This document shows positions 1-64,000 of a stretch of 64,000 nt of DNA, in pieces. The notes beneath the pieces are model-generated. The model searched no databases. It was not told the DNA's origin and saw only the letters and a program-made list of their open reading frames with translations. The DNA comes from Lachnospiraceae bacterium P6A3 (lineage in GTDB: Bacteria; Bacillota; Clostridia; Lachnospirales; Lachnospiraceae). Location of the stretch: NCBI GenBank assembly GCA_000702085.1, contig JNKP01000005.1:1-64000 (forward strand), written 5' to 3'. The first letter of the stretch is position 1. Each line of letters starts with the position of its first letter. The position numbers and the translations under genes are program-made.

Positions 1-245
1 CTTAGTACGAGAGGACCGGGATGGACGGACCACTGGTGCAGCTGTTGGGGAGCAACCCCATGGCAGCGTAGCCAAGTCCGGCAGGGATAAACGCTGAAGG
101 CATCTAAGCGTGAAGCCCCCCTCAAGATGAGATATCCCTACCATAAGGTAATAAGACCCCTTAGAGAGTATGAGGTAGATAGGAATGGTGTGTAAGAGCA
201 GTAACGCTCTCAGCTGACATTTACTAATAGGTCGAAGGCTTATCC
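1..245 (+). rRNA. 23S ribosomal RNA, 3' end (partial)
   Basis: The window opens inside the sarcin-ricin region of 23S rRNA (tagtacgagaggacc at its start) and runs through the last helices to the conserved 3' end, which contains ctaataggtcgaaggctt near 225-240. The exact 3' terminus is estimated by similarity to Firmicute 23S ends. Only 68 bases separate it from the first tRNA, so there is no room for a 5S rRNA on this side. Confidence 0.95.
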
Positions 246-313
246 TGTTGTTGCCAAGATGGATGATTTGATTAGTTCGGATTCGGTTTTGAAGGAACAG
301 ATGAATTGAATAA

Positions 314-387
314 GGCCCAGTGGCTCAGTTGGTTAGAGCGCCGCCCTGTCACGGCGGAGGTCATCGGTTCAAGTCCGTTCTGGGTCG
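314..387 (+). tRNA. tRNA-Asp (GTC)
   Basis: A full cloverleaf of 74 bases. The acceptor ggcccag pairs with ctgggtc, the anticodon stem is ccgcc/ggcgg, and the anticodon GTC is at 348-350. The T arm contains ggttcaagtcc. CCA is not encoded. It is the first of five tRNAs downstream of the rRNA operon and is probably cotranscribed with it. Confidence 0.95.
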
Positions 388-415
388 TTTGCCGAAGGGT
401 TCGGTGTTTCAGAGT

Positions 416-488
416 GCCGATGTGGCTCAATTGGCAGAGCAGCTGATTTGTAATCAGCAGGTTATCGGTTCGATTCCGATCGTCGGCT
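416..488 (+). tRNA. tRNA-Thr (TGT)
   Basis: A cloverleaf of 73 bases. The acceptor gccgatg pairs with cgtcggc (one G-U pair), the anticodon stem is gctga/tcagc, and the anticodon TGT is at 449-451. The T arm contains ggttcgattcc. CCA is not encoded. Confidence 0.95.
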
Positions 489-503
489 TTTAATTAAATA
501 CAT

Positions 504-585
504 GGGTGGATTCCCGAGTGGCCAAAGGGGACAGACTGTAAATCTGCTGCAAATTGCTTCGATGGTTCGAATCCATCTCCACCCA
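504..585 (+). tRNA. tRNA-Tyr (GTA)
   Basis: An 82-base cloverleaf with the long variable arm expected of bacterial tRNA-Tyr. The acceptor gggtgga pairs with tccaccc, and the anticodon GTA lies in the loop ctgtaaa near 539. The T arm is ggttcgaatcc. Confidence 0.95.
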
Positions 586-604
586 CTTCCTTTTTAGGAA
601 ACGA

Positions 605-679
605 CGCGGGGTAGAGCAATCCGGTTAGCTCGTCGGGCTCATAACCCGGAGGTTGCAGGTTCAAATCCTGTCCCCGCTA
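605..679 (+). tRNA. Initiator tRNA-fMet (CAT)
   Basis: The cloverleaf carries anticodon CAT. The anticodon stem has the three consecutive G-C pairs (ggg/ccc) that mark an initiator, and the first acceptor pair is a C-T mismatch, also an initiator trait. The remaining acceptor pairs gcgggg with ccccgc. No CCA is encoded. Confidence 0.93.
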
Positions 680-717
680 CTTTGTAGGGTAAGGATATAA
701 ACCGAAAACCTGCAGAT

Positions 718-790
<73 letters not shown>

Positions 791-795
791 CGAAT

Positions 796-826
796 AAGAG
801 ATCTCTGTTTGAGATCTCTTTTTTTT
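796..826 (+). terminator. Rho-independent terminator of the rRNA-tRNA operon
   Basis: A ten-base stem aagagatctc/gagatctctt encloses a five-base loop and runs directly into a T tract. It ends the 23S-tRNA transcription unit. Confidence 0.9.
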
Positions 827-955
827 ACTCATATTACGTGAATACAAAAGGCACTTTCCGTAATAATTTTTGTCAAAAAACATATAGCTAAGCCTATGGT
901 TTTTGTAGACTTCTTATAAATATATAAAATTAGTAGGTTTATTGCTTCCAAACAC

Positions 956-984
956 TTGAAAAACCTATATTTCGTCTGTAGAAT
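956..984 (+). promoter_or_regulatory. Sigma-A-type promoter of the suf operon
   Basis: TTGAAA (956-961) and TAGAAT (979-984) are separated by exactly 17 bases, 55 bases upstream of the sufC start. The surrounding region (827-1039) is AT-rich and contains no convincing gene. No Rrf2/IscR-type operator was recognised by eye. Confidence 0.6.
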
Positions 985-1039
985 ATGGGATAGTTTGTTA
1001 CTTATAAATCTATTTGTTCGGATAAGAAAGGCATTATAA

Positions 1040-1783
1040 ATGAGTCAGGAATTTTTAAATATCAAAGATCTCAAAGTCAGTATAGGCGAAAAAGAGATTC
1101 TTAAAGGCCTTAACCTTTCTATCGGTGAAGGTGAAACCCACGTAATAATGGGACCCAACGGTGCGGGAAAATCCACACTGGGAAATACACTTATGGGTAA
1201 AGAGGAATATGAGGTAACTTCCGGAGAGATTACTTTTATGGGTGAGGATCTTCTTGAGATGTCTACCGATGAAAGAGCCAAAAAAGGTCTTTTCATGACC
1301 TTTCAGAACCCCATCGAGGTTCCCGGAGTCAGATTGTCCGAGTTTACCAGAAGTGCATGTGAAGCTGTAGGAAACAGAATGTCACTTTGGAACTTCAAAA
1401 AAGCAGCTCAGGAGCAGATGAAGGTTCTCAGCATGGATCCTTCATATCTCGACAGAGAGCTTAACCTTGGTTTTTCCGGCGGTGAGAAGAAAAAGGCAGA
1501 AATCTTCCAGCTTCTTATGCTTAAGCCTAAGCTTGCCATTCTTGATGAGACCGATTCAGGTCTTGATGTCGATGCTGTAAGGATCGTATCAGAGGGCGTT
1601 AAGGCATATCAGGAGCAGACCAAGGGTTCACTCCTTATTATCACCCACTCAACCAAGATACTCGATTCACTTAAAGTAGATAAAGTCCACGTTGTTGTAG
1701 ACGGCAAAGTAGTGGCTGAGGGAGATGCTTCCCTTATCAATGAGATCAATGACAACGGATTTGAAAAATACATGAAGGCATAA
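1040..1783 (+). CDS. sufC: Fe-S cluster assembly ATPase SufC
   Basis: SufC is the ABC-type ATPase of the SufBCD scaffold complex. It drives the conformational change that builds Fe-S clusters on SufB-SufD in the cytosol. The 247-residue protein has the usual family length. It shows Walker A GPNGAGKST at residues 38-46, the signature FSGGEKKK and Walker B LAILDETDSGLD. The ATG has a good ribosome site (aagaaagg, 8-9 bases upstream). It is the first gene of a tight sufCBDSU operon with only 2 bases before sufB. The identity is firm; the operon likely supplies most Fe-S clusters, as no isc genes are visible nearby. Confidence 0.97.
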   Translation: MSQEFLNIKDLKVSIGEKEILKGLNLSIGEGETHVIMGPNGAGKSTLGNTLMGKEEYEVTSGEITFMGEDLLEMSTDERAKKGLFMTFQNPIEVPGVRLSEFTRSACEAVGNRMSLWNFKKAAQEQMKVLSMDPSYLDRELNLGFSGGEKKKAEIFQLLMLKPKLAILDETDSGLDVDAVRIVSEGVKAYQEQTKGSLLIITHSTKILDSLKVDKVHVVVDGKVVAEGDASLINEINDNGFEKYMKA

Positions 1784-1785
1784 AT

Positions 1786-3195
1786 ATGAGCGAAGAAAAA
1801 ACTTACGTAGAGGATATCAACAGGACCATCTACGACGTTGTTGACGACGACAGTGATGCCTTCAAGCTCGAGCAGGGTCTCACTGAAGATATAGTCCGTC
1901 AGATATCCGATCAGAAACAGGATCCCGAATGGATGAGGGATTTCAGACTTAATTGTCTTAAGCTGTACAACAAATCACAGCACCCCAATTGGGGACCAAG
2001 TATTGAAGGATTGGACATGAACCTGATCTATACCTATGTCCGTCCCAATACCAAAATGCAGCACACCTGGGAAGAAGTTCCCGAGGATATTAAAAATACC
2101 TTTGAACGCCTTGGAATTCCTCAGGCAGAGCGTACATCCCTGGCAGGTGTCGGAGCACAGTATGACTCCGAACTTGTTTACCACAATATGCAAAAAGAAG
2201 TCGAGGAACAGGGTGTAGTCTACTGTGACTTCGAAAGTGCACTCAAGGGAGAATATGCGGATCTGATCCATGAGAAGTTTATGACACTTCTCCCTCCCAC
2301 AGATCACAGATACAACGCACTTCACGGTGCGGTTTGGTCGGGTGGATCGTTTGTATACGTTCCCAAGGGAGTTAAGGTTTCCGTGCCCCTTCAGTCCTAC
2401 TTCAGACTGAATGCAAAGGGAGCCGGCCAGTTTGAGCACACACTTATAATCGTAGAAGACGATGCGGATCTTCACTTCATCGAGGGATGCTCCGCACCCA
2501 AATATAATGTCGCAAACCTGCACTCAGGCTGCGTTGAGCTCTTTGTTGGAAAGAATGCAAAGCTCAGATACTCAACTATAGAGAGCTGGTCCAAGAATAT
2601 GTACAACCTCAACTCCAAGAGAGCACTTGTTGAGGAAGGCGGAAGGATGGAGTGGGTATCCGGATCCTTCGGATCTCACGTTTCTTACCTGTATCCTTCA
2701 ACCATTCTTAAAGGTGATAATTCCACCATGGAATACACCGGTATTGCTTTCGCGGGAGCGGGACAGGATCTTGATACCGGAATGAAGGTAGTCCATCTCG
2801 GCAAAAACACTTCTTCCGTTGTAAATACCAAGTCGATTTCCAAGGACGGCGGAATCAACACCACCAGAACCTCCGTGCAGGTAATGCCTCAGGCCAAGGG
2901 TGCTAAATCCGTTGTCAGCTGTGAGTCCCTCATGATAGATAACATCTCCAAATCGGATACCATTCCCGTAATGGATATTCGTACGGATGATGCGGATGTC
3001 GGACATGAAGCTACCATAGGAAGCATTTCCGACGAGGCAGTATTTTACATGATGAGCCGAGGAATGAGCGAAGTAGATGCAAGAGCGCTTATCGTAAGCG
3101 GATTTGCGGATAACGTCTCAAGAGAACTTCCCATGGAATACGCTGCCGAAATGAACAATCTCATAAGGCTTGAAATGAAAGGGACAATAGGATGA
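1786..3195 (+). CDS. sufB: Fe-S cluster assembly scaffold SufB
   Basis: SufB is the main scaffold subunit on which nascent Fe-S clusters form, in complex with SufC and SufD. The 469-residue length matches Firmicute SufB. The N-terminal helical region (DPEWMRDFRL) is followed by the beta-helix core with the family signatures GAVWSGGSFVYVPKGV, and by the C-terminal VGHEATIGSISDEAVFYMMSRG, shared with SufD. It follows sufC by 2 bases and overlaps the sufD start by 4 bases, suggesting translational coupling. No anomaly was seen. Confidence 0.97.
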   Translation: MSEEKTYVEDINRTIYDVVDDDSDAFKLEQGLTEDIVRQISDQKQDPEWMRDFRLNCLKLYNKSQHPNWGPSIEGLDMNLIYTYVRPNTKMQHTWEEVPEDIKNTFERLGIPQAERTSLAGVGAQYDSELVYHNMQKEVEEQGVVYCDFESALKGEYADLIHEKFMTLLPPTDHRYNALHGAVWSGGSFVYVPKGVKVSVPLQSYFRLNAKGAGQFEHTLIIVEDDADLHFIEGCSAPKYNVANLHSGCVELFVGKNAKLRYSTIESWSKNMYNLNSKRALVEEGGRMEWVSGSFGSHVSYLYPSTILKGDNSTMEYTGIAFAGAGQDLDTGMKVVHLGKNTSSVVNTKSISKDGGINTTRTSVQVMPQAKGAKSVVSCESLMIDNISKSDTIPVMDIRTDDADVGHEATIGSISDEAVFYMMSRGMSEVDARALIVSGFADNVSRELPMEYAAEMNNLIRLEMKGTIG

Positions 3196-4229
3196 TGGCT
3201 GAACAGATCAAAATAAACAGCCTCGTTCCTCCCACATGGAACAGGCTCAAAGTAAATGATGTAACAGTAAATATGCCTGCGGAAAAGGTAGCCGGCACCA
3301 TAGCGGATGATGTAAAAACCTCTCCGGCAGATTCAAATGACTGGAATTTTGAGACAGGGTGCGGCGCTGATCTTACCGCATTCCTTGAAAAGAACGGCAC
3401 CAAACCTGTTTTGGTAAAGACAGAAGGCGACAAGCTTCTCAGCATTAAGAAGACATGCACCGAAAACACTGCCGATATCCTCTGTTTTGAGGCGGGTGAC
3501 GGAGAGACCATCAATGTTTTGACGGACCTTACCTCCGATGATAAAACCGAAGCCACATCGGTGCTCAGAGTACTGATAAAGGCAGGCAAGGGAGCCAAGG
3601 TCAATCTGGCTCAGGTGATAAGACCCGGAAAGGGACTTACCGTCATAAATGATATCGGAACGGTTGCGGAAGAAAATGCGCAGATCAATATAATTCAGGT
3701 TTTCTCCGACGGAAGCGACATATATTCGGGATGCAGGACAGATCTTAAGGGAAAAGAAGCCGCTTCGGAAAACAGGGTAGGACTTGTCAGAACCGACGGT
3801 CAGACCATTGACATGAACTATGTGATGAAGCATCTTGCTCCCGTTACCAAGGCAGAGATAAATGTATTCGGAGCTCTTTCCAGGAAAGCTCAGAAGACAT
3901 TCAGAGGAACCATCGATTTTGTACGCGGATGTGCACAGTCTGACGGAGCTGAGGCTGAAAACATGCTTCTTCTTGATGATACGGTGGTTAACAAGACCGT
4001 TCCCCTTATTCTCTGTACCGAGGAAAACGTGGCCGGAAGCCATGGCGCCACAATCGGAAAACCTGCGGAGGACATGCTCTTTTACATGATGAGCAGAGGA
4101 ATCTCAAGAGAAAAGGCCATCAGGATCCTTGAGAGAGCATCCCTTGAAGCCGCAGCCAATCACATCGAAGATGAAGCCGCAAAACAGTACGTGCTTGATA
4201 TTATCGCGGGAAAATACGTAAATGACTGA
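3192..4229 (+). CDS. sufD: Fe-S cluster assembly protein SufD
   Basis: SufD is the SufB paralogue that completes the SufBC2D scaffold and is needed for iron acquisition by the complex. At 345 residues it is a short Lachnospiraceae-type SufD. The conserved C-terminal block SHGATIGKPAEDMLFYMMSRG and the adjacent RGISREKA helix are clear, whereas the N-terminal third is divergent. Two in-frame ATGs (3192 and 3195) are possible starts; the first overlaps the sufB stop. The gene also overlaps sufS by 8 bases. The call rests on the C-terminal signature plus the operon position. Confidence 0.93.
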   Translation: MMAEQIKINSLVPPTWNRLKVNDVTVNMPAEKVAGTIADDVKTSPADSNDWNFETGCGADLTAFLEKNGTKPVLVKTEGDKLLSIKKTCTENTADILCFEAGDGETINVLTDLTSDDKTEATSVLRVLIKAGKGAKVNLAQVIRPGKGLTVINDIGTVAEENAQINIIQVFSDGSDIYSGCRTDLKGKEAASENRVGLVRTDGQTIDMNYVMKHLAPVTKAEINVFGALSRKAQKTFRGTIDFVRGCAQSDGAEAENMLLLDDTVVNKTVPLILCTEENVAGSHGATIGKPAEDMLFYMMSRGISREKAIRILERASLEAAANHIEDEAAKQYVLDIIAGKYVND

Positions 4230-5457
4230 TCAGGAACTTAAAGACAACATAATAAAATATAGGAAACTCTTCCCCCTTTTGTCGGATGATTTTGCATATC
4301 TGGACAATGCCGCAACCACGCAAAAGCCGGTATCCGTGCTGGATGCGATGAGAGGCTATTATGAAAAAGATAACGCAAATCCCTTCAGAGGCGTCTATGA
4401 TTTAAGTGAAAGAGCCACCGAAAGGTATGAAGCGGCAAGGGCTAAAACCGCTGCCTTTATAAATGCCGCTTCTCCCGAGGAGATTGTATTTGTAAGAAAT
4501 GCCACAGAAGCCCTGAATCTTCTCGCCTATTCCTGGTGCGAGGACAATATTTCGGAAGGTGACGAGATCGTCGTATCCGTTATGGAGCATCATTCCGATT
4601 TCCTGCCCTGGAAGTATATGGCAGAAAAAAAGAACGCAAAGCTCGTTAAGCTGGAGCCCGACAAGTCAGGTGCCGTCACCGATGAAGCACTTGATAAGTG
4701 CCTTTCGGACAAGACCAAAATTGTGGCACTTACCCAGGTTTCAAACGTTCTCGGAAGAGTTAACGACATAAAACATATTGCGGAGAAAGTTCACGCTGCC
4801 GGCGCTCTCATCAGTGTTGACGGAGCCCAGAGCGTTCCCCACATGAAAGTTGATGTCAGTGATCTGGACTGCGATTTTCTTTCTTTTTCCGGACATAAGA
4901 TGTATGCGCCCATGGGCATCGGAGTTCTTTATGCGAAAAAAGAACATCTGGAAAATATGCGCCCTTTCATGTACGGCGGCGAGATGATCGCTACCGTACA
5001 TTGGGACAAAGTGACATATGCCGAAATACCCCATAAATTCGAAGCCGGAACCGTCAATGTAGGCGGTGCCGTAGGCCTTTCCGCAGCAATCGATTTTATT
5101 AATGAGGTCGGTTGGGATATAATGGAAGCACAGGAAGAAAAGCTTACCGTAAAAGCCGTTAACGGCATCAAGTCCATGAACGGGATCCGTCTTATCGGTT
5201 CTGACAGACCCGAGGATCATAAGGGTATCGTTACGTTTATGGTAGAGGATGTTCATCCTCACGATGTAGCGGATATCATGGGAAGAGCCGGAGTATGTAT
5301 AAGAGCCGGACATCACTGTGCCCAGCCTCTTATGGACCACCTTGGAGTCAAGTCCACTTGCAGGGCAAGCTTTGCTTTCTACAATACCGAAGAAGAAGTG
5401 GACAAGTTCCTTACGGAGCTTTCCAAAGTCAGGGGATTGATGGGATATGGATTTTAA
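4222..5457 (+). CDS. sufS: Cysteine desulfurase SufS
   Basis: SufS is a PLP-dependent group II cysteine desulfurase that takes sulfur from L-cysteine and passes it to SufU. Its 411 residues match the family. Visible motifs are the N-terminal YLDNAATTQKP, the cofactor-binding DGAQSVPHMKVDV, the Schiff-base lysine in SFSGHKMYAP and the persulfide cysteine in RAGHHCAQPLM. The C-terminal CRASFAFYNTEEEVD is also typical. The gene overlaps sufD upstream and sufU downstream (11 bases), so the last four suf genes are probably translationally coupled. Confidence 0.97.
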   Translation: MTDQELKDNIIKYRKLFPLLSDDFAYLDNAATTQKPVSVLDAMRGYYEKDNANPFRGVYDLSERATERYEAARAKTAAFINAASPEEIVFVRNATEALNLLAYSWCEDNISEGDEIVVSVMEHHSDFLPWKYMAEKKNAKLVKLEPDKSGAVTDEALDKCLSDKTKIVALTQVSNVLGRVNDIKHIAEKVHAAGALISVDGAQSVPHMKVDVSDLDCDFLSFSGHKMYAPMGIGVLYAKKEHLENMRPFMYGGEMIATVHWDKVTYAEIPHKFEAGTVNVGGAVGLSAAIDFINEVGWDIMEAQEEKLTVKAVNGIKSMNGIRLIGSDRPEDHKGIVTFMVEDVHPHDVADIMGRAGVCIRAGHHCAQPLMDHLGVKSTCRASFAFYNTEEEVDKFLTELSKVRGLMGYGF

Positions 5458-5878
5458 AACCTTTTACAATGAGGTTGTTACCGACCACAATATGCATCCG
5501 CTCCATAAGCAGCCTATCGAAAATCCGGATTTTGAAATGGAAGGTGTTAATCCTTCCTGCGGAGATGAGATAACCCTCCAGCTTAAAGTAAAGGACGGAG
5601 TGATAACGGAAGGCGGCTTTATCGGCGACGGATGTGCCATATCACAGGCTTCCGCGGATATCATGATCGATATGGTCATCGGAAAAAAGACCGAAGAAGC
5701 CCTTCATCTGGCAGATCTTTTTATCAGAATGATCAAGAGCGAAGCCACACCCGAAGAGATAGATGAGCTTCAGGAAGCGGGCGCTCTTGCCGATATATCG
5801 CATATGCCCGCCAGAGTAAAATGCGCGGTTTTGGGATGGCACACTTTGGATGAAATGATCGGTAAGAAGAACAAGTAA
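5447..5878 (+). CDS. sufU: Zinc-dependent sulfurtransferase SufU
   Basis: SufU accepts persulfide sulfur from SufS by zinc-ligand exchange and delivers it to the SufBCD scaffold. The 143-residue protein has the three expected zinc-ligand cysteines, in NPSCGDE, GDGCAISQAS and ARVKCAVLGWH, with the aspartate of CGDE. The region between the second and third cysteine has the insertion typical of SufU rather than IscU. It is the last gene of the operon and is followed by a strong terminator. Confidence 0.96.
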   Translation: MDFKTFYNEVVTDHNMHPLHKQPIENPDFEMEGVNPSCGDEITLQLKVKDGVITEGGFIGDGCAISQASADIMIDMVIGKKTEEALHLADLFIRMIKSEATPEEIDELQEAGALADISHMPARVKCAVLGWHTLDEMIGKKNK

Positions 5879-5886
5879 TACAACCG

Positions 5887-5919
5887 GCCGTCCGCAGATC
5901 AAATGCGGACGGCTTTTTT
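5887..5919 (+). terminator. Terminator of the suf operon
   Basis: A perfect ten-base stem gccgtccgca/tgcggacggc with a seven-base loop is followed by six T residues, 8 bases after the sufU stop. Confidence 0.93.
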
Positions 5920-6030
5920 ATGGGATTTTCCCGATTTTTGTGATAAACTATAAATTACCCCGAATCTGCCCCCGCAAATAGGCAAAGAGGGATTTCGGGC
6001 GATTTATTATTCGGATTGTACGGTTAAAAA

Positions 6031-6621
6031 ATGGCTAAGATCATATGCCTGCTGGGCAAGAGCTGCAGCGGAAAAGACACAATATATAAGAAGCTTATCG
6101 CTGACGAGAATCTTGGGCTCGTTCCTCTGGTCACCTATACGACAAGGCCTTTGAGGAGCGGTGAACAGGAAGGCAGGGAGTATCATTTTACCGATGAAGC
6201 GGGATTTAATGCTCTCAAGGAACAGGGAAAGGTTATCGAGGATCGTTCTTATGACACGGTTTACGGTCTCTGGAGATATTTCACCGTAGACGACGGAACC
6301 TTTGATCCTGCCGGAAAAAACGTTATTGCGGCAGCCGGAACAATCCCCGCATATATCAGACTGAGAGATCACTTCGGAGCGGATAATATCGTTGCTCTTA
6401 TGATAGAAACGGATGACGGGATCAGGCTTGAAAGAGCTATGAGACGTGAGAAGAAGCAGGCTACTCCCAGGTATAAGGAGATGTGCCGCAGATTCATTAC
6501 CGATTCCGAGGATTTCGATGATGCAAAGCTTAAAGAAGCCGGAATTACAAATGTCTTTATGAATAATGACGATCTTGCAGGGTGCGTTGATAAAGTAAAG
6601 GAATTTATCAGGCGGCTTTAA
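6031..6621 (+). CDS. Divergent guanylate kinase-like protein
   Basis: A P-loop kinase of the guanylate kinase fold, 196 residues. The P-loop is GKSCSGKDT near residues 9-17. The GMP-binding block [18 protein letters not shown] is well conserved. The rest is divergent: the usual YGT motif reads YGLWRYF, and the segment normally holding VILDIDVQGA reads [13 protein letters not shown]. Whether it makes GDP is therefore uncertain. It occupies the place held by thymidylate kinase (tmk) in the B. subtilis yaaO-tmk-yaaQ-yaaR-holB cluster. Its stop overlaps the next start (TAATG), so it is coupled to yaaR. An imperfect inverted repeat (cccgaa/ttcggg, about 5959-5999) lies in its leader. The ribosome site is weak. 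Confidence 0.75.
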
Positions 6622-7061
6622 TGGATATAAGAGTAAACCAGGTAAATCAAACATCTCAGGTTGCACAGCCCCAGCATGTTCAGGAGTCCGACGGCAGCTT
6701 CAAATTCATGCTTGCCAGCAATATAGAGGAAGCCGAACTTGCGGGAAGGCTCAGTGCGCTCATGGAGCAGATCGACGCCGAGGGCAAGAAGCTTGCTAAA
6801 CGCAGGGATGTCAAAGACATGAGACATTACCGCAGCCTGGTTAAAGATTTCCTGAATGAGGTCGTAACACATTCCCATTCTTTTACCAGAGAGAATTTCC
6901 TCGACAGAAAAGGAAGACACAGGGTCTACGGAATAATCAGACTGGTTGATGACAATCTCGATCAGCTGGCTCAGGAACTGATGAGAGACGAGAAGGATAA
7001 TCTCGAGATCTTGAATAAGATCGGAGAGATAAGAGGTTTGCTGCTGGATATCTTCACCTGA
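6621..7061 (+). CDS. yaaR: YaaR family protein (DUF327)
   Basis: A small soluble helical protein, 146 residues, of the YaaR/DUF327 family of unknown function. The conserved core is visible as [21 protein letters not shown], followed by [24 protein letters not shown]. In B. subtilis yaaR also sits immediately upstream of holB, and that synteny is preserved here (15-base gap). The N-terminal 25 residues are Gln-rich and probably disordered. The start overlaps the stop of the upstream kinase gene. Confidence 0.88.
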
Positions 7062-7075
7062 CAGGGGGGTTAACG

Positions 7076-8068
7076 ATGCCGAAGCTTTCTCAGATAATCG
7101 GACAGGATCTTATCAAAAAACAGATACAGGAATCTGTCGAAAAAGACAGAGTGGCTCAGGCCTATATCCTTACGGGAGAAAAAGGTGCCGGTAAGGAATT
7201 TATTGCGTCCGCTTTTGCACAGTACCTGGTATGTGAAAATCGCGGGACTGATGCCTGCGGAGAGTGCCATTCCTGTAAACAGGCGGAAAGCCGGGTTCAT
7301 CCCGACATAAAATATGTGATCCACGAAAAACCCAATTCCATCGGAGTTGACGAAGTAAGAGATCAGATCTGCAATGATCTTCCGATCAAGCCTTATCAGG
7401 CTGCACGTAAGATCTACATTGTAAGTGAAGCCGATAAGCTTACTCCTCAGGCTCAGAATGCTCTTTTGAAGAGTCTTGAGGAAGCACCGACATATGCGGT
7501 TATCCTGTTGCTGGTGGCAAATCTCCAGATGATGCTTCCAACGGTACGGTCGAGATGCATTACTTGGGAACTTAAGCCTGTTCCGGGCGATGTTCTCAAG
7601 AAGTATCTTATGAGAGAACTGCAGGTTCCCGATTACAGGGCGGATGTTGCCATTGCTTTTGCACAGGGAAATCTCGGAAAAGCCCGCGATATGGCTTCAA
7701 GCGATGACTTTTCCGCAATGCAGGCTGCGGCACAGTCGGTGGTCAAAAATGCCCGTGATGATTCCATAGCGGATATGATCGCGCTGGTAAGAAGCCTTGC
7801 GGAATATAAGGTCGACCCGGGTGAATTCCTGGATATGATTACCGTGTGGTACAGGGATATACTTATGTTCAAGGCAACCGGAGAAACGGACAGCCTTGTT
7901 TATAAAGACGATATTTCCATAATCAGAAAAGCTTCCAGAAGAAGCAGTTATGAAGGTATCGAGGAAGTGCTCCAGGCAATTAGCAGGGCACGCGAAAGAT
8001 TAAGAGCGAATGTCGGCTTTGAGATAACGATGGAACTTCTCTTTGCCGTGATTCAGGAGAACGGATGA
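7076..8068 (+). CDS. holB: DNA polymerase III subunit delta'
   Basis: Delta' is a non-motor clamp-loader subunit that helps open the beta clamp during replication. The 330-residue protein has the AAA+ fold: IIGQDLIKKQIQ at the N-terminus and a P-loop-like GEKGAGKE near residue 37, with Glu after the lysine; delta' subunits are not motor ATPases. A zinc module (C..C..C..C around CGECHSCKQ) follows, then SEADKLTPQAQNALLKSLEEAP and the RSRC trailing motif. A clean ribosome site (aggggggtt) precedes ATG 7076. It stands between yaaR and ricT, as in B. subtilis. Confidence 0.94.
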   Translation: MPKLSQIIGQDLIKKQIQESVEKDRVAQAYILTGEKGAGKEFIASAFAQYLVCENRGTDACGECHSCKQAESRVHPDIKYVIHEKPNSIGVDEVRDQICNDLPIKPYQAARKIYIVSEADKLTPQAQNALLKSLEEAPTYAVILLLVANLQMMLPTVRSRCITWELKPVPGDVLKKYLMRELQVPDYRADVAIAFAQGNLGKARDMASSDDFSAMQAAAQSVVKNARDDSIADMIALVRSLAEYKVDPGEFLDMITVWYRDILMFKATGETDSLVYKDDISIIRKASRRSSYEGIEEVLQAISRARERLRANVGFEITMELLFAVIQENG

Positions 8069-8098
8069 TAAAGGGGCTGTTTTGCCCCGGGAGTTAAA

Positions 8099-9211
8099 AT
8101 GAAAGTAGTAGCTGTAAGATTTAAGACCGGCGGAAAGAGTTATTTTTTCGATCCCGCAGATATAGATCTCAAAAAGGATGATCACTGTATTGTTGAGACC
8201 GTAAAAGGAATCGAATATGCACAGGTTGTAAGTGATATTCAGGATGTGGACGAATCAAGGATCACGGTGCCTCTCCGAAAGGTAATGAGAAAGGCCACCG
8301 ATGCCGATGACAGACAGGTTGCGGAGAACGCTTCCAGAGAAAAGAATGCGTACCGCATCGCCCAGGATAAGATCACAGAGCACGGACTCGACATGAAGCT
8401 TACCGATGTCGAATATGCTTTTGATAACAGCAAGATAGTTTTCTTTTTCGTAGCGGAACAGAGAGTCGATTTCAGAGACCTTGTTAAGGATCTGGCAGGA
8501 ATATTCAGAACCAGGATCGAGCTCAGGCAGATTGGTGTAAGGGATGAGGCAAGAAGTCTCGGCGGATTCGGATCATGCGGAAGACCTCTTTGCTGCTCCG
8601 AATTCTTAAGTGATTTCGTACCCGTATCCATCAAGATGGCCAAGGAACAGAATCTTTCTCTCAATCCCACCAAGATTTCGGGAGTCTGCGGAAGACTGAT
8701 GTGCTGTCTCAAATACGAAGAGGAAGCATACGAAGAACTCAATTCCACCATGCCCGCTCTCGGCGACTATGTTGCTACTTCGGACGGCATGAGAGGAGAA
8801 GTTTCAAGTATCAATGTCCTCAGACAGATTGCAAAGGTTCTCGTAGAGAACGGAGATGATAAAGAACTTCGTGACTATCCCGCAACGGATATCACCGTTC
8901 TTCGCAGAAAGAAAGGAAAACGCGGAGGCAGTCATGCAAGCATAGCTGCAGAGGATTCTCCGGAAATGCTGGCACTTCTCGAGGACGAAGCAAGGGAGAA
9001 GAAAGCTGATAATAACCGTAACAATAAACCCGCAGGATCCGAACAGGGCGGTAAGAAAGACCATCAGGATAAAAACCGCGGCCCTCAGGGCGGCAACAGA
9101 GATAAAAAGCCCCACAATAATAACAACGGCAAAAACGATAACAGAAACCGTGACAGACACGGCAAAAACGAAAGAGAAAAGCAAAGTGGCGGAGAGTCGG
9201 GTCAGTCTTAA
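8099..9211 (+). CDS. ricT: PSP1-domain regulatory iron-sulfur protein RicT (YaaT)
   Basis: RicT is the PSP1-domain subunit of the RicAFT complex. In B. subtilis the complex carries Fe-S clusters and promotes RNase Y-dependent mRNA processing, sporulation and competence. The PSP1 core spans residues 1 to about 265, with cysteine clusters CGRPLCC and CGRLMCC typical of the family. The C-terminal 90 residues form a low-complexity, Asn/Lys/Arg/Gly-rich tail not needed for the fold; it may bind RNA, which is inference. The tail overlaps the trmN6 start by 26 bases. Partner genes ricA and ricF are not in this window. Confidence 0.93.
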   Translation: MKVVAVRFKTGGKSYFFDPADIDLKKDDHCIVETVKGIEYAQVVSDIQDVDESRITVPLRKVMRKATDADDRQVAENASREKNAYRIAQDKITEHGLDMKLTDVEYAFDNSKIVFFFVAEQRVDFRDLVKDLAGIFRTRIELRQIGVRDEARSLGGFGSCGRPLCCSEFLSDFVPVSIKMAKEQNLSLNPTKISGVCGRLMCCLKYEEEAYEELNSTMPALGDYVATSDGMRGEVSSINVLRQIAKVLVENGDDKELRDYPATDITVLRRKKGKRGGSHASIAAEDSPEMLALLEDEAREKKADNNRNNKPAGSEQGGKKDHQDKNRGPQGGNRDKKPHNNNNGKNDNRNRDRHGKNEREKQSGGESGQS

Positions 9212-9932
9212 GGGCGCAGAGAGAATAGACGATCTCCAGAGAGCGGGTCTTAAGATCATACAGGACCCCGAGAGGTTCTGTTTCGGCATGGATGCAGTGC
9301 TCCTCAGTCATTTTGCACAGGCAAAGCCCGGAAGCAATGTTCTTGATCTGGGAACCGGAACCGGCATTATCCCGATTCTGATGAGTGCGCTTTCCGAAGC
9401 ATCGCATCTTACCGGACTTGAGATTCAGGAAGAAAGTGCCGACATGGCCGCAAGGAGCGTCGCACTAAACGTTCTGGAGGATAAGATCTCTATCGTTAAG
9501 GGAGATATCAAAGAGGCAGGAAGTATTTTTTCCCGTGCCTCTTTTGACGTTATAACCTGTAATCCTCCGTATCTGCAGGATGATCACGGCATAGTAAATC
9601 CTTCGGATGCGAAGGCTATAGCACGGCATGAGATGCTGTGCACACTTGAAGATGTAATAAGTGCGTCGGAAATACTTCTTAAACCGGGCGGACATTTTTA
9701 CATGGTCCACAGGCCGTTCAGGCTGTCCGAGATCATGAATGTCATGCATGATCATAAGCTTGAACCCAAAAGGATGAGACTGGTTTATCCCATGGCTGAC
9801 AAAGAACCCAACATGGTTCTTATCGAGGGAATAAGAGGAGCAAATATGAGGATCAATGTGGAAAAACCGCTGATCCTGCAAAAATCCGACGGAAGCTATA
9901 CCGACGAAGTAAAGGAATGGTACGGATTCTGA
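9186..9932 (+). CDS. trmN6: tRNA1(Val) (adenine(37)-N6)-methyltransferase-type enzyme
   Basis: A SAM-dependent N6-adenine methyltransferase of the TrmN6/YabB family. SAM motif I is VLDLGTGTGIIPIL and the catalytic NPPY tetrad is in VITCNPPYLQ. The family opening ERIDDLQRAGLKIIQ, then RFCFGMDAVLLS, confirms the reading frame. The start is uncertain: the frame stays open to ATG 9150 inside ricT, but that ATG has no ribosome site and would add a Lys-rich extension. GTG 9186 gives the usual family length and follows a purine-rich stretch, so it is preferred. It lies between ricT and rsmI as in B. subtilis. Confidence 0.88.
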   Translation: MAESRVSLKGAERIDDLQRAGLKIIQDPERFCFGMDAVLLSHFAQAKPGSNVLDLGTGTGIIPILMSALSEASHLTGLEIQEESADMAARSVALNVLEDKISIVKGDIKEAGSIFSRASFDVITCNPPYLQDDHGIVNPSDAKAIARHEMLCTLEDVISASEILLKPGGHFYMVHRPFRLSEIMNVMHDHKLEPKRMRLVYPMADKEPNMVLIEGIRGANMRINVEKPLILQKSDGSYTDEVKEWYGF

Positions 9933-9950
9933 TCCGTAACCGGAGAAGCG

Positions 9951-10811
9951 ATGGAAGGAATGTTACAACTGTGTGCCACACCCATAGGTAATCTCGGAGA
10001 CATGTCCCCGAGAATATTGGAGTGCCTTGAAAGCGCCGATCTTATCGCTGCCGAGGATACCAGAAACAGCATAAAGCTTCTCAATCATTTCGATATCCAT
10101 ACCCCCATGACCAGTTATCACGAATTCAATAAATACGATAAGGCTGCGGAACTGGTGGGTCTTATGAGAGAGGGTAAAAACATAGCCCTTATAACCGATG
10201 CGGGAACTCCCGCTATATCGGATCCCGGTGAGGTTCTGGTCAGGATGTGCGTTGAAGCGGGAATTCCCGTGACATCACTTCCCGGCCCCTGTGCCTGCAT
10301 CACCGCTCTTACACTTTCCGGATTAAATACCAGAAGATTTGTCTTCGAAGGCTTTATTCCCAGGGAAAAGAAAGAGAGAAGCACTGTCCTGAAAAGCATC
10401 GAAAACGAAACAAGGACAATGATATTTTACGAAGCTCCCCACCATCTTAAGGGTACCCTTTCGGATCTGTCGGAAGCTCTTAGCGGAGGGAATGAGCGTA
10501 AGATCGCACTTTGCAGGGAGCTTACCAAGAAATTCGAGGAAGTCGTTCATACCACGATAAAAGGTGCAATCCTTAAATATGAAAATGAAGAGCCGAGAGG
10601 CGAATATGTCCTTGTAATCGAGGGCATGGATCCCGAAGAACTCAAAGCAAAAGAGCAGGCATCCTGGGAAGAAATGAGCATCGAAGATCATGTCAGGATG
10701 TACGAGGAAAAGGGACTGGACCGGAAAGAAGCCATGAAAGCCGCAGCGGCGGACAGAGGCGTCACAAAGAGGGACATTTACGCATATCTGGAAAAAACGG
10801 GTAAAAAATAG
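9951..10811 (+). CDS. rsmI: 16S rRNA (cytidine(1402)-2'-O)-methyltransferase RsmI
   Basis: RsmI 2'-O-methylates C1402 in the decoding centre of 16S rRNA. The 286-residue protein begins with the family hallmark CATPIGNLGDMSPR and continues with ADLIAAEDTR, ALITDAGTPAISDPG and LPGPCACITAL, all typical of this tetrapyrrole-methylase-fold enzyme. A C-terminal HTH-like segment (KEAMKAAAADRGVTKRDIYA) is also normal for RsmI. Start ATG 9951 follows ggagaag at proper spacing. It ends the housekeeping cluster that began with the kinase gene at 6031. Confidence 0.96.
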   Translation: MEGMLQLCATPIGNLGDMSPRILECLESADLIAAEDTRNSIKLLNHFDIHTPMTSYHEFNKYDKAAELVGLMREGKNIALITDAGTPAISDPGEVLVRMCVEAGIPVTSLPGPCACITALTLSGLNTRRFVFEGFIPREKKERSTVLKSIENETRTMIFYEAPHHLKGTLSDLSEALSGGNERKIALCRELTKKFEEVVHTTIKGAILKYENEEPRGEYVLVIEGMDPEELKAKEQASWEEMSIEDHVRMYEEKGLDRKEAMKAAAADRGVTKRDIYAYLEKTGKK

Positions 10812-10930
10812 TCATTCTTTGCCGGAGGAATCCGTTTTCATTGCTTTTTAGTGTCCAAAGTGCTAATCTTTTAAAGGTTTTATCGGTATTCTTACCGTAA
10901 TTAACAAGAAATATAAAGAGAGGTTTTAAA

Positions 10931-12271
10931 ATGGCTGAACAGGCAAAACAGGGAGGATGGCGTGCCAACAAGTGGGTTCGCGCAGCTATTCCCGCACTTC
11001 TTCTTCACTGCAGTATCGGTACCGTTTACTGCTGGTCAATCTTCTCTCAGGAGATCGCTGACTATATCGGATACTCAAAGGGAGCCGTGGAATGGGCATT
11101 CTCTTTTGCTATCTTTTTCCTCGGAATGAGCGCAGCTTTCCTCGGAAACATCGTTGAGAAGGACATTCACAAGTCTTCACTCATCGCTACCATTTGTTTC
11201 TCCGTAGGAATGCTTCTTACCGGTGTATTCATCATGTACGGCGGAACACATCAGAAGAGCCCCGTTGCACTGATCGGAATATATCTCAGCTACGGATTTA
11301 TCATGGGTGTAGGACTCGGAACAGGATATCTTTCACCCGTTAAGACTCTTATGCTCTGGTTCCAGGACAGAAAGGGTCTTGCTACCGGACTTGCTGTTGC
11401 GGGATTCGGAGCAGCTAAGGCTATCGCAAGCCCTATCATGCAGGGAATGCTTAACGGCCTCGGAGAAGGCGGAATCTACAAGATGTTCATGATTCTTGCA
11501 GGTGTTTATTTCGTAATGATGTTCGTGGGACATCTCCTTCTTGCCAAGCCCGCTGACTGGCACGAGCCTCAGAACAGCGCAGATAAGCCCAAGATCATGG
11601 ATGTTCTTAAGACCAAGCCCCTTACCAACTATATCGGTATCTGGGTAATGTTCTACATCAACATCACCTGCGGACTTGCTCTTATCTCTCAGGAGAAGAT
11701 GATCGTTAAGTGTGTAGGCCTTGCTGCCATGGCAGGTGTAATCTCCACCGTATCGGCTATCTTCAATGCCGGCGGACGTCTCGGATTCTCCGCTTGGGCA
11801 GATACCATGAAGGACAGAAATACCATCTATAAGATGATCTTCATTCTTTCAATCGCATTTACCGCACTTGTAATGTTTACCAAAGGCATACAGAACGGAG
11901 AGGGCAACGGCCTTCTTATCTTCCTCGTTCTTGCACTTATTTTCGTAGTTAACGCAGGATACGGCGGAGGCTTCTCCAATGTTCCCACCCTTTTGTCCGA
12001 CCATTACGGAATGGGATCCATTTCCGCAATTCACGGAATTACCCTTTCCGCGTGGGCATTTGCGGGACTTACCGGAAATCAGGTTGCGACCTTCATTGTT
12101 AACCATACCGGAGATTTCATAGAGCATGGAACCGATGCCGCAGGTAAGCCTATCCTGATCAATCCTGTAGGATATCAGAACGTACTTATTTTTACCATTG
12201 CACTTTACATCCTTGCACTTGTTCTTTGCCTTGTACTTGTTAAGCCTTCAAATACCAAAGGTGAAAAATAA
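10931..12271 (+). CDS. OFA-family MFS transporter
   Basis: A 446-residue major facilitator with about 12 hydrophobic segments, of the oxalate/formate antiporter-like (OFA) family. The family opening WVRAAIPALLLHCSIGTVYCWS and the GTGYLSPVKTLMLWFQDRKGLATG loop between helices 4 and 5 are typical. Transported anion cannot be told from sequence; oxalate/formate, lactate or other monocarboxylates are possible. The start follows agagaggtttt. Its stop overlaps the next start (TAATG), so it is coupled with a small DUF6472 protein, a pairing that may be meaningful. Confidence 0.88.
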   Translation: MAEQAKQGGWRANKWVRAAIPALLLHCSIGTVYCWSIFSQEIADYIGYSKGAVEWAFSFAIFFLGMSAAFLGNIVEKDIHKSSLIATICFSVGMLLTGVFIMYGGTHQKSPVALIGIYLSYGFIMGVGLGTGYLSPVKTLMLWFQDRKGLATGLAVAGFGAAKAIASPIMQGMLNGLGEGGIYKMFMILAGVYFVMMFVGHLLLAKPADWHEPQNSADKPKIMDVLKTKPLTNYIGIWVMFYINITCGLALISQEKMIVKCVGLAAMAGVISTVSAIFNAGGRLGFSAWADTMKDRNTIYKMIFILSIAFTALVMFTKGIQNGEGNGLLIFLVLALIFVVNAGYGGGFSNVPTLLSDHYGMGSISAIHGITLSAWAFAGLTGNQVATFIVNHTGDFIEHGTDAAGKPILINPVGYQNVLIFTIALYILALVLCLVLVKPSNTKGEK

Positions 12272-12444
12272 TGTATTCATGTGACACATGCGTAAATTAC
12301 GTGTATGATGAAGAGGATGATTCATACGACTGTATGGTCGAGATGGATGAGGATGATGCATACCGGATAAACGCAGATAAGAGAGCCGAATGCCCGTATT
12401 ACAGGCTCGATGATGAATATGCGGTAGTAAGACATCAAATGTAA
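12271..12444 (+). CDS. DUF6472-like small Cys protein
   Basis: A 57-residue acidic protein too short for most gene finders. It begins MYSCDTCVNYVYDEED and includes YDCMVEMDEDD and CPYYRLDDEY. The pattern C-x2-C-x(15)-C plus a late CPYY suggests a small metal-binding knuckle, and the layout resembles the DUF6472 family of Lachnospiraceae. The start ATG overlaps the transporter stop, indicating translational coupling. Function is unknown; a regulatory or accessory role for the transporter is only inference. Confidence 0.7.
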   Translation: MYSCDTCVNYVYDEEDDSYDCMVEMDEDDAYRINADKRAECPYYRLDDEYAVVRHQM

Positions 12445-12458
12445 TAAGGAGAATAACT

Positions 12459-13046
12459 ATGGGAAAAGAAACTAAGCTCGGCATTAACGATTATTGGTTT
12501 GTGGCGCTTGTATTTTTGGCAGCTCTTCTCGGCCCCATTCCTTTTCTGGGCCTTATCGTTTACGGCACTTTGGTTGAAGACAGTAAGGTTATAAAGGGAG
12601 GAAGCAAGAGTGCGCTTATCCTTTATGCCGGAGTACATATCCTTCAGTACTTACTCAACGTGGTTGAATATCTTGTAAGATGCTTTGATATGTCCGAGTA
12701 CGGACTTAACACTTTCTACCGTTTCATGGACAGAATCGATTACTTCATCGACGGTGTATTCTACGGTGCGATCCTTGTATTTATCGTTATCAATGTTATC
12801 AAGGGCCTTTCCGCAGGAGCATCCGTTAATGTCGGTGCATCAAGACCCGTTTCATCCGCTGTAAATCCCATGCTTGCAGCCGGAATCGAAAAGGCGGAGA
12901 AGGAAGCTGCTGCATCCGAGCCCGCAGCTGCTGCTCCCGCTCAGGAAGAAGCACCCAGAAAGACTCCCGAAGTTTGTCCCAATTGCGGCAAGAAGCTCGC
13001 CGAGGGCGTAAAGTTCTGCGCAGGATGCGGTACAAAGATCGGATAA
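12459..13046 (+). CDS. Membrane protein with C-terminal zinc ribbon
   Basis: A 195-residue protein with two or three hydrophobic segments (about residues 10-32, 48-66 and 98-115). An Ala/Pro/Glu-rich linker (about 135-165) leads to a C-terminal zinc ribbon, CPNCGKKLAEGVKFCAGCG. The architecture matches Firmicute zinc-ribbon membrane proteins of unknown role. A strong ribosome site (ataaggagaa) precedes ATG 12459, and a terminator follows the stop. It probably belongs to the transporter operon. Confidence 0.78.
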   Translation: MGKETKLGINDYWFVALVFLAALLGPIPFLGLIVYGTLVEDSKVIKGGSKSALILYAGVHILQYLLNVVEYLVRCFDMSEYGLNTFYRFMDRIDYFIDGVFYGAILVFIVINVIKGLSAGASVNVGASRPVSSAVNPMLAAGIEKAEKEAAASEPAAAAPAQEEAPRKTPEVCPNCGKKLAEGVKFCAGCGTKIG

Positions 13047-13068
13047 TTACCATTTTTAGCAATACCGA

Positions 13069-13098
13069 CGGACAGGTTAAAACCTGTCCGTTTTTTTT
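13069..13098 (+). terminator. Rho-independent terminator
   Basis: A ten-base stem cggacaggtt/aacctgtccg with a two-base gap between the arms (so the real loop is slightly larger) is followed by eight T residues. It separates the transporter/zinc-ribbon genes from the FapA region. Confidence 0.92.
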
Positions 13099-13131
13099 AG
13101 CAAAAATTAGGCTGATTATCTTCAAAAAATG

Positions 13132-13160
13132 TGGAGAAACCGCGGTTTCGATGGTATAAT
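13132..13160 (+). promoter_or_regulatory. Putative promoter of the FapA/HD-GYP unit
   Basis: A perfect TATAAT lies at 13155-13160. The -35 region at 17 bases (TGGAGA) is poor, so the call rests on the -10 and on position between a terminator and the next gene. Transcription would start near 13167 and include the inverted repeat at 13188-13237. Confidence 0.45.
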
Positions 13161-13187
13161 CGTTAATAGCGGTATCCAGGTAATGAT

Positions 13188-13237
13188 CTGTTTGCCAAGA
13201 TTGTCAACTGCCGGGCTTTTGGCGGCTTGGCAAACAG
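13188..13237 (+). promoter_or_regulatory. Large inverted repeat in the leader of the FapA-family gene
   Basis: A perfect 12-base inverted repeat (ctgtttgccaag and cttggcaaacag) encloses 26 bases that can form a smaller ctgcc/ggcgg stem. No T tract follows, so it is not a simple terminator. It ends 13 bases before the ribosome site of the gene at 13266 and could be a structured RNA leader or a protein-binding palindrome. It does not match any riboswitch consensus I recognise. Confidence 0.7.
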
Positions 13238-13265
13238 TTAAATTACTCTTAAGGTGCTGCTGAAT

Positions 13266-15524
13266 ATGGCTGGTAACGGCGCGCTCTACACTCCGGACCA
13301 AAGGTTCGAGATACAAGAGGGCAAGAAGAAAGGCCTGAACACAACGGTTTATGAAGACCCCGGATTCCTTGCGATCCAGATGAGAGAGATTCGTCTGGCG
13401 CTGGAAAAAGGTCTTGATGTTAGTGTGCTCAGAAACCCCGAACTTGACTGGCTTCAGATGGGAGAGATCCGTCTGGGCCTCGAGAACAAGATAGATATAA
13501 GCCGGTACGCCAAGCCCGAAATCTCTTATCACGCAATGCGCCAGATCAGAAAAGGTCTGGAAAGCGGCATCGACATATCCGGATTCCTGGATTATCCGCC
13601 TATGGTCGTTCGTCAGATCCGTAAATCGAGACGCGACGGCATAGACATCATGAAGTATGTCGAAGAGGGATACAAAGAGGATCAGCTCGAGCAGATCCGT
13701 ATCGCTCTTACGAAACAAATACCCATTGAACAGTACTTAAGAGTTGAATTCAGAGCTCCCTCCATCGGTGAGTTCAGAGCAGGTCTCGAAAAGGGACTTG
13801 ATATCACCCCCTATGTCAACACTGCATATGAGTGGCGGCAGATGAGGGAGATAAGACTCGGCCTTGAGAAAAGAATAGACATAAGCCTGTATTCGAACCG
13901 GTATTTCCATGCATCCCAAATGAGGGAAATACGACTGGGACTCGAAGAAGGTCTTGATGTCAGCTCATATGCACATATCCGTTTTTCCGCAACGGACATG
14001 AGAAATATGAGAAACAAGCTCAAAGAAGAGGTATCGAGAGCCGCACAGATATCCGAGACATCCGATTCCATCGATTTCGAGAAACTCGGACAGCTGATCG
14101 AAGAGGATCCTCTTGATGAGATAGGACTTCCTTTCAAGATTGTTGTTTCTCCCGACGGCATGGAGGCATATCTTTCCATAGCCAATCTGAATAAGAGACC
14201 GACGGAAGACGAAGTCCTCAAAGAGTTGTGGAGCTGTAAGATCAGAAAAGGAATACTCCGTAAAGAGATTACCAAGGCCTGTGACGGAACATACGAGGAA
14301 GATACCATTCTTATAGCCGTAGGCAAGAACGCACAGAACGGACGTGACGGATGGTACGAGTATTTCTTTAAAACCGACGTAAACAGAAAGCCCAAACTTC
14401 TGCCTGACGGATCGGTCGACTACCGTGACATCGAATGGTACGATGCGGTCAAGAAAGGCGATAAGCTGGCATATTATCATAAAGCCGAAGACGGAATCGA
14501 CGGATACGATGTCGAAGGCAATATCCTCAAGTCTACCAGAGGAAAGGAACAGCTGATCCTTTCGGGTAACGGATTCCAGATGGATTCCGACAGATGCACA
14601 TACTACGCCAAGATAGACGGAATGGTTAAGCTTGACGGAGAGAGACTCGAAGTAAGTGAAATGCTTGAAGTAGAGGAGATCAACTCCTCCATCGGAAATA
14701 TTGTTTTCAACGGGTCGATACATGTAAGAGGAAATGTTGGCGCCGGAGTTACCATCAAGGCGGGTAAAGATATAATCGTCGACGGTTTCATCGAGGGCGC
14801 TAATCTCGAAGCGGCCGGAGAAATAATCCTCAGAAAAGGAATGAACGGTTCCGGCAAGGGCAAGATAAAGGCCGGAGGAAATGTAACTGCCAAGTTCCTC
14901 GAATCGGCGGATGTATATGCGGGCGGTATGATCCATATCGATTATTCGATGAACAGTATTCTTTATTCCGAGGAGATAGTTGAAGCCAAGTTGAGAAACG
15001 GCACCATAGTCGGAGGCATATGCACCGGAGTAAAGGGAGTCTCCGCACAGAATATCGGAACAAGAGCGGCTGTAGCGACAACGATAAGATCGGGTTCGTC
15101 AACCGCACTGATGAAACTCAATAACGAAATATACAGGCAGCTCAGCAGTACGAACGAAGAGATCAGAATCCTGGAAAATGTCCGCAGGGAGATGGAAGGG
15201 AAACTGAACGCGGAACAGCTTGCGGAGCAGCCGGTTTACGAAAAGGTTCAAAACGCCCTTTATACAAAGGGAAAAGAAGTAGAAGAGCTTGTCGCAAAAC
15301 AGGACGAAGTAAGATCAAGGCTCATGGAGCTGAGCAGAGCGGTCATAGAAGCAAAAGGAACCATTTATGACGGCGTCAAAGTATGGCTCGGTGAAGTTTC
15401 CTGGGCAAGCGAGAAGGAACTTACGGATGTAACGCTTCGCAAGGTAAGAAAAGGCTCGGAAGAAAAAGTCTTTGCATACCATAACAACAAGGATCCCAAG
15501 GACCCCGACGCAATCATAGAATAA
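13266..15524 (+). CDS. FapA-family (DUF342) protein with N-terminal repeats
   Basis: A soluble protein of 752 residues. Residues about 10-255 form eight or nine degenerate 24-27-residue repeats built around QMREIRLGLEKGLDIS. A middle region (about 290-610) is the FapA/DUF342 domain, with the turn-rich beta-helix core NIVFNGSIHVRGNVGAG and AGKDIIVDGFIEGA. A coiled-coil segment follows (about 620-690) and the C-terminus is charged. DUF342 proteins are known as polymer-like proteins that influence flagella or cell-surface processes, but no enzyme activity is established. ATG 13266 is chosen because aaggtg lies 9 bases upstream; a GTG at 13254 is also in frame. An HD-GYP protein gene follows 38 bases later. 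Confidence 0.85.
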   Translation: MAGNGALYTPDQRFEIQEGKKKGLNTTVYEDPGFLAIQMREIRLALEKGLDVSVLRNPELDWLQMGEIRLGLENKIDISRYAKPEISYHAMRQIRKGLESGIDISGFLDYPPMVVRQIRKSRRDGIDIMKYVEEGYKEDQLEQIRIALTKQIPIEQYLRVEFRAPSIGEFRAGLEKGLDITPYVNTAYEWRQMREIRLGLEKRIDISLYSNRYFHASQMREIRLGLEEGLDVSSYAHIRFSATDMRNMRNKLKEEVSRAAQISETSDSIDFEKLGQLIEEDPLDEIGLPFKIVVSPDGMEAYLSIANLNKRPTEDEVLKELWSCKIRKGILRKEITKACDGTYEEDTILIAVGKNAQNGRDGWYEYFFKTDVNRKPKLLPDGSVDYRDIEWYDAVKKGDKLAYYHKAEDGIDGYDVEGNILKSTRGKEQLILSGNGFQMDSDRCTYYAKIDGMVKLDGERLEVSEMLEVEEINSSIGNIVFNGSIHVRGNVGAGVTIKAGKDIIVDGFIEGANLEAAGEIILRKGMNGSGKGKIKAGGNVTAKFLESADVYAGGMIHIDYSMNSILYSEEIVEAKLRNGTIVGGICTGVKGVSAQNIGTRAAVATTIRSGSSTALMKLNNEIYRQLSSTNEEIRILENVRREMEGKLNAEQLAEQPVYEKVQNALYTKGKEVEELVAKQDEVRSRLMELSRAVIEAKGTIYDGVKVWLGEVSWASEKELTDVTLRKVRKGSEEKVFAYHNNKDPKDPDAIIE

Positions 15525-15562
15525 ATATGATGCGGCGAAAGTGAAGATCAAGAGGCTGGCAT

Positions 15563-16675
15563 ATGGCAGGTAAAATTCTGATCATTACCGGAAAATTGGT
15601 TGAAAGAGAAGAACTCTCCGACATCCTGAAAGATAACTACGAAGTCATCTGCGCATCAAACGGCGAAGAGGGCAGAAAGTATCTGATGGAAAACGGGGCG
15701 GATCTCGAGTGCGTTTTTATAAGGGCGGACCTTCCGGGAATCTCCGGAGAAGCGTTGGTTAAAGCTTCATCGGAGAGCGGACTCACCAGAAAAGTTCCCT
15801 TTATCGTGATAGAGGGTGAGGACGATCCCGATACTCCCGCTTCATGGTTCGAGATGGGAGTCATGGATTTTGCCAGAAAACCTTTCAGATCGAAACCCAT
15901 CAGAAGAAGGGTCGAGAACCTCTCGAGAATAGTCAGGAAACAGGCAGCGTCCTCGGTCAAACTCGGAACTCAGGATGAGACACTTAAGAAACAGTTTAAG
16001 CTTCTCTCCCTGCAGTCCGAAGAGCTGAAGAAGAGCAGAAATCTCCTGATGGCATCCCTCGGATCTATTGTCGAAGACAGAAACCTTGAACATTCCGACC
16101 ATATAATGCATGTTAAGGAGTTTACAAGGATCCTCGGTCTTCAGATGATGCAGGATTATCCGGATCTGGGGCTGACCAAAGAAAAGGTCGAGATATATGC
16201 GATAGCAAGCATGCTCCATGATATAGGCAAGATAAGTCTTCCCGACAACGTTATCTTAAAGCCCGGAAGACTGACTCCCGAAGAACAGGAGCTTATGAAA
16301 TCCCATACCTCGAAAGGCTGTGAGCTTTTGGACGGTATCAAGGGATGTATCAGCAAAGAGTATTTCAATGCCGCATATGATATCTGCAAATATCATCATG
16401 AAAAATATGACGGCGGCGGCTATCCCTACGGAATAAGCGGAGATGATATACCGCTTTCCGCACAGATAGTCGGAATAGTTGACATTTATGACGGTCTCGT
16501 TAGCGAGAGAATATATAAGAAGGCAATGCCAAAGAGCAGAGCGTTTGAAATGATCATTACAGGGGACTGCGGTGTATTTTCACCGAAGGTAATGGAATCT
16601 TTCAGAAAGAGCCGTCAGAAATTAGAAGCTCTGATCGACCAGACGGGTATGGAACTGGCCGATACGGATGATTGA
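15563..16675 (+). CDS. HD-GYP c-di-GMP phosphodiesterase with degenerate receiver
   Basis: A 370-residue protein with an N-terminal response-regulator receiver fold (residues 1-120) and a C-terminal HD-GYP domain (about 165-355). The HD-GYP part keeps HDIGK at 219-223 and HHEKYDGGGYP at 278-288, so it is probably active on c-di-GMP in the cytoplasm. The receiver is degenerate: the phospho-acceptor position in VFIRADLPG is Arg54, and the usual acidic pair after the first strand reads ITGK, although the conserved Lys106 remains. Control by phosphorylation is therefore unlikely. The gene follows the FapA-family gene and just precedes the pentose kinase gene. Confidence 0.88.
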   Translation: MAGKILIITGKLVEREELSDILKDNYEVICASNGEEGRKYLMENGADLECVFIRADLPGISGEALVKASSESGLTRKVPFIVIEGEDDPDTPASWFEMGVMDFARKPFRSKPIRRRVENLSRIVRKQAASSVKLGTQDETLKKQFKLLSLQSEELKKSRNLLMASLGSIVEDRNLEHSDHIMHVKEFTRILGLQMMQDYPDLGLTKEKVEIYAIASMLHDIGKISLPDNVILKPGRLTPEEQELMKSHTSKGCELLDGIKGCISKEYFNAAYDICKYHHEKYDGGGYPYGISGDDIPLSAQIVGIVDIYDGLVSERIYKKAMPKSRAFEMIITGDCGVFSPKVMESFRKSRQKLEALIDQTGMELADTDD

Positions 16676-16686
16676 CAGGAGAAGGT

Positions 16687-18276
16687 ATGGAAACAAAACA
16701 AATTATTGAAGAAGGCAAAGCAATACTGGGCATCGAGTTCGGATCCACCAGAATCAAGAGCGTCCTTACCGATGCATCACACAATATTCTTGCCACGGGT
16801 ATTTATGATTGGGAGAATTCCCTTGTAGACGGTATCTGGACTTATCCAATGGATCAGATCATAAAGGGAATGCGCGGAAGCTATGCATCGCTTGTAGCGG
16901 ATGTTAAAGAGAAATATCAGACGGGCATTAAGAGTCTTTCCGCAGTCGGAATCAGTGCCATGATGCACGGATATCTTCCCTTTGATAAAGACGGAAAACA
17001 GCTCGCAGAGTTCAGGACCTGGAGAAACACCATGACGCTTGATGCAGCAGGCGTACTTTCCAAGGAGTTTAATTTCAACATTCCTCAGAGATGGAGTATA
17101 GCTCATCTCTATCAGGCAATTCTTTCCGGCGAGGATCATGTTAAGGATATCTCATTCCTCACCACGCTTGCAGGATATATTCACTTCCGCCTTACCGGCG
17201 AAAAGAATATGGGCGTAGGCGAAGCATCAGGAATGTTCCCCATCGATCCCGCAACCTGTGATTACGATGAGAAGATGATCGCATCATTCGATGCACTTAT
17301 CGCGGATAAAGGATTTTCCTGGAAAATTAAAGACATTCTTCCCAAGGTTCTTAAAGCCGGTGAGAAGGCGGGAACCCTTACCGCAGACGGAGCAGCACTT
17401 CTTGACGAAAGCGGAGAGCTTCAGGCAGGTGCCGTATTTGCACCCTGCGAAGGCGATGCGGGAACAGGAATGTGTGCAACCAACGCCGTAAAGCCCGGAA
17501 CCGGTAATATTTCCGCGGGAACCAGCGTATTCTCGATGGTTGTTCTCAAAGATAATCTCAGCAGACCTCACGAAGAAATCGATGTGGTAACCACTCCCGA
17601 GGGACTTCCCGTTGCGATGGTTCACTGCAATAACTGCTCATCGGATATTAATGCATGGGTTAAACTCTTTGCAGACTTTGCAAAGGTTATGGGCCTTGAA
17701 GTAAACGTAGGCGATATCTACACCAAGCTTTTCACCGATGCTTATAAGAACGGTGCCAAGGATTGCGGCGGAGTTTTAAGCATTAACTATTTCTCCGGTG
17801 AACCCGTAACAGGTCTTGTAAACGGAAGACCCATGGTGGTCAGAACTCCCGATGCGGACTTTTCAATTGCTAATTTCATGCGCAGCAACATTTACAGCGC
17901 ATTTGCAACCCTTAAGTACGGCAACGACATTCTTTCGCGCGAGGAGAATGTTAAGACTGAAGTCATGATGGCACAGGGCGGACTTTTCAAAACACCCCTT
18001 GCCGCACAGCAGATGCTTGCCGATGCACTTGACTGCCCCGTTACCGTACCCGATACCGCGTCTGAAGGCGGTGCGTGGGGAATGGCCGTACTTGCCGCAT
18101 TTGTCCTGAACAAAGAAAACGGTGAGAGCCTGGGTGATTACCTTGAGAAGAAGGTATTCTCCGGACAGGGTCAGAAGACATTAAATCCCGATCCTGAGGG
18201 GGTTAAGGGATTTGATATATATCTTGACGGATACAAGAAAGCACTTAAAGCAGAAAAGATCGTTGCCGATTCATAA
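16687..18276 (+). CDS. FGGY-family carbohydrate kinase, probable L-ribulokinase
   Basis: A sugar kinase of the FGGY family, 529 residues from ATG 16687, which has caggagaagg just upstream. The N-terminal phosphate loop reads [12 protein letters not shown] (Glu where many family members have Asp), and the catalytic aspartate is in [22 protein letters not shown] follows. The gene lies directly before araD, so L-ribulose is the most likely substrate, but the protein is not a close AraB relative and xylulose or another ketopentose is possible. No arabinose isomerase gene is in the window. The product would feed the transketolase and Rpe enzymes encoded downstream. Confidence 0.8.
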
Positions 18277-18302
18277 CCGGCAGGAACAACAGGGGTAAAA
18301 AA

Positions 18303-19001
18303 ATGCTCGAAGAATTAAAACAAAAAGTATGTGAAGCGAATCTGCAGCTTCCGAAACACGGCCTGGTTACATTCACATGGGGTAATGTAAGCCAGATCGA
18401 TCACGAAAAAGGACTCATAGTCATAAAACCCAGCGGAGTTCCTTACGAGACCATGAAACCTTCCGATATGGTAGTTGTCGATCTCGAAGGAAATGTTGTG
18501 GAAGGAGATCTTAATCCTTCATCCGATATGCCCACCCACGTGGAACTTTATAAGGCATTTCCCGAGATAGGAGGAGTGGTACATACTCATTCCACACACG
18601 CAACAAGCTGGGCTCAGTCGGGAATGGACATTCCCTGCTACGGAACGACCCATGCCGATTATATCTACGGTCCCGTACCCTGTCTCAGATGTCTTACCGC
18701 AGCCGAGATAGATCAGGCCTATGAGAAAAATACCGGAGTACTTATAGTCGACTATTTCAAGAATTCCGGAAGAGACCCGATGGCGGTACCCGCAGTGCTT
18801 TGCAAAAACCACGGACCTTTTACCTGGGGCAAAGACGGTATGGATGCGGTACACAATGCGGTAGTCCTCGAAGAGGTTGCCAAGATGGCTTATATGGCCC
18901 GTCTCATTAATCCCGAGATAGAGCCCGCACCTCAGGAACTTCAGGACAAACATTATCTTAGAAAGCATGGTCCGAATGCTTATTACGGACAGAAAAAATA
19001 A
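18303..19001 (+). CDS. araD: L-ribulose-5-phosphate 4-epimerase
   Basis: AraD interconverts L-ribulose 5-phosphate and D-xylulose 5-phosphate, the last step linking L-arabinose catabolism to the pentose phosphate pathway. The 232-residue protein is a class II aldolase-like zinc enzyme. It shows the substrate block [20 protein letters not shown] and the zinc site [12 protein letters not shown], followed by [14 protein letters not shown], which is closely similar to E. coli AraD. Its neighbours, an FGGY kinase before it and transketolase and Rpe after it, fit one pathway. Confidence 0.95.
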
Positions 19002-19031
19002 CGCAGACAAATCTGCAAAAAAGGAGAGAAA

Positions 19032-19859
19032 ATGGACAACCTTCAGCTCAAGAAATATGCCAATGAAGTACGTAAAGGCATAGTAACTTCAACTCACAGT
19101 GCTAAAGCGGGACATCCCGGCGGATCACTTTCCGCTGCAGATGTATTCACCTTCCTGTATTTCGAGGAAATGAACATCGATCCAAAGAATCCCGAAAAAG
19201 AAGACCGTGACAGATTCGTTCTTTCCAAGGGACACACCGCACCCGGTCTTTATGCCGCACTTGCAAACAGAGGATATTTCCCCGTAGAAGATCTTAAGAC
19301 TCTCAGAAAGCTCGGATCATACCTTCAGGGACATCCCAATATGCATATTCCCGGAGTCGATATGGCATCCGGATCACTCGGACAGGGAATCAGTGCAGCA
19401 GTAGGAATGGCACTGGGCGCTAAGCTTGATAACAAGGACTTCAGAGTATATACCCTTCTCGGAGACGGTGAGATTCAGGAAGGACAGGTTTGGGAAGCTT
19501 CAATGTTTGCGGGATTCCACAAGCTTGATAACCTCGTAGTCATCGTAGATAATAACGGACTTCAGATCGACGGACCCGTAGATAAGGTATGTTCTCCTTA
19601 TCCCATCGCCGACAAGTTCAAGGCATTTAATTTCAATGTTGTTGAGATCGACGGACATGATTTCGATCAGATCCGCAGCGCATTCAATAATGCTAAGGAA
19701 ACCAAGGGCATGCCTACCTGCATCATCCTTCACACCGTAAAGGGTAAGGGCGTTTCCTTCATGGAAAACAATGCGGATTGGCACGGCAAGGCTCCCAATG
19801 ATGAGGAGTATGCTACCGCAATGGCAGATCTTGAAAAGATCGATGCCGAACTCGCATAA
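19032..19859 (+). CDS. tktN: Transketolase, N-terminal (TPP-binding) subunit
   Basis: The pyrophosphate-binding half of a split transketolase, 275 residues. It shows AGHPGGSLSAADV, the histidine-containing LSKGHTAPGLYAAL, and the thiamine/metal motif GDGEIQEGQVWEA with VDNNGLQIDG. The partner half is encoded 51 bases downstream, and both are needed for the enzyme that moves two-carbon units between xylulose 5-phosphate, ribose 5-phosphate and erythrose 4-phosphate. A strong ribosome site (aaaggagag) precedes the ATG. Split transketolases are usual in Clostridia. Confidence 0.95.
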   Translation: MDNLQLKKYANEVRKGIVTSTHSAKAGHPGGSLSAADVFTFLYFEEMNIDPKNPEKEDRDRFVLSKGHTAPGLYAALANRGYFPVEDLKTLRKLGSYLQGHPNMHIPGVDMASGSLGQGISAAVGMALGAKLDNKDFRVYTLLGDGEIQEGQVWEASMFAGFHKLDNLVVIVDNNGLQIDGPVDKVCSPYPIADKFKAFNFNVVEIDGHDFDQIRSAFNNAKETKGMPTCIILHTVKGKGVSFMENNADWHGKAPNDEEYATAMADLEKIDAELA

Positions 19860-19910
19860 AGAACAAACATTAAAATTACAAATGCCTATTAAGGCGTGAA
19901 AGGGATAAAA

Positions 19911-20849
19911 ATGGCAGATGTTAAAAAGATAGCAACCAGAGAGAGCTACGGAAATGCTCTCAAGGAGCTGGCAGAGGAATTTCCTCAGCTTGTAGTACTC
20001 GATGCAGACCTTGCAGGTGCAACCAAGACCGGAATCTTCAAGAAAGCATATCCTGACAGACATATTGACTGCGGTATCGCAGAGTCTAACATGATGGGCA
20101 TAGCAGCAGGCCTTGCACTTACCGGAAAGATTCCTTTTGCAAGTTCATTCGCAATGTTCGCAGCAGGAAGAGCATTTGAGCAGGTTAGAAACTCCATCGG
20201 ATATCCTCACCTCAACGTTAAGATCGGAGCTACCCATGCAGGTATCACCGTAGGAGAGGACGGAGCTTCTCACCAGTGTAACGAAGATATCGCACTCATG
20301 AGAACCATCCCCGGAATGGTAGTCATGGTTCCTTCGGATGATATTGAAGCTAAGGCTGCGGTAAGAGCAGCACTTGAGCACGAAGGACCCGTTTACATCA
20401 GATTCGGACGTGCGGCTGTTCCCGTAATCAACGATAAGCCCGATTACAAGTTTGAGATCGGAAAGGGTCAGCTTGTAAGAGAAGGCAAGGATGTTACCAT
20501 TGTAGCAACCGGTATCATGGTTGATTCCGCAATCGGCGCAGCAGAGAAGCTTGCGGCGGAAGGAATTGATGCAGAGATCATCAATATCTGCACTATCAAG
20601 CCCATTGACAAGGATATTATAATTAAGAGTGCTCAGAAGACCGGTAAGGTCGTTACCTGTGAGGAGCATTCCGTAATCGGCGGACTCGGATCTGCCGTAT
20701 GTGAAGTACTTGCAGATGAGTATCCCGTAAAGGTTAAGAGAATCGGTATGCAGGATGTATTCGGTGAGTCCGGATCCGCTTCCGAACTTACCCACAAATA
20801 CGGATTGGATGCAGAAGGCGTTTACAAGCAGGTCAAGGAGTTTATCTAA
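19911..20849 (+). CDS. tktC: Transketolase, C-terminal (pyrimidine-binding) subunit
   Basis: The second half of the split transketolase, 312 residues. The catalytic glutamate lies in DCGIAESNMMGIAAGLAL, and the C-terminal domain contains ATGIMVDSAIGAAEKL and VVTCEEHSVIGGLG. ATG 19911 follows gaaagggat; an in-frame GTG at 19896 would add MKGIK but has no better ribosome site. It is one unit with the preceding gene and abuts rpe with no gap, so these genes form one operon for pentose phosphate use. Confidence 0.95.
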   Translation: MADVKKIATRESYGNALKELAEEFPQLVVLDADLAGATKTGIFKKAYPDRHIDCGIAESNMMGIAAGLALTGKIPFASSFAMFAAGRAFEQVRNSIGYPHLNVKIGATHAGITVGEDGASHQCNEDIALMRTIPGMVVMVPSDDIEAKAAVRAALEHEGPVYIRFGRAAVPVINDKPDYKFEIGKGQLVREGKDVTIVATGIMVDSAIGAAEKLAAEGIDAEIINICTIKPIDKDIIIKSAQKTGKVVTCEEHSVIGGLGSAVCEVLADEYPVKVKRIGMQDVFGESGSASELTHKYGLDAEGVYKQVKEFI

Positions 20850-21524
20850 ATGGAAAAAATCCTGGCGCCCTCCATCCTCGCAGCAGATTTCACTGTTCTC
20901 GGTGAGCAGATAAAAGAAGCATCCGAGGGTGGAGCACCATATCTTCATGTAGATGTAATGGACGGGATGTTTGTCCCGTCCATATCCTTCGGAATGCCGG
21001 TAATGGTATCCGCAAGGAAGTGTACAGACATGTTTTTCGATGTCCATGTCATGATCGAAAAGCCGGACAGATACATAGAAACCTTTGCCGAATGCGGAGC
21101 TGACGGTATAACTTTTCATGTTGAAGCGGACCCCGGTAACGTCGGGGAGATCATCAGGCACATTCATGAGACTAAAAGTCTTAAGGGCGTTCCTTTAAAA
21201 GCCGGGATCGCCATCAAGCCCGGAACCCCCATAAGTGCTGTAATGCCTTATGCGGCGGATGTAGATGTGATAATGGTCATGACTGTCGAACCCGGATTCG
21301 GAGGTCAGAAGCTCATTCCGGAAACCATCGATAAAGTCAGGGCATTAAGGGCATTTCTTGATTCTGAGGGACTTGCTGTGGATATTGAAGTGGACGGCGG
21401 AATCTCATCGTCGAATATTGAAAATATCGTTAAAGCAGGTGCAAATGTAGTTGTTGCGGGATCTTCGGTTTTCAAAGGGGATATTAAAGCGAACGTCTCG
21501 GAACTGATCGGTTTAATGCGTTAA
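20850..21524 (+). CDS. rpe: Ribulose-phosphate 3-epimerase
   Basis: Rpe interconverts D-ribulose 5-phosphate and D-xylulose 5-phosphate. It is a TIM-barrel metalloenzyme, here of 224 residues. The conserved LAADFTVLG, HVDVMDGMFVPSISFG, VMTVEPGFGGQKLI and EVDGGIS motifs carry the expected catalytic and metal-binding residues. It starts one base after the tktC stop and completes the pentose operon. It may be an additional copy to a housekeeping rpe elsewhere. Confidence 0.96.
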   Translation: MEKILAPSILAADFTVLGEQIKEASEGGAPYLHVDVMDGMFVPSISFGMPVMVSARKCTDMFFDVHVMIEKPDRYIETFAECGADGITFHVEADPGNVGEIIRHIHETKSLKGVPLKAGIAIKPGTPISAVMPYAADVDVIMVMTVEPGFGGQKLIPETIDKVRALRAFLDSEGLAVDIEVDGGISSSNIENIVKAGANVVVAGSSVFKGDIKANVSELIGLMR

Positions 21525-21597
21525 AACCGAAACAAAGCGTAAGCGGGTACAAATACTTACAATTGAGAAATATAAAGGTTGAAAGGGTTAGTTTAAG

Positions 21598-23004
21598 ATG
21601 GGTGGTTTTTTCGGAGTAGCGGCAAAAGAAAATTGTGTGTTTGATCTGTTTTTCGGAACGGATTATCATTCACATCTCGGAACCCGCAGAGGCGGATTGG
21701 TAGTATACGGTAAGGATGGATTCAATCGTGCAATCCACAATATCGAAAATTCACCTTTCAGGACCAAGTTCGACAAAGAGGTTCAGGAAATGGACGGCTA
21801 TATGGGAATCGGTTCCATATCCGACTATGAGCCTCAGCCCCTTATCATTCATTCCCATCACGGTACCTATGCACTCGTTACCGTAAGTAAGGTAAATAAT
21901 GCGGATGAACTGGCAAAGGATCTTATCGACAGAGGCTTAAGCCATTTCATGGAGATGAGTTCCGGAGAGATCAATGCGACCGAGCTTATCGCAGCACTGA
22001 TCAATACCAAAGAGAACCTGATTGACGGTATTGATTATGCGCTCGATTCAATTGACGGAAGTGTATCACTTCTTATGCTTACTCCCAAGGGAATTTATGC
22101 GGCAAGAGATAAGGCCGGAAGAACTCCCGTTGTAGTAGGAAAAAAAGACGGAGCATTTTGCTTATCATTCGAAAACTTTGCTTATAAGAATCTCGGATAT
22201 AACGATTACAAAGAACTCGGGCCCGGAGAAATCGTATGTGTAACGGATTCGAACTGCGTAACTCTTAAGGCACCCGGAGATAAGATGAAGATCTGTACTT
22301 TCCTCTGGGTATATTACGGATATCCTTCAAGCTCATACGAAGGAATGTCCGTAGAGAAGATGAGATACAACAACGGCGCGGCCATGGCAGAAAGAGATGA
22401 TGTCAAAGCTGATATTGTAGCCGGTGTTCCTGATTCCGGAACCGCACATGCAGTAGGATATGCCAACAAATCCGGAATTCCTTTTTCAAGACCTTTTATT
22501 AAATACACACCAACCTGGCCCAGATCATTCATGCCCACCATTCAGAGTAAGCGTGATCTGATTGCCAAGATGAAACTGCTTGCTGTCGAGGAACTTATCA
22601 GAGACAGAAGCATTATCCTCATTGATGATTCCATCGTAAGAGGAACCCAGCTCAGAGAGACCACAGAGTTTTTGTATAAGTCCGGAGCTAAGGAAGTTCA
22701 TGTAAGACCTGCATGTCCTCCTCTTGTATACGGATGTAAGTATCTCAACTTCTCCAGATCTAAGTCTGAGATGGATCTTATCACCAGAAGAGTTATCGAA
22801 AGACTCGAAGGCGGTAATGTAACAGAAGAAGTTCTTGAGCAGTACGCAGATCCCGATACCGAGAAGTATGCGGCAATGATCGAGGAGATTCGCAAGGAGA
22901 TGAATTTCACTTCACTCAGATATGCGCGTCTTGACGATATGCTCGATTCTACCGGACTTCCTCGCGAGAAGCTCTGCACCTACTGCTGGGACGGCGTAGA
23001 GTAA
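21598..23004 (+). CDS. PurF-like amidophosphoribosyltransferase homologue lacking Cys2
   Basis: A 468-residue homologue of glutamine PRPP amidotransferase. An N-terminal class II glutaminase-like (Ntn) domain is followed by a phosphoribosyltransferase domain. The PRPP loop IILIDDSIVRGTQ is intact at about residues 339-351, and GVPDSGTAHAVGYA and VHVRPACPP match PurF. The Cys that must be residue 2 (nucleophile) is Gly: the protein begins MGGFFGV. The start is firm because the frame and the start context leave no other nearby Met. It therefore cannot use glutamine as PurF does. It may be an ammonia-dependent enzyme, a regulator, or a paralogue with a new role. It stands alone, between rpe and a chemoreceptor-like gene, not with other pur genes. 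Confidence 0.85.
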   Translation: MGGFFGVAAKENCVFDLFFGTDYHSHLGTRRGGLVVYGKDGFNRAIHNIENSPFRTKFDKEVQEMDGYMGIGSISDYEPQPLIIHSHHGTYALVTVSKVNNADELAKDLIDRGLSHFMEMSSGEINATELIAALINTKENLIDGIDYALDSIDGSVSLLMLTPKGIYAARDKAGRTPVVVGKKDGAFCLSFENFAYKNLGYNDYKELGPGEIVCVTDSNCVTLKAPGDKMKICTFLWVYYGYPSSSYEGMSVEKMRYNNGAAMAERDDVKADIVAGVPDSGTAHAVGYANKSGIPFSRPFIKYTPTWPRSFMPTIQSKRDLIAKMKLLAVEELIRDRSIILIDDSIVRGTQLRETTEFLYKSGAKEVHVRPACPPLVYGCKYLNFSRSKSEMDLITRRVIERLEGGNVTEEVLEQYADPDTEKYAAMIEEIRKEMNFTSLRYARLDDMLDSTGLPREKLCTYCWDGVE

Positions 23005-23067
23005 TATTAGTTTTACAAACACCTTTCATTATCGAGGGGACATTTTAAAGATAGAGAGGTAAAAGGT

Positions 23068-25110
23068 ATGGGTACATTTTGGATCATTTTGGCGATAATC
23101 GAATTATTGGTTATCATCGCAGGCGTAGTGGTTTGGCTTCTTGGCAAGAAGAAAAAAGATGCCATGGTAGACAATGCCAGACTGCTTGCAAAGGGTAAAC
23201 TCAATATCGATGACATCCCCGCATCAGGAAACAGTTCTTCCGAAGATGTGATTGCAAACGGATTGAATCTTATTAAATCCAATATGCTCACATTCGTTGA
23301 ATCGACCAAGCAGAACACGGTTGTGCTCTCCGATGCCATTGACAGACTGACCGAGAATATGAAGGCCAATCAGGAAGGCACCGAGATGATCGCCAACAAC
23401 ACCATAAATGTTGAAGAGCGGACTTCCAAACAGCTTGAGATGGTAGAAGACAACAGACAGGTTATGGAATCCAATTCCGTTCAGCTTAATCAGATCGGTG
23501 ATTCCATGACAGAGATCGGAGATCTGCTGGGCGAAACCGCTCAGATGAGCAATAACGGAATGGAGAGTCTTGAAGGATACAACAAGGAAATGGATATTGT
23601 ATCCGAAGATCTCAATAATATTAATGAAACCCTTGTAAAGTTCAACGATCAGATCCAGAAGGTTTATGAAGTCGGTGATTTCATCGTCGATATCAGTACT
23701 CAGCTTAAACTTCTGTCTTTCAACGCTTCCATCGAGGCCGCAAGAGCCGGAGAAACCGGAAGAGGCTTCGCGGTAGTTGCGGGAGAAATGACCGGTATGT
23801 CCGAACAGACCAAGGAAGGTATGGACAGGATCAGTACCATCCTTACCGAGATCATGACCAGTTCTTCACATGTTACCGAGAGTATCAACAAAGTAACCGA
23901 GTCTTTCAATAACAGTAAGGCAACATTCCGGGAAGTAAACAGTTCTTTCAGAGCCATTAATTCGAACTCTACTCAGATTCAGACCAAGATCACTGATATC
24001 AACAAGATGTTCAGTGTAATGGAAGATAACTTTGAGCATTCCAAGGATATTGCGGATCAGTTGTATGAGAGTGCCAAGGATATTAATGAGACCACGGAAG
24101 AGATTGCGGGAATTTCCGAGGAAGTAACCGCTGAGGCAACTCAGATCGGAGAGAACACCGCAGCTCTTGACGATATGCTGATCGGTATCAGAAAGCTTAT
24201 CAGCAGATTTGATACAGGCGTAATGCCTGAGAACAACAGAAGCGGCAAAGAGATCAAGATCGGAATGGTAAGCATGAACGATAATGATTTCTGGTATGGC
24301 GTAAAGCGCGGTGCGAATTATGCGGTTAAAGAATTGGCATCGTACAAGACTAAGGTTACTTTCACTCCTATCAATCCCGGAGACGACGATGACAAAGTAA
24401 GAGGATATATTCAGAGTTTTATCGATCAGAGATATGATGCGATCATATATCCCGGATTTTTAGGCGGAGTGGAGAAGTTGCTTGAACAGGCAAGATCCAA
24501 TGGCGTCAAGCTTATGACCTTTAACTGTGACTGTTCAAACAGCAAACTCAGAATGGCTTGTCTGAAATCCGACTCCATCGCACAGGGTGAACTTGCCGCC
24601 AAGTCAGCTGCAGATCTTATCGGAAAGAGCGGAAGCGTCGGAATCCTCATGGGAAGCGATACCATTATCGGTAACGTTGAGAGAAGAAAAGGCTTCATAA
24701 ATGCAATCGGCAAATACAAGTCAATCAAACTTGCCGGAGAGATATCGGTTAAGGATGATGCAGATGACGTATATAAGAAGACCAAGGAGTTCATGAGCAA
24801 GAATCCCGATGTCCAGATCCTGTTCCTTACCAACGGATTCCCCGAGGATGCTGCAAAAGCAGTAGTTGACGCAGGCAGAAAGGGCAAGACCAAGATTGTC
24901 GGATTTGACCTTAACCCCGCACTCTTCCCTTACATCAAAAACGGGGCAGTCGGATCCATTATCAGTCAGGATTCTTTCGGACAGGGACATGATCCTATCG
25001 TTCTTATGTACAATCACATCGCAGCGGGAGTACCTTTCCCCGGCGAGACGATTTCCTGCAGAGCATCTGTTGCTGATGCATCCAATATTGATCAATTGAT
25101 CGAAGCATGA
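23068..25110 (+). CDS. Chemoreceptor-like protein with C-terminal sugar-binding domain
   Basis: A 680-residue protein with one N-terminal membrane helix (about residues 4-25, followed by KKKK), a long helical MCP signalling region, and a C-terminal type I periplasmic-binding-protein domain (about 395-680). The MCP tip is near residues 214-245: FNASIEAARAGETGRGFAVVAGE. The C-terminal domain begins KIGMVSMNDNDFWYGVKRG and includes GYIQSFIDQRYDAIIYPG, GILMGSDTI and FLTNGFPEDAAK, as in ribose/xylose-binding proteins. With only one membrane helix and positive residues after it, the whole body should be cytoplasmic, so the sensor domain faces inside. A HAMP domain and extracellular loop are absent. 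A terminator follows. Confidence 0.85.
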   Translation: MGTFWIILAIIELLVIIAGVVVWLLGKKKKDAMVDNARLLAKGKLNIDDIPASGNSSSEDVIANGLNLIKSNMLTFVESTKQNTVVLSDAIDRLTENMKANQEGTEMIANNTINVEERTSKQLEMVEDNRQVMESNSVQLNQIGDSMTEIGDLLGETAQMSNNGMESLEGYNKEMDIVSEDLNNINETLVKFNDQIQKVYEVGDFIVDISTQLKLLSFNASIEAARAGETGRGFAVVAGEMTGMSEQTKEGMDRISTILTEIMTSSSHVTESINKVTESFNNSKATFREVNSSFRAINSNSTQIQTKITDINKMFSVMEDNFEHSKDIADQLYESAKDINETTEEIAGISEEVTAEATQIGENTAALDDMLIGIRKLISRFDTGVMPENNRSGKEIKIGMVSMNDNDFWYGVKRGANYAVKELASYKTKVTFTPINPGDDDDKVRGYIQSFIDQRYDAIIYPGFLGGVEKLLEQARSNGVKLMTFNCDCSNSKLRMACLKSDSIAQGELAAKSAADLIGKSGSVGILMGSDTIIGNVERRKGFINAIGKYKSIKLAGEISVKDDADDVYKKTKEFMSKNPDVQILFLTNGFPEDAAKAVVDAGRKGKTKIVGFDLNPALFPYIKNGAVGSIISQDSFGQGHDPIVLMYNHIAAGVPFPGETISCRASVADASNIDQLIEA

Positions 25111-25119
25111 TCGTAAGAA

Positions 25120-25157
25120 GTCCCGACGCCTCAGTGGGCGCCGGGACATTTTTGTTT
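25120..25157 (+). terminator. Terminator after the chemoreceptor-like gene
   Basis: A stem gtcccg-a-cgcc/ggcg-c-cgggac with one mismatch and a short loop is followed by atttttgtttt. Confidence 0.85.
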
Positions 25158-25171
25158 TACGGGTTGATTTT

Positions 25172-25891
25172 ATGAGAATATTACTTACGAATGATGACGG
25201 AATATATGCTCACGGTTTAGAGAGACTTGCAAGGGCTGTACTTAAATACGGGGAAGTGTGGATCGTAGCTCCCGCTGAGGAAAGAAGCGCGGCAAGTCAC
25301 AGTGTGACATTAAGACATCCGCTGGATGTTTATCCCATAACAGATTATCCCGTAGAAGGAGTAAAGGCATATTCATGTTCCGGAACTCCTGCGGATTGTG
25401 TAAGAGTGGGCAGCCTCAGCGTTATGCCGGAAAAGCCTGATGTGGTTATATCAGGAATAAACAACGGCTTTAATATGGCTTCGGATCTTCAGTATTCCGC
25501 AACCGTAGGAGCTGCGTTTGAGGGAGCATTTCAGGAGTATCATGCGATAGCGGTTTCGGAAGCCTTCGACGGTCCTCATGAGGTCACGGATCATTATCTT
25601 CCGGAGATACTTGATAAGATCATATACGAGCAGATACCATCCGGACATATTCATAATGTTAATTTTCCCGAGTGCAGTATTTCCGAGTGTAAAGGAATAC
25701 TTTATGACCGGAAGGTTTCAAGGGGAATGTTTTTTAAGGACAGATATAACGAGATTGAAAAACTTGAGAACGGCGGTATCAGATATATGATCGAAGGAAT
25801 CAAAACCCCGGTTGCGGAAGAGGACACGGATTTCAAAGCTCTTCTTGATCATTATATTTCCGTCGGCACGGTCAATAATATCGGATATTAA
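25172..25891 (+). CDS. surE: 5'/3'-nucleotidase SurE
   Basis: SurE is a metal-dependent phosphatase that hydrolyses nucleoside 5'- and 3'-monophosphates in the cytosol. The 239-residue protein opens with MRILLTNDDGIYAHGL, holding the paired metal-binding aspartates. It also has APAEERSAASHSVTL, SGTPADCVRVG and the NNGFNMASDLQYSATVGAA block, all family signatures. The length is normal. It is followed 16 bases later by an unrelated membrane protein gene with its own strong ribosome site. Confidence 0.95.
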   Translation: MRILLTNDDGIYAHGLERLARAVLKYGEVWIVAPAEERSAASHSVTLRHPLDVYPITDYPVEGVKAYSCSGTPADCVRVGSLSVMPEKPDVVISGINNGFNMASDLQYSATVGAAFEGAFQEYHAIAVSEAFDGPHEVTDHYLPEILDKIIYEQIPSGHIHNVNFPECSISECKGILYDRKVSRGMFFKDRYNEIEKLENGGIRYMIEGIKTPVAEEDTDFKALLDHYISVGTVNNIGY

Positions 25892-25907
25892 AACGGAGGG
25901 ATGCCTG

Positions 25908-26786
25908 ATGAATAAAAATATTGTAATGCATCTTAAGCTGTACGGACTTTCCTGGATTCTTATGTTTATGATCCTCAGTGCAGTAATGTATCCCGTATTG
26001 AGAATTCTGGGAACCTACAATATCGGAAAATTTTTTGGTATTGTCATTCCCCTGACTTTTATTTCCGCCTTCATATTACTTAAGGTGATGTTTAGTAATG
26101 AAAAAAAGACCCCCATCGGAAGAAAGTATTCGGAGTTGATGAAGGAACTTCGTACAAACGGATACTCCGACAGGTTCCTTGCCATAATCGATGAGACGCT
26201 GCCTTTGTTTGCGGAAAAGAATGATACTAAGTCCAATTATTATGTATCATTTATGCTTCATGCAGCATCTGCGTACAGTATGAAAAAAGAATTCGACAAA
26301 GCTCTGAACTATATTAATTCCATTGATACAAATGTGATCAGATCCAAGGAACAGGAATTTATGGATAAAGGAGAAACACTGATTCTTTATCTTAATACGC
26401 AGATGGGCATATGCCAGGGAACTAAGGATGTTCAGAGAGCAGAGAACGTTATGGCGGATGCAAAGAGCTACATTGACAGATATTATAAGGCAGGCGGAAT
26501 GAATTTCCTTGCGATAGAGGATATGTACTGTTCATATTATTGCCTGAAGGGTGATTATGAGAGTGAATTTGCTCATGCAACCAAGATATTGGAATCAAAT
26601 CTTCCCGATGCAGCCAAAAATCCCATGGCATATCTGAGAATTCTGGAAGTGTATTGTAAGACAGGGCAGAAAGAAAATGCAGATGAAATGTATGGGCTCC
26701 TTAAGAATGCGCTGTACAATCCTAAGAATTCCAATGCCGATATTCTGATGAAGTATGCGGATGATGTAATGGCGGAAATGAGATGA
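25908..26786 (+). CDS. Membrane protein with TPR-like cytoplasmic region, function unknown
   Basis: The start is placed at ATG 25908 because ggaggg lies 7 bases upstream; the frame is open further upstream, but inside surE. The 292-residue protein has two hydrophobic segments (about 12-34 and 41-62), then a soluble helical region. That region looks TPR-like, with pairs such as ASAYSMKKEFDKALNYINSI and RILEVYCKTGQKENADEMY. Such proteins often bind partners through the helical repeats. I do not recognise a specific family. Confidence 0.65.
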   Translation: MNKNIVMHLKLYGLSWILMFMILSAVMYPVLRILGTYNIGKFFGIVIPLTFISAFILLKVMFSNEKKTPIGRKYSELMKELRTNGYSDRFLAIIDETLPLFAEKNDTKSNYYVSFMLHAASAYSMKKEFDKALNYINSIDTNVIRSKEQEFMDKGETLILYLNTQMGICQGTKDVQRAENVMADAKSYIDRYYKAGGMNFLAIEDMYCSYYCLKGDYESEFAHATKILESNLPDAAKNPMAYLRILEVYCKTGQKENADEMYGLLKNALYNPKNSNADILMKYADDVMAEMR

Positions 26787-26888
26787 TATGCATCTTACAC
26801 CCGAAAAATGCATTTCACGGCTGATCCTCACAAATAAGGATTTGTAAATGATATATTCGCCTCAACAAGAAAACATGGAGGCGGATAT

Positions 26889-28247
26889 ATGGAAAAATTA
26901 TTATTTATAGTACTTGCAGTAACGGAAATTGTCCTTGTCATACGGAGCATAAGGACGAATACTTCGAAAAAAGAATGGTCGTTAAGCAGAGCTGTCGCAA
27001 ATGTTGCAGAGCTTTTTATCTATCTGATCATGCTGATCCTTCCGGGGATTGATTTTTCCTTCAGATTCAAAGGTCTGTTTATTCTTCTGGTAATAAGACT
27101 TTTAGTATCGGTAATAGTAGTTGCTGCAACTCGGAAAAATGAAAAGATCAAGAAGCCGGTAAGCATAGTTTGCGGAACTTTATTTGGAATAATTCTGATC
27201 GCAGTAAGTATGATTCCTGCATTTATCTTCAGGGATTACGTCGGAAGACCTGTGAGCGGCCAATACAGTGTTGCGCAGAGCAGGGCAATATTGATTGATG
27301 AAACCAGATTGGAAGAAAATGAAAACGACGGATCCTTCAGAGAGGTTCCGGTATATTTCTTCTATCCGGAGTGCATAGATGAACTAGAACCAGGATCACT
27401 TCCTCTTGTGTTGTTCAGTCACGGAGCTTTCGGCTATTACGAAAGCAATGCATCAACATATCTTGAACTTGCTTCAAACGGTTACATAGTTGTCAGTATC
27501 GAGCATCCTTATCATTCTCTCTTTACCCAAGATACAAGCGGAAAAACCATTACGGTAGATCCGGAGTTTTTTAACAGCGCTATGGAGGCCGGAAGTAAGA
27601 GCGAAGCTGAGGTTTATGGTATCACTTCCGAATGGATGGAGATAAGGGAAGCTGATATGAACTTTGCACTGGATACCCTTATCGCTTCCGCACATAGCGG
27701 TGACTTAGGCGGAGAATGGTTCCTGACTGATACAAGTGTGGAGGAAGTCGTAAAAATCCTTGAAGGAATGGATACAGGCAGAATCGGACTTATGGGTCAT
27801 TCCCTGGGCGGAGCAACAGCAGTCACCGTAGGAAGAAGAGGAGACGTATCCGCTGTCGTGGATTTTGACGGAACGATGCTTGGAGAAGAAATCGGATTTG
27901 ATGACGGAAATATAATCGTTAATCCCGATCCTTACGACACACCTATCCTGTGCTTTGATTCGGCACTCCATCATGCGGACAGGGTTCTTGCGGAAAAGAC
28001 CGGTTATATTTATTCCAATAACGTGATAATGGATAATGCCTCTGAAGGATATTCGGTTTATTTCGAAGGAACCGCACATATGAATTTTACGGATCTTCCT
28101 CTTTTTTCACCTTTTCTTGCGAAGAACCTCGGAATGGGAGACAGAGATCCCGAAGAATGTATAGATAAGATAAATTCCATTACCCTTCAGTTCTTTGACA
28201 GATACTTAAAGGGGATCGGAGATTTTGAGATTGATGAAAAATACTGA
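26889..28247 (+). CDS. Membrane-anchored alpha/beta hydrolase (PAF-acetylhydrolase-like)
   Basis: A 452-residue protein with three or four N-terminal hydrophobic segments (residues 1-120), then an alpha/beta hydrolase domain. Oxyanion region PLVLFSHGAFGY and the nucleophile elbow GLMGHSLGGATAV (Ser within GHSLGG) are clear, and VVDFDGTMLG and AHMNFTDLPLF probably supply the acid and base. It resembles platelet-activating-factor acetylhydrolase-like enzymes. The catalytic part would lie outside or inside depending on the number of helices, and its substrate is unknown. Its 3' end overlaps a LytTR regulator, suggesting one transcript. Confidence 0.75.
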   Translation: MEKLLFIVLAVTEIVLVIRSIRTNTSKKEWSLSRAVANVAELFIYLIMLILPGIDFSFRFKGLFILLVIRLLVSVIVVAATRKNEKIKKPVSIVCGTLFGIILIAVSMIPAFIFRDYVGRPVSGQYSVAQSRAILIDETRLEENENDGSFREVPVYFFYPECIDELEPGSLPLVLFSHGAFGYYESNASTYLELASNGYIVVSIEHPYHSLFTQDTSGKTITVDPEFFNSAMEAGSKSEAEVYGITSEWMEIREADMNFALDTLIASAHSGDLGGEWFLTDTSVEEVVKILEGMDTGRIGLMGHSLGGATAVTVGRRGDVSAVVDFDGTMLGEEIGFDDGNIIVNPDPYDTPILCFDSALHHADRVLAEKTGYIYSNNVIMDNASEGYSVYFEGTAHMNFTDLPLFSPFLAKNLGMGDRDPEECIDKINSITLQFFDRYLKGIGDFEIDEKY

Positions 28248-28692
28248 TAAGCCGTTGGATGTTGAAGTCAAACTGATTCATCCCGAAGAAACAGAATATG
28301 TGAAGATAGGCTGTCACAAGGTTGATGATCGTATCGATGAGATTACCAGATTCATCAAATCGAGACAAGGAAGCCTGGAAGGGTATTCCGAAGGTGATAT
28401 GTATAACATTCCAATAACGGATGTGTACTACATTGAATCGGTTGACGACAGAACCTTTCTCTATCTGGAAAAAGAAACCTATGAATCAAGAAAGCGTTTG
28501 TACGAACTTGAGAAGGTTACGGATTCTTTTCATTTCATCAGAATATCAAAATCGGTTGTGGTAAATCTGATGAAGGTGGATTCCATCAAGCCTGCGCTAA
28601 ACGGTAGATTTTCGTGTAAGCTGAAAAACGGCGAAGATGTGATCATATCCAGAAAATATGTGCAGGGACTTAAGGATAAACTCAAGGGATGA
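28234..28692 (+). CDS. LytTR-domain transcriptional regulator
   Basis: A 152-residue DNA-binding protein made of an N-terminal alpha/beta segment (about 1-50) and a C-terminal LytTR domain (about 55-150). The domain shows IPITDVYYIESVDDRTFLYL, then HFIRISKSVVVNLMKVDSI and GEDVIISRKY. No receiver domain is attached. ATG 28234 overlaps the preceding hydrolase gene; a TTG nine bases earlier is also in frame. It pairs with a DUF3021 membrane protein starting 6 bases later, a common combination in Firmicutes in which the membrane protein is thought to sequester or regulate the LytTR protein. Confidence 0.88.
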   Translation: MKNTDKPLDVEVKLIHPEETEYVKIGCHKVDDRIDEITRFIKSRQGSLEGYSEGDMYNIPITDVYYIESVDDRTFLYLEKETYESRKRLYELEKVTDSFHFIRISKSVVVNLMKVDSIKPALNGRFSCKLKNGEDVIISRKYVQGLKDKLKG

Positions 28693-28698
28693 ATTAGT

Positions 28699-29145
28699 AT
28701 GAAGGAACATTTGAAAGAACATTTAAAAGAATGTCTCAGAAATTATTTCATAATAGTAACCGGTATCAATCTTGCGGTCTTTATTCTGGGTATGATATTT
28801 AAACCGGATCAAAAACTGGGATATGATGCTTTTCTTTATCCCATCATTTACGGTGCACTAACAAGTATCCCCAACCTTCTTATGGTTGAAAAGAAAGAAC
28901 CTACCGTAAGACAGACAATCTTCAGAGAGATCATCGGAGTGATCCTGATAAGTGCAATCCTTCTGACCACGATGTTCGGAGGAATGAAGATTACAGGGGA
29001 ACTTATTGCCATAAGTTGTGGTATAGTGTTAAGCGTTATCTGTATCACTTTGATGGTTAATGCAGTATCATGGATACTTGATTCCAAAAAGGCCGAGAGT
29101 CTTACAAATGATCTGGTTGCATTCCAGAATAAAATAAACGGATAG
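28699..29145 (+). CDS. DUF3021 family membrane protein
   Basis: A 148-residue membrane protein with about four transmembrane helices, of the DUF3021 family. Helices are visible near residues 13-32, 42-60, 75-95 and 103-125. Its place immediately after a LytTR regulator is the typical setting for this family. A LytTR-antagonist role is inference from known pairs. It opens with a repeated KEHLKEHLKE. Confidence 0.8.
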   Translation: MKEHLKEHLKECLRNYFIIVTGINLAVFILGMIFKPDQKLGYDAFLYPIIYGALTSIPNLLMVEKKEPTVRQTIFREIIGVILISAILLTTMFGGMKITGELIAISCGIVLSVICITLMVNAVSWILDSKKAESLTNDLVAFQNKING

Positions 29146-29157
29146 AAGGTTATAAAA

Positions 29158-30189
29158 ATGAAATTTGATGAGAAGTATTTTATTAAGACATTAAAAGAAC
29201 TTTTGGATATTGATTCAGTCACCGGTCAGTATCACGAACTTCAGGACTATCTTGTAAAGGAAGCAAAGAGCCTTGGTTTTAAAGCAACTACCCTTAAAAA
29301 GGGAGGAGTACTTATTGACCTTGGAGGTAAAGGCGAAGGAAGAGTAATAAGCGCACACGGCGATACCATAGGCCTTATGGTTCGACATATCAATTCCGAC
29401 GGAACCATTAAAGTCTGTCCTGTAGGCGGACTCCATGCACATAATTCCGACAGTGAAAATATCCGCATCCATACCAGAAGCGGCAAGATAATAACCGGCG
29501 CGCTTCAGAGAAAGCTTTCTTCAGTGCATGTAACTCCCGATAAAGCTTGGGAGGAGCTTCCCAGCTTTGAAGAAAATGTTGTGGCAGTTGTTGATGCAGA
29601 AGTAAAGAATGCTGATGATGTAAGAAAACTCGGCATCGAAGTCGGAGATTACATCGCCCTGGACCACAGATTTATGTATGAGAACGGTTATATCAAATCA
29701 CGCTTTATAGATGATAAAGCACAGGTTGCAATTCTTCTTGAAATACTCAGGGATATGAAGAAGGAGAAAAAGACACCTTCCACGAAAACATATTTTCTTA
29801 TTCCTTTTCACGAAGAGATCGGTTTCGGCGGATCATGGCTTCCTGATAATATAGCGGAATTTCTTGCTGTTGATATTGCCTGCATCGGACCGGAGCAGAC
29901 ATCCGACGAAAGAAAGGTATCGATCTTCTTTAAGGATACAAGAGCTCCTTACAATTTCGACATGACAAGAGACCTTGAGAAGAAGGCGAAGAAAGCAAAG
30001 ATTGATTTCGTGCCGGATATTTTCACTCCTCATTACGGAACAGATGCCGATACTTCTCTTGTTGCGGGATATGATATCCGCCATGCCGCAATCGGTCCCG
30101 GAACCAGAGCAACTCACGGATACGAGAGAACACATATAGATGCTATTCGTGATACGTACTTGCTCGTGCTTGCTTATATGTTTGATTGA
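29158..30189 (+). CDS. M42 family metallopeptidase
   Basis: A cobalt/zinc-dependent aminopeptidase-like protein of the M42 (FrvX/glutamyl aminopeptidase) family, 343 residues. Expected metal and catalytic residues are visible in VISAHGDTIG, SRFIDDKAQVAI, PFHEEIGFGG and HYGTDADTSLV, with a late histidine in GTRATHGYERTHID. Some motifs depart from the standard AHxDE (here HGDT), so its substrate range may differ. A ribosome site (agaaggttat) precedes ATG 29158. Upstream and downstream genes are membrane proteins without a clear link. Confidence 0.85.
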   Translation: MKFDEKYFIKTLKELLDIDSVTGQYHELQDYLVKEAKSLGFKATTLKKGGVLIDLGGKGEGRVISAHGDTIGLMVRHINSDGTIKVCPVGGLHAHNSDSENIRIHTRSGKIITGALQRKLSSVHVTPDKAWEELPSFEENVVAVVDAEVKNADDVRKLGIEVGDYIALDHRFMYENGYIKSRFIDDKAQVAILLEILRDMKKEKKTPSTKTYFLIPFHEEIGFGGSWLPDNIAEFLAVDIACIGPEQTSDERKVSIFFKDTRAPYNFDMTRDLEKKAKKAKIDFVPDIFTPHYGTDADTSLVAGYDIRHAAIGPGTRATHGYERTHIDAIRDTYLLVLAYMFD

Positions 30190-30203
30190 TACAGAGGAAA
30201 TGA

Positions 30204-30872
30204 ATGGATAACACCGCGAAGTATAAAACCGAAATTCCAGAAGTAGTTCTGAATGCCTGCATTGTTTTCTTTACAGGCATCGGAACATATTTGATGTGGA
30301 CAAACAGCGATTCGGGTGCCGGACTTATGTCATCGGGATTTGCCAATCTCAAATATTTTACGGTTTTATCCAATCTGTTTTGCGGTATTGTTGCACTTAT
30401 CAGGCTTATATTCTTTTCACTGTCAAAGAAATTCCCCATACTTCCGAAGCTTATGGCTGCATCCGCAACCGGACTTACATTCCTGATAATCGCAGCATTT
30501 CTTCAGCCGCTTTATCCGGATCTGAATCTATATGAAAGAGGTAATCTGTATTTTCATTTGATAATTCCTCTCTTTGCAATGGCAGAGTTTTTGATCATCA
30601 GGACACGTGAAAAGATTCCGTTCAAATATACGCTTTATTCGGCTGCACTTGCTCTTGCGTACGGAACATACTATTTGGCTAATATCCTGATGAACGGAAT
30701 CGGAGAGTGGCCCGATACAAATGACTGGTACGGATTTTTGAACTGGGGCTTTCCAATCGGAATCGCAATTTTTGCATTTGTCGTTTTGATGGATTTCGGA
30801 ATTGCATGTCTGCTCAGGTTCCTGAATAACCTGATCAACAAACTTAGGACGAAAAAACAGGAGACGGTATGA
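30204..30872 (+). CDS. Pr6Pr-like family membrane protein
   Basis: A 222-residue integral membrane protein with six hydrophobic helices and polar loops. Its pattern NLKYFTVLSNLFCGIVALIRL, plus HLIIPLFAMAEFL, resembles the Pr6Pr/FAR-17a-like membrane protein family. No catalytic role is known for bacterial members. It follows the peptidase by 14 bases and overlaps the next start by 4 bases, suggesting one transcription unit. Confidence 0.7.
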   Translation: MDNTAKYKTEIPEVVLNACIVFFTGIGTYLMWTNSDSGAGLMSSGFANLKYFTVLSNLFCGIVALIRLIFFSLSKKFPILPKLMAASATGLTFLIIAAFLQPLYPDLNLYERGNLYFHLIIPLFAMAEFLIIRTREKIPFKYTLYSAALALAYGTYYLANILMNGIGEWPDTNDWYGFLNWGFPIGIAIFAFVVLMDFGIACLLRFLNNLINKLRTKKQETV

Positions 30873-31420
30873 GAATAGTAACTCAGATAAATGACGAAGA
30901 TTATATAGCATTTAACAATGCCTATCAGTTTAAAAGTGAAGAAGGCAGAAAAAGATTCACACTGTACATGGTATTGTTCAGTGTTATGCTGGGAATGAGC
31001 GTGCTTATTATTCTTGTGGATCTTTTGAACAGCATGCTTAATGGTAAACTTCTCATATCGGATTTTGTTGTTCCGATTATTATAGCTGTCTACTGTATAT
31101 ATATCCTTGTGGCAATTAAATCCAGAATCAGGAAAAAGATTCGTAAAAGAGTCGAGAAATATAAGCAGGAAGGAACTCTGCTTTATGATCCCGAGGCGAC
31201 AATCGATTTTACGGATGAGATGATAATGGAATATACTCCCAAATCCACAACCAGAAGAGAGTGGAGCGAAATCAAGAGTATAATTGCCGATGATGAACAC
31301 TATTTTCTTATGCACGGACCCATGCAGGGAATGATCATTCCCATCAGATGCCTTGGCGCTGAGACAGATACGTTCTTACCTTATGTTCAGCAAAGGACAG
31401 GACTTGGAGTTATAAAATGA
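30869..31420 (+). CDS. YcxB-like membrane protein
   Basis: A 183-residue protein with two hydrophobic helices (about 32-55 and 63-85), then a C-terminal domain with TTRREWSEIKSIIADDEHYF and MIIPIRCLGAETD. That block matches the YcxB-like domain, found in uncharacterised Firmicute membrane proteins. It overlaps the preceding membrane protein gene by 4 bases. Function is unknown. Confidence 0.7.
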   Translation: MRIVTQINDEDYIAFNNAYQFKSEEGRKRFTLYMVLFSVMLGMSVLIILVDLLNSMLNGKLLISDFVVPIIIAVYCIYILVAIKSRIRKKIRKRVEKYKQEGTLLYDPEATIDFTDEMIMEYTPKSTTRREWSEIKSIIADDEHYFLMHGPMQGMIIPIRCLGAETDTFLPYVQQRTGLGVIK

Positions 31421-31458
31421 ACATTACGTGGAGAGACTACTGAAGATGCGTACAAAAA

Positions 31459-31623
31459 ATGAAACCCGTATGTTTGTCGTGTGAAAACTCGGGAATGTAT
31501 TACCTGCGCGTTCCCGAAGGCGGCTTTGAGGGACATAAGATCATGGGTGAATTCCGGACTAGCAACGAAGGCCCGATAGAAGGCCCATGGCAGGTCACGA
31601 TTCCGGTAGGACTTTTGGAATGA
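31459..31623 (+). CDS. Possible small protein of 54 residues (uncertain)
   Basis: The gap 31421-31740 between the YcxB-like gene and scfA holds only this open frame. It would encode MKPVCLSCENSGMYYL, then a short Gly-rich stretch, ending at TGA. A CxxC occurs near the start. There is no good ribosome site, and it may be a chance frame or a remnant. It is listed because it lies next to the RiPP locus. Confidence 0.25.
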   Translation: MKPVCLSCENSGMYYLRVPEGGFEGHKIMGEFRTSNEGPIEGPWQVTIPVGLLE

Positions 31624-31664
31624 GCAAAAAGATGTGTGCTTTTGCAAAAATCCCCCATTTTTTG

Positions 31665-31693
31665 TTGATATAAAACGCTGTTAATGGTATGAT
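31665..31693 (+). promoter_or_regulatory. Promoter of scfA
   Basis: TTGATA (31665-31670) and TATGAT (31688-31693) are separated by exactly 17 bases. Initiation near 31700 would give a leader of about 40 bases before scfA. Both boxes are close to the sigma-A consensus. Confidence 0.75.
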
Positions 31694-31740
31694 TTCTCGG
31701 AAGTAATTAATTCAAAATATATAGATATTGAGGGATTGAA

Positions 31741-31887
31741 ATGAAAAGAATCAAAACTCTTGAAACCCGTAACCTTTGCGACAGCGCTAAGAAGGGCGGA
31801 TGCGGCGAGTGCCAGACTTCATGTCAGTCTGCATGCAAGACCAGCTGTGGTGTTGCTAACCAGAAGTGCGAAAACAAAGCTAAATAA
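31741..31887 (+). CDS. scfA: SCIFF (ranthipeptide) precursor peptide
   Basis: A 48-residue RiPP precursor of the SCIFF family (six cysteines in forty-five residues). It opens MKRIKTLETRNLC and contains GGCGECQTSCQSACKTSC, the family core. This copy has seven cysteines: 13, 21, 24, 28, 32, 36 and 43. In the characterised Clostridium thermocellum system a radical-SAM enzyme links a cysteine to a nearby threonine as a thioether. Here the residue after Cys36 is Gly37, where I recall Thr. The maturase gene follows after a terminator-like hairpin. The peptide is conserved across Clostridia but its role is unknown. Confidence 0.93.
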   Translation: MKRIKTLETRNLCDSAKKGGCGECQTSCQSACKTSCGVANQKCENKAK

Positions 31888-31914
31888 ATAGTTTTTCTCG
31901 GACAATGAAGTAAA

Positions 31915-31954
31915 CCCCTTTTGCCGGCTCAGCTGACAAAAGGGGCTTTTATTT
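31915..31954 (+). terminator. Terminator or attenuator between scfA and scfB
   Basis: A perfect nine-base stem ccccttttg/caaaagggg with a 13-base loop is followed by cttttattt. It may end most transcripts after scfA, giving more precursor than maturase, with some read-through into scfB. Confidence 0.85.
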
Positions 31955-31990
31955 AGGGTATTTTGCCTACAACAAATTTGGGGAGAAAAT

Positions 31991-33373
31991 ATGGTTCATC
32001 AGTACAAACTTAACGGATTTAATATAGTTCTGGATTCATGTTCGGGTTCGGTTCACGATGTGGACGAAGTCGCTTACGATATGATTGAGATGTTTCCGGA
32101 TCATTCCAAAGAGGAAATCGTAGAGAAACTGTCCGCAAAATACGCCGGCCGTGATGATGTCACGAAAGAAGATCTTCTTGAGTGTTATGACGATATAGTT
32201 TCACTTAAGGAAGCAGGAAAGCTTTTTACCGAAGATACTTTTGAGGATATGGCGGGTACCTTTAAAGAGCGCAGCGGAAATGTGGTCAAGGCTCTTTGCC
32301 TTCATGTAGCTCATACCTGTAACCTTAATTGCTCATACTGTTTTGCCAGTCAGGGAAAGTATCACGGCGACAGAGCACTTATGAGCTTCGAAGTAGGTAA
32401 GAGAGCACTTGATTTTCTCGTAGAAAATTCCGGAAGCCGCACCAATCTTGAAGTGGACTTTTTCGGCGGCGAGCCTTTGATGAATTTCGATGTGGTTAAG
32501 CAGCTTGTTGCATATGCCAGAAGCATCGAAAAAGAAAAGAATAAGAATTTCCGTTTTACTCTTACCACTAACGGAGTTTTGATAGACGATGACGTTATCG
32601 AATTTGCCAATAAGGAGATGAGTAATGTAGTTCTGTCTCTTGACGGTCGTAAAGAAGTTCACGACAGGTTCAGAGTAGACTATGCGGGAAACGGAAGCTA
32701 TGAGACCATAATCCCCAAGTTCAAAAAGCTGGTTGATGCAAGAGGCGGCAAGGGCTATTACATTCGCGGAACCTTTACTCACTTTAATCCCGATTTTACC
32801 AAGGACGTATTTCATATGGCTGACCTTGGCTTTACCGAGCTTAGCATGGAGCCTGTTGTGGGAAAGCCGGGGGATGAAACCACACTTACTTCCGAAGATA
32901 TCGAGATCGTAAAAGAGCAGTATGAGATTCTTGCCAAGGACATGCTCAGACGTGAAAAGGAAGGCAAGCCCATCACTTTCTATCACTATATGCTTGATCT
33001 TACTGAGGGTCCCTGCATTTATAAGAGAATTTCAGGATGCGGATCGGGTACCGAATATATGGCGGTTACTCCCTGGGGAGATCTGTATCCCTGCCATCAG
33101 TTCGTCGGAGAAGAATCATATAAACTCGGTGACGTTTTTAACGGCGTAACCAACGATGCAATTCGTGAAGATTTCAGAAGCTGTAACGCATATGCGAGAA
33201 AAGAATGCAAGGACTGCTGGGCTAAACTGTATTGCTCCGGAGGATGCGCCGCAAACGCATTTCATGCTTCAGGTTCCATCAGAGGTATCTACGAACCCGG
33301 ATGCGAACTTTTCAAGAAGAGAATAGAATGCGCAATTATGATGCGCGTAAGTGAAAGAAGCGAAGAGGAGTAA
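31991..33373 (+). CDS. scfB: SCIFF radical SAM maturase
   Basis: A radical-SAM/SPASM enzyme of 460 residues that forms thioether crosslinks in the SCIFF precursor. An N-terminal RiPP-recognition-like region (residues 1-95) binds the leader. The radical-SAM cluster cysteines are C110, C114 and C117 in CNLNCSYC, followed by FFGGEPLMNF. The SPASM region near the C-terminus has GPCIYKRISGCGSG, YPCHQF and KECKDCWAKLYCSGGCA for two auxiliary Fe-S clusters. The gene lies 103 bases after scfA. It needs a Suf-type cluster supply, which is encoded in the same window. Confidence 0.95.
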   Translation: MVHQYKLNGFNIVLDSCSGSVHDVDEVAYDMIEMFPDHSKEEIVEKLSAKYAGRDDVTKEDLLECYDDIVSLKEAGKLFTEDTFEDMAGTFKERSGNVVKALCLHVAHTCNLNCSYCFASQGKYHGDRALMSFEVGKRALDFLVENSGSRTNLEVDFFGGEPLMNFDVVKQLVAYARSIEKEKNKNFRFTLTTNGVLIDDDVIEFANKEMSNVVLSLDGRKEVHDRFRVDYAGNGSYETIIPKFKKLVDARGGKGYYIRGTFTHFNPDFTKDVFHMADLGFTELSMEPVVGKPGDETTLTSEDIEIVKEQYEILAKDMLRREKEGKPITFYHYMLDLTEGPCIYKRISGCGSGTEYMAVTPWGDLYPCHQFVGEESYKLGDVFNGVTNDAIREDFRSCNAYARKECKDCWAKLYCSGGCAANAFHASGSIRGIYEPGCELFKKRIECAIMMRVSERSEEE

Positions 33374-33374
33374 T

Positions 33375-34577
33375 ATGGCAACCCCCATAGTTGATTTCCT
33401 TGAAAAATATAAAGAATCGGATACTTCAAGACTTCATATGCCGGGACATAAGGGAGCTGCCGATATACTTTCGAATATTCCCGAGTGGTTAAGAAACGTA
33501 TATGCATATGACATAACCGAAATGGCGGGAGCTGATGATCTGTATAATCCTTCCGGTATCATTAAAGCAAGTGAAGAAATTGCTTCCGGCATTTTCGGCA
33601 CAGACACATTCTATGTAACCGAAGGTTCGAGTCAGGCTATCAAGGCAATGATCTGGCTTGCCAAGAGACATTGGGAAATATCTTACATTCGGGATATGGG
33701 AGATGACGCAAGACTTCCTCAGCCTTATCTCTTTGTTCTCGGAAAGTTCCACAAGGCACTTCTGAATGCAGCCATGCTTACCGGTGTGAGCGTTGTTCAG
33801 ATCGACCTCGAGGGATTATCTGTAGAACAGATAATATCCAAGATTTATGATGGTTTTGTGGAAGAGAATAATCCCATCGGTGTCTATGCTACGTATCCGG
33901 ATTATTTCGGAAATGTATTTGACATGGGAAAGCTCAAAGCAGAACTTGCCGCAATGAACGTTCCTCTTTTGGTGGACGGTGCTCACAGCGCATATTTTAA
34001 GTTCCTGGATTATGATAAGTATGGTGATTACAGACATCCGATAGATTTATGCGCGGACATGGTATGTGCTTCCGCGCATAAAACTCTTCCCGCACTTACC
34101 GGCGCTGCATATCTTCATGTGGGTGAAGACTTATCGGATGTGCTTCCGGATGTTAAATATACTCTTGATATTTTCGGATCATCAAGTCCGTCATATCTGA
34201 TTATGGCAAGCCTTGATGCATTTAACGCTGAGGCGGGAAATTTCAGGAGTATACTCGGCCCCTTTTGTGATAAGACGGATAATCTGAAAAAAGAAATCTC
34301 CGACATGGGATTTAATGTATGTGATTCGGATCCGTTAAGGATTGTTGTAAGATCCGATAACAGGTTCACCGGAAATGATATTGCTTCATCACTTCGTGCA
34401 TTTAAATGTGAACCCGAATGCTCCGATGAAGATTATGTAATTATGATGCTGACGCCTTATAACAGCAATGAAGATCTGAATCGTATAAAGGATGCATTTC
34501 AGTTTCTTAAAAGTAACGGTGCTTTGGAATCCGAAAAAAACGAACCCGGTTATAACTGTATGAAGAACTTTATCTGA
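33375..34577 (+). CDS. Orn/Lys/Arg decarboxylase-family PLP enzyme
   Basis: A 400-residue fold-type I PLP enzyme of the Orn/Lys/Arg decarboxylase major domain. It begins with RLHMPGHKG, continues with VTEGSSQAIKAM and DGAHSAYF, and has the Schiff-base lysine in SAHKTLPALTGAAYLH. It lacks the C-terminal domain found in full CadA/SpeA enzymes and may be nearer to YaaO/YaaO-like proteins. The substrate is unknown. ATG 33375 is chosen for its gaagaggag ribosome site; it starts 1 base after the scfB stop. In B. subtilis the related yaaO gene lies in the yaaR-holB cluster, but here it is elsewhere. Confidence 0.85.
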   Translation: MATPIVDFLEKYKESDTSRLHMPGHKGAADILSNIPEWLRNVYAYDITEMAGADDLYNPSGIIKASEEIASGIFGTDTFYVTEGSSQAIKAMIWLAKRHWEISYIRDMGDDARLPQPYLFVLGKFHKALLNAAMLTGVSVVQIDLEGLSVEQIISKIYDGFVEENNPIGVYATYPDYFGNVFDMGKLKAELAAMNVPLLVDGAHSAYFKFLDYDKYGDYRHPIDLCADMVCASAHKTLPALTGAAYLHVGEDLSDVLPDVKYTLDIFGSSSPSYLIMASLDAFNAEAGNFRSILGPFCDKTDNLKKEISDMGFNVCDSDPLRIVVRSDNRFTGNDIASSLRAFKCEPECSDEDYVIMMLTPYNSNEDLNRIKDAFQFLKSNGALESEKNEPGYNCMKNFI

Positions 34578-35371
34578 TGGTATACGAACTTCATTATTCC
34601 AAAACGAATACATATCTGATCAAGGGCAAGTCAGGAGTGCTTCTCTTTGATACGGGCTGGGCCGGATCGTTTCCTGAGTTTTGCAAAGCCATGGGAGAGA
34701 CGGGCATTGCGGTAAAGGATATCACCTATATCCTGATATCTCATTTTCATCCGGATCACATGGGCATAGCTCAGGAGATTGCAGATGAGGGTCCGATTAT
34801 TTTAGTTGCGGATGTGCAAAAAGACTTCATTCACAGTTGCGACGGAGTATTCGCCAAAGAAAACAAATATCACTTTATTCCCATCGATGATGTGAAAATA
34901 AAAACATTCCCTGTGGATAAATGTAGTGAAGTTCTAAAAGAGATGGGGATAAACGGGAAGATTTTTCATACTCCCGGACACAGCGACGACAGTATTTCTT
35001 TATTCCTTGATGACGGGTCTCTTTTTGTGGGTGATCTTAATCCCTTATATGAACTTGAGCTGCATAAGGGCACACAGATAGAAAAGAGCTGGAATAAGCT
35101 TCTTGCACATAAACCTAAACGGATTTACTACGGACATGCCAAGACCGCAGAGATAGATTCGGTTAATGATAATCCTGTATCCGACAAGGACATGTACGAA
35201 CTTGTTTCCAAGATCATGAAGATGACGGATAAGGGGATGGACGTAAACAGGATTGCCAAAAAGACCGGTGCGGATTACGAATTTATCCAAGATGTTTTAC
35301 GAATGTATCTGACTCATCAGAATGTAGGAGTGCAGGGAATCCTGGATAGGATAGAGATAAAGAATAAATAG
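34577..35371 (+). CDS. MBL-fold metallo-hydrolase
   Basis: A 264-residue metallo-beta-lactamase-fold protein. The zinc-binding signature is HFHPDHMG, with HTPGHSDDSISLFL and GDLNP later in the chain, and a final histidine in YYGHAKT. A C-terminal segment of about 60 residues looks like a helical or winged-helix domain (KTGADYEFIQDVLRMYL). Substrate is unknown; members include glyoxalase II-like and other hydrolases. The ATG overlaps the last base of the upstream gene. A bidirectional terminator follows. Confidence 0.85.
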   Translation: MVYELHYSKTNTYLIKGKSGVLLFDTGWAGSFPEFCKAMGETGIAVKDITYILISHFHPDHMGIAQEIADEGPIILVADVQKDFIHSCDGVFAKENKYHFIPIDDVKIKTFPVDKCSEVLKEMGINGKIFHTPGHSDDSISLFLDDGSLFVGDLNPLYELELHKGTQIEKSWNKLLAHKPKRIYYGHAKTAEIDSVNDNPVSDKDMYELVSKIMKMTDKGMDVNRIAKKTGADYEFIQDVLRMYLTHQNVGVQGILDRIEIKNK

Positions 35372-35408
35372 AAAAAACCTTCACAGAGATGCTCTGTGAA
35401 GGTTTTTT
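35372..35408. terminator. Bidirectional terminator between convergent genes
   Basis: A perfect 17-base stem aaaaaaccttcacagag/ctctgtgaaggtttttt with a three-base loop. A run of A on one side and T on the other lets it serve the MBL-fold gene on the plus strand and the lipoprotein gene on the minus strand. Confidence 0.93.
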
Positions 35409-35419
35409 GATTATGATGA

Positions 35420-37228
35420 TTATACGAATATGTATCTTATATCATCCTTGCCGCTGATGATTGTGGCCGGCCATTCGGCGTCTTTCTCAAGAGTCGAGAT
35501 GTATATAGTGTATAAAGGAGCACTTTCCGATACGGTTATTCCATAGGATATGATTTCTCCTCTTTCACAGGTATAGTCCGAATTTCCACAGTTGAAAAAT
35601 GTCATATCCTGCAGGGCTACTGCATATACATTATCAAGACCCGGATTATCATCTACATTCATCGGCATACAGAAATCCCATGTATCGTCGGAATGAGGAT
35701 TGACCATTATCATGGCTATTGCATCTTCTGGTGCATAGCTTATGAAATTATCCCAGGTGTAAGTACAGGGATGACGTCTGAAATCGGCAAGTGCATAGGT
35801 GGGAGCGTTGAGACATTCGGGTCTGTCTATGATGTCTTCGTATGTGTCATTGTAATCTTTTTTCCAATATTCAATCTGAATCTTGGTGCCGTCATCCGAG
35901 AAAGACAGTGAACTGATCTCGGCTCCGTCTACTGTATAAATCTCTCTTCCTTCATAGTCATATACCGTATCCATATATGAATAGAATGAATCCCACACAT
36001 GTTCATCATATAAGAAATTACAGCCGATTATGCGTTTTTCAAACCAGCCGGACCGCATGTTGAATATGGTATATTCTCCGGAATGAGGATTAATGTGTGA
36101 TGTGATGATAAGGATATCCCCGGTTACTTCACAGTCCACAATGGTATTTGCATCACTGTAGAGGTAATCGTGAATATCAAATTCGTAGCCGTTTATAGTG
36201 AATGAATCGAAATCAAAATCCACATCCTGTTCCAGAGAATATAATTCATATTCTCCGCAATATGCTTTTTCCACATCCCTGACGGCTTCGATATTTCCTT
36301 CCGAATCGGTATATACGGTGTAGATTGCCTCGGGATAGGGTCTGGTGAGTTCGGTTTCATGGATGACTCCGCTCAGATCGGCATCCGCGTTAAGCTTATA
36401 ATATGCGGCGCCCTGATAAGTGCTCTCATCAAAGACGGCACCCAGGTATTTGAAACCGGTGTATTCATACTCCGATTCAAAGTCTACATCTATTACTTTC
36501 TGAAGTACCAGGCCTTCACCCGTGAATTCCATTGCCCTGGCATAGAATCTGGCATTTCTTTCGGGCTTTTCAACACTTGTAACATCGTTATCACGTACGA
36601 AAACCCATTGCATCATATCCTCAAAATCATATTCATCCCTGTCGGGAGATCTGAAAATTTCATATGCAACGTTTGATCCGCCGTTTCCCAGTTCTTCAAA
36701 AAACATGTAATCACGTCCCGCACTTTGAGATATCATAAATCTTCCCTGTGAAGAATTCATCGCATAAGCGGAGTCATAACCGGAAAAATCTTTTTCAAAA
36801 TCAATGAGATATCCGTGAATGCCCGGAAGACGGTCTACCGGATCTTCGACAAAGCTGATGGTGCCCTTACAGCTTTTGTCCGTATCTGTCTGAGTAAAAT
36901 TACAGTCACCGTATTTATTAATCTCAAGTGTTCCGTATGGACTTCCTGTTCTTTGATCTACGATAGTCCATGTTCCGACTGCAAATTCAAGGATTGAATC
37001 GGATGAGTAATAATCCAGTTCGGAGATTCCGGTTTCATCAGGTGATTCCTCTGCAGGTTTCTCATCTTCATCATCTTTATCTTCGTCTTCCTCGTCATCT
37101 TCTTCATCTTCGTATTCATCCTGTTCCTGACGGGAGTTTTGACCGGAATTATTTCCGGCGCATCCGGATAATCCCGTGCAACCGAATACGGTAAGTGCAA
37201 GCAATATGGATATTAGTCTTTTTTTCAT
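35420..37228 (-). CDS. Large acidic lipoprotein, function unknown
   Basis: A secreted, lipid-anchored protein of 602 residues from ATG 37228. The ribosome site is aaaggag (plus strand 37234-37240). The signal peptide ends at a lipobox LSGC with Cys23, followed by a very acidic linker (about residues 38-70; DE repeats with KPAEES). The rest is rich in Tyr, Asp and beta-type sequence and shows no domain I recognise. It is the only long gene on the minus strand here. It may be a cell-surface binding or sensor protein, but this is only inference from localisation. Confidence 0.8.
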   Translation of the reverse strand: MKKRLISILLALTVFGCTGLSGCAGNNSGQNSRQEQDEYEDEEDDEEDEDKDDEDEKPAEESPDETGISELDYYSSDSILEFAVGTWTIVDQRTGSPYGTLEINKYGDCNFTQTDTDKSCKGTISFVEDPVDRLPGIHGYLIDFEKDFSGYDSAYAMNSSQGRFMISQSAGRDYMFFEELGNGGSNVAYEIFRSPDRDEYDFEDMMQWVFVRDNDVTSVEKPERNARFYARAMEFTGEGLVLQKVIDVDFESEYEYTGFKYLGAVFDESTYQGAAYYKLNADADLSGVIHETELTRPYPEAIYTVYTDSEGNIEAVRDVEKAYCGEYELYSLEQDVDFDFDSFTINGYEFDIHDYLYSDANTIVDCEVTGDILIITSHINPHSGEYTIFNMRSGWFEKRIIGCNFLYDEHVWDSFYSYMDTVYDYEGREIYTVDGAEISSLSFSDDGTKIQIEYWKKDYNDTYEDIIDRPECLNAPTYALADFRRHPCTYTWDNFISYAPEDAIAMIMVNPHSDDTWDFCMPMNVDDNPGLDNVYAVALQDMTFFNCGNSDYTCERGEIISYGITVSESAPLYTIYISTLEKDAEWPATIISGKDDIRYIFV

Positions 37229-37372
37229 GACCACTCCTTTATAATACTGATTATAATAATGTTCATTTTACCACTATAAGTGAGATGAATAAATGTCGCT
37301 GTTCGGGGTATCATTCGAAGCACGGATTCGATAAAATGTATCTATCAATGTTTTAAGAGGAGGAAACGAAAA

Positions 37373-37717
37373 ATGCCTTTTATTAATTCAAAAGTAACGG
37401 TTAAGATCTCGGAAGAGCAGGAAAAGGAACTTAAGTCCAGACTCGGACAGGCCATTGCAATGGTTCCCGGGAAGAGCGAAAGCTGGCTCATGACCGGATT
37501 CGAAGACGGATATCACCTTTATTTCAGGGGAGATAACAGCGAGCCCATAGCATTTGTTGAAGTAAGCGTATTCGGAAGCTCCGATAAGAATGCTTTTTCT
37601 AAACTTACCGGTGAGATCTGCAAGATATTCGGAGAGGTTCTGGGAATCGCAGCAGATCATATATATGTAAAATACTCCGCCACTACCGACTGGGGATGGA
37701 ACGGAAGTAATTTCTGA
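37373..37717 (+). CDS. MIF/tautomerase-family protein
   Basis: A 114-residue protein of the tautomerase superfamily, most like macrophage migration inhibitory factor (MIF) and D-dopachrome tautomerase. The catalytic Pro2, which becomes N-terminal after Met removal, is present (MPFINSKV). The mid-region FVEVSVFGSSDK and the C-terminal NGSNF fit the MIF pattern, as in the WxWNGSTF ending of animal MIF. A strong aagaggaggaaac ribosome site precedes it. Its enzymatic role in a gut-type bacterium is unknown; it is soluble and has no signal peptide. It is followed 9 bases later by sfsA. Confidence 0.85.
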   Translation: MPFINSKVTVKISEEQEKELKSRLGQAIAMVPGKSESWLMTGFEDGYHLYFRGDNSEPIAFVEVSVFGSSDKNAFSKLTGEICKIFGEVLGIAADHIYVKYSATTDWGWNGSNF

Positions 37718-37726
37718 TATCAGGGT

Positions 37727-38377
37727 ATGAGATATGATAACATCACTAAAGCTGTATTCATAAACAGACCGAACCGTTTTATCGCAAATGTGGAGATAGA
37801 AGGTCATAAGGAAACGGTCCATGTTAAGAATACGGGCAGATGCAAAGAACTCCTTATTCCCGGATGTGAAGTGTGGCTCACCGCTCCGGACAGCCCCGGC
37901 AGAAAGACCAAGTACGATATTGTTGCGGTGAGGAAGAGTACCGGTATTCTTTTCAACATAGATTCTCAGGCACCCAATAAGGTGGTAAAAGAGTGGCTGG
38001 AAGGTCAGGATTATGACACCGTAATCCCCGAATATACCTACGGAGCATCCAGAATTGATTTCTATATGGAAAAGGGATCCGAAAAGTACCTGATGGAGGT
38101 TAAGGGCTGTACTTTGGAAAGAGACGGGATAGGGTATTTTCCCGATGCACCCACCGAAAGAGGCATTAAGCATATTCATGAACTTATCGGTGCAAAAAAG
38201 GACGGTTACAATGCCATTCTTGCCTTCGTGATCCAGATGGATGGGGTAAGTGAAGTCAGGGCCAATGTGGAAACACATCCCGAATTTGGAACTGCTCTGG
38301 ATGAGGCTGTAAAAGCAGGCGTTGAGGTGAAGTTCCTGAAATGCCACGTAGAGCCTGATCTTTTGACGATTCTATGA
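37727..38377 (+). CDS. sfsA: DNA/RNA nuclease SfsA
   Basis: SfsA-family protein of 216 residues. The family opening AVFINRPNRFIANVEIEG leads into VHVKNTGRCKELLIPG, which resembles an OB fold, and the PD-(D/E)XK-like core RIDFYMEKG...YLMEVKGCTL follows. It was first named for sugar fermentation stimulation in E. coli, and later shown to be a DNA-binding nuclease. The gene is in one unit with the MIF-like gene, with no clear functional link. Confidence 0.93.
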   Translation: MRYDNITKAVFINRPNRFIANVEIEGHKETVHVKNTGRCKELLIPGCEVWLTAPDSPGRKTKYDIVAVRKSTGILFNIDSQAPNKVVKEWLEGQDYDTVIPEYTYGASRIDFYMEKGSEKYLMEVKGCTLERDGIGYFPDAPTERGIKHIHELIGAKKDGYNAILAFVIQMDGVSEVRANVETHPEFGTALDEAVKAGVEVKFLKCHVEPDLLTIL

Positions 38378-38483
38378 TTTGTAGAGTAATTTTGAATGCA
38401 TTCTGCTCAGCGTAGGTGGCTCTACGATATAGCTCTTGGTACGCTTTATCCGTAACCAATGTTGCGGACAGGAGGACATATAT

Positions 38484-39221
38484 ATGAATCAGGAGTCGAC
38501 GGGAAGATTTATTGCACAGCTTCGTAAAGAGAAAAATCTTACTCAGAAGGAACTTGCCGACAAGCTGGGGATAAGCGATAAAACCGTATCTAAGTGGGAA
38601 ACCGGAAATGGGATGCCCGATGTATCTCTGCTTCAGCCTCTGTGCAAAGAATTATCCGTTAATCTGAATGAACTTCTGTCCGGAGAAAGACTCTCGGAAG
38701 AGAGCTATAGCGGAAAGGCGGAAGAAAACATGATGAATCTGGCTAAAGATGCTCAGGAAGGTAGAAATAATAAGAGAAAAGTAGGCATTATCGGAGCGAT
38801 ATGCGGTATTCTGGTATTTTTATTGTTTATAGAATTCGCGATCATTTCATCCGGTGGTGTGAGCGGAATGTGGTCGTTCATTGATTTTCCTACTTTAATA
38901 ATCATTACAGGCGTGCTGGTGGGAATGGAACTGATAGCAGGCAGATTCGGAAGGATTATTAAAGCACTGGGAGCAGCACTGAAGACCGGAATTTCGATTG
39001 AACCTACAATTAGGGAGATTTATCTTCAGGATCTTAAATTTGCCATAAGATCTGCCATTATTTCATCGCTGTTTTCGGCACTTATAGGACTGGTGACTTT
39101 GCTGACAAGATTTTCGGATCCGTCCACCATTGGACCCAGTATAGCCGTAATGCTGATAAGTGCTTTCTACGGACTTATCATAGTAGCATTTATATATGCT
39201 GTCAGGGAAAGACTTAAATAG
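38484..39221 (+). CDS. HTH transcriptional regulator with membrane domain
   Basis: A 245-residue protein. Residues 1-70 form an XRE-type HTH (QLRKEKNLTQKELADKLGISDKTVSKWE). A short linker follows, then about four hydrophobic helices (residues about 95-240) place the rest in the membrane. The architecture is common in Lachnospiraceae. It would bind DNA at the inner face of the membrane, and its signal is unknown. ATG 38484 has ggagga at the right spacing; an upstream in-frame ATG at 38436 has none. Confidence 0.8.
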   Translation: MNQESTGRFIAQLRKEKNLTQKELADKLGISDKTVSKWETGNGMPDVSLLQPLCKELSVNLNELLSGERLSEESYSGKAEENMMNLAKDAQEGRNNKRKVGIIGAICGILVFLLFIEFAIISSGGVSGMWSFIDFPTLIIITGVLVGMELIAGRFGRIIKALGAALKTGISIEPTIREIYLQDLKFAIRSAIISSLFSALIGLVTLLTRFSDPSTIGPSIAVMLISAFYGLIIVAFIYAVRERLK

Positions 39222-39244
39222 AATATAAAAAGGTGATGGTAGCG

Positions 39245-39766
39245 ATGCTGATCAGAAGTGTTAAGTTAGAGGATGCCGAAAGGCTTTTGGAAATATATTC
39301 GTATTATGTGGAAAATACGGCGATTTCTTTTGAATATGTGACTCCGACAGTGGAGGAATTCAGGGAACGTATCGTTACGATCACCAAGAAATATCCTTAT
39401 ATAGTCCTGGAAGAAGAAGGAGTGATCAAAGGATATGCGTATGCCGGTGTCTTCAAAGGAAGAGCGGCTTATGATCACTGCTGTGAGGTGACCATATATC
39501 TGAACCGTGAATCTAAGGGTAGCGGTTACGGAAGAGCTTTGTACGAGGCTCTTGAGAATGCTCTGAAAGAGATTGGGATTAAAAATCTGTACGCCTGCAT
39601 AGCCGACCCTGATCCCGAAGATGAATATTTATCTAAGAATAGTGAACTTTTTCACTCTCACATGGGTTATACCACAGTGGGTGAATTTCATAAGTGCGGA
39701 TATAAGTTCGGACGCTGGTATAACATGATCTGGATGGAGAAGATGATAGGCGAGCACATGTCTTGA
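39245..39766 (+). CDS. GNAT N-acetyltransferase (phosphinothricin acetyltransferase-like)
   Basis: A 173-residue acetyltransferase. The opening MLIRSVKLEDAERLLEIY and the later SYYVENTAISFEY block match the phosphinothricin/methionine sulfoximine acetyltransferase group. The CoA-binding loop is in YLNRESKGSGYGRALYEALE. The C-terminal motif GEFHKCGYKFGRWYNMIWMEK is also typical of that group. ATG 39245 is preferred over GTG 39233 and ATG 39236, since aaaagg lies at a useful distance. The native substrate is unknown. A terminator follows. Confidence 0.85.
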   Translation: MLIRSVKLEDAERLLEIYSYYVENTAISFEYVTPTVEEFRERIVTITKKYPYIVLEEEGVIKGYAYAGVFKGRAAYDHCCEVTIYLNRESKGSGYGRALYEALENALKEIGIKNLYACIADPDPEDEYLSKNSELFHSHMGYTTVGEFHKCGYKFGRWYNMIWMEKMIGEHMS

Positions 39767-39801
39767 AATAGGCGTGTTATTGATTTGAGGGCACACCGAG
39801 T

Positions 39802-39840
39802 AAAAAACAGGGTTTCCGATTGCCGAAAACCCTGTTTTTT
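39802..39840. terminator. Bidirectional terminator after the acetyltransferase gene
   Basis: A long stem aaaaaacagggttt/aaaccctgtttttt with a 12-base loop serves the plus-strand acetyltransferase gene. Because it is A-rich on one side and T-rich on the other, it also serves the tRNA-Pro gene on the minus strand. Confidence 0.88.
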
Positions 39841-39855
39841 AGTCGTGCGAGATAG

Positions 39856-39929
<74 letters not shown>

Positions 39930-40065
39930 TAAATAATTTTTTAACAATAATAAGTGTTGAAGTTAAGCCGTTTTAATGGGAAAATAGGCATATATGGTGT
40001 ATTCAAAACGACTTTTAGAATCATACACTTTTTAAAAATATGTGTCAATCACAGGGAGAATGCTT

Positions 40066-42201
40066 ATGGCAGCTAAAAAAGTAAAGCACATGACCGTTAA
40101 GGAGATCAAAGAGATAGTCTCCAAGCTTACTCTTAAGGAGAAGGCTTATCTTACCACCGGAGTAGGAAGCTGGGAGACCGCTGCGTTTCCCAAGAAAGGT
40201 GTTCCCAAGGAGTGGATGTGCGACGGCCCTCACGGACTCAGAAAGCAGATCAATGATATTCATGCATCGATCAACGATTCCATCGAGGCTGTAAGCTTCC
40301 CTGCAGAGTGCGCAATTGCTGCAAGCTGGGACAGAGAACTTATTTATGAAGCAGCTAAAACTCTCGGAAACGAAGCTCAGGCAAATGACGTACAGATGGT
40401 TCTCGGACCCGGCGTCAACATGAAGAGAAGCCCCCTTTGCGGAAGAAATTTCGAGTATCTGTCAGAGGATCCTTATCTTGCGGGTGAACTCGGAGCCGCA
40501 TATGTAAACGGACTTCAGAGCACCGGCGTATCAGCCTGCGTAAAGCACTTCCTTGCAAACTCACAGGAAACCGACCGCTTCACCTCATCCAGCGAAATGG
40601 ACGAGACCACGGAGCGTCAGATCTACCTTCCCGCTTTTGAGACCGTTGTTAAGAAGGCTCATCCTCAGTCAATCATGGCCGCTTATAACAAGGTTAACGG
40701 CACATACATGACCGAGAATAAGAAATATTTAACCGATATCCTCAGAAAAGAATGGGGATTCGACGGAATGGTGGTAAGTGACTGGGGTGCAACCCATAAC
40801 AGACCCGGTGCCATTGAAGCGGGCTGCGATCTTACCATGTGGCAGCAGCATGAGACCGACAAGGATATCATCAAGGCTGTTAAGAGCGGAAAGCTTTCCG
40901 AAGAAAAGCTGGATGAGGCTTGCGTAAATATCCTTAAGCATGTGTTCAAGACTCTGGAAAAGCATAAGAGCAATGTTACCGCAGATCTTGAGAAGGATCA
41001 CGAGGTGGCAAGAAAGCTCTTCGAAAGCTCCATCGTACTTCTCAAAAATGACGGAAACATTCTTCCCATCAGTAAAAAGAAAAATGTTCTCCTACTTGGA
41101 GACTTTGCAAAGAATCCCAGATATCAGGGCGGCGGAAGCTCTCACGTAACCACCAGCAGAGCGACCAGCGTGGTTGAAGCATCCAAGGATATGACAAATG
41201 TGTCATACAAGAAGGGCTACGGTCCCGGACCCAAGGCTCCCACCCTTACCGATCCCGAGTTCTGGAAATTCCGTATTTCAGCATCGGATTACAAGCCTGA
41301 CAAGAAACTTATCGATGAAGCCGTCAAGGCTGCGAAGAAAGCTGACGTATGTGTCATCTTCGCAGGGCTTCCTGAGGCTCTTGAGTCCGAAGGAGCAGAC
41401 CGCGTTGATATGAGAATGCCCGATTCTCACAACGCACTTATCGAAGCTGTCGCTAAGGTTAATAAGAATGTCGTTGTAGTGCTTCAGAACGGTGCTCCCG
41501 TTGAAATGCCCTGGATCGATGATGTAAAGGGTATTCTTGAGACCTATCTCGGCGGAGAAGCAAGCGGAGAGGCTGTAAGAGATGTTCTTTTCGGAGATGT
41601 TAACCCTTCCGGAAGACTTCCCGAGACCTTCCCTTTCATCGTTGAGGACAATCCTTCATATCTGTTCTATTTAGGATGTGATGATGTGGTTAAGTACAGC
41701 GAAGGCGAATTCATCGGATACAGATATTACACCACCAAGATGATGCCCGTTCTCTTCCCCTTCGGATTCGGACTTTCCTATACCAAGTTTGATTATTCCG
41801 ATTTTAAGATCGATGCCAAGGGATTTATCGGTGATGAGAAGTCCGGCGGAATCTCCGTGTCCGTCAAGGTTACAAATACCGGCAGAAAAGCGGGACGAGA
41901 GGTCGTTCAGCTCTATGTCGGAGTTAACAAGTGCGCTCTTAAGAGACCTGTAAGAGAACTTAAGGGATTTGCCAAGACAAAGCTCCTTAAACCCGGTGAG
42001 AGCGAGATCGTGACCTTTGAGCTTGATTCAAGAGCTTTCGCTCACTGGAATGAAGAGGCTAAGGCTTACGTGCACTACACCGGCGAATATGAGATCCAGA
42101 TTGCCAAGGATGCCGAGAATATCGTATTTGCCGCACCCGTAGATATTGAGGGAGCATATCCCCGTAAGAGCGTAAGCAACAATAATCCCGAGATCAATTG
42201 A
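40066..42201 (+). CDS. Glycoside hydrolase family 3 (beta-glucosidase-type)
   Basis: A GH3 enzyme of 711 residues that removes terminal beta-linked sugars. The catalytic nucleophile aspartate is in MVVSDWGATHNRPGAIEAG, and CVKHFLANSQETDR and RSPLCGRNFEYLSEDP are typical. A (alpha/beta)6-type second domain and a C-terminal fibronectin III-like domain (YTKFDYSDFKID...VSVKVTNTGRKAGREVVQLYVG) follow. There is no signal peptide, so it acts in the cytoplasm on imported oligosaccharides. ATG 40066 follows agggaga; further upstream in-frame ATGs exist at 40042 and 40060. The next gene, 4 bases after its stop, encodes a sugar-sensing GGDEF protein. Confidence 0.93.
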   Translation: MAAKKVKHMTVKEIKEIVSKLTLKEKAYLTTGVGSWETAAFPKKGVPKEWMCDGPHGLRKQINDIHASINDSIEAVSFPAECAIAASWDRELIYEAAKTLGNEAQANDVQMVLGPGVNMKRSPLCGRNFEYLSEDPYLAGELGAAYVNGLQSTGVSACVKHFLANSQETDRFTSSSEMDETTERQIYLPAFETVVKKAHPQSIMAAYNKVNGTYMTENKKYLTDILRKEWGFDGMVVSDWGATHNRPGAIEAGCDLTMWQQHETDKDIIKAVKSGKLSEEKLDEACVNILKHVFKTLEKHKSNVTADLEKDHEVARKLFESSIVLLKNDGNILPISKKKNVLLLGDFAKNPRYQGGGSSHVTTSRATSVVEASKDMTNVSYKKGYGPGPKAPTLTDPEFWKFRISASDYKPDKKLIDEAVKAAKKADVCVIFAGLPEALESEGADRVDMRMPDSHNALIEAVAKVNKNVVVVLQNGAPVEMPWIDDVKGILETYLGGEASGEAVRDVLFGDVNPSGRLPETFPFIVEDNPSYLFYLGCDDVVKYSEGEFIGYRYYTTKMMPVLFPFGFGLSYTKFDYSDFKIDAKGFIGDEKSGGISVSVKVTNTGRKAGREVVQLYVGVNKCALKRPVRELKGFAKTKLLKPGESEIVTFELDSRAFAHWNEEAKAYVHYTGEYEIQIAKDAENIVFAAPVDIEGAYPRKSVSNNNPEIN

Positions 42202-42205
42202 TAAA

Positions 42206-44095
42206 ATGAAGAAAAGAAAGAGACTGGCGCTGTTCGGAAGCAGCCTTTCCAGCAGATACAGAAGAATACTGAGCAGAGCTTTTTCCATTGCTGCCGATGA
42301 ACTGGATATAGATCTGGTCATTTTCAATGCCTACGGAAAGCTCCGCAGCATTAATACCGTGGAACCGGATAACGAATCCGGTCTGATTGACTATGTGGAT
42401 CTGGATCAGTTTGACGGTATTGTTTTCGATGGGGAAGGCTATCTGGTTAACGGTTTGACCGATAAGGTTGAGCGGAAACTTCATGCTGCCAAAATCCCTG
42501 TTGTTTCGATCAGCAGCCATATCGACGGATTCTACAATATAGAGTTCGATGACGAGGGCGGCCTCAGGCAGATGGTCGAGCACTTTATTGATCACCACCA
42601 CTTTACAAAGATAGGTTTTATGTCGGGATATCTGACTCATCCGGATGCAATAAAGAGATTTGAAGAGTTCCGCATGGTTATGAGAGAACATGGTCTCCCC
42701 GAAGACGGAGTGGGAATGTTTGAGGGTGACTTCTGGTATAACAAGGGAACGGAAGCTGCAAGGTTTTTTATGTCTCTTCCCGAGCGTCCCGAAGCCATTG
42801 TCTGTGCAAACGACTATATGGCCATATCGCTCTGTGATGCTCTCAGAAAGCTTGGAATAAGGGTTCCCCAGGATATTGCCGTCTCGGGATATGACGGAAC
42901 CCCCGAGGGTAAGGATTTCCTTCCGCATCTGTCGTCCGTCACCAGGGAGCAGCTTGAGATAGCCCGCAAATCCCTTAAACTTCTTATACATCTGTCGGAA
43001 GGCGGAGATGCGAAGGATATGGATCTTACGATAAGACCCAAGCCTTTCTTCAGCCAGTCCTGCGGATGTGAGCCCCTTGAGTATCAGCATGTTTTCGAAA
43101 GCTTTGACCGCGTACAGGATGAGATGAGAAAGTTCAACGAAGGCCTTTACGAGTCGGAATCCGCCATGGTCAAGCTTAATAAGGCTGAGAGTGTGCGCGC
43201 AATGGAAACCATTTTTGCCGAAGATTCGGTCAATTTCGGTGATTATTCGGCGTTTTTCATGATGGTTCATACGGACTCTGCCGGAAGACCGTCCTATGAC
43301 AGTGAGTTCACCATGCCGTCCGGAAGGTATATCCCCGTAATGTGGATAGACAAAAAAGGTGAATATAAGGGAAGCCCGCGCACTCTGACCAGTTCAAACA
43401 TTATTCCCGAATCAAATTCCGACAGATCCCATGTCTATTATGTCATGACGGTTCATTATGCCGAGATTATATTCGGATATGCCGCTTTGGAGCTTACGGG
43501 AAGAGATATTTTCAACGAATTCTACAATGTATGGCTCCATACCATGGGGCTTTCACTTGATACCCTCAAAAAGATCGATCATATCGAAAAGCTTATAGGA
43601 AGACTTGAAGGATTGAGCGTTACCGATGAGCTTACCGGACTTTTAAACAGACGAGGTTTTGAAGACAGGACCCGTGATATCATTGCCGGATTCAAGGAGA
43701 CTAAGACCATCTGCTCGATGGTAATAGATATGGACGGTCTTAAGCTTATCAATGACAAATTCGGTCATTACGAAGGCGACAGAGCAATCAGAGCGCTTGC
43801 TGACTGCATTAAGAAGTGCAGCGATTTCGGCGAGATAGCGGGAAGAACCGGCGGAGACGAGTTCTATATATTTGCATCCGACTATTCCGAAGCCCGTATA
43901 AACAGATTTGTCGACCGTATGAATGACTTCGTTGCAAAATACAACGAGACAAATAAGCTGGATTATAAGCTTGATTTCAGTATCGGAACCTACCTGACCG
44001 AAGCTGATTCTTTTGGCAGGATTGAGGAATATTTAAAGGTCAGCGATGCCAGAATGTATGAGCAGAAAATGTCCAAACCGGGCAGGAGAAAATAG
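42206..44095 (+). CDS. LacI-type sugar-binding domain fused to GGDEF (diguanylate cyclase)
   Basis: A 629-residue soluble protein. Residues 1 to about 270 are a LacI/GalR-type ligand-binding fold without the DNA-binding HTH (KRKRLALFGSSLSS at the start; PEAIVCANDYMAISLCDAL and AVSGYDGTPEG). A middle sensor-like or linker region runs to about 440. The C-terminal GGDEF domain (about 455-625) contains DELTGLLNRRGFEDR and the intact active-site GGDEF at residues 549-553. No membrane helix or signal peptide is seen, so sugar binding would control c-di-GMP synthesis inside the cell. It starts 4 bases after the GH3 gene and probably forms an operon with it. Confidence 0.9.
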   Translation: MKKRKRLALFGSSLSSRYRRILSRAFSIAADELDIDLVIFNAYGKLRSINTVEPDNESGLIDYVDLDQFDGIVFDGEGYLVNGLTDKVERKLHAAKIPVVSISSHIDGFYNIEFDDEGGLRQMVEHFIDHHHFTKIGFMSGYLTHPDAIKRFEEFRMVMREHGLPEDGVGMFEGDFWYNKGTEAARFFMSLPERPEAIVCANDYMAISLCDALRKLGIRVPQDIAVSGYDGTPEGKDFLPHLSSVTREQLEIARKSLKLLIHLSEGGDAKDMDLTIRPKPFFSQSCGCEPLEYQHVFESFDRVQDEMRKFNEGLYESESAMVKLNKAESVRAMETIFAEDSVNFGDYSAFFMMVHTDSAGRPSYDSEFTMPSGRYIPVMWIDKKGEYKGSPRTLTSSNIIPESNSDRSHVYYVMTVHYAEIIFGYAALELTGRDIFNEFYNVWLHTMGLSLDTLKKIDHIEKLIGRLEGLSVTDELTGLLNRRGFEDRTRDIIAGFKETKTICSMVIDMDGLKLINDKFGHYEGDRAIRALADCIKKCSDFGEIAGRTGGDEFYIFASDYSEARINRFVDRMNDFVAKYNETNKLDYKLDFSIGTYLTEADSFGRIEEYLKVSDARMYEQKMSKPGRRK

Positions 44096-44132
44096 GTTTT
44101 TGAAGAAATTTTGAAAAAAATAAAAATTTTTG

Positions 44133-44161
44133 TTGCATTTTTAAATATATGATGGTAATAT
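44133..44161 (+). promoter_or_regulatory. Candidate promoter of tRNA-Lys
   Basis: TTGCAT and TAATAT lie 17 bases apart, with a start near 44168, about 15 bases before the tRNA. The match to consensus is moderate. The preceding stretch is very A/T-rich. Confidence 0.4.
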
Positions 44162-44182
44162 CTCATCGTTGCACTAAAGAAA

Positions 44183-44255
44183 GGACCGCTAGCTCAGTTG
44201 GTAGAGCACCTGACTCTTAATCAGGGTGTCCAGGGTTCGAGCCCCTGGCGGTCCA
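44183..44255 (+). tRNA. tRNA-Lys (CTT)
   Basis: A 73-base cloverleaf. The acceptor ggaccgc pairs with gcggtcc, the anticodon stem is cctga/tcagg, and the anticodon CTT is at 44216-44218. The T arm contains gggttcgagccc. CCA is not encoded. It lies alone between a GGDEF gene and tatD. Confidence 0.95.
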
Positions 44256-44322
44256 CGCGAGGTCGCAGGCTTGCTTAGAAGCGGGTTTGTGGCCTTTTCT
44301 TTTTTTATCCGGAAGGGGTTAT

Positions 44323-45105
44323 ATGGCACCTATATTTGATACACATGTTCATTATGATGACGAAGCGTTTGCCGAAGACAGAAGCGAGGTTCTTGCTTCG
44401 CTCAAAGGTTTCGACGTTGAGAAGGTGACCGATATCGGAGCAGGGATAGCAAGCTCAAAAACGGCGCTTGAACTCGCAAAGAAAACTCCCTGGATGTACT
44501 GTGCTCTTGGGGTTATACCCGGACAGTGCAGCGAGATAAACGATGAAACCTGGAAATGGCTCTGCGACTCGGCCGAAAAAGAGGAAAAGTGCGTTGCCAT
44601 CGGCGAAATAGGGCTCGATCACCACTGGGACGACGACCCGTGGGACGTGCAGGCTAAGTGGTTCATAGCTCAGATGGATCTGGCAAGAAACTTAGGCAAA
44701 CCCATGGTCATACACTCAAGAGATGCCGCAAAAGATACGATAGATATTATGAAGGAACATCATGCCGGAGATATCGGTGGAGTGATGCACTGTTATTCAT
44801 ATTCCGCTGAATCCGCAAGGGAATTCCTGAATATGGGTTTCTTTTTCGGGATAGGCGGGGTTGTTACCTTCAAGAACGCCAAAAAGCTCACGGAAGCCGT
44901 CGAGTACATACCGCTTTCGAATATAGTTCTGGAGACGGATTGCCCATATCTGGCACCTGTTCCTCACAGAGGCGAGAGGAATTTTTCGGGATACCTTCCG
45001 TTGGTGATCGAAAGGATCGCCGAGATCAAAAAAATCAGCCCCGAAGAGGTGGCGGAGGCGACCTGGCGAAATGCCCACAGACTATACAAAATAAGCGAAA
45101 CATGA
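44323..45105 (+). CDS. tatD: TatD family metal-dependent hydrolase
   Basis: A 260-residue TatD-type hydrolase with a TIM-barrel metal site. The motifs IFDTHVHYDDEAF, IGEIGLDHHWDDD, KPMVIHSRDA, VMHCYSYS and LETDCPYLAP hold the expected ligands. TatD proteins are 3'-5' DNA exonucleases with a proposed role in DNA repair and apoptotic-like degradation. The ATG at 44323 follows ggaagggg; an in-frame start at 44287 overlaps the spacer and is less likely. The next gene begins 67 bases later. Confidence 0.93.
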   Translation: MAPIFDTHVHYDDEAFAEDRSEVLASLKGFDVEKVTDIGAGIASSKTALELAKKTPWMYCALGVIPGQCSEINDETWKWLCDSAEKEEKCVAIGEIGLDHHWDDDPWDVQAKWFIAQMDLARNLGKPMVIHSRDAAKDTIDIMKEHHAGDIGGVMHCYSYSAESAREFLNMGFFFGIGGVVTFKNAKKLTEAVEYIPLSNIVLETDCPYLAPVPHRGERNFSGYLPLVIERIAEIKKISPEEVAEATWRNAHRLYKISET

Positions 45106-45172
45106 TAAAATCATTACATAAATTAATGTGATTTTTTCTTGCGGTACCGAGGGTCTTAAGGGGGTACTGGAT

Positions 45173-45910
45173 ATGAAAATAGAGAGAATAGACGACAAAA
45201 CAATAAAATGCTATCTGTCGAAGGACGAACTTGCTTACTATAAGGTCGATTACAGCGACTTTATTTCCAGGAGCGAAAATGCTCAGAGGCTCCTTCGCGA
45301 GATTATAGAACAGGCTAAATCCGAGGTCGGATATCATCCTCCGAAGATTGCTTTTGAGATGCAGATAATGATGGTTCCCGAGCAGGGAATGGTTCTTACT
45401 TTTTCCGAGAAGGATCCCGCTATCGGCGTAGATGCCGACAAGATCAGCGGTTTTATCGATACATTAAAGCAGCTTCTTGAACATGTTAAAGAGGAATCCG
45501 GCGGAACGACCGCAGCTTTGGGTGCGCTTCCCGGACTCGGACAGGGAGGATTATCTCTTCCCGCAGCGGCAGCTCCCGTGAAAGCGGGCAGTGAACCGGC
45601 TAAGAACGATGCTCCGGCAGCAAATGTCAACGACGCGGTATTTATGTTCACATACCTGTCCGACTTTATTGAGTATGCTCAGGGGCTTCCCAAGGGAATC
45701 CGGATCAACTCTTCGCTATATAAGATGGGTGAGGAATACTTCCTCCACGTCGCAAGAGGCAAGGCTTCATATGACCGTTTCAGCAGATGCTGTGTACAGG
45801 CTCTTGAGTTCTCACAGCTTTACAGCGCGGGCGAAGGTTGCGAAGAGGTGCTCAGGGAACACGGAGAGGTAATGATCTCCGAAAAGGCCGTAAACAGATT
45901 CCGTAAGTAG
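45173..45910 (+). CDS. mecA: Adaptor protein MecA
   Basis: MecA is the adaptor that delivers substrates such as ComK or unfolded proteins to the ClpC-ClpP protease. The 245-residue protein has the N-terminal domain opening MKIERIDDKTIKCYLSKDEL, a linker rich in Ala and Pro (about 120-155), and a C-terminal ClpC-binding domain containing FMFTYLSDFIEYAQGL and LHVARGKASYDRFS. The ATG at 45173 follows aagggggt. Its neighbours TatD and a zinc-ribbon membrane protein give no clear pathway link. Confidence 0.93.
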   Translation: MKIERIDDKTIKCYLSKDELAYYKVDYSDFISRSENAQRLLREIIEQAKSEVGYHPPKIAFEMQIMMVPEQGMVLTFSEKDPAIGVDADKISGFIDTLKQLLEHVKEESGGTTAALGALPGLGQGGLSLPAAAAPVKAGSEPAKNDAPAANVNDAVFMFTYLSDFIEYAQGLPKGIRINSSLYKMGEEYFLHVARGKASYDRFSRCCVQALEFSQLYSAGEGCEEVLREHGEVMISEKAVNRFRK

Positions 45911-45922
45911 GCTTAAGATCCT

Positions 45923-45956
45923 AAGCGGCTCCCAATTTCTATCGGGGGCCGCTTTA
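45923..45956 (+). terminator. Probable terminator after mecA
   Basis: A stem aagcggctccc/gggggccgctt with one mismatch is followed by tatgttt, a short and imperfect T tract, so termination may be partial. Confidence 0.6.
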
Positions 45957-45982
45957 TGTTTGTGTAGAGAAGGAGGAGAGTA

Positions 45983-47629
45983 ATGTTCGTTTGTCCCAAT
46001 TGCGGAGCCAATATTAACTTTGACCCCGGCAAGCAGCTACTCCACTGCGATTATTGTGAATCGGAATTCCCTCCCGAGGCAGCGATCCAGAAGGACGATG
46101 CCGACGAGAACACTTATACCGAGTTCAGGGAAAGTGATACTTCCGAAAAAGGATACGAGGAATACACCACCACTATTTACACCTGTAAAGAATGCGGCGG
46201 TGAGATTCTTGCCAACGACAATACGGTTGCGACTTTCTGCAGCTATTGCGGAGCTTCGACCGTTCTTGCCAGCCGTGTGGGTAAGGAAAGAGCACCCGAA
46301 TATATCATTCCTTTTCAGATCACAAAGCAACAGAGTGCGGAGCTTTATAAGAGAGCTCTTAATAAGGCACGTTTTGCTCCGCAGTACATGAAGGAAGATG
46401 CCACCATCGAAAAACTCCGTGGTATCTATATGCCTTACTGGATCTATGATTTCAAAGAAAACCGTGCGGTAACCCTTCGCGGTCAGAAGGATACCAGAAG
46501 AGGCGATTATATCTATCATACCCACTACAACATCAATACCAGTGTTCAGGCTGAGTATAACGGATTGTCTTCCGACGCTTCCTCACAGTTCTCCGACACA
46601 TTGAGCGAAGCCATTGCTCCTTTTGATTTCAAACAGGCGGTCCGCTTTAACACCTCTTATATGAGCGGTTTCTATGCGGATGCCGCAGATACGGATCCGA
46701 AGCTTTATGAGGATCATTGCCGCTCCATCGTAACCCAGGAAATATACAATCGTATCGCAAAAGATCCTGCGATAAAGGGTATAAGCCTCAAGCCCGAATC
46801 GCTTCCGAATCTGACACCCGAGAGGACCGAGACCCGATTCGGCTATTTCCCCGTATGGTTCATGTCGGTAAGACATAAAGACAGGGTAAGCTATGCCGTT
46901 GTAAACGGCCAGACCGGCGAGGTTGCAACCGACATCCCCATTGACTATAAGAAATATATCTTATGGTCACTTGCATGGTCGTTGCCCATATTCGCAGCCC
47001 TTTGTCTGATTCCCGTTATGCGTCCCATCTATTTGCTGGTGGCATCCATCATTCTGTCCGCCATCGGTATGATCTCTTTGTGCGTTCAGAGAAATCAGAT
47101 CTATGTCAGGGAAAATAATCTCGATGACAAAGGTTTGATCTATAAACAGAGTAAGAATGCGGGAGGACCGCAGGCCGGACAGGCAGCGATTCCTCAGCCT
47201 CAGCCCGTCAAGGTTAAGAAAAAGGGTGAGGTAAACACTGCAAGTACGGCACTTGCCGTTGTTGCGGCAGTTGTGGGATATGCTTTCTTCGGTGCTATTG
47301 GTGCGTTTTTCCTGGCACTTATCTGTTCGCCGATAATTATCGCCCTTACCGGCAGCAAGAATAATAAGATCGTAGATACCAGACCGGCAGTTAAAGCAAA
47401 AGCACCTGCCGGGGAGAAGTTTATGCTGTGTCTGAAACCGCTGATAGGTGTTCTTATTTCACTCGGGGTATGGTCTATGGCTCCCTCTGCGGATGAATAC
47501 TATTACATCGCTGCGGTCATATGCATCGTTACGCTCCTGTTGTCCATCTGGGATTTGGTTAAAGGACATAACAGACTGGCAACCAGAAAACTTCCTCAGT
47601 TTGATAAGAGAGGAGGTGACGAGTCATGA
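45983..47629 (+). CDS. Zinc-ribbon membrane protein of unknown function
   Basis: A 548-residue protein with two N-terminal zinc ribbons, CPNCGANINFDPGKQLLHCDYC (residues 4-25) and CKECGGEILANDNTVATFCSYC. A soluble region follows (about 85-330), then about six hydrophobic helices toward the C-terminus. It contains PEYIIPFQITKQQSAELYK and IYMPYWIYDFK, which recur in Firmicute zinc-ribbon proteins related to a TFIIB-type zinc-ribbon family. Its stop overlaps the next start by 4 bases, so it is coupled with a TPM-domain protein. Confidence 0.78.
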   Translation: MFVCPNCGANINFDPGKQLLHCDYCESEFPPEAAIQKDDADENTYTEFRESDTSEKGYEEYTTTIYTCKECGGEILANDNTVATFCSYCGASTVLASRVGKERAPEYIIPFQITKQQSAELYKRALNKARFAPQYMKEDATIEKLRGIYMPYWIYDFKENRAVTLRGQKDTRRGDYIYHTHYNINTSVQAEYNGLSSDASSQFSDTLSEAIAPFDFKQAVRFNTSYMSGFYADAADTDPKLYEDHCRSIVTQEIYNRIAKDPAIKGISLKPESLPNLTPERTETRFGYFPVWFMSVRHKDRVSYAVVNGQTGEVATDIPIDYKKYILWSLAWSLPIFAALCLIPVMRPIYLLVASIILSAIGMISLCVQRNQIYVRENNLDDKGLIYKQSKNAGGPQAGQAAIPQPQPVKVKKKGEVNTASTALAVVAAVVGYAFFGAIGAFFLALICSPIIIALTGSKNNKIVDTRPAVKAKAPAGEKFMLCLKPLIGVLISLGVWSMAPSADEYYYIAAVICIVTLLLSIWDLVKGHNRLATRKLPQFDKRGGDES

Positions 47630-48450
47630 AGAAGATAATAAGAAATTCATTACTTCTGTTTTTTATAGTGACTTTGCTGTTTGTACCGGTAATGATCCCG
47701 TCACAGACCGTCCGGGCGTACGATCCTCTTGATAATCTTGATGATGCCGACGTGGATAAGACCAATACCGAAACGGGATATCGTGTTGTCATATATGACG
47801 GTGCGGGACTTCTTACCAGTCAGGAGATCAAGGAACTGGCGTCCGATATGGCACCCATTGCCTATCACTCAAACGTCGCATTTGTCACCACGGATGAAGA
47901 TTCTTACCGTGACATAATGAGATATTCCGATGCCGTATATGATGAAATATTCGGAAACCATACCAATGGTGTAATGTTGATCATCGATATGAAGGTAAGA
48001 GAGATATCGATCTATACGGACGGCGATGTTCACAAAGTCATAACCGATGCTTACGGATATGACATTACCGACAATATCTACAGATATGCCACCAACGGGG
48101 ATTATTACACGGCTGCGTCCAAAGCTTTCGAACAAATTTACGCCGTACTGAACGGACAGAAGATTGCCCGTCCCATGAGATATGTGTGCTGTGCACTTAT
48201 GGCACTGCTTTTATCCTTCCTGATCAATTTCTGGGTAGTAAGCAGAGCTTCCAAGATCCAGAACACGTCAGGTGAAGAGATGATTTCGGGAGCACATAAG
48301 ACTCTCAAATATACTCCCCCCGCACTTGTCCAGACCGGCCAGACCAAAACTTATTCACCTCAGTCATCGGGAAGCGGCGGAGGCGGAGGAAGCCGAGGAG
48401 GCGGTGGCGGAGGCGGCCACAGCGGAGGCGGCGGACACCATAGTTTCTGA
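47626..48450 (+). CDS. TPM-domain membrane protein with Gly-rich tail
   Basis: A 274-residue protein. A signal peptide (about residues 1-31) precedes a TPM domain (about 50-165; VVIYDGAGLLTSQEIKELAS, NGVMLIIDMKVREISIY). One membrane helix (about 188-208) follows, and the tail is Gly/Ser/His-rich (GSGGGGGSRGGGGGGGHSGG). This is the usual TPM protein layout of Firmicutes, with the TPM domain outside the cell. The ATG overlaps the end of the zinc-ribbon gene. The role is unknown; related proteins act in membrane or protein quality control. Confidence 0.85.
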   Translation: MKKIIRNSLLLFFIVTLLFVPVMIPSQTVRAYDPLDNLDDADVDKTNTETGYRVVIYDGAGLLTSQEIKELASDMAPIAYHSNVAFVTTDEDSYRDIMRYSDAVYDEIFGNHTNGVMLIIDMKVREISIYTDGDVHKVITDAYGYDITDNIYRYATNGDYYTAASKAFEQIYAVLNGQKIARPMRYVCCALMALLLSFLINFWVVSRASKIQNTSGEEMISGAHKTLKYTPPALVQTGQTKTYSPQSSGSGGGGGSRGGGGGGGHSGGGGHHSF

Positions 48451-48467
48451 TGGGAGCCGGATCAATC

Positions 48468-49118
48468 ATGAAATACGAACTTGCGGTATTTGATATGGAC
48501 GGAACCATATTAAACACGTTGGATGACCTTACGGATGCTACGAATCACGCACTCAGGGAGTACGGATATCCAGAGCATTCCATAGAGGAAGTAAGATTTT
48601 TTGTGGGAAACGGAATGGCCAAGCTCATCGAAAGGGCAACTCCCGTCGGTATTACGGACGATGAGCGTAAAAAGGTCATGGATGAGTTTCTGGAGTATTA
48701 CAAGGCTCACAGTGCCGAAAAGACGGGACCATATCCCGGAATAGCGGATCTTCTGAAAAAGCTGAAGGCAGCAGGCGTAAGGACGGCGGTTGTCTCCAAC
48801 AAGCCCGATGTTGCGGTAAGGGAACTGGTTAAGACCTATTTTGACGGACTCTTCGATGCAGCGGTGGGGGACATGGAAGGTCAGGCGGTAAAACCCGCAC
48901 CGGATATGTGCCTTAAGATCTTTAAAGAGCTTGGCATGGGACCGGAAAAGGCGGTCTATATCGGAGATTCCGATACGGATATTATGACTGCCAGAAACGC
49001 AGGACTTGATGAGATTCTGGTTTCCTGGGGATTCCGCGGAAGAGAGTTTCTTACGGAGCACGGAGCAAAAACTATTTGCGATACTCCGGATGAAGTATAT
49101 GATGTGATAAAGGGTTGA
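48468..49118 (+). CDS. HAD-family phosphatase (phosphoglycolate phosphatase-like)
   Basis: A 216-residue HAD-superfamily hydrolase. The nucleophile motif is AVFDMDGTILNT, motif II is TAVVSNKPDV, and motif III/IV is in KPAPDMCLKIFKEL...VYIGDSDTDI. The size, cap and motifs match the Gph/PGP group, which removes phosphate from 2-phosphoglycolate or similar small phosphates. An in-frame ATG at 48450 overlaps the TPM gene stop; 48468 is preferred because MKYELAVFDMDG gives the usual start and gggag lies upstream. Confidence 0.9.
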   Translation: MKYELAVFDMDGTILNTLDDLTDATNHALREYGYPEHSIEEVRFFVGNGMAKLIERATPVGITDDERKKVMDEFLEYYKAHSAEKTGPYPGIADLLKKLKAAGVRTAVVSNKPDVAVRELVKTYFDGLFDAAVGDMEGQAVKPAPDMCLKIFKELGMGPEKAVYIGDSDTDIMTARNAGLDEILVSWGFRGREFLTEHGAKTICDTPDEVYDVIKG

Positions 49119-49154
49119 AAAACCGATCAAGATATTAATGCAGAGGTAATTAAA

Positions 49155-50588
49155 ATGGCAGATAAGAAAATGGTTGAAGAGATTACTTCGATGGACGAGG
49201 ATTTTGCCCAGTGGTATACGGACATTGTTCGTAAAGCCGAGCTCATCGAATACACCTCCGTAAAGGGCTGTATGGCTATCAAGCCCGACGGATATGCGAT
49301 TTGGGAGAACATCCAGGCCGAACTCGACAAGAGATTCAAGGCTACGGGCGTTCGTAACGTATACATGCCAATGTTCATCCCCGAATCTCTTCTTGAGAAG
49401 GAGAAGGATCACGTAGAGGGATTTGCTCCCGAGGTAGCATGGGTTACTCACGGAGGCCTTGAACCCCTTGCGGAGAGAATGTGCGTCCGTCCCACTTCAG
49501 AGACCCTTTTCTGCGATTTCTATAAGAACGACGTTCATTCTTACAGAGATCTTCCCAAGGTTTACAATCAGTGGTGCTCTGTTGTCAGATGGGAAAAAGA
49601 AACCAGACCTTTCCTTCGCTCCAGAGAATTCCTCTGGCAGGAAGGCCATACCGCTCACGCAACTGCCGAGGAAGCTGAGGAGCGTACGGTTCAGATGCTT
49701 AACGTATATGCCGATTTCCTCGAGGATTTCCTGGCAATACCCGTAATCAAGGGTCAGAAGACCGAGAAGGAGAAGTTTGCAGGTGCTGAGGCTACCTATA
49801 CCGTCGAGGCACTTATGCATGACGGAAAGGCTCTCCAGTCCGGAACCAGCCACAATTTCGGAAACGGATTTGCCAAGGCATTCGACATCCAGTTTGCCGA
49901 TAAGGACAACACCTTAAAGCATGTATATCAGACCTCCTGGGGCGTTACAACCAGACTTATCGGCGCCATCATCATGGTACACGGAGACAACGAAGGACTT
50001 GTTCTTCCTCCCAAGGTTGCCCCCGTACAGCTCTGCATCATCCCCATTCAGCAGAAGAAAGAGGGAGTTCTCGACAAGGCATATGAGCTCAGAGATCTCC
50101 TTAAAGACAGTATAAGAGTAAAGGTTGACGATACCGACAAGACTCCCGGATGGAAATTCTCCGAGGCAGAGATGAGAGGATATCCCCTCAGACTCGAGAT
50201 CGGACCCAAGGATATCGAAGCGGGAAAGTGCGTAATCGTACGCAGAGATACCAGAGAGAAGATCGAAGTGAGCCTCAGCGATGTAGCTTCCAAGGTTCCC
50301 GAGATTCTTGAGACCATGCAGAAGGAAATGCTTGAAAGAGCAAGAGCTCACAGAGAAGAGCACACCTACGAAGCTCACGATTACAACGAGTTCAAGAAAG
50401 TATTTAACGAGAAATCCGGATTCGTAAAGGCTATGTGGTGCGGATGCAGAGAGTGCGAAGATCAGATCAAAGCGGATCTCTCCGTTACTTCAAGATGTAT
50501 CCCCTTTGAACAGGAGAAGATTTCCGACGTATGCGTATGCTGCGGAAAGCCTGCTCAGAAGATGGTTTACTGGGGAAGAGCATATTAA
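49155..50588 (+). CDS. proS: Prolyl-tRNA synthetase, short (eukaryote/archaea-like) type
   Basis: A class II aminoacyl-tRNA synthetase of 477 residues that charges tRNA-Pro. The opening [19 protein letters not shown] and [16 protein letters not shown] belong to the eukaryote/archaea-type ProRS, shorter than the 570-residue bacterial form with an editing domain. Class II motifs appear in [32 protein letters not shown] and [12 protein letters not shown]-terminal zinc-binding-type region includes [14 protein letters not shown] and CVCCGKPA. Both this type and the long form occur in Clostridia. Confidence 0.95.
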
Positions 50589-50609
50589 TAAACAGATAGT
50601 GACCTTAGA

Positions 50610-51632
50610 ATGAATCTTATCATTATCGACCTTGAGTGGAACCAGAGTTCTACAGGAACCGAACCCGAAGTATCCGAGATCCCTTTCGAGATCATCGAGA
50701 TAGGAGCCGTAAAATACGGAGAGGGCGGAGTTCTGATCTCGGAATTCAGCGAACTGATAAAGCCCAGGGTCTACAGAAAAATGCATAATTACACCAGCAA
50801 GCTCGTCCATCTTCAGATGGAGGAGCTTGAAAAAGGTGATTCATTCGAAGTGGTTGCCGACAGATTTTTCAAATGGTGCGGAAACAATCCCGTGTTTGCC
50901 ACATGGGGGCCCGGTGATATAGGTGTTTTCCAGCAGAATCTTAAGTTCTTCGGACTTCCTCTCATAAATGAAGGACCGGTTGCTTTCGTGGATGTTCAGA
51001 AGCTTTTTATGCTTGCATGCGAAGCGGGTGAAAAGAAGAGAAGATCACTGGAATATGCCGTCGATCATTTCGGGATATCGAAAGATATTCCGTTCCACAG
51101 GGCATTCAGCGACGCGTATTATGCCGCTGAAGTATACAAAAAAGTATGTGCGATCAATGCGGATGTGACCAAGTTCGTATCCTATGACACCACCTATCCT
51201 CCTGCGGATAAAGAACACGAGATCAAGATCGTATTTCCGACTTACGAAAAATATATTTCCCGTGTTTTCGAAAACCGGGACAAAGCATTCAGGGAAAAAG
51301 AAACCCTTTCCACAACCTGCTATATCTGCGGTAAAAAAGCAAAGCGCAAGATCAAATGGTTTTCCATGGGAGACAGGCATTATTACTGCCTGTGCGAATG
51401 CGAGGAGCACGGACTGATCAAAGGCAAGATAATCACTTACCCCGGAAAAGGCGGTGAGGGACTGTATCTTGTTAAGATCTTAAGGTGCGTGAACGACAAA
51501 GAAGCGGCCGTTGTCGAGAAGAAGTTCAACAAGGTCCGCGAATACAGAAAACATAACACCACCGGTATGAGATTTAAAAAACCGGGAAAAAATACCTCGG
51601 GACCGATTCCCGAGGATAAAGGTGAAGACTGA
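50610..51632 (+). CDS. DEDDh 3'-5' exonuclease with C-terminal zinc-ribbon-like tail
   Basis: A 340-residue protein. The N-terminal DEDDh exonuclease domain (about residues 1-185) has DLEWNQ (Asp and Glu of motif I), TWGPGDIGVF (motif II) and HRAFSDAYYAA (His-Asp motif III). A C-terminal region (about 235-310) has CYICGKKAKRKIKWF, then YYCLCECEEHG, which resembles a zinc ribbon. Similar proteins occur in Lachnospiraceae; the substrate (DNA or RNA) is not determined. The stop is 2 bases from a convergent gene. Confidence 0.85.
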   Translation: MNLIIIDLEWNQSSTGTEPEVSEIPFEIIEIGAVKYGEGGVLISEFSELIKPRVYRKMHNYTSKLVHLQMEELEKGDSFEVVADRFFKWCGNNPVFATWGPGDIGVFQQNLKFFGLPLINEGPVAFVDVQKLFMLACEAGEKKRRSLEYAVDHFGISKDIPFHRAFSDAYYAAEVYKKVCAINADVTKFVSYDTTYPPADKEHEIKIVFPTYEKYISRVFENRDKAFREKETLSTTCYICGKKAKRKIKWFSMGDRHYYCLCECEEHGLIKGKIITYPGKGGEGLYLVKILRCVNDKEAAVVEKKFNKVREYRKHNTTGMRFKKPGKNTSGPIPEDKGED

Positions 51633-51634
51633 TA

Positions 51635-52147
51635 TTAAGCCATAGCATGAACAGGAATTCTGAGACGGGAGTGAAGCTTTACCGATGAGCTTCTTACCGT
51701 GAAGGGCTCATAGAGAGCACAGACTTTATCCGCAATGCAGATTATGACCGCCTCGGTCGAATTGGGTCTGTTAAGAACAAGCGGGAACATATGATGTTCT
51801 ATGATATCTCTTTCTTTTTCGGATATCTTTCCGAGAATATTCACCGCACGCGCAGCGGAATCAAGAGGATGCTGTGTGATGCACATGCGTCCCGTTGTAT
51901 AAACTACTTTTCGATTACCGATCAGCCCCATGTCATGGCAAAGGCAGGCTCTTATGAGAGCTTCCCTGTCAACCGAAGCAAAGAGTCCGGCGATTCTTAA
52001 GGATGTCTTGGTGACATGGAGTTCGTGATCGCTCACATTGGATCTGAAATGGTGGGACTGGGAAAAGCCGCGGATAAACCATTCGGAATCCAGGATATCC
52101 TTACCTACCATTCTTATTTCTTTTTCAAGGTCTTCTTTTGATCTCAT
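51635..52147 (-). CDS. HD-domain phosphohydrolase
   Basis: A minus-strand protein of 170 residues with an HD domain. The HD signature is in RACLCHDMGLIG, with an upstream histidine in HELHVTKTSLRIAGL and later HHMFPLVLN. This puts it with small HD phosphohydrolases that act on nucleotides or phosphate esters. MRSKEDLEK at 52147 is chosen as start; an extension upstream is in frame but lacks a ribosome site. It converges with the exonuclease gene, leaving only 2 bases and no terminator between the stops. Confidence 0.8.
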   Translation of the reverse strand: MRSKEDLEKEIRMVGKDILDSEWFIRGFSQSHHFRSNVSDHELHVTKTSLRIAGLFASVDREALIRACLCHDMGLIGNRKVVYTTGRMCITQHPLDSAARAVNILGKISEKERDIIEHHMFPLVLNRPNSTEAVIICIADKVCALYEPFTVRSSSVKLHSRLRIPVHAMA

Positions 52148-52229
52148 GATTACAATGCAATGACATGTAGTTTTAATATCTATATAGCCAATACATTTTA
52201 TAACAGAGTTTATATATAGACAAGTGTCC

Positions 52230-54110
52230 ATGAAGGATTTTTCCGAAGAACTTAAGAAACTGCCGGCAAAGCCCGGTGTTTACATCATGCGTGATGCGGA
52301 TGATGTGATTCTCTACGTCGGAAAAGCCGTTAATCTCCATAACAGGGTAAGATCATATTTCAGAAAAAATATAGGAAGAGGCCCTGCAATAGACAACATG
52401 GTCGAAAGAATCGACCGGTTCGAATATATCGTGACCGATTCCGAACTCGAGGCTCTGGTTCTCGAAAATAACCTTATCAAAGAACATTCCCCCAAATACA
52501 ACACACTTCTAAAAGATGACAAGACTTATCCGTATATCAAGGTGACAGTGGGTGAAGAATATCCAAGGATTCTCTTTTCCAGAACCATGAAAAGAGACCG
52601 TTCCAGATATTTCGGACCTTACAGCTCGGCACAGGCCGTAAAGGATACGATCGAGCTTTTGAACAGGATATTTAAGCTCAGGACCTGTAACAGAAAGCTT
52701 CCCGAAGATATCGGACTGGAGAGAGCGTGCCTCAATTACCACATAGGTCAGTGCATGGGGCCCTGTCAGGGATATGTTACAAAGGAAGAATATAACAGGG
52801 GCGTTGAAGGAGCTCTTGAATTTTTAAGCGGCAATTACGGACCGATCATCAAGGATCTTGAAGCCAAAATGGAAGCAGCATCGGAGGATATGAAGTTCGA
52901 GGAAGCCGCCAGATACAGAGATCTTGCCGCATCCGTAAAGAGCGTTGCCCAGAAACAGAAGATTACCGGAAATATCGGAACCGACAGAGATATCATCGGA
53001 ATGTTCAGGTCGGGAGAGGACATTGTCATACAGATCTTTTTTGTAAGAGACGGCCGGCTCATGGGCAGGGAGCATTACCACATGACGGATTCGCTTATGG
53101 AGCCCGACGGTGAGGTTCTGGGTGACTTCATCAAGCAGTTCTATTCGGGGACTCCCTTTATTCCCTCGGAGATCATGATAAGGTATGCACCGGATGACAT
53201 TGATGTCATAAACGGGTGGCTCACCGAAAAGAGAGGGACCAAGGTATCGCTTGTGATACCCAAGATCGGAACCAAGGAAAAACTCCTTGAAATGTCCGAG
53301 GAGAATGCCCGTATCATCTTAAATAACGACGGTGAGAAGATAAAGCGCGAGGAGGCCAAAACCCTCGGAGCGGTAAAAGAGATTGAGAATATCCTGAAAA
53401 CTGACGGGCTTGTCAGAATGGAAGCTTTCGATATATCCAATACCAACGGTTTTGAAAACGTGGCTTCGATGGTGGTGTTTGAAAACGGACGCCCCAAGAA
53501 GAGCGATTACAGGAAATTTAAGATCAAATCGGTGGACGGTCCCAACGATTATGCGTGTATGAAGGAAGCATTGACAAGGCGCTTTACCCACGGCATGGAA
53601 GAGGCGGGGCGCATAAGGGAAAAAGGCGAGGGAAGCGAGGTAATAAGCTTCTCCCATCTGCCGGATCTTCTGCTTATGGACGGCGGAAGAGGCCAGGTCA
53701 ACATAGCGCTTGAGGTTCTGGATGCGCTGGGACTGGATATCCCCGTCTGCGGAATGGTTAAGGATGACCATCACAGAACGAGGGGATTGTATTTTAACAA
53801 TACCGAGCTTCCCATAGATACTCATTCCGAGGGCTTCAAGCTGATTACGAGGATACAGGACGAAGCACACAGATTCGCCATAGAGTATCATAAATCCCTC
53901 AGATCGAAGAACCAGACAAAATCGCTCCTGGACGAGATTCCCGGCGTCGGACCTTCGAGAAAGAAAGCCCTTATGAAGAGGTTTCAGACGATTTCGGAGA
54001 TTGCATCCGCAGGCAAGGAAGATCTCATGGAACTACCCGAGATATCCGAAAAGGTAGCCGACGGAATTGTCGCTTATTTTGAGGAATTCCGTAAGAAAAA
54101 CAATACCTAA
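52230..54110 (+). CDS. uvrC: Excinuclease ABC subunit C
   Basis: UvrC makes the dual incisions in nucleotide excision repair, together with UvrA and UvrB. The 626-residue protein begins with the GIY-YIG domain (KPGVYIMRDADDVILYVGKAV), then the UvrB-binding UVR motif near residue 215 (KFEEAARYRDLAAS). An RNase H-like C-terminal nuclease domain follows (AFDISNTNG, LLLMDGGRGQVN). The helix-hairpin-helix (IPGVGPSRKKALMK) is at the end. ATG 52230 has no clear ribosome site, and a GTG at 52224 is in frame. Transcription probably starts close to the ATG, divergent from the HD gene. Confidence 0.96.
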   Translation: MKDFSEELKKLPAKPGVYIMRDADDVILYVGKAVNLHNRVRSYFRKNIGRGPAIDNMVERIDRFEYIVTDSELEALVLENNLIKEHSPKYNTLLKDDKTYPYIKVTVGEEYPRILFSRTMKRDRSRYFGPYSSAQAVKDTIELLNRIFKLRTCNRKLPEDIGLERACLNYHIGQCMGPCQGYVTKEEYNRGVEGALEFLSGNYGPIIKDLEAKMEAASEDMKFEEAARYRDLAASVKSVAQKQKITGNIGTDRDIIGMFRSGEDIVIQIFFVRDGRLMGREHYHMTDSLMEPDGEVLGDFIKQFYSGTPFIPSEIMIRYAPDDIDVINGWLTEKRGTKVSLVIPKIGTKEKLLEMSEENARIILNNDGEKIKREEAKTLGAVKEIENILKTDGLVRMEAFDISNTNGFENVASMVVFENGRPKKSDYRKFKIKSVDGPNDYACMKEALTRRFTHGMEEAGRIREKGEGSEVISFSHLPDLLLMDGGRGQVNIALEVLDALGLDIPVCGMVKDDHHRTRGLYFNNTELPIDTHSEGFKLITRIQDEAHRFAIEYHKSLRSKNQTKSLLDEIPGVGPSRKKALMKRFQTISEIASAGKEDLMELPEISEKVADGIVAYFEEFRKKNNT

Positions 54111-54155
54111 ACCTGCCAAATGTGGTATGATATCGTAGTTAATTGTTTGTATTTC

Positions 54156-54183
54156 GGCCCGGTTTAAACGCCCCGGGTCTTTT
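54156..54183 (+). terminator. Weak terminator or attenuator upstream of the DUF1846 gene
   Basis: A seven-base stem ggcccgg/ccgggtc with a ten-base loop is followed by tttt. It lies 46 bases after the uvrC stop. A TATGAT at 54126-54131 could be a -10 box upstream of it. It may end uvrC transcripts or act as a leader hairpin. Confidence 0.35.
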
Positions 54184-54194
54184 AAGGAGAAAAA

Positions 54195-55673
54195 ATGGGT
54201 AACATAGGCTTTGATTCCGCAAAATATCTTGAACTTCAGTCCGCTCACATAAGGGAGAGGATATCCAGATTCGGTAAGCTGTATCTGGAATTCGGCGGAA
54301 AACTTTATGATGATTATCATGCATCGAGAGTATTGCCCGGTTTTGCACCCAACAATAAGCTCCTAATGCTCGAGCAGCTCAAGGATCAGGCTGAGATCGT
54401 TATCGTAATCGGTGCTGACGCCATTGAGCAGAACAAGGTAAGAGGCGATCTCGGTATCACCTACGATCAGGACGTGCTCCGTCTGGTTAAGGTATTCCGT
54501 GAGCTCGGATTCCTCGTATCAAGTATCGTTATCACCAAATATTCGGGACAGCCCGCAGCGGACCGTTTCCGTCAGCTTCTTGATTCTCACGGACTTAAGA
54601 GCTATCTTCACTATCCCATCGACGGATATCCTTCGAATATTCCTCTTATCGTATCCGATGACGGCTACGGCAAGAATGATTATGTAGAGACCACAAGACC
54701 TCTTGTAGTCATTACCGCACCCGGACCCGGAAGCGGAAAGATGGCAACCTGCCTTTCACAGCTTTACCATGAGCATAAGAGAGGCATCAATGCAGGCTAT
54801 GCGAAGTTCGAGACTTTCCCTATCTGGAATCTTCCTCTTCGTCATCCCGTTAACATCGCTTATGAAGCTGCAACCGCAGATCTTGACGATGTTAACATGA
54901 TCGATCCTTTCCATCTTGAAGCATATAACCAGACGACCGTTAACTATAACAGAGACGTTGAGATATTCCCCGTTCTGAGTGCTCTTTTCGAAGCAATCAG
55001 CGGTGAGTGCCCTTACAAGAGTCCTACCGACATGGGTGTAAATATGGCGGGATATGCCATCACCGACGATGAGGTTTGTAAGGAAGCATCATGTCAGGAA
55101 ATTCTCAGAAGATACTATGCGACCGCAGTATCCGTAAAGAAGGGCGATGCTCCCAAGGAAGAGCTTTACAAGCAGGAGCTTCTTCTGAAGCAGGCCGGAA
55201 TTGTTCCCGAGGACAGAAAGGTAGCCGTAGCTGCCATGGAAAGACAGGCAGAGAGCAAAACTCCCGCAGCAGCAATCCAGCTTCCCAACGGACAGATCGT
55301 TACCGGACGTACCAATCCTCTTCTCGGTGCCGCAGCATCATGTCTCCTTAATGCCATAAAACAGCTTGCGGGCATCCCTCATGAAGTAAAGCTTATGAGC
55401 GAAGAGACTCTGCTTCCCATTCAGAACCTTAAGACTCAGTACATGGGCGCACACAATCCCAGACTGCACACAGATGAAATGCTTATCGCACTTTCAAGCT
55501 CCGCATCGTCAAATCCTCTTGCAAAGTCTGCACTTGACTGCCTGTCCGGACTCAGAGGAGCGGAGGCACACTCAAGCGTAATCCTTTCAAGAGTTGACGA
55601 GAACGTGTACAGAAAACTTGGACTCAGACTTACCTGTACTCCCGAGTATGAGACAGGAAAAGATTTTGTTTAA
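54195..55673 (+). CDS. DUF1846 family protein
   Basis: A 492-residue protein belonging to DUF1846. It has two Rossmann-like segments (residues 60-85, IVIVIGADAIEQNK, and 173-195, LVVITAPGPGSGKMATCL), and the recurring motifs PIWNLPLRHPVNIAYEAAT and MIDPFHLEAYN. The structure is known to be Rossmann-like but no reaction is established for the family. An Ala-rich C-terminal part contains TGRTNPLLGAAASCLLNAIK. A strong ribosome site (ttaaggagaaaaa) precedes ATG 54195. It stands between uvrC and ftsH. Confidence 0.93.
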   Translation: MGNIGFDSAKYLELQSAHIRERISRFGKLYLEFGGKLYDDYHASRVLPGFAPNNKLLMLEQLKDQAEIVIVIGADAIEQNKVRGDLGITYDQDVLRLVKVFRELGFLVSSIVITKYSGQPAADRFRQLLDSHGLKSYLHYPIDGYPSNIPLIVSDDGYGKNDYVETTRPLVVITAPGPGSGKMATCLSQLYHEHKRGINAGYAKFETFPIWNLPLRHPVNIAYEAATADLDDVNMIDPFHLEAYNQTTVNYNRDVEIFPVLSALFEAISGECPYKSPTDMGVNMAGYAITDDEVCKEASCQEILRRYYATAVSVKKGDAPKEELYKQELLLKQAGIVPEDRKVAVAAMERQAESKTPAAAIQLPNGQIVTGRTNPLLGAAASCLLNAIKQLAGIPHEVKLMSEETLLPIQNLKTQYMGAHNPRLHTDEMLIALSSSASSNPLAKSALDCLSGLRGAEAHSSVILSRVDENVYRKLGLRLTCTPEYETGKDFV

Positions 55674-55710
55674 ATTCCCTTAAGTAATTGTTTATCAAGT
55701 TTTGCGTTTT

Positions 55711-55739
55711 TTCACTTGCCCGAATCACTGTGATATAGT
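55711..55739 (+). promoter_or_regulatory. Promoter of ftsH
   Basis: TTCACT and TATAGT (55734-55739) are separated by exactly 17 bases, 62 bases before the ftsH start. Both match the sigma-A consensus in about four of six positions. Confidence 0.5.
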
Positions 55740-55800
55740 AAACAAATAGTGTAAATACACTGTTTTTCAAGATCGAAACTAATTTAAGTGGTGGTTAAGA

Positions 55801-57933
55801 TTGGATAATAATTCACAGAATCAAAACAACAAACATCCCGTGGGACGTAATAATTCCTGGATGATGATCCTCGCAGTACTTTGCATGGTTGTTGTGGTTT
55901 TCCTTTTCTACAACATGCTCTTCGGCGGGAAAGGCTCTACACAGACCAAGCCCTATACCGAATTCCTCGAAGATCTGCAGAACGATCGGGTAGAGGCGGT
56001 AGAGCTTGACGCGGAAAATGCGGAACTTACCGTAACCCTCAAGCAGGAATATGTGGAATCACAGTCCGACGCGGGCTCCATCGATGAAGACGCAAATGCG
56101 TTTGAACAGTATGCTTACTTCGTTCAGATAAAGAACGAGCAGGTTTATACGACCAGACTGATGGAATCCATGGATACTCTTACGGAGCAGCTGGAAGCTC
56201 ACGGAGTTGAAGGACAGAGAGTCGTAAGCACCTCCTCCGGACTTCTTACCGAGATTTTCGTGGGAGTCGTTCTTCCCGTTCTGGTCCTCTGGCTCCTTGC
56301 CTCATTCCTGATGAGGAAGATGGGCGGAGGCGGCGGTCCCTTAAATGTGGGAAAGAGCAACGCCAAGGTTTATGTACAAAAAGAAACCGGAGTTACATTC
56401 AAGGATGTAGCAGGTGAAGATGAAGCGAAGGAATCACTGGTTGAAGTCGTTGACTTCCTCCACAATCCCGGAAAGTATTCGGGAATCGGCGCAAGACTTC
56501 CCAAGGGAGCACTTCTTGTAGGCCCTCCCGGAACAGGTAAGACCCTTCTTGCAAAGGCGGTTGCGGGTGAAGCACATGTTCCTTTCTTCTCCCTTACCGG
56601 ATCCGATTTCATTGAACTTTATGTAGGTGTCGGTGCTTCCAGAGTCAGAGACCTTTTCAAAGAAGCTACCAAGAATGCACCCTGTATTATTTTTATCGAC
56701 GAGATAGATGCCATCGGACGAAGCCGTGACTCCAAGTACGGCGGGGGAAATGAGGAAAGAGAACAGACTCTTAACCAGCTCCTTTCCGAGATGGACGGAT
56801 TCGATTCCTCAAAGGGTATCCTGATCCTCGGAGCAACAAACCGTCCCGAGATCCTCGATAAAGCACTTCTCCGTCCCGGACGTTTCGACAGAAGAATTAT
56901 CGTAGATAAGCCCGATCTTAAGGGTCGTGTTGAGATCCTCAAAGTCCATGCCAAGGACGTTAAGATGGATGAAAGCGTCGATCTCGATGCAATAGCGCTT
57001 GCAACCAGCGGCGCGGTAGGTTCGGACCTTGCCAATATGATCAACGAAGCTGCGATCAACGCGGTTAAGGAAGGCAGAGAATATGTCTGCCAGAAGGACC
57101 TCTTCAATGCGGTTGAGCAGGTACTTGTCGGCAAGGAAAAGAAAGACCGCATCATGAGTGCGGAAGAGAGAAAGATCGTATCCTATCACGAAGTCGGACA
57201 TGCACTTATCACCGCACTTCAGAAGAATTCCGAGCCCGTTCAGAAAATCACCATCGTGCCCAGGACCATGGGTGCTCTCGGATATGTAATGCAGGTTCCC
57301 GAAGAGGAGAAGTACTTAAACTCCAAGGAAGAACTCGAGAATATGATCGTATCGCTTCTCGGAGGACGAGCTGCGGAGGAAGTCGTATTCGAAAACGTAA
57401 CCACCGGAGCTGCCAACGATATCGAGAAGGCTACATCCATCGCCAAGAATATGATCACCCGCTTCGGTATGAGCGACAGATTCGGACTTGCGGGATTTGC
57501 CACGGTTGAGAGCCAGTACCTTGAGGGACGTACCGCAATGAACTGCTCCGACCAGACTGCCGCTGCGATCGACGAAGAGATTGTCAGCATGCTCAAAAAG
57601 GCATATGAGCAGGCAAAGGAAATGCTTTCCGAGAACAGAGAGCTTATGGATAAACTTGCCGGATATCTCATCGAAAAAGAGACCATTACCGGTAAGGAGT
57701 TCATGAAGATCTTCAGGGCTGAAAAAGGAATCCCCGAGCCCGAAGAGGAAGAAAAGGACGTAACCGGTTCCGAGGAGCAGACTTCGGAAGAGAAGGCTCC
57801 CGAGGAAAAGAAAACAGAAGAACCGGAAGAAAAAACGGAAGAAAATTCCGGAAATGAGTCCGAAAAAGAGATGAAAGCTCCGGAAGCTCCTCAGGGAGAT
57901 ACGGGAATATTTTCCAATCACACGATCATGTAA
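55801..57933 (+). CDS. ftsH: ATP-dependent zinc metalloprotease FtsH
   Basis: FtsH is a membrane-anchored AAA+ protease that degrades short-lived and misfolded membrane and cytosolic proteins. The 710-residue protein has two N-terminal membrane helices (about 20-42 and 151-170), Walker A GPPGTGKT at 241-248, Walker [13 protein letters not shown], the second region of homology with [18 protein letters not shown], and the protease motif HEVGH at 463-467. It uses a TTG start with ggtgg at suitable spacing. The C-terminal tail (about 630-700) is long, acidic and Pro/Glu-rich. Confidence 0.96.
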
Positions 57934-57934
57934 T

Positions 57935-59395
57935 ATGCGAAAGTCAGTTAGCGTAAAAAAGCACCGTGTTAACTACAAGGGCAGAGTTTTTACTCTGCCT
58001 CTTGTGATATTTATGGTGATGTCTTTTTCGCTTAGGAGTATGGCTTCCGAACCGTCTTCCGCCCCTGAAGGCGGGACCTTGATCGAGACAAATGAGATAG
58101 TAAACTGGCCCAAAGGCCCCGAGACATCCGGAAGATCCGTGATACTGATGGAGAATTCCACGGGGGCGATACTTTATGCCAAGAACATCCATGAGAGATG
58201 TTATCCTGCGGCCATGACCGCCGTTGTGACAAGCATGCTGGCGGCGGAAATGTGCGACCTCGATGACAAGGTTGAGTTTTCCACGGAAGCCGTAAGGGAT
58301 GTTCCGTCCGGAGTCGTTAATATAGCCATCGATCCGGGAGAGTCACTCAGCGTCGGTGAATGCCTTCAGGCGATACTCATAAGAGGCGCAGCGGAATGCG
58401 GATTTGCGCTGGCCGAACATTGCGGAGGCGGATCCAGGGATGCTTTCGTAACACTTATGAATTCCAGGGCCGCATCCCTTGGCTGTACCGAGACGAATTT
58501 CACCAATCCGGTGGGACTTCACTCGGAAGAGCACTATACCACGGCATATGATATGGCACTCATCGGAAGGGACTTTTTTGATAACGAACTTCTGTGTAAA
58601 TATTCGCTCCAGAAAACTTTGCATCTGTACCCTTCCGAGGGGCAGAAGGATGAGATCATAGAGCATAACGCTTCCAAGATGACGGTGGGCGGTGCTTATG
58701 AATATGAGTATCTGATCGGAGCCAGAACCGGTTATACGGATGAAGCGGGTTACTGTCTCATAGCCGGTGCAGAAAAAGACGGAATGAGGCTCATCGCCGT
58801 TATCATGGATGACGGAAGCGATGAAAGATACAGTGATGCCATATCACTTTTTGAATACGGTTTTTCGAATTTCACTCTTGTGAGCGCCTCCGAGAACGAG
58901 AAATCATATGACATAGGATCAAGCGTCGCGTCTTACGGAACCATTGATATCATGGGTGATTCGAGGCCCATGTTTTCACTTGATAAAAACGACCGTGTAC
59001 TCCTGCCTCTTACGGCCGAGTTCTCGGATCTGGACAGCACCATTACCTATGACGGCGTAACGGGTAATGAAGCGGCAAGGATCGTTTATTCCTATCAGGG
59101 ATCATACCTGGGCAAGTGTTCTATTTTGTTCGGAGAACCGTCGGATGCGTATGATTTCGGAATAAAACCGGAAGAAGAAACGGTAGAGGAAAAACCCGGA
59201 AAAACATTTGTATTTATAAATATCGCGATGGTTGCGGCGGTGAGCGCCGTTATCGCAGCGGGAATTCTCCTTTTGATGGCTTTGTTTAAATGGTATAAAA
59301 GATACAGAAAGGTACATCCCAACTGGAGAAGACAGTATCGTAAGGAAAGGCACAGATCTGTTTTTTCGAAGAGGGGTAACAAGAAGATCAAATGA
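57935..59395 (+). CDS. D-Ala-D-Ala carboxypeptidase homologue with all catalytic motifs degraded
   Basis: A 486-residue protein of the DacA/DacF (S11 penicillin-binding protein) fold. A signal anchor or signal peptide spans about residues 17-37, and a C-terminal membrane helix lies near 428-452. The fold features NPVGLHSEEHYTTAYDMALI and GARTGYTDEAGYCLIAGA identify the family. The active site does not: the SxxK is replaced in PAAMTA (Ala93, Ala96), SxN aligns with Gly151...Ala153, and KTG reads RTG at 264-266. It is therefore expected to be inactive as a carboxypeptidase. It starts 1 base after ftsH and overlaps trmB by 4 bases. Confidence 0.88.
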   Translation: MRKSVSVKKHRVNYKGRVFTLPLVIFMVMSFSLRSMASEPSSAPEGGTLIETNEIVNWPKGPETSGRSVILMENSTGAILYAKNIHERCYPAAMTAVVTSMLAAEMCDLDDKVEFSTEAVRDVPSGVVNIAIDPGESLSVGECLQAILIRGAAECGFALAEHCGGGSRDAFVTLMNSRAASLGCTETNFTNPVGLHSEEHYTTAYDMALIGRDFFDNELLCKYSLQKTLHLYPSEGQKDEIIEHNASKMTVGGAYEYEYLIGARTGYTDEAGYCLIAGAEKDGMRLIAVIMDDGSDERYSDAISLFEYGFSNFTLVSASENEKSYDIGSSVASYGTIDIMGDSRPMFSLDKNDRVLLPLTAEFSDLDSTITYDGVTGNEAARIVYSYQGSYLGKCSILFGEPSDAYDFGIKPEEETVEEKPGKTFVFINIAMVAAVSAVIAAGILLLMALFKWYKRYRKVHPNWRRQYRKERHRSVFSKRGNKKIK

Positions 59396-60039
59396 GACTG
59401 AAGAATGTTCCCGGATGCAGGGAGAGAATTGCAGAGAGCGAATTTGTTGTTCCTGAGGATAAGCTGAAAGAATGCAAGGGACACTGGAGAGAAGTTTTTG
59501 ATAACGATAATGAGATCCATATAGAGATCGGAATGGGAAAGGGACGTTTCATTTATGAAATGGCCGAGAAAAATCCCGGAATAAACTATATCGGTATCGA
59601 GAAATACTCCGCGGTGCTTCTGAGAGCGGTCCAGAAGATGGAGGAAGAACCCAGGGACAATCTGATCTTTATAAGGATGGATGCGGAGAGCATCACCGAG
59701 GTTTTCGATGAAGGTGAAGTCGGAAGAGTATACCTGAATTTTTCGGATCCCTGGCCCAAGGACAGACATGCAAAAAGAAGACTTCCATCTCGCGAATATC
59801 TGGCAAGATATGATAAGATAATAAAGGACGGCGGAAGGATAGAATTCAAGACGGATAACAGGGTTTTATTCGACTGGGCACTTGAGGAACTTCCCGAATC
59901 CGCATGGAAAGCGGACCTTGTAACGTTCGATCTTCATTCGCAGGAAGAATTGATGACTGATAATGTCATGACGGAGTACGAGGCAAAGTTTTCCGGTCAG
60001 GGAAAACCTATTTGTAAATATATATTATCCAGGAAATGA
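59392..60039 (+). CDS. trmB: tRNA (guanine(46)-N7)-methyltransferase TrmB
   Basis: TrmB makes m7G at position 46 in the variable loop of several tRNAs, using SAM. The 215-residue protein has IEIGMGKGRFIYEMA, YIGIEKYSAVL, and YLNFSDPWPKDRHAKRRLP with the catalytic segment. It ends in EAKFSGQGKPICKY, normal for the family. The ATG overlaps the preceding stop and the stop is 12 bases from the trxA start. Confidence 0.96.
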   Translation: MRLKNVPGCRERIAESEFVVPEDKLKECKGHWREVFDNDNEIHIEIGMGKGRFIYEMAEKNPGINYIGIEKYSAVLLRAVQKMEEEPRDNLIFIRMDAESITEVFDEGEVGRVYLNFSDPWPKDRHAKRRLPSREYLARYDKIIKDGGRIEFKTDNRVLFDWALEELPESAWKADLVTFDLHSQEELMTDNVMTEYEAKFSGQGKPICKYILSRK

Positions 60040-60051
60040 AAGGAGTTAATT

Positions 60052-60369
60052 ATGGCACAGCTTGTAAGTACCAATGATTTTGAAAAAGAAGTTCTTGAAT
60101 GTACCACTCCTGTTCTTGTTGATTTCTTCGCAGATTGGTGCGGCCCCTGTAAGATGATGTCTCCCGTTGTGGATCAGCTGGGAGAGAAACTTGCCGGTCA
60201 GGTAAAGGTCTGCAAGTGCAATGTGGATGACAGCGGAGCCGTAGCGGAAAAATACAATATTATGAGTATTCCCAATTTCATTATTTTCAAGGAAGGAAAA
60301 CCTGTATCAAGTAAGCTCGGTGCAACATCACCCGCAGAATTTGAACAGTGGATCAAGGAGAATATCTGA
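60052..60369 (+). CDS. trxA: Thioredoxin
   Basis: A 105-residue classical thioredoxin. The active site is WCGPC (Cys30 and Cys33), in FFADWCGPCKMMSPVV. The cis-proline is in MSIPNFIIF. Its role is to keep cytosolic protein disulfides reduced. A gaaaggagttaatt ribosome site precedes it. Its stop shares bases with the hprK start (TGATG), so both are translationally coupled. Confidence 0.97.
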   Translation: MAQLVSTNDFEKEVLECTTPVLVDFFADWCGPCKMMSPVVDQLGEKLAGQVKVCKCNVDDSGAVAEKYNIMSIPNFIIFKEGKPVSSKLGATSPAEFEQWIKENI

Positions 60370-61325
60370 TGGCAAGCGTCAAACTGACAAAAGTTATCGA
60401 GAGAATGGACCTTATGAACCTCACACCCGAGGTTCCGGTTGAGAAGATCCGTATTACCCAGCCCGATATTAACAGACCGGCACTGCAGATCGCAGGGTAT
60501 TTCGAATATTTCGATCCCTCGCGTATCCAGATCATCGGTTACGTTGAGTATTCCTACATGGAAAATGCGCTGGATGATGAGCAGAAATATGAGGCATATG
60601 ACAAGTTTCTAGAGCATCCGATGCCGGCAATAATCTTCTGCAGAGGACTTAAGCCCAACGAGATCTTCATGGAACTGGCCAAAAAGTACGGCATCCCCGT
60701 TCTTCTGACCAATGAAGCAACATCGGGATTCACCGCAGAACTTATCAGATGGCTCAACGAGCAGCTCGCTCCCATGATATCGGTACACGGCGTTCTCGTA
60801 GACTGTTACGGTGAAGGCGTTCTGATCACCGGTGAGAGCGGTATCGGTAAATCCGAGGCGGCTCTGGAACTCATCAAGAGAGGACACAGACTTGTAACGG
60901 ACGATGCGGTTGAACTCAGAAAATTATCCGATACACTTCTGGTAGGAACCGCACCCGATATCACCAAGCATTTCATTGAGCTTCGCGGTATCGGTATCGT
61001 AGACGTAAAGGCACTTTTCGGTGCATCCAGCGTCAAGGATTCACAGCAGGTCGACCTGGTCATCAGACTTGAGGACTGGGATAAGGATAAAGATTATGAC
61101 AGACTCGGAGTTGAGGAAAGCTACACCGAATATCTGGGTGTGCGTGTCGTATGTCACAACATTCCCGTAAGACCCGGACGAAATCTCGCAGTTATTTGTG
61201 AGACAGCCGCAGTTAACTACCGTCAGAAACAGATGGGATACAATGCGGTACAGGAACTCTACAAGAGAGTTCAGGCAAATCTTGCCAAGAAACATTCCGA
61301 AGAAGATGAAGAAGAGGAAGAATAA
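60369..61325 (+). CDS. hprK: HPr kinase/phosphorylase
   Basis: HprK phosphorylates Ser46 of HPr, the key signal for CcpA-dependent carbon catabolite repression in Firmicutes, and can also dephosphorylate it. The 318-residue protein has VHGVLVD before the P-loop GESGIGKS (residues 155-162), and the HprK signature ELRGIGIVDVKALFG. An acidic tail (EEDEEEEE) ends the chain. ATG 60369 is preferred over an upstream in-frame start because aaggag lies about 8 bases before it inside trxA. A glucokinase gene follows with a one-base overlap. Confidence 0.96.
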   Translation: MASVKLTKVIERMDLMNLTPEVPVEKIRITQPDINRPALQIAGYFEYFDPSRIQIIGYVEYSYMENALDDEQKYEAYDKFLEHPMPAIIFCRGLKPNEIFMELAKKYGIPVLLTNEATSGFTAELIRWLNEQLAPMISVHGVLVDCYGEGVLITGESGIGKSEAALELIKRGHRLVTDDAVELRKLSDTLLVGTAPDITKHFIELRGIGIVDVKALFGASSVKDSQQVDLVIRLEDWDKDKDYDRLGVEESYTEYLGVRVVCHNIPVRPGRNLAVICETAAVNYRQKQMGYNAVQELYKRVQANLAKKHSEEDEEEEE

Positions 61326-62272
61326 TGAAATACGTTTTTGGATCAGACATAGGCGGAACTACCGTTAAGCTCGGACTTTTTGATGAGTCGGGAGAACTCC
61401 TTGACAAGTGGGAGATCCCTACCGATAAGACGGATCACGGAGCAAATATCGTAGGCGATGTTTGCGAATCCATTAAGTCCAAGATGGAAGAGAAGGGAAT
61501 AGCGTCAGCTGATGTTATCGGAGTCGGAGTCGGAGCACCCGGTGCGGTCAACGAAGACGGTGTAATGACCGGAGGAGCCGTAAATTTAGGATGGCCCGTA
61601 TTCAATCTCAGGGAAGCAATGGAAGAAAAGCTGGGCGGTATCAAAGTCGCAGCAGGTAATGATGCCAATGTGGCTGCTTTCGGAGAGATGGTAAAGGGCG
61701 GCGGAAAAGGATACAAGAACGTTGTTGCCGTAACTCTCGGAACGGGCGTAGGCGGCGGTGTCATAATCGGCGGAAAGCTCATCACCGGAGCAACCGGTGC
61801 TGCCGGAGAGATCGGACATATCAAGGTTGACGATGTTGAGACCGAGAAGTGCAATTGCGGTCATACCGGATGTCTTGAGCAGTTTGCATCCGCTACCGGT
61901 ATTGCAAGACTTGCAAGAAAAAGACTGGCAAAGGATGATAAGCCTTCGGTTCTCAGAAGCGCCGAGCTTCTCGATGCAAAGGCAGTTTTTGATGCGGTTA
62001 AGGCAGGAGATGAAGTTGCCGATGAAGTAGCGAAGGAGTTCGGAAGATATCTCGGCAAGGGTCTTGCTGTGGTTGCCGATGTTGTAAACCCTGAGATCTT
62101 TGTTATCGGCGGTGGAGTATCCAAGGCCGGAGAGGTTCTTCTTTCATATGTGGAACCCGAATTTAAAAATACTGCATTCCCTCCCTGCAGCGGATCGAAG
62201 TTCGCTCTTGCGACTCTCGGTAATGATGCGGGCATTTACGGCTGTGCGGGAATGGTTTTATCGGAAAACTGA
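61325..62272 (+). CDS. glcK: ROK-family glucokinase
   Basis: A 315-residue ROK kinase that phosphorylates glucose. The ATP-binding opening is FGSDIGGTTVKLGLFD, and the ROK zinc motif CNCGHTGCLE is complete, with the catalytic Asp in AAGNDANVAAFG. HIKVDD supplies the ROK histidine. The gene overlaps the hprK stop by one base. Placement beside HprK suggests coordinated control of sugar entry, though this is inference. Confidence 0.93.
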   Translation: MKYVFGSDIGGTTVKLGLFDESGELLDKWEIPTDKTDHGANIVGDVCESIKSKMEEKGIASADVIGVGVGAPGAVNEDGVMTGGAVNLGWPVFNLREAMEEKLGGIKVAAGNDANVAAFGEMVKGGGKGYKNVVAVTLGTGVGGGVIIGGKLITGATGAAGEIGHIKVDDVETEKCNCGHTGCLEQFASATGIARLARKRLAKDDKPSVLRSAELLDAKAVFDAVKAGDEVADEVAKEFGRYLGKGLAVVADVVNPEIFVIGGGVSKAGEVLLSYVEPEFKNTAFPPCSGSKFALATLGNDAGIYGCAGMVLSEN

Positions 62273-62335
62273 TTGTGATATTATTTTAAAAAATTAGACG
62301 AGGGGGCACCTTACGGGTGCAGAGAGGAGAGTTGT

Positions 62336-63259
62336 ATGACAGGACAGGAGATTGCGCGGCTATTATCCGAGCATATCGATGAAAGATTCATTCATCCGGA
62401 TCAGCCCATGGCTGAATATACTTCGTTTCGCACGGGAGGCAGCGCATTATGCGTTGTAGAGGTTCATGATCTTGAGGAACTCAGAAGAGTTCTCACCTGT
62501 GTCAGAAAGAAGTTCCTTCCTTATTCGATTCTCGGAAACGGAACAAATACCCTTGTTGAGGATGAAGGATATTCGGGAGTTGCGGTTATTCTGGACGGTG
62601 AGTTCAAGAAGGTCGATGTAACCGGATACGAAGTCACCTGCGGAGGCGGCGCTTCTCTTGCCGCAGCCGGAAGAATGGCAGCGGATATGTGGCTCACCGG
62701 AATGGAGTGGGCATGCGGTATCCCCGGAACCATCGGCGGAGCGGTCAGGATGAATGCCGGAGCATTCGGTTCCGATATGTCCAAGATTGTAAAAAGAGTC
62801 AGAGCACTTACCACCGCCGGCGAAGAAATCGTACTTCGTCCCGCGGAGCTTCATTTCAAATACCGTCACAGTCTTTTCTGCGAGAAAAAATATGTTGTTC
62901 TCGAAGCCGTATTCGAACTTCAGAAGGGCGATAAGAACGAGATCAACGCCAAGATCGAGCAGTACGCAAAAGAGCGCAGGGACAAACAGCCTCTCGATCT
63001 TCCCAGTGCGGGATGCATTTTCAAGAACCCCAAGGAGGGCTCTGCGGCGCAGATGATCGATGAAGCCGGACTCGGCGGATCATATGTGGGAGGCGCCATG
63101 GTCTCCAAGAAGCATTGCAATTTCATCGTAAATACCGGAAAAGCGACTGCTACCGATATTACCAGACTTATCGAAAACGTAAGAAGAGAAGTATTTAACT
63201 ATAACGGTGTACGCCTTGAACCCGAACTCTGTGTTCTCGGCAGACCCGGAAGGTATTGA
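62336..63259 (+). CDS. murB: UDP-N-acetylenolpyruvoylglucosamine reductase MurB
   Basis: MurB reduces UDP-GlcNAc-enolpyruvate to UDP-MurNAc in peptidoglycan synthesis, using FAD and NADPH. The 307-residue length and the FAD motif SILGNGTNTLV, then GIPGTIGGAVRMNAGAFG, are typical. The catalytic proton donor usually is Ser in the block PSAGSxFK; here it reads PSAGCIFKNP, with Cys at that place. The ATG follows agagaggagagttgt. A small hairpin gcacc/gggtgc occurs in the leader (62306-62320). It is close to rapZ, as in many Firmicutes. Confidence 0.93.
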   Translation: MTGQEIARLLSEHIDERFIHPDQPMAEYTSFRTGGSALCVVEVHDLEELRRVLTCVRKKFLPYSILGNGTNTLVEDEGYSGVAVILDGEFKKVDVTGYEVTCGGGASLAAAGRMAADMWLTGMEWACGIPGTIGGAVRMNAGAFGSDMSKIVKRVRALTTAGEEIVLRPAELHFKYRHSLFCEKKYVVLEAVFELQKGDKNEINAKIEQYAKERRDKQPLDLPSAGCIFKNPKEGSAAQMIDEAGLGGSYVGGAMVSKKHCNFIVNTGKATATDITRLIENVRREVFNYNGVRLEPELCVLGRPGRY

Positions 63260-63264
63260 TACAG

Positions 63265-64000
63265 ATGCGGATAGTTATCATAACCGGAATGAGCGGAAGC
63301 GGTAAGAGAACCGGCATGAAAATGCTGGAGGATATCGGCTTCTATGCGATAGACAATCTGCCTGCTTCTCTGGTAGACAAATTTGTCGAGCTCCTTGCCC
63401 AGCCCGGCAACGAATACGGAAAAGTAGCTCTCGGAATAGATATAAGAACCGCGGGCTCCATGAAAAACCTGGCCCAGGTGATCAAGAATCTTAAATCCGG
63501 CGGACATGAAACGGAAGTCCTTTTCCTGGAAGCCTCCGATAAGACTCTTATAAGAAGATACAAAGAGACGAGAAGAATTCACCCTCTGGCAGGTGACGGA
63601 ACTCTGGAGGAGGGTATCAAAAAGGAACGTACCGAGCTTGCTCCCATCAAAAAGCAGGCTACATACGTCATCGATACTTCGAATCTTCTGACGAGGGAAT
63701 TTAAGGCGGAGCTTGATTCCATTTTCCGCAAGAATGAAAAATACAGTAATCTGAACGTCAGTATTGTTTCCTTCGGATTCAAATACGGAATCCCCGCGGA
63801 TGCGGATCTTGTTTTTGACGTAAGATTTCTCCCCAATCCCTTTTATATCGATGAACTCAAAGCAAAAACGGGTCTCGATAAAGAAGTAAGGGACTATGTT
63901 AACGGATTTAAGGAAACGGGGCAATTCCTTGATAAGCTTGAAGATATGATCTCCTTTTTGATACCGAATTACGTCAAAGAGGGAAAATACAACCTGGTGA
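63265..64000 (+). CDS. rapZ: RNase adapter RapZ-like nucleotide-binding protein (partial)
   Basis: The gene runs past the end of the window after 245 codons, so it is incomplete here. RapZ/YvcJ binds nucleotides and regulates small-RNA decay or competence in other bacteria. The first motif is ITGMSGSGKRTG; the residue after the P-loop lysine is Arg15 where Ser or Thr is usual. Downstream motifs EDIGFYAIDNLPASL, TRRIHPLAGDG, SIVSFGFKYGIP and ADLVFDVRFLPNPFY are as expected. The start has no strong ribosome site and follows murB by 5 bases. In Firmicutes gluM/yvcK and whiA usually follow. Confidence 0.92.
   Translation, partial: MRIVIITGMSGSGKRTGMKMLEDIGFYAIDNLPASLVDKFVELLAQPGNEYGKVALGIDIRTAGSMKNLAQVIKNLKSGGHETEVLFLEASDKTLIRRYKETRRIHPLAGDGTLEEGIKKERTELAPIKKQATYVIDTSNLLTREFKAELDSIFRKNEKYSNLNVSIVSFGFKYGIPADADLVFDVRFLPNPFYIDELKAKTGLDKEVRDYVNGFKETGQFLDKLEDMISFLIPNYVKEGKYNLV

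Follow-up and report, generated by a model that had tools for sequence, protein, structure and literature searches.

SCIFF systems, a kind common in clostridia, consist of a small cysteine-rich peptide and the enzyme that tailors it. The stretch of DNA analysed here, 64,000 nucleotides of Lachnospiraceae bacterium P6A3 referred to below as the window, carries a genuine system of this kind on its forward strand, and the system belongs to a subtype with Gly at position 37 of the precursor. The precursor gene scfA (31741..31887) encodes a peptide of 48 aa, MKRIKTLETRNLCDSAKKGGCGECQTSCQSACKTSCGVANQKCENKAK, which scored 81.6 bits with TIGR03973 (cut-off 50) and 83.5 bits with the Pfam SCIFF model PF13165 (cut-off 27). 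Because both scores exceed the cut-offs, scfA is no chance open reading frame. The peptide contains the six core cysteines expected of a SCIFF precursor of about 45 residues (Cys21, Cys24, Cys28, Cys32, Cys36 and Cys43) and a seventh, Cys13 (codon at 31777..31779), which the earlier note had described as additional to the six of the family and which the translation bears out. The reported thioether donor, Cys32 (31834..31836), is present, as is Thr34 (31840..31842), proposed here as the acceptor and named as such in a co-expression report on the homologue CteA; position 37 (31849..31851), the acceptor position of in vitro work, is occupied by Gly instead of Thr. This numbering follows CteA. 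Chain 5wgg_B, which corresponds to CteA residues 1–21 (MKHIKILNGSTLKDSLKKGGC; residue 13 is Lys and residue 21 is Cys), aligned with the window peptide without gaps, though the match is weak (E 0.19), so that the CteA numbering is safe and the Gly previously noticed at position 37 is indeed there. In CteA, residues 1–21 reportedly comprise the leader and the first three residues of the core (PMC8326336); Cys13 thus lies in the leader and probably does not form part of the product.

The maturase gene scfB (31991..33373, forward strand) encodes a protein of 460 aa with radical SAM and SPASM regions, which scored 760 bits with TIGR03974 (cut-off 425), matched PF04055 and PF13186, and aligned with 5wgg at an E value of 1.4e-161. 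All 11 cysteines that were checked, including those of the CX3CX2C motif and of the SPASM region, are in place (110, 114, 117, 342, 350, 368, 406, 409, 415, 419 and 438), and the same 11 are kept in 271 of 271 aligned ScfBs. The predicted structure (mean pLDDT 92) has the fold of CteB (5wgg_A; TM 0.92/0.96, the window structure being a model), with 50 percent identity in the structural alignment, which upholds the view that the maturase is intact. The CteA/CteB system of Clostridium thermocellum (SCIFF, thermocellin; 5wgg, 5why) thus shares with the window the numbering and the pairing of precursor with maturase. Among the differences, Lys13 in CteA is Cys13 in the window peptide, Thr37 in CteA (PMC8326336, PMC8172795) is Gly37, and the Asp found in CteB is Thr109 in the window ScfB (codon at 32315..32317), the residue that directly precedes the CX3CX2C motif. 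The idea that the genome has another SCIFF of the Thr37 type was considered and rejected: scfA is the sole SCIFF match there, and among four TIGR03974 matches the window ScfB is the only one above the cut-off.

Between scfA and scfB lies a hairpin (CCCCTTTTG...CAAAAGGGG) with a T-rich run after it (31915..31954, forward strand). The 103-nt intergenic stretch folds with a z-score of −2.68, and one of 200 shuffled sequences folded equally well; a consensus scan did not list the hairpin. With a custom script, like hairpins were found in the corresponding intergenic stretches of 127 of 139 Gly37, 146 of 166 Thr37 and 2 of 2 Ser37 loci, numbers that fell to 15, 25 and 1 after mononucleotide shuffling. 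Judged from its sequence, the hairpin is probably a partial terminator, and together with the T run it may yield more precursor than maturase. Downstream, a gene for an Orn/Lys/Arg-decarboxylase-like, PLP-dependent protein (33375..34577, forward strand; PF01276, 93 bits) adjoins scfB.

The peptide had been presented as a single odd case, a view that did not survive a survey of the family. SCIFF matches were obtained in all 31 genomes of the window's genus, in 322 of 391 genomes of a class sample and in 319 of 398 genomes of a phylum sample. Peptides were read from 280 clostridial loci, of which 30 come from the 31 genomes of the genus and 250 from the 321 class genomes outside it that gave a match; one of 284 HMM matches fell below 20 bits and was dropped, which left 283 peptides. 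In a set of 419 loci, two were left out since their peptides could not be parsed. Of the 283 peptides, 218 have Thr at position 37, 62 have Gly, two have Ser and one has Ala; within the window's genus the figures are 24 Thr and six Gly. Cys13 occurs in 34 peptides (26 of the 62 with Gly37 and eight of the 218 with Thr37). The six core cysteines hardly vary, position 32 being Cys in 281 peptides and Ser in two. Thr34 is present in all 283, but so are Q29-S30-A31 and K33-T34-S35 as a whole; Thr34 belongs to this invariant block, and its conservation does not in itself mark it as an acceptor. The phylum sample contributed 48 further peptides (28 from newly added loci among the best matches and 20 found by place, one of the 48 repeating a genome already counted), all with Thr34, and with Thr (44), Gly (3) or Ser (1) at position 37. 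A pattern scan of further loci returned Thr34 in 117 of 117 among the matches listed (at least 117), which carries no weight, since only peptides with Thr34 and Gly37 could match the pattern. Gly37 SCIFFs were also met outside the window's class, in Paenibacillus radicibacter and at one locus of the phylum sample whose peptide closely resembles it.

Two simple accounts of the unusual residues were rejected. Gly37 and Cys13 are no artefact of sequencing or gene calling, as they are common to five congeners (L026–L030) and a broad clade, and Cys13 is not required by Gly37, since 36 of the 62 Gly37 peptides are without it. On a tree of 226 ScfBs, where 23 rows carry Cys13, its appearance amounts to one change; where Cys13 occurs with Thr37, in eight peptides, no ScfB adjoins within the stretch examined.

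In the same tree a single branch (support 99) separates the 54 Gly37 rows from all others, and a mixture-model tree of 69 rows does so for 29 Gly37 rows, again with support 99. A third tree, with rows added, grouped the Gly37 row L337 with the two Ser37 rows, basal to the other Gly37 rows; as the trees carry no outgroup, the direction of change is not readable from them. Gly37 is the mark of a whole subtype, passed on by inheritance and also spread among bacteria, and no oddity of one peptide. The maturases themselves differ accordingly. ScfB residues 109, 113, 329, 333, 413 and 441, among others, strongly separate the Gly37 and Thr37 types in an alignment from which 27 of 298 unique ScfBs were omitted for lying outside 430–540 aa. 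At position 109, Gly37-type maturases (n = 135) have Thr in 120 cases, Ser in seven, Ala in four, Val in two and Ile and Asp in one each, whereas Thr37-type maturases (n = 134) have Asp in 131, Gly in two and Ala in one; the two Ser37-type maturases have Asp and Gly. In the phylum sample the residue before the cluster cysteine was read in 17 of the 48 loci (Thr37: Asp in 13, Glu in one; Gly37: Thr in two; Ser37: Asp in one). As judged from the alignment, the difference at position 109 is near complete yet rests on about one evolutionary change. L337 pairs a Gly37 peptide, which has a cysteine-rich C-terminus, with an Asp109 maturase and is an apparent intermediate between the types. For both reasons, the fact that ScfB 109 and residue 37 vary together was rejected as statistical proof of contact.

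The gene neighbourhood follows the same division. Among unique loci with at least 450 nt of sequence beyond scfB, a homologue of the decarboxylase-like gene starts no more than 600 nt after scfB in 60 of 105 Gly37 loci and in none of 70 Thr37 or two Ser37 loci. Its recurrence 3′ of scfB with the Gly37 type extends across families, and in the Ser37-type locus L418 a decarboxylase-like gene lies on the opposite side, before scfA. None of the 280 genomes showed more than one type among the loci read. Of the 168 genera read, only the window's contains both Gly37 and Thr37, and one other contains both Ala37 and Thr37; the sole Ala37 peptide (L201) has no ScfB alongside in the stretch examined, and its congener L258 has Thr37. 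By identity and in the mixture-model tree, the window ScfB is closer to its counterparts in other families (66–73 percent to Gly37-type ScfBs in four stretches) than to the Thr37-type maturases of its own genus (56–60 percent, matched in five of six stretches), and a tree that forces seven rows of the window's genus together was rejected (AU p 9.5e-60).

The position of the genes in the genus points to a replacement. The Thr37-type congeners L400 and L405 resemble the window in having one SCIFF with its ScfB and the core block QSACKTSC, but their peptides have Thr37 and are without Cys13, their ScfBs are about 56–57 percent identical to that of the window, and scfB is followed by SecDF instead of the decarboxylase-like gene. 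Their gene order is CNNM-scfA-scfB-SecDF-RecJ. In two other Thr37-type congeners, L401 and L403, the gene that precedes scfB-SecDF-RecJ is not CNNM, so that the old scfB site is not uniform across the genus. SecDF was searched for in six Gly37-type congeners, the genome of the window included, and the flank before it was visible in five, the stretch of L423 ending at SecDF and hence being uninformative on the old site. In five of these five, scfB is absent from that flank; CNNM stands directly beside SecDF in four of them, L422 giving no CNNM match, and the Gly37 pair sits away from the SecDF site. The simplest history is that the native Thr37 pair was lost and a foreign Gly37 pair was gained. 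The replacement suggests in turn that the Gly37 product does the same job as the one it displaced; this equivalence of function we infer from the exchange, which was itself seen in the genomes examined.

Glycine cannot receive a C-gamma thioether, and the earlier note had concluded that the cross-link must use another residue or a different chemistry. The exclusion of a gamma-thioether at Gly stands, but Thr34 is available and no new chemistry is forced by the sequence. The premise that Thr37 receives the thioether proved to be contested. In vitro work on Tte1186a and CteA placed the bond between Cys32 and Thr37, while in a later study, in which CteA and CteB were co-expressed, the C-gamma bond lay between Cys32 and Thr34, and the two reviews that report this leave the conflict open (PMC8326336, PMC8172795). 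Tte1186a, the SCIFF peptide of Caldanaerobacter subterraneus modified by Tte1186, has the donor Cys32 as does the window peptide, and its reported acceptor, Thr37, is Gly in the window (PMC8326336, PMC8172795). The earlier note had itself named an acceptor elsewhere, for example at Thr34, as a result that would overturn its reading; this case now draws on the co-expression report on the homologue CteA, and the alignment does not of itself move the acceptor.

The natural Gly37 peptides favour Thr34. Because the Gly37 pair substitutes for a Thr37 pair, Gly takes no gamma bond and Thr34 occurs in every peptide read, the best reading, to which we give a probability of roughly 0.6, is as follows. 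By analogy with CteB, the N-terminal domain of ScfB would bind the leader and the enzyme would join Cys32 to Thr34 by a single thioether at the gamma carbon, in both the Gly37 and the Thr37 types. Residue 37 would then be a small residue near the cross-link and not the acceptor. The subtype, comprising the Gly37 peptide, a maturase with mostly Thr109 and linked changes, and often a decarboxylase-like neighbour, would have arisen about once, spread between families and, in the window's genus, replaced the resident Thr37-type pair. Evidence against Thr34 comes from three loci (L191, L195 and L456) in which Cys32 has changed to Ser, residue 37 is also Ser, an additional cysteine stands near the C-terminus and Thr34 is nevertheless kept where the donor is lost. 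The joint change to Ser32 and Ser37 hints at a contact between positions 32 and 37, as a link from Cys32 to residue 37 would predict. The ScfBs of L191 and L195 retain all 11 cysteines checked, and the loss of the donor cysteine in this subtype is the most unusual observation of the survey. That ScfB 109 tracks residue 37 is weak counter-evidence, because it goes back to about one origin.

The joint change of positions 32 and 37 also enters a reading in which the family has two topologies, Thr37 being the true acceptor in the Thr37 type and the Gly37 subtype having shifted to another residue such as Thr34 or Ser35. The in vitro Cys32-Thr37 bonds of Tte1186a and CteA and the joint change of residue 37 and ScfB 109 would fit such a shift, but the later co-expression put the bond of CteA itself, a Thr37 peptide, on Thr34 (PMC8326336, PMC8172795), and we regard this reading as unlikely. 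The idea of a different chemistry keeps some life because the Gly37-type maturases differ beside a radical-SAM cluster cysteine. The Gly37 maturase might have been re-tuned to make another bond, for example from Cys32 to the alpha carbon of Gly37, which would be a sactipeptide inside the ranthipeptide family. Gly is a known alpha-thioether acceptor, as in the Cys31-Gly34 bond of streptosactin (PMC8172795), and position 109, which adjoins the cluster cysteine, is among the ScfB positions that separate the types. These differences, however, trace to about one branch and may only reflect shared descent, Asp109 accompanies Gly37 in L337, and the replacement of the Thr37 type in the window's genus suggests an equivalent product; re-tuning thus appears quite improbable. 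A wider version, in which SCIFF peptides are not uniform at all, would combine a Gly37 chemotype (ScfB Asp109 changed to Thr with linked changes, and another bond such as that to the alpha carbon of Gly37) with a third, Ser32/Ser37 chemotype that has lost the donor cysteine and gained an extra C-terminal one, the types being swapped by gene transfer; we offer it as a doubtful speculation.

It is very unlikely, finally, that the functional end product has no thioether and that the cysteine-rich stretch mainly binds a metal or cluster or forms disulfides, with residue 37 and Cys13 neutral. The near invariance of six core cysteines where one thioether is reported for CteA and Tte1186a, and the ability of CteA Cys21 to reach an auxiliary cluster of CteB (PMC8326336), would be in keeping with such a role, but the precursor comes with an ScfB whose cluster cysteines are all retained, and the published products carry thioethers (PMC8326336, PMC8172795). 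Freyrasin (PapA/PapB) and other ranthipeptides resemble the window system in having a radical SAM maturase that makes non-alpha thioethers; the window ScfB scored 285 bits with rSAM_PapB, below the cut-off of 340, and freyrasin has six Cys-Asp bonds (PMC8172795), whereas the sole Asp of the window peptide is residue 14, in the leader. In streptosactin (GggA/GggB), the alpha carbon of a Gly receives the Cys thioether (PMC8172795), but this is a sactipeptide from streptococci made by another maturase than that of the window.

All clear ScfA homologues have been said to appear functionally equivalent (PMC5300114), and in the literature searched, which was thin on subscription papers, no description of SCIFF subtypes by residue 37 was found. 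A family described there as equivalent throughout is now split into subtypes, each with its own kind of maturase and neighbours and with signs of gene transfer, and one subtype without the known donor cysteine has been revealed. Many natural peptides have only one of the two disputed threonines, and the product of a Gly37-type pair would bear directly on the conflict over the acceptor. The survey also turned up variation in the architecture of the precursors. At three loci (L163, L165 and L212) one open frame of 95–112 residues contains two tandem SCIFF units, each with Gly37, and in one family (f70; L216–L220) the SCIFFs are shortened, with a core that starts at CRSTC, a charged tail and the KTSCT motif retained.
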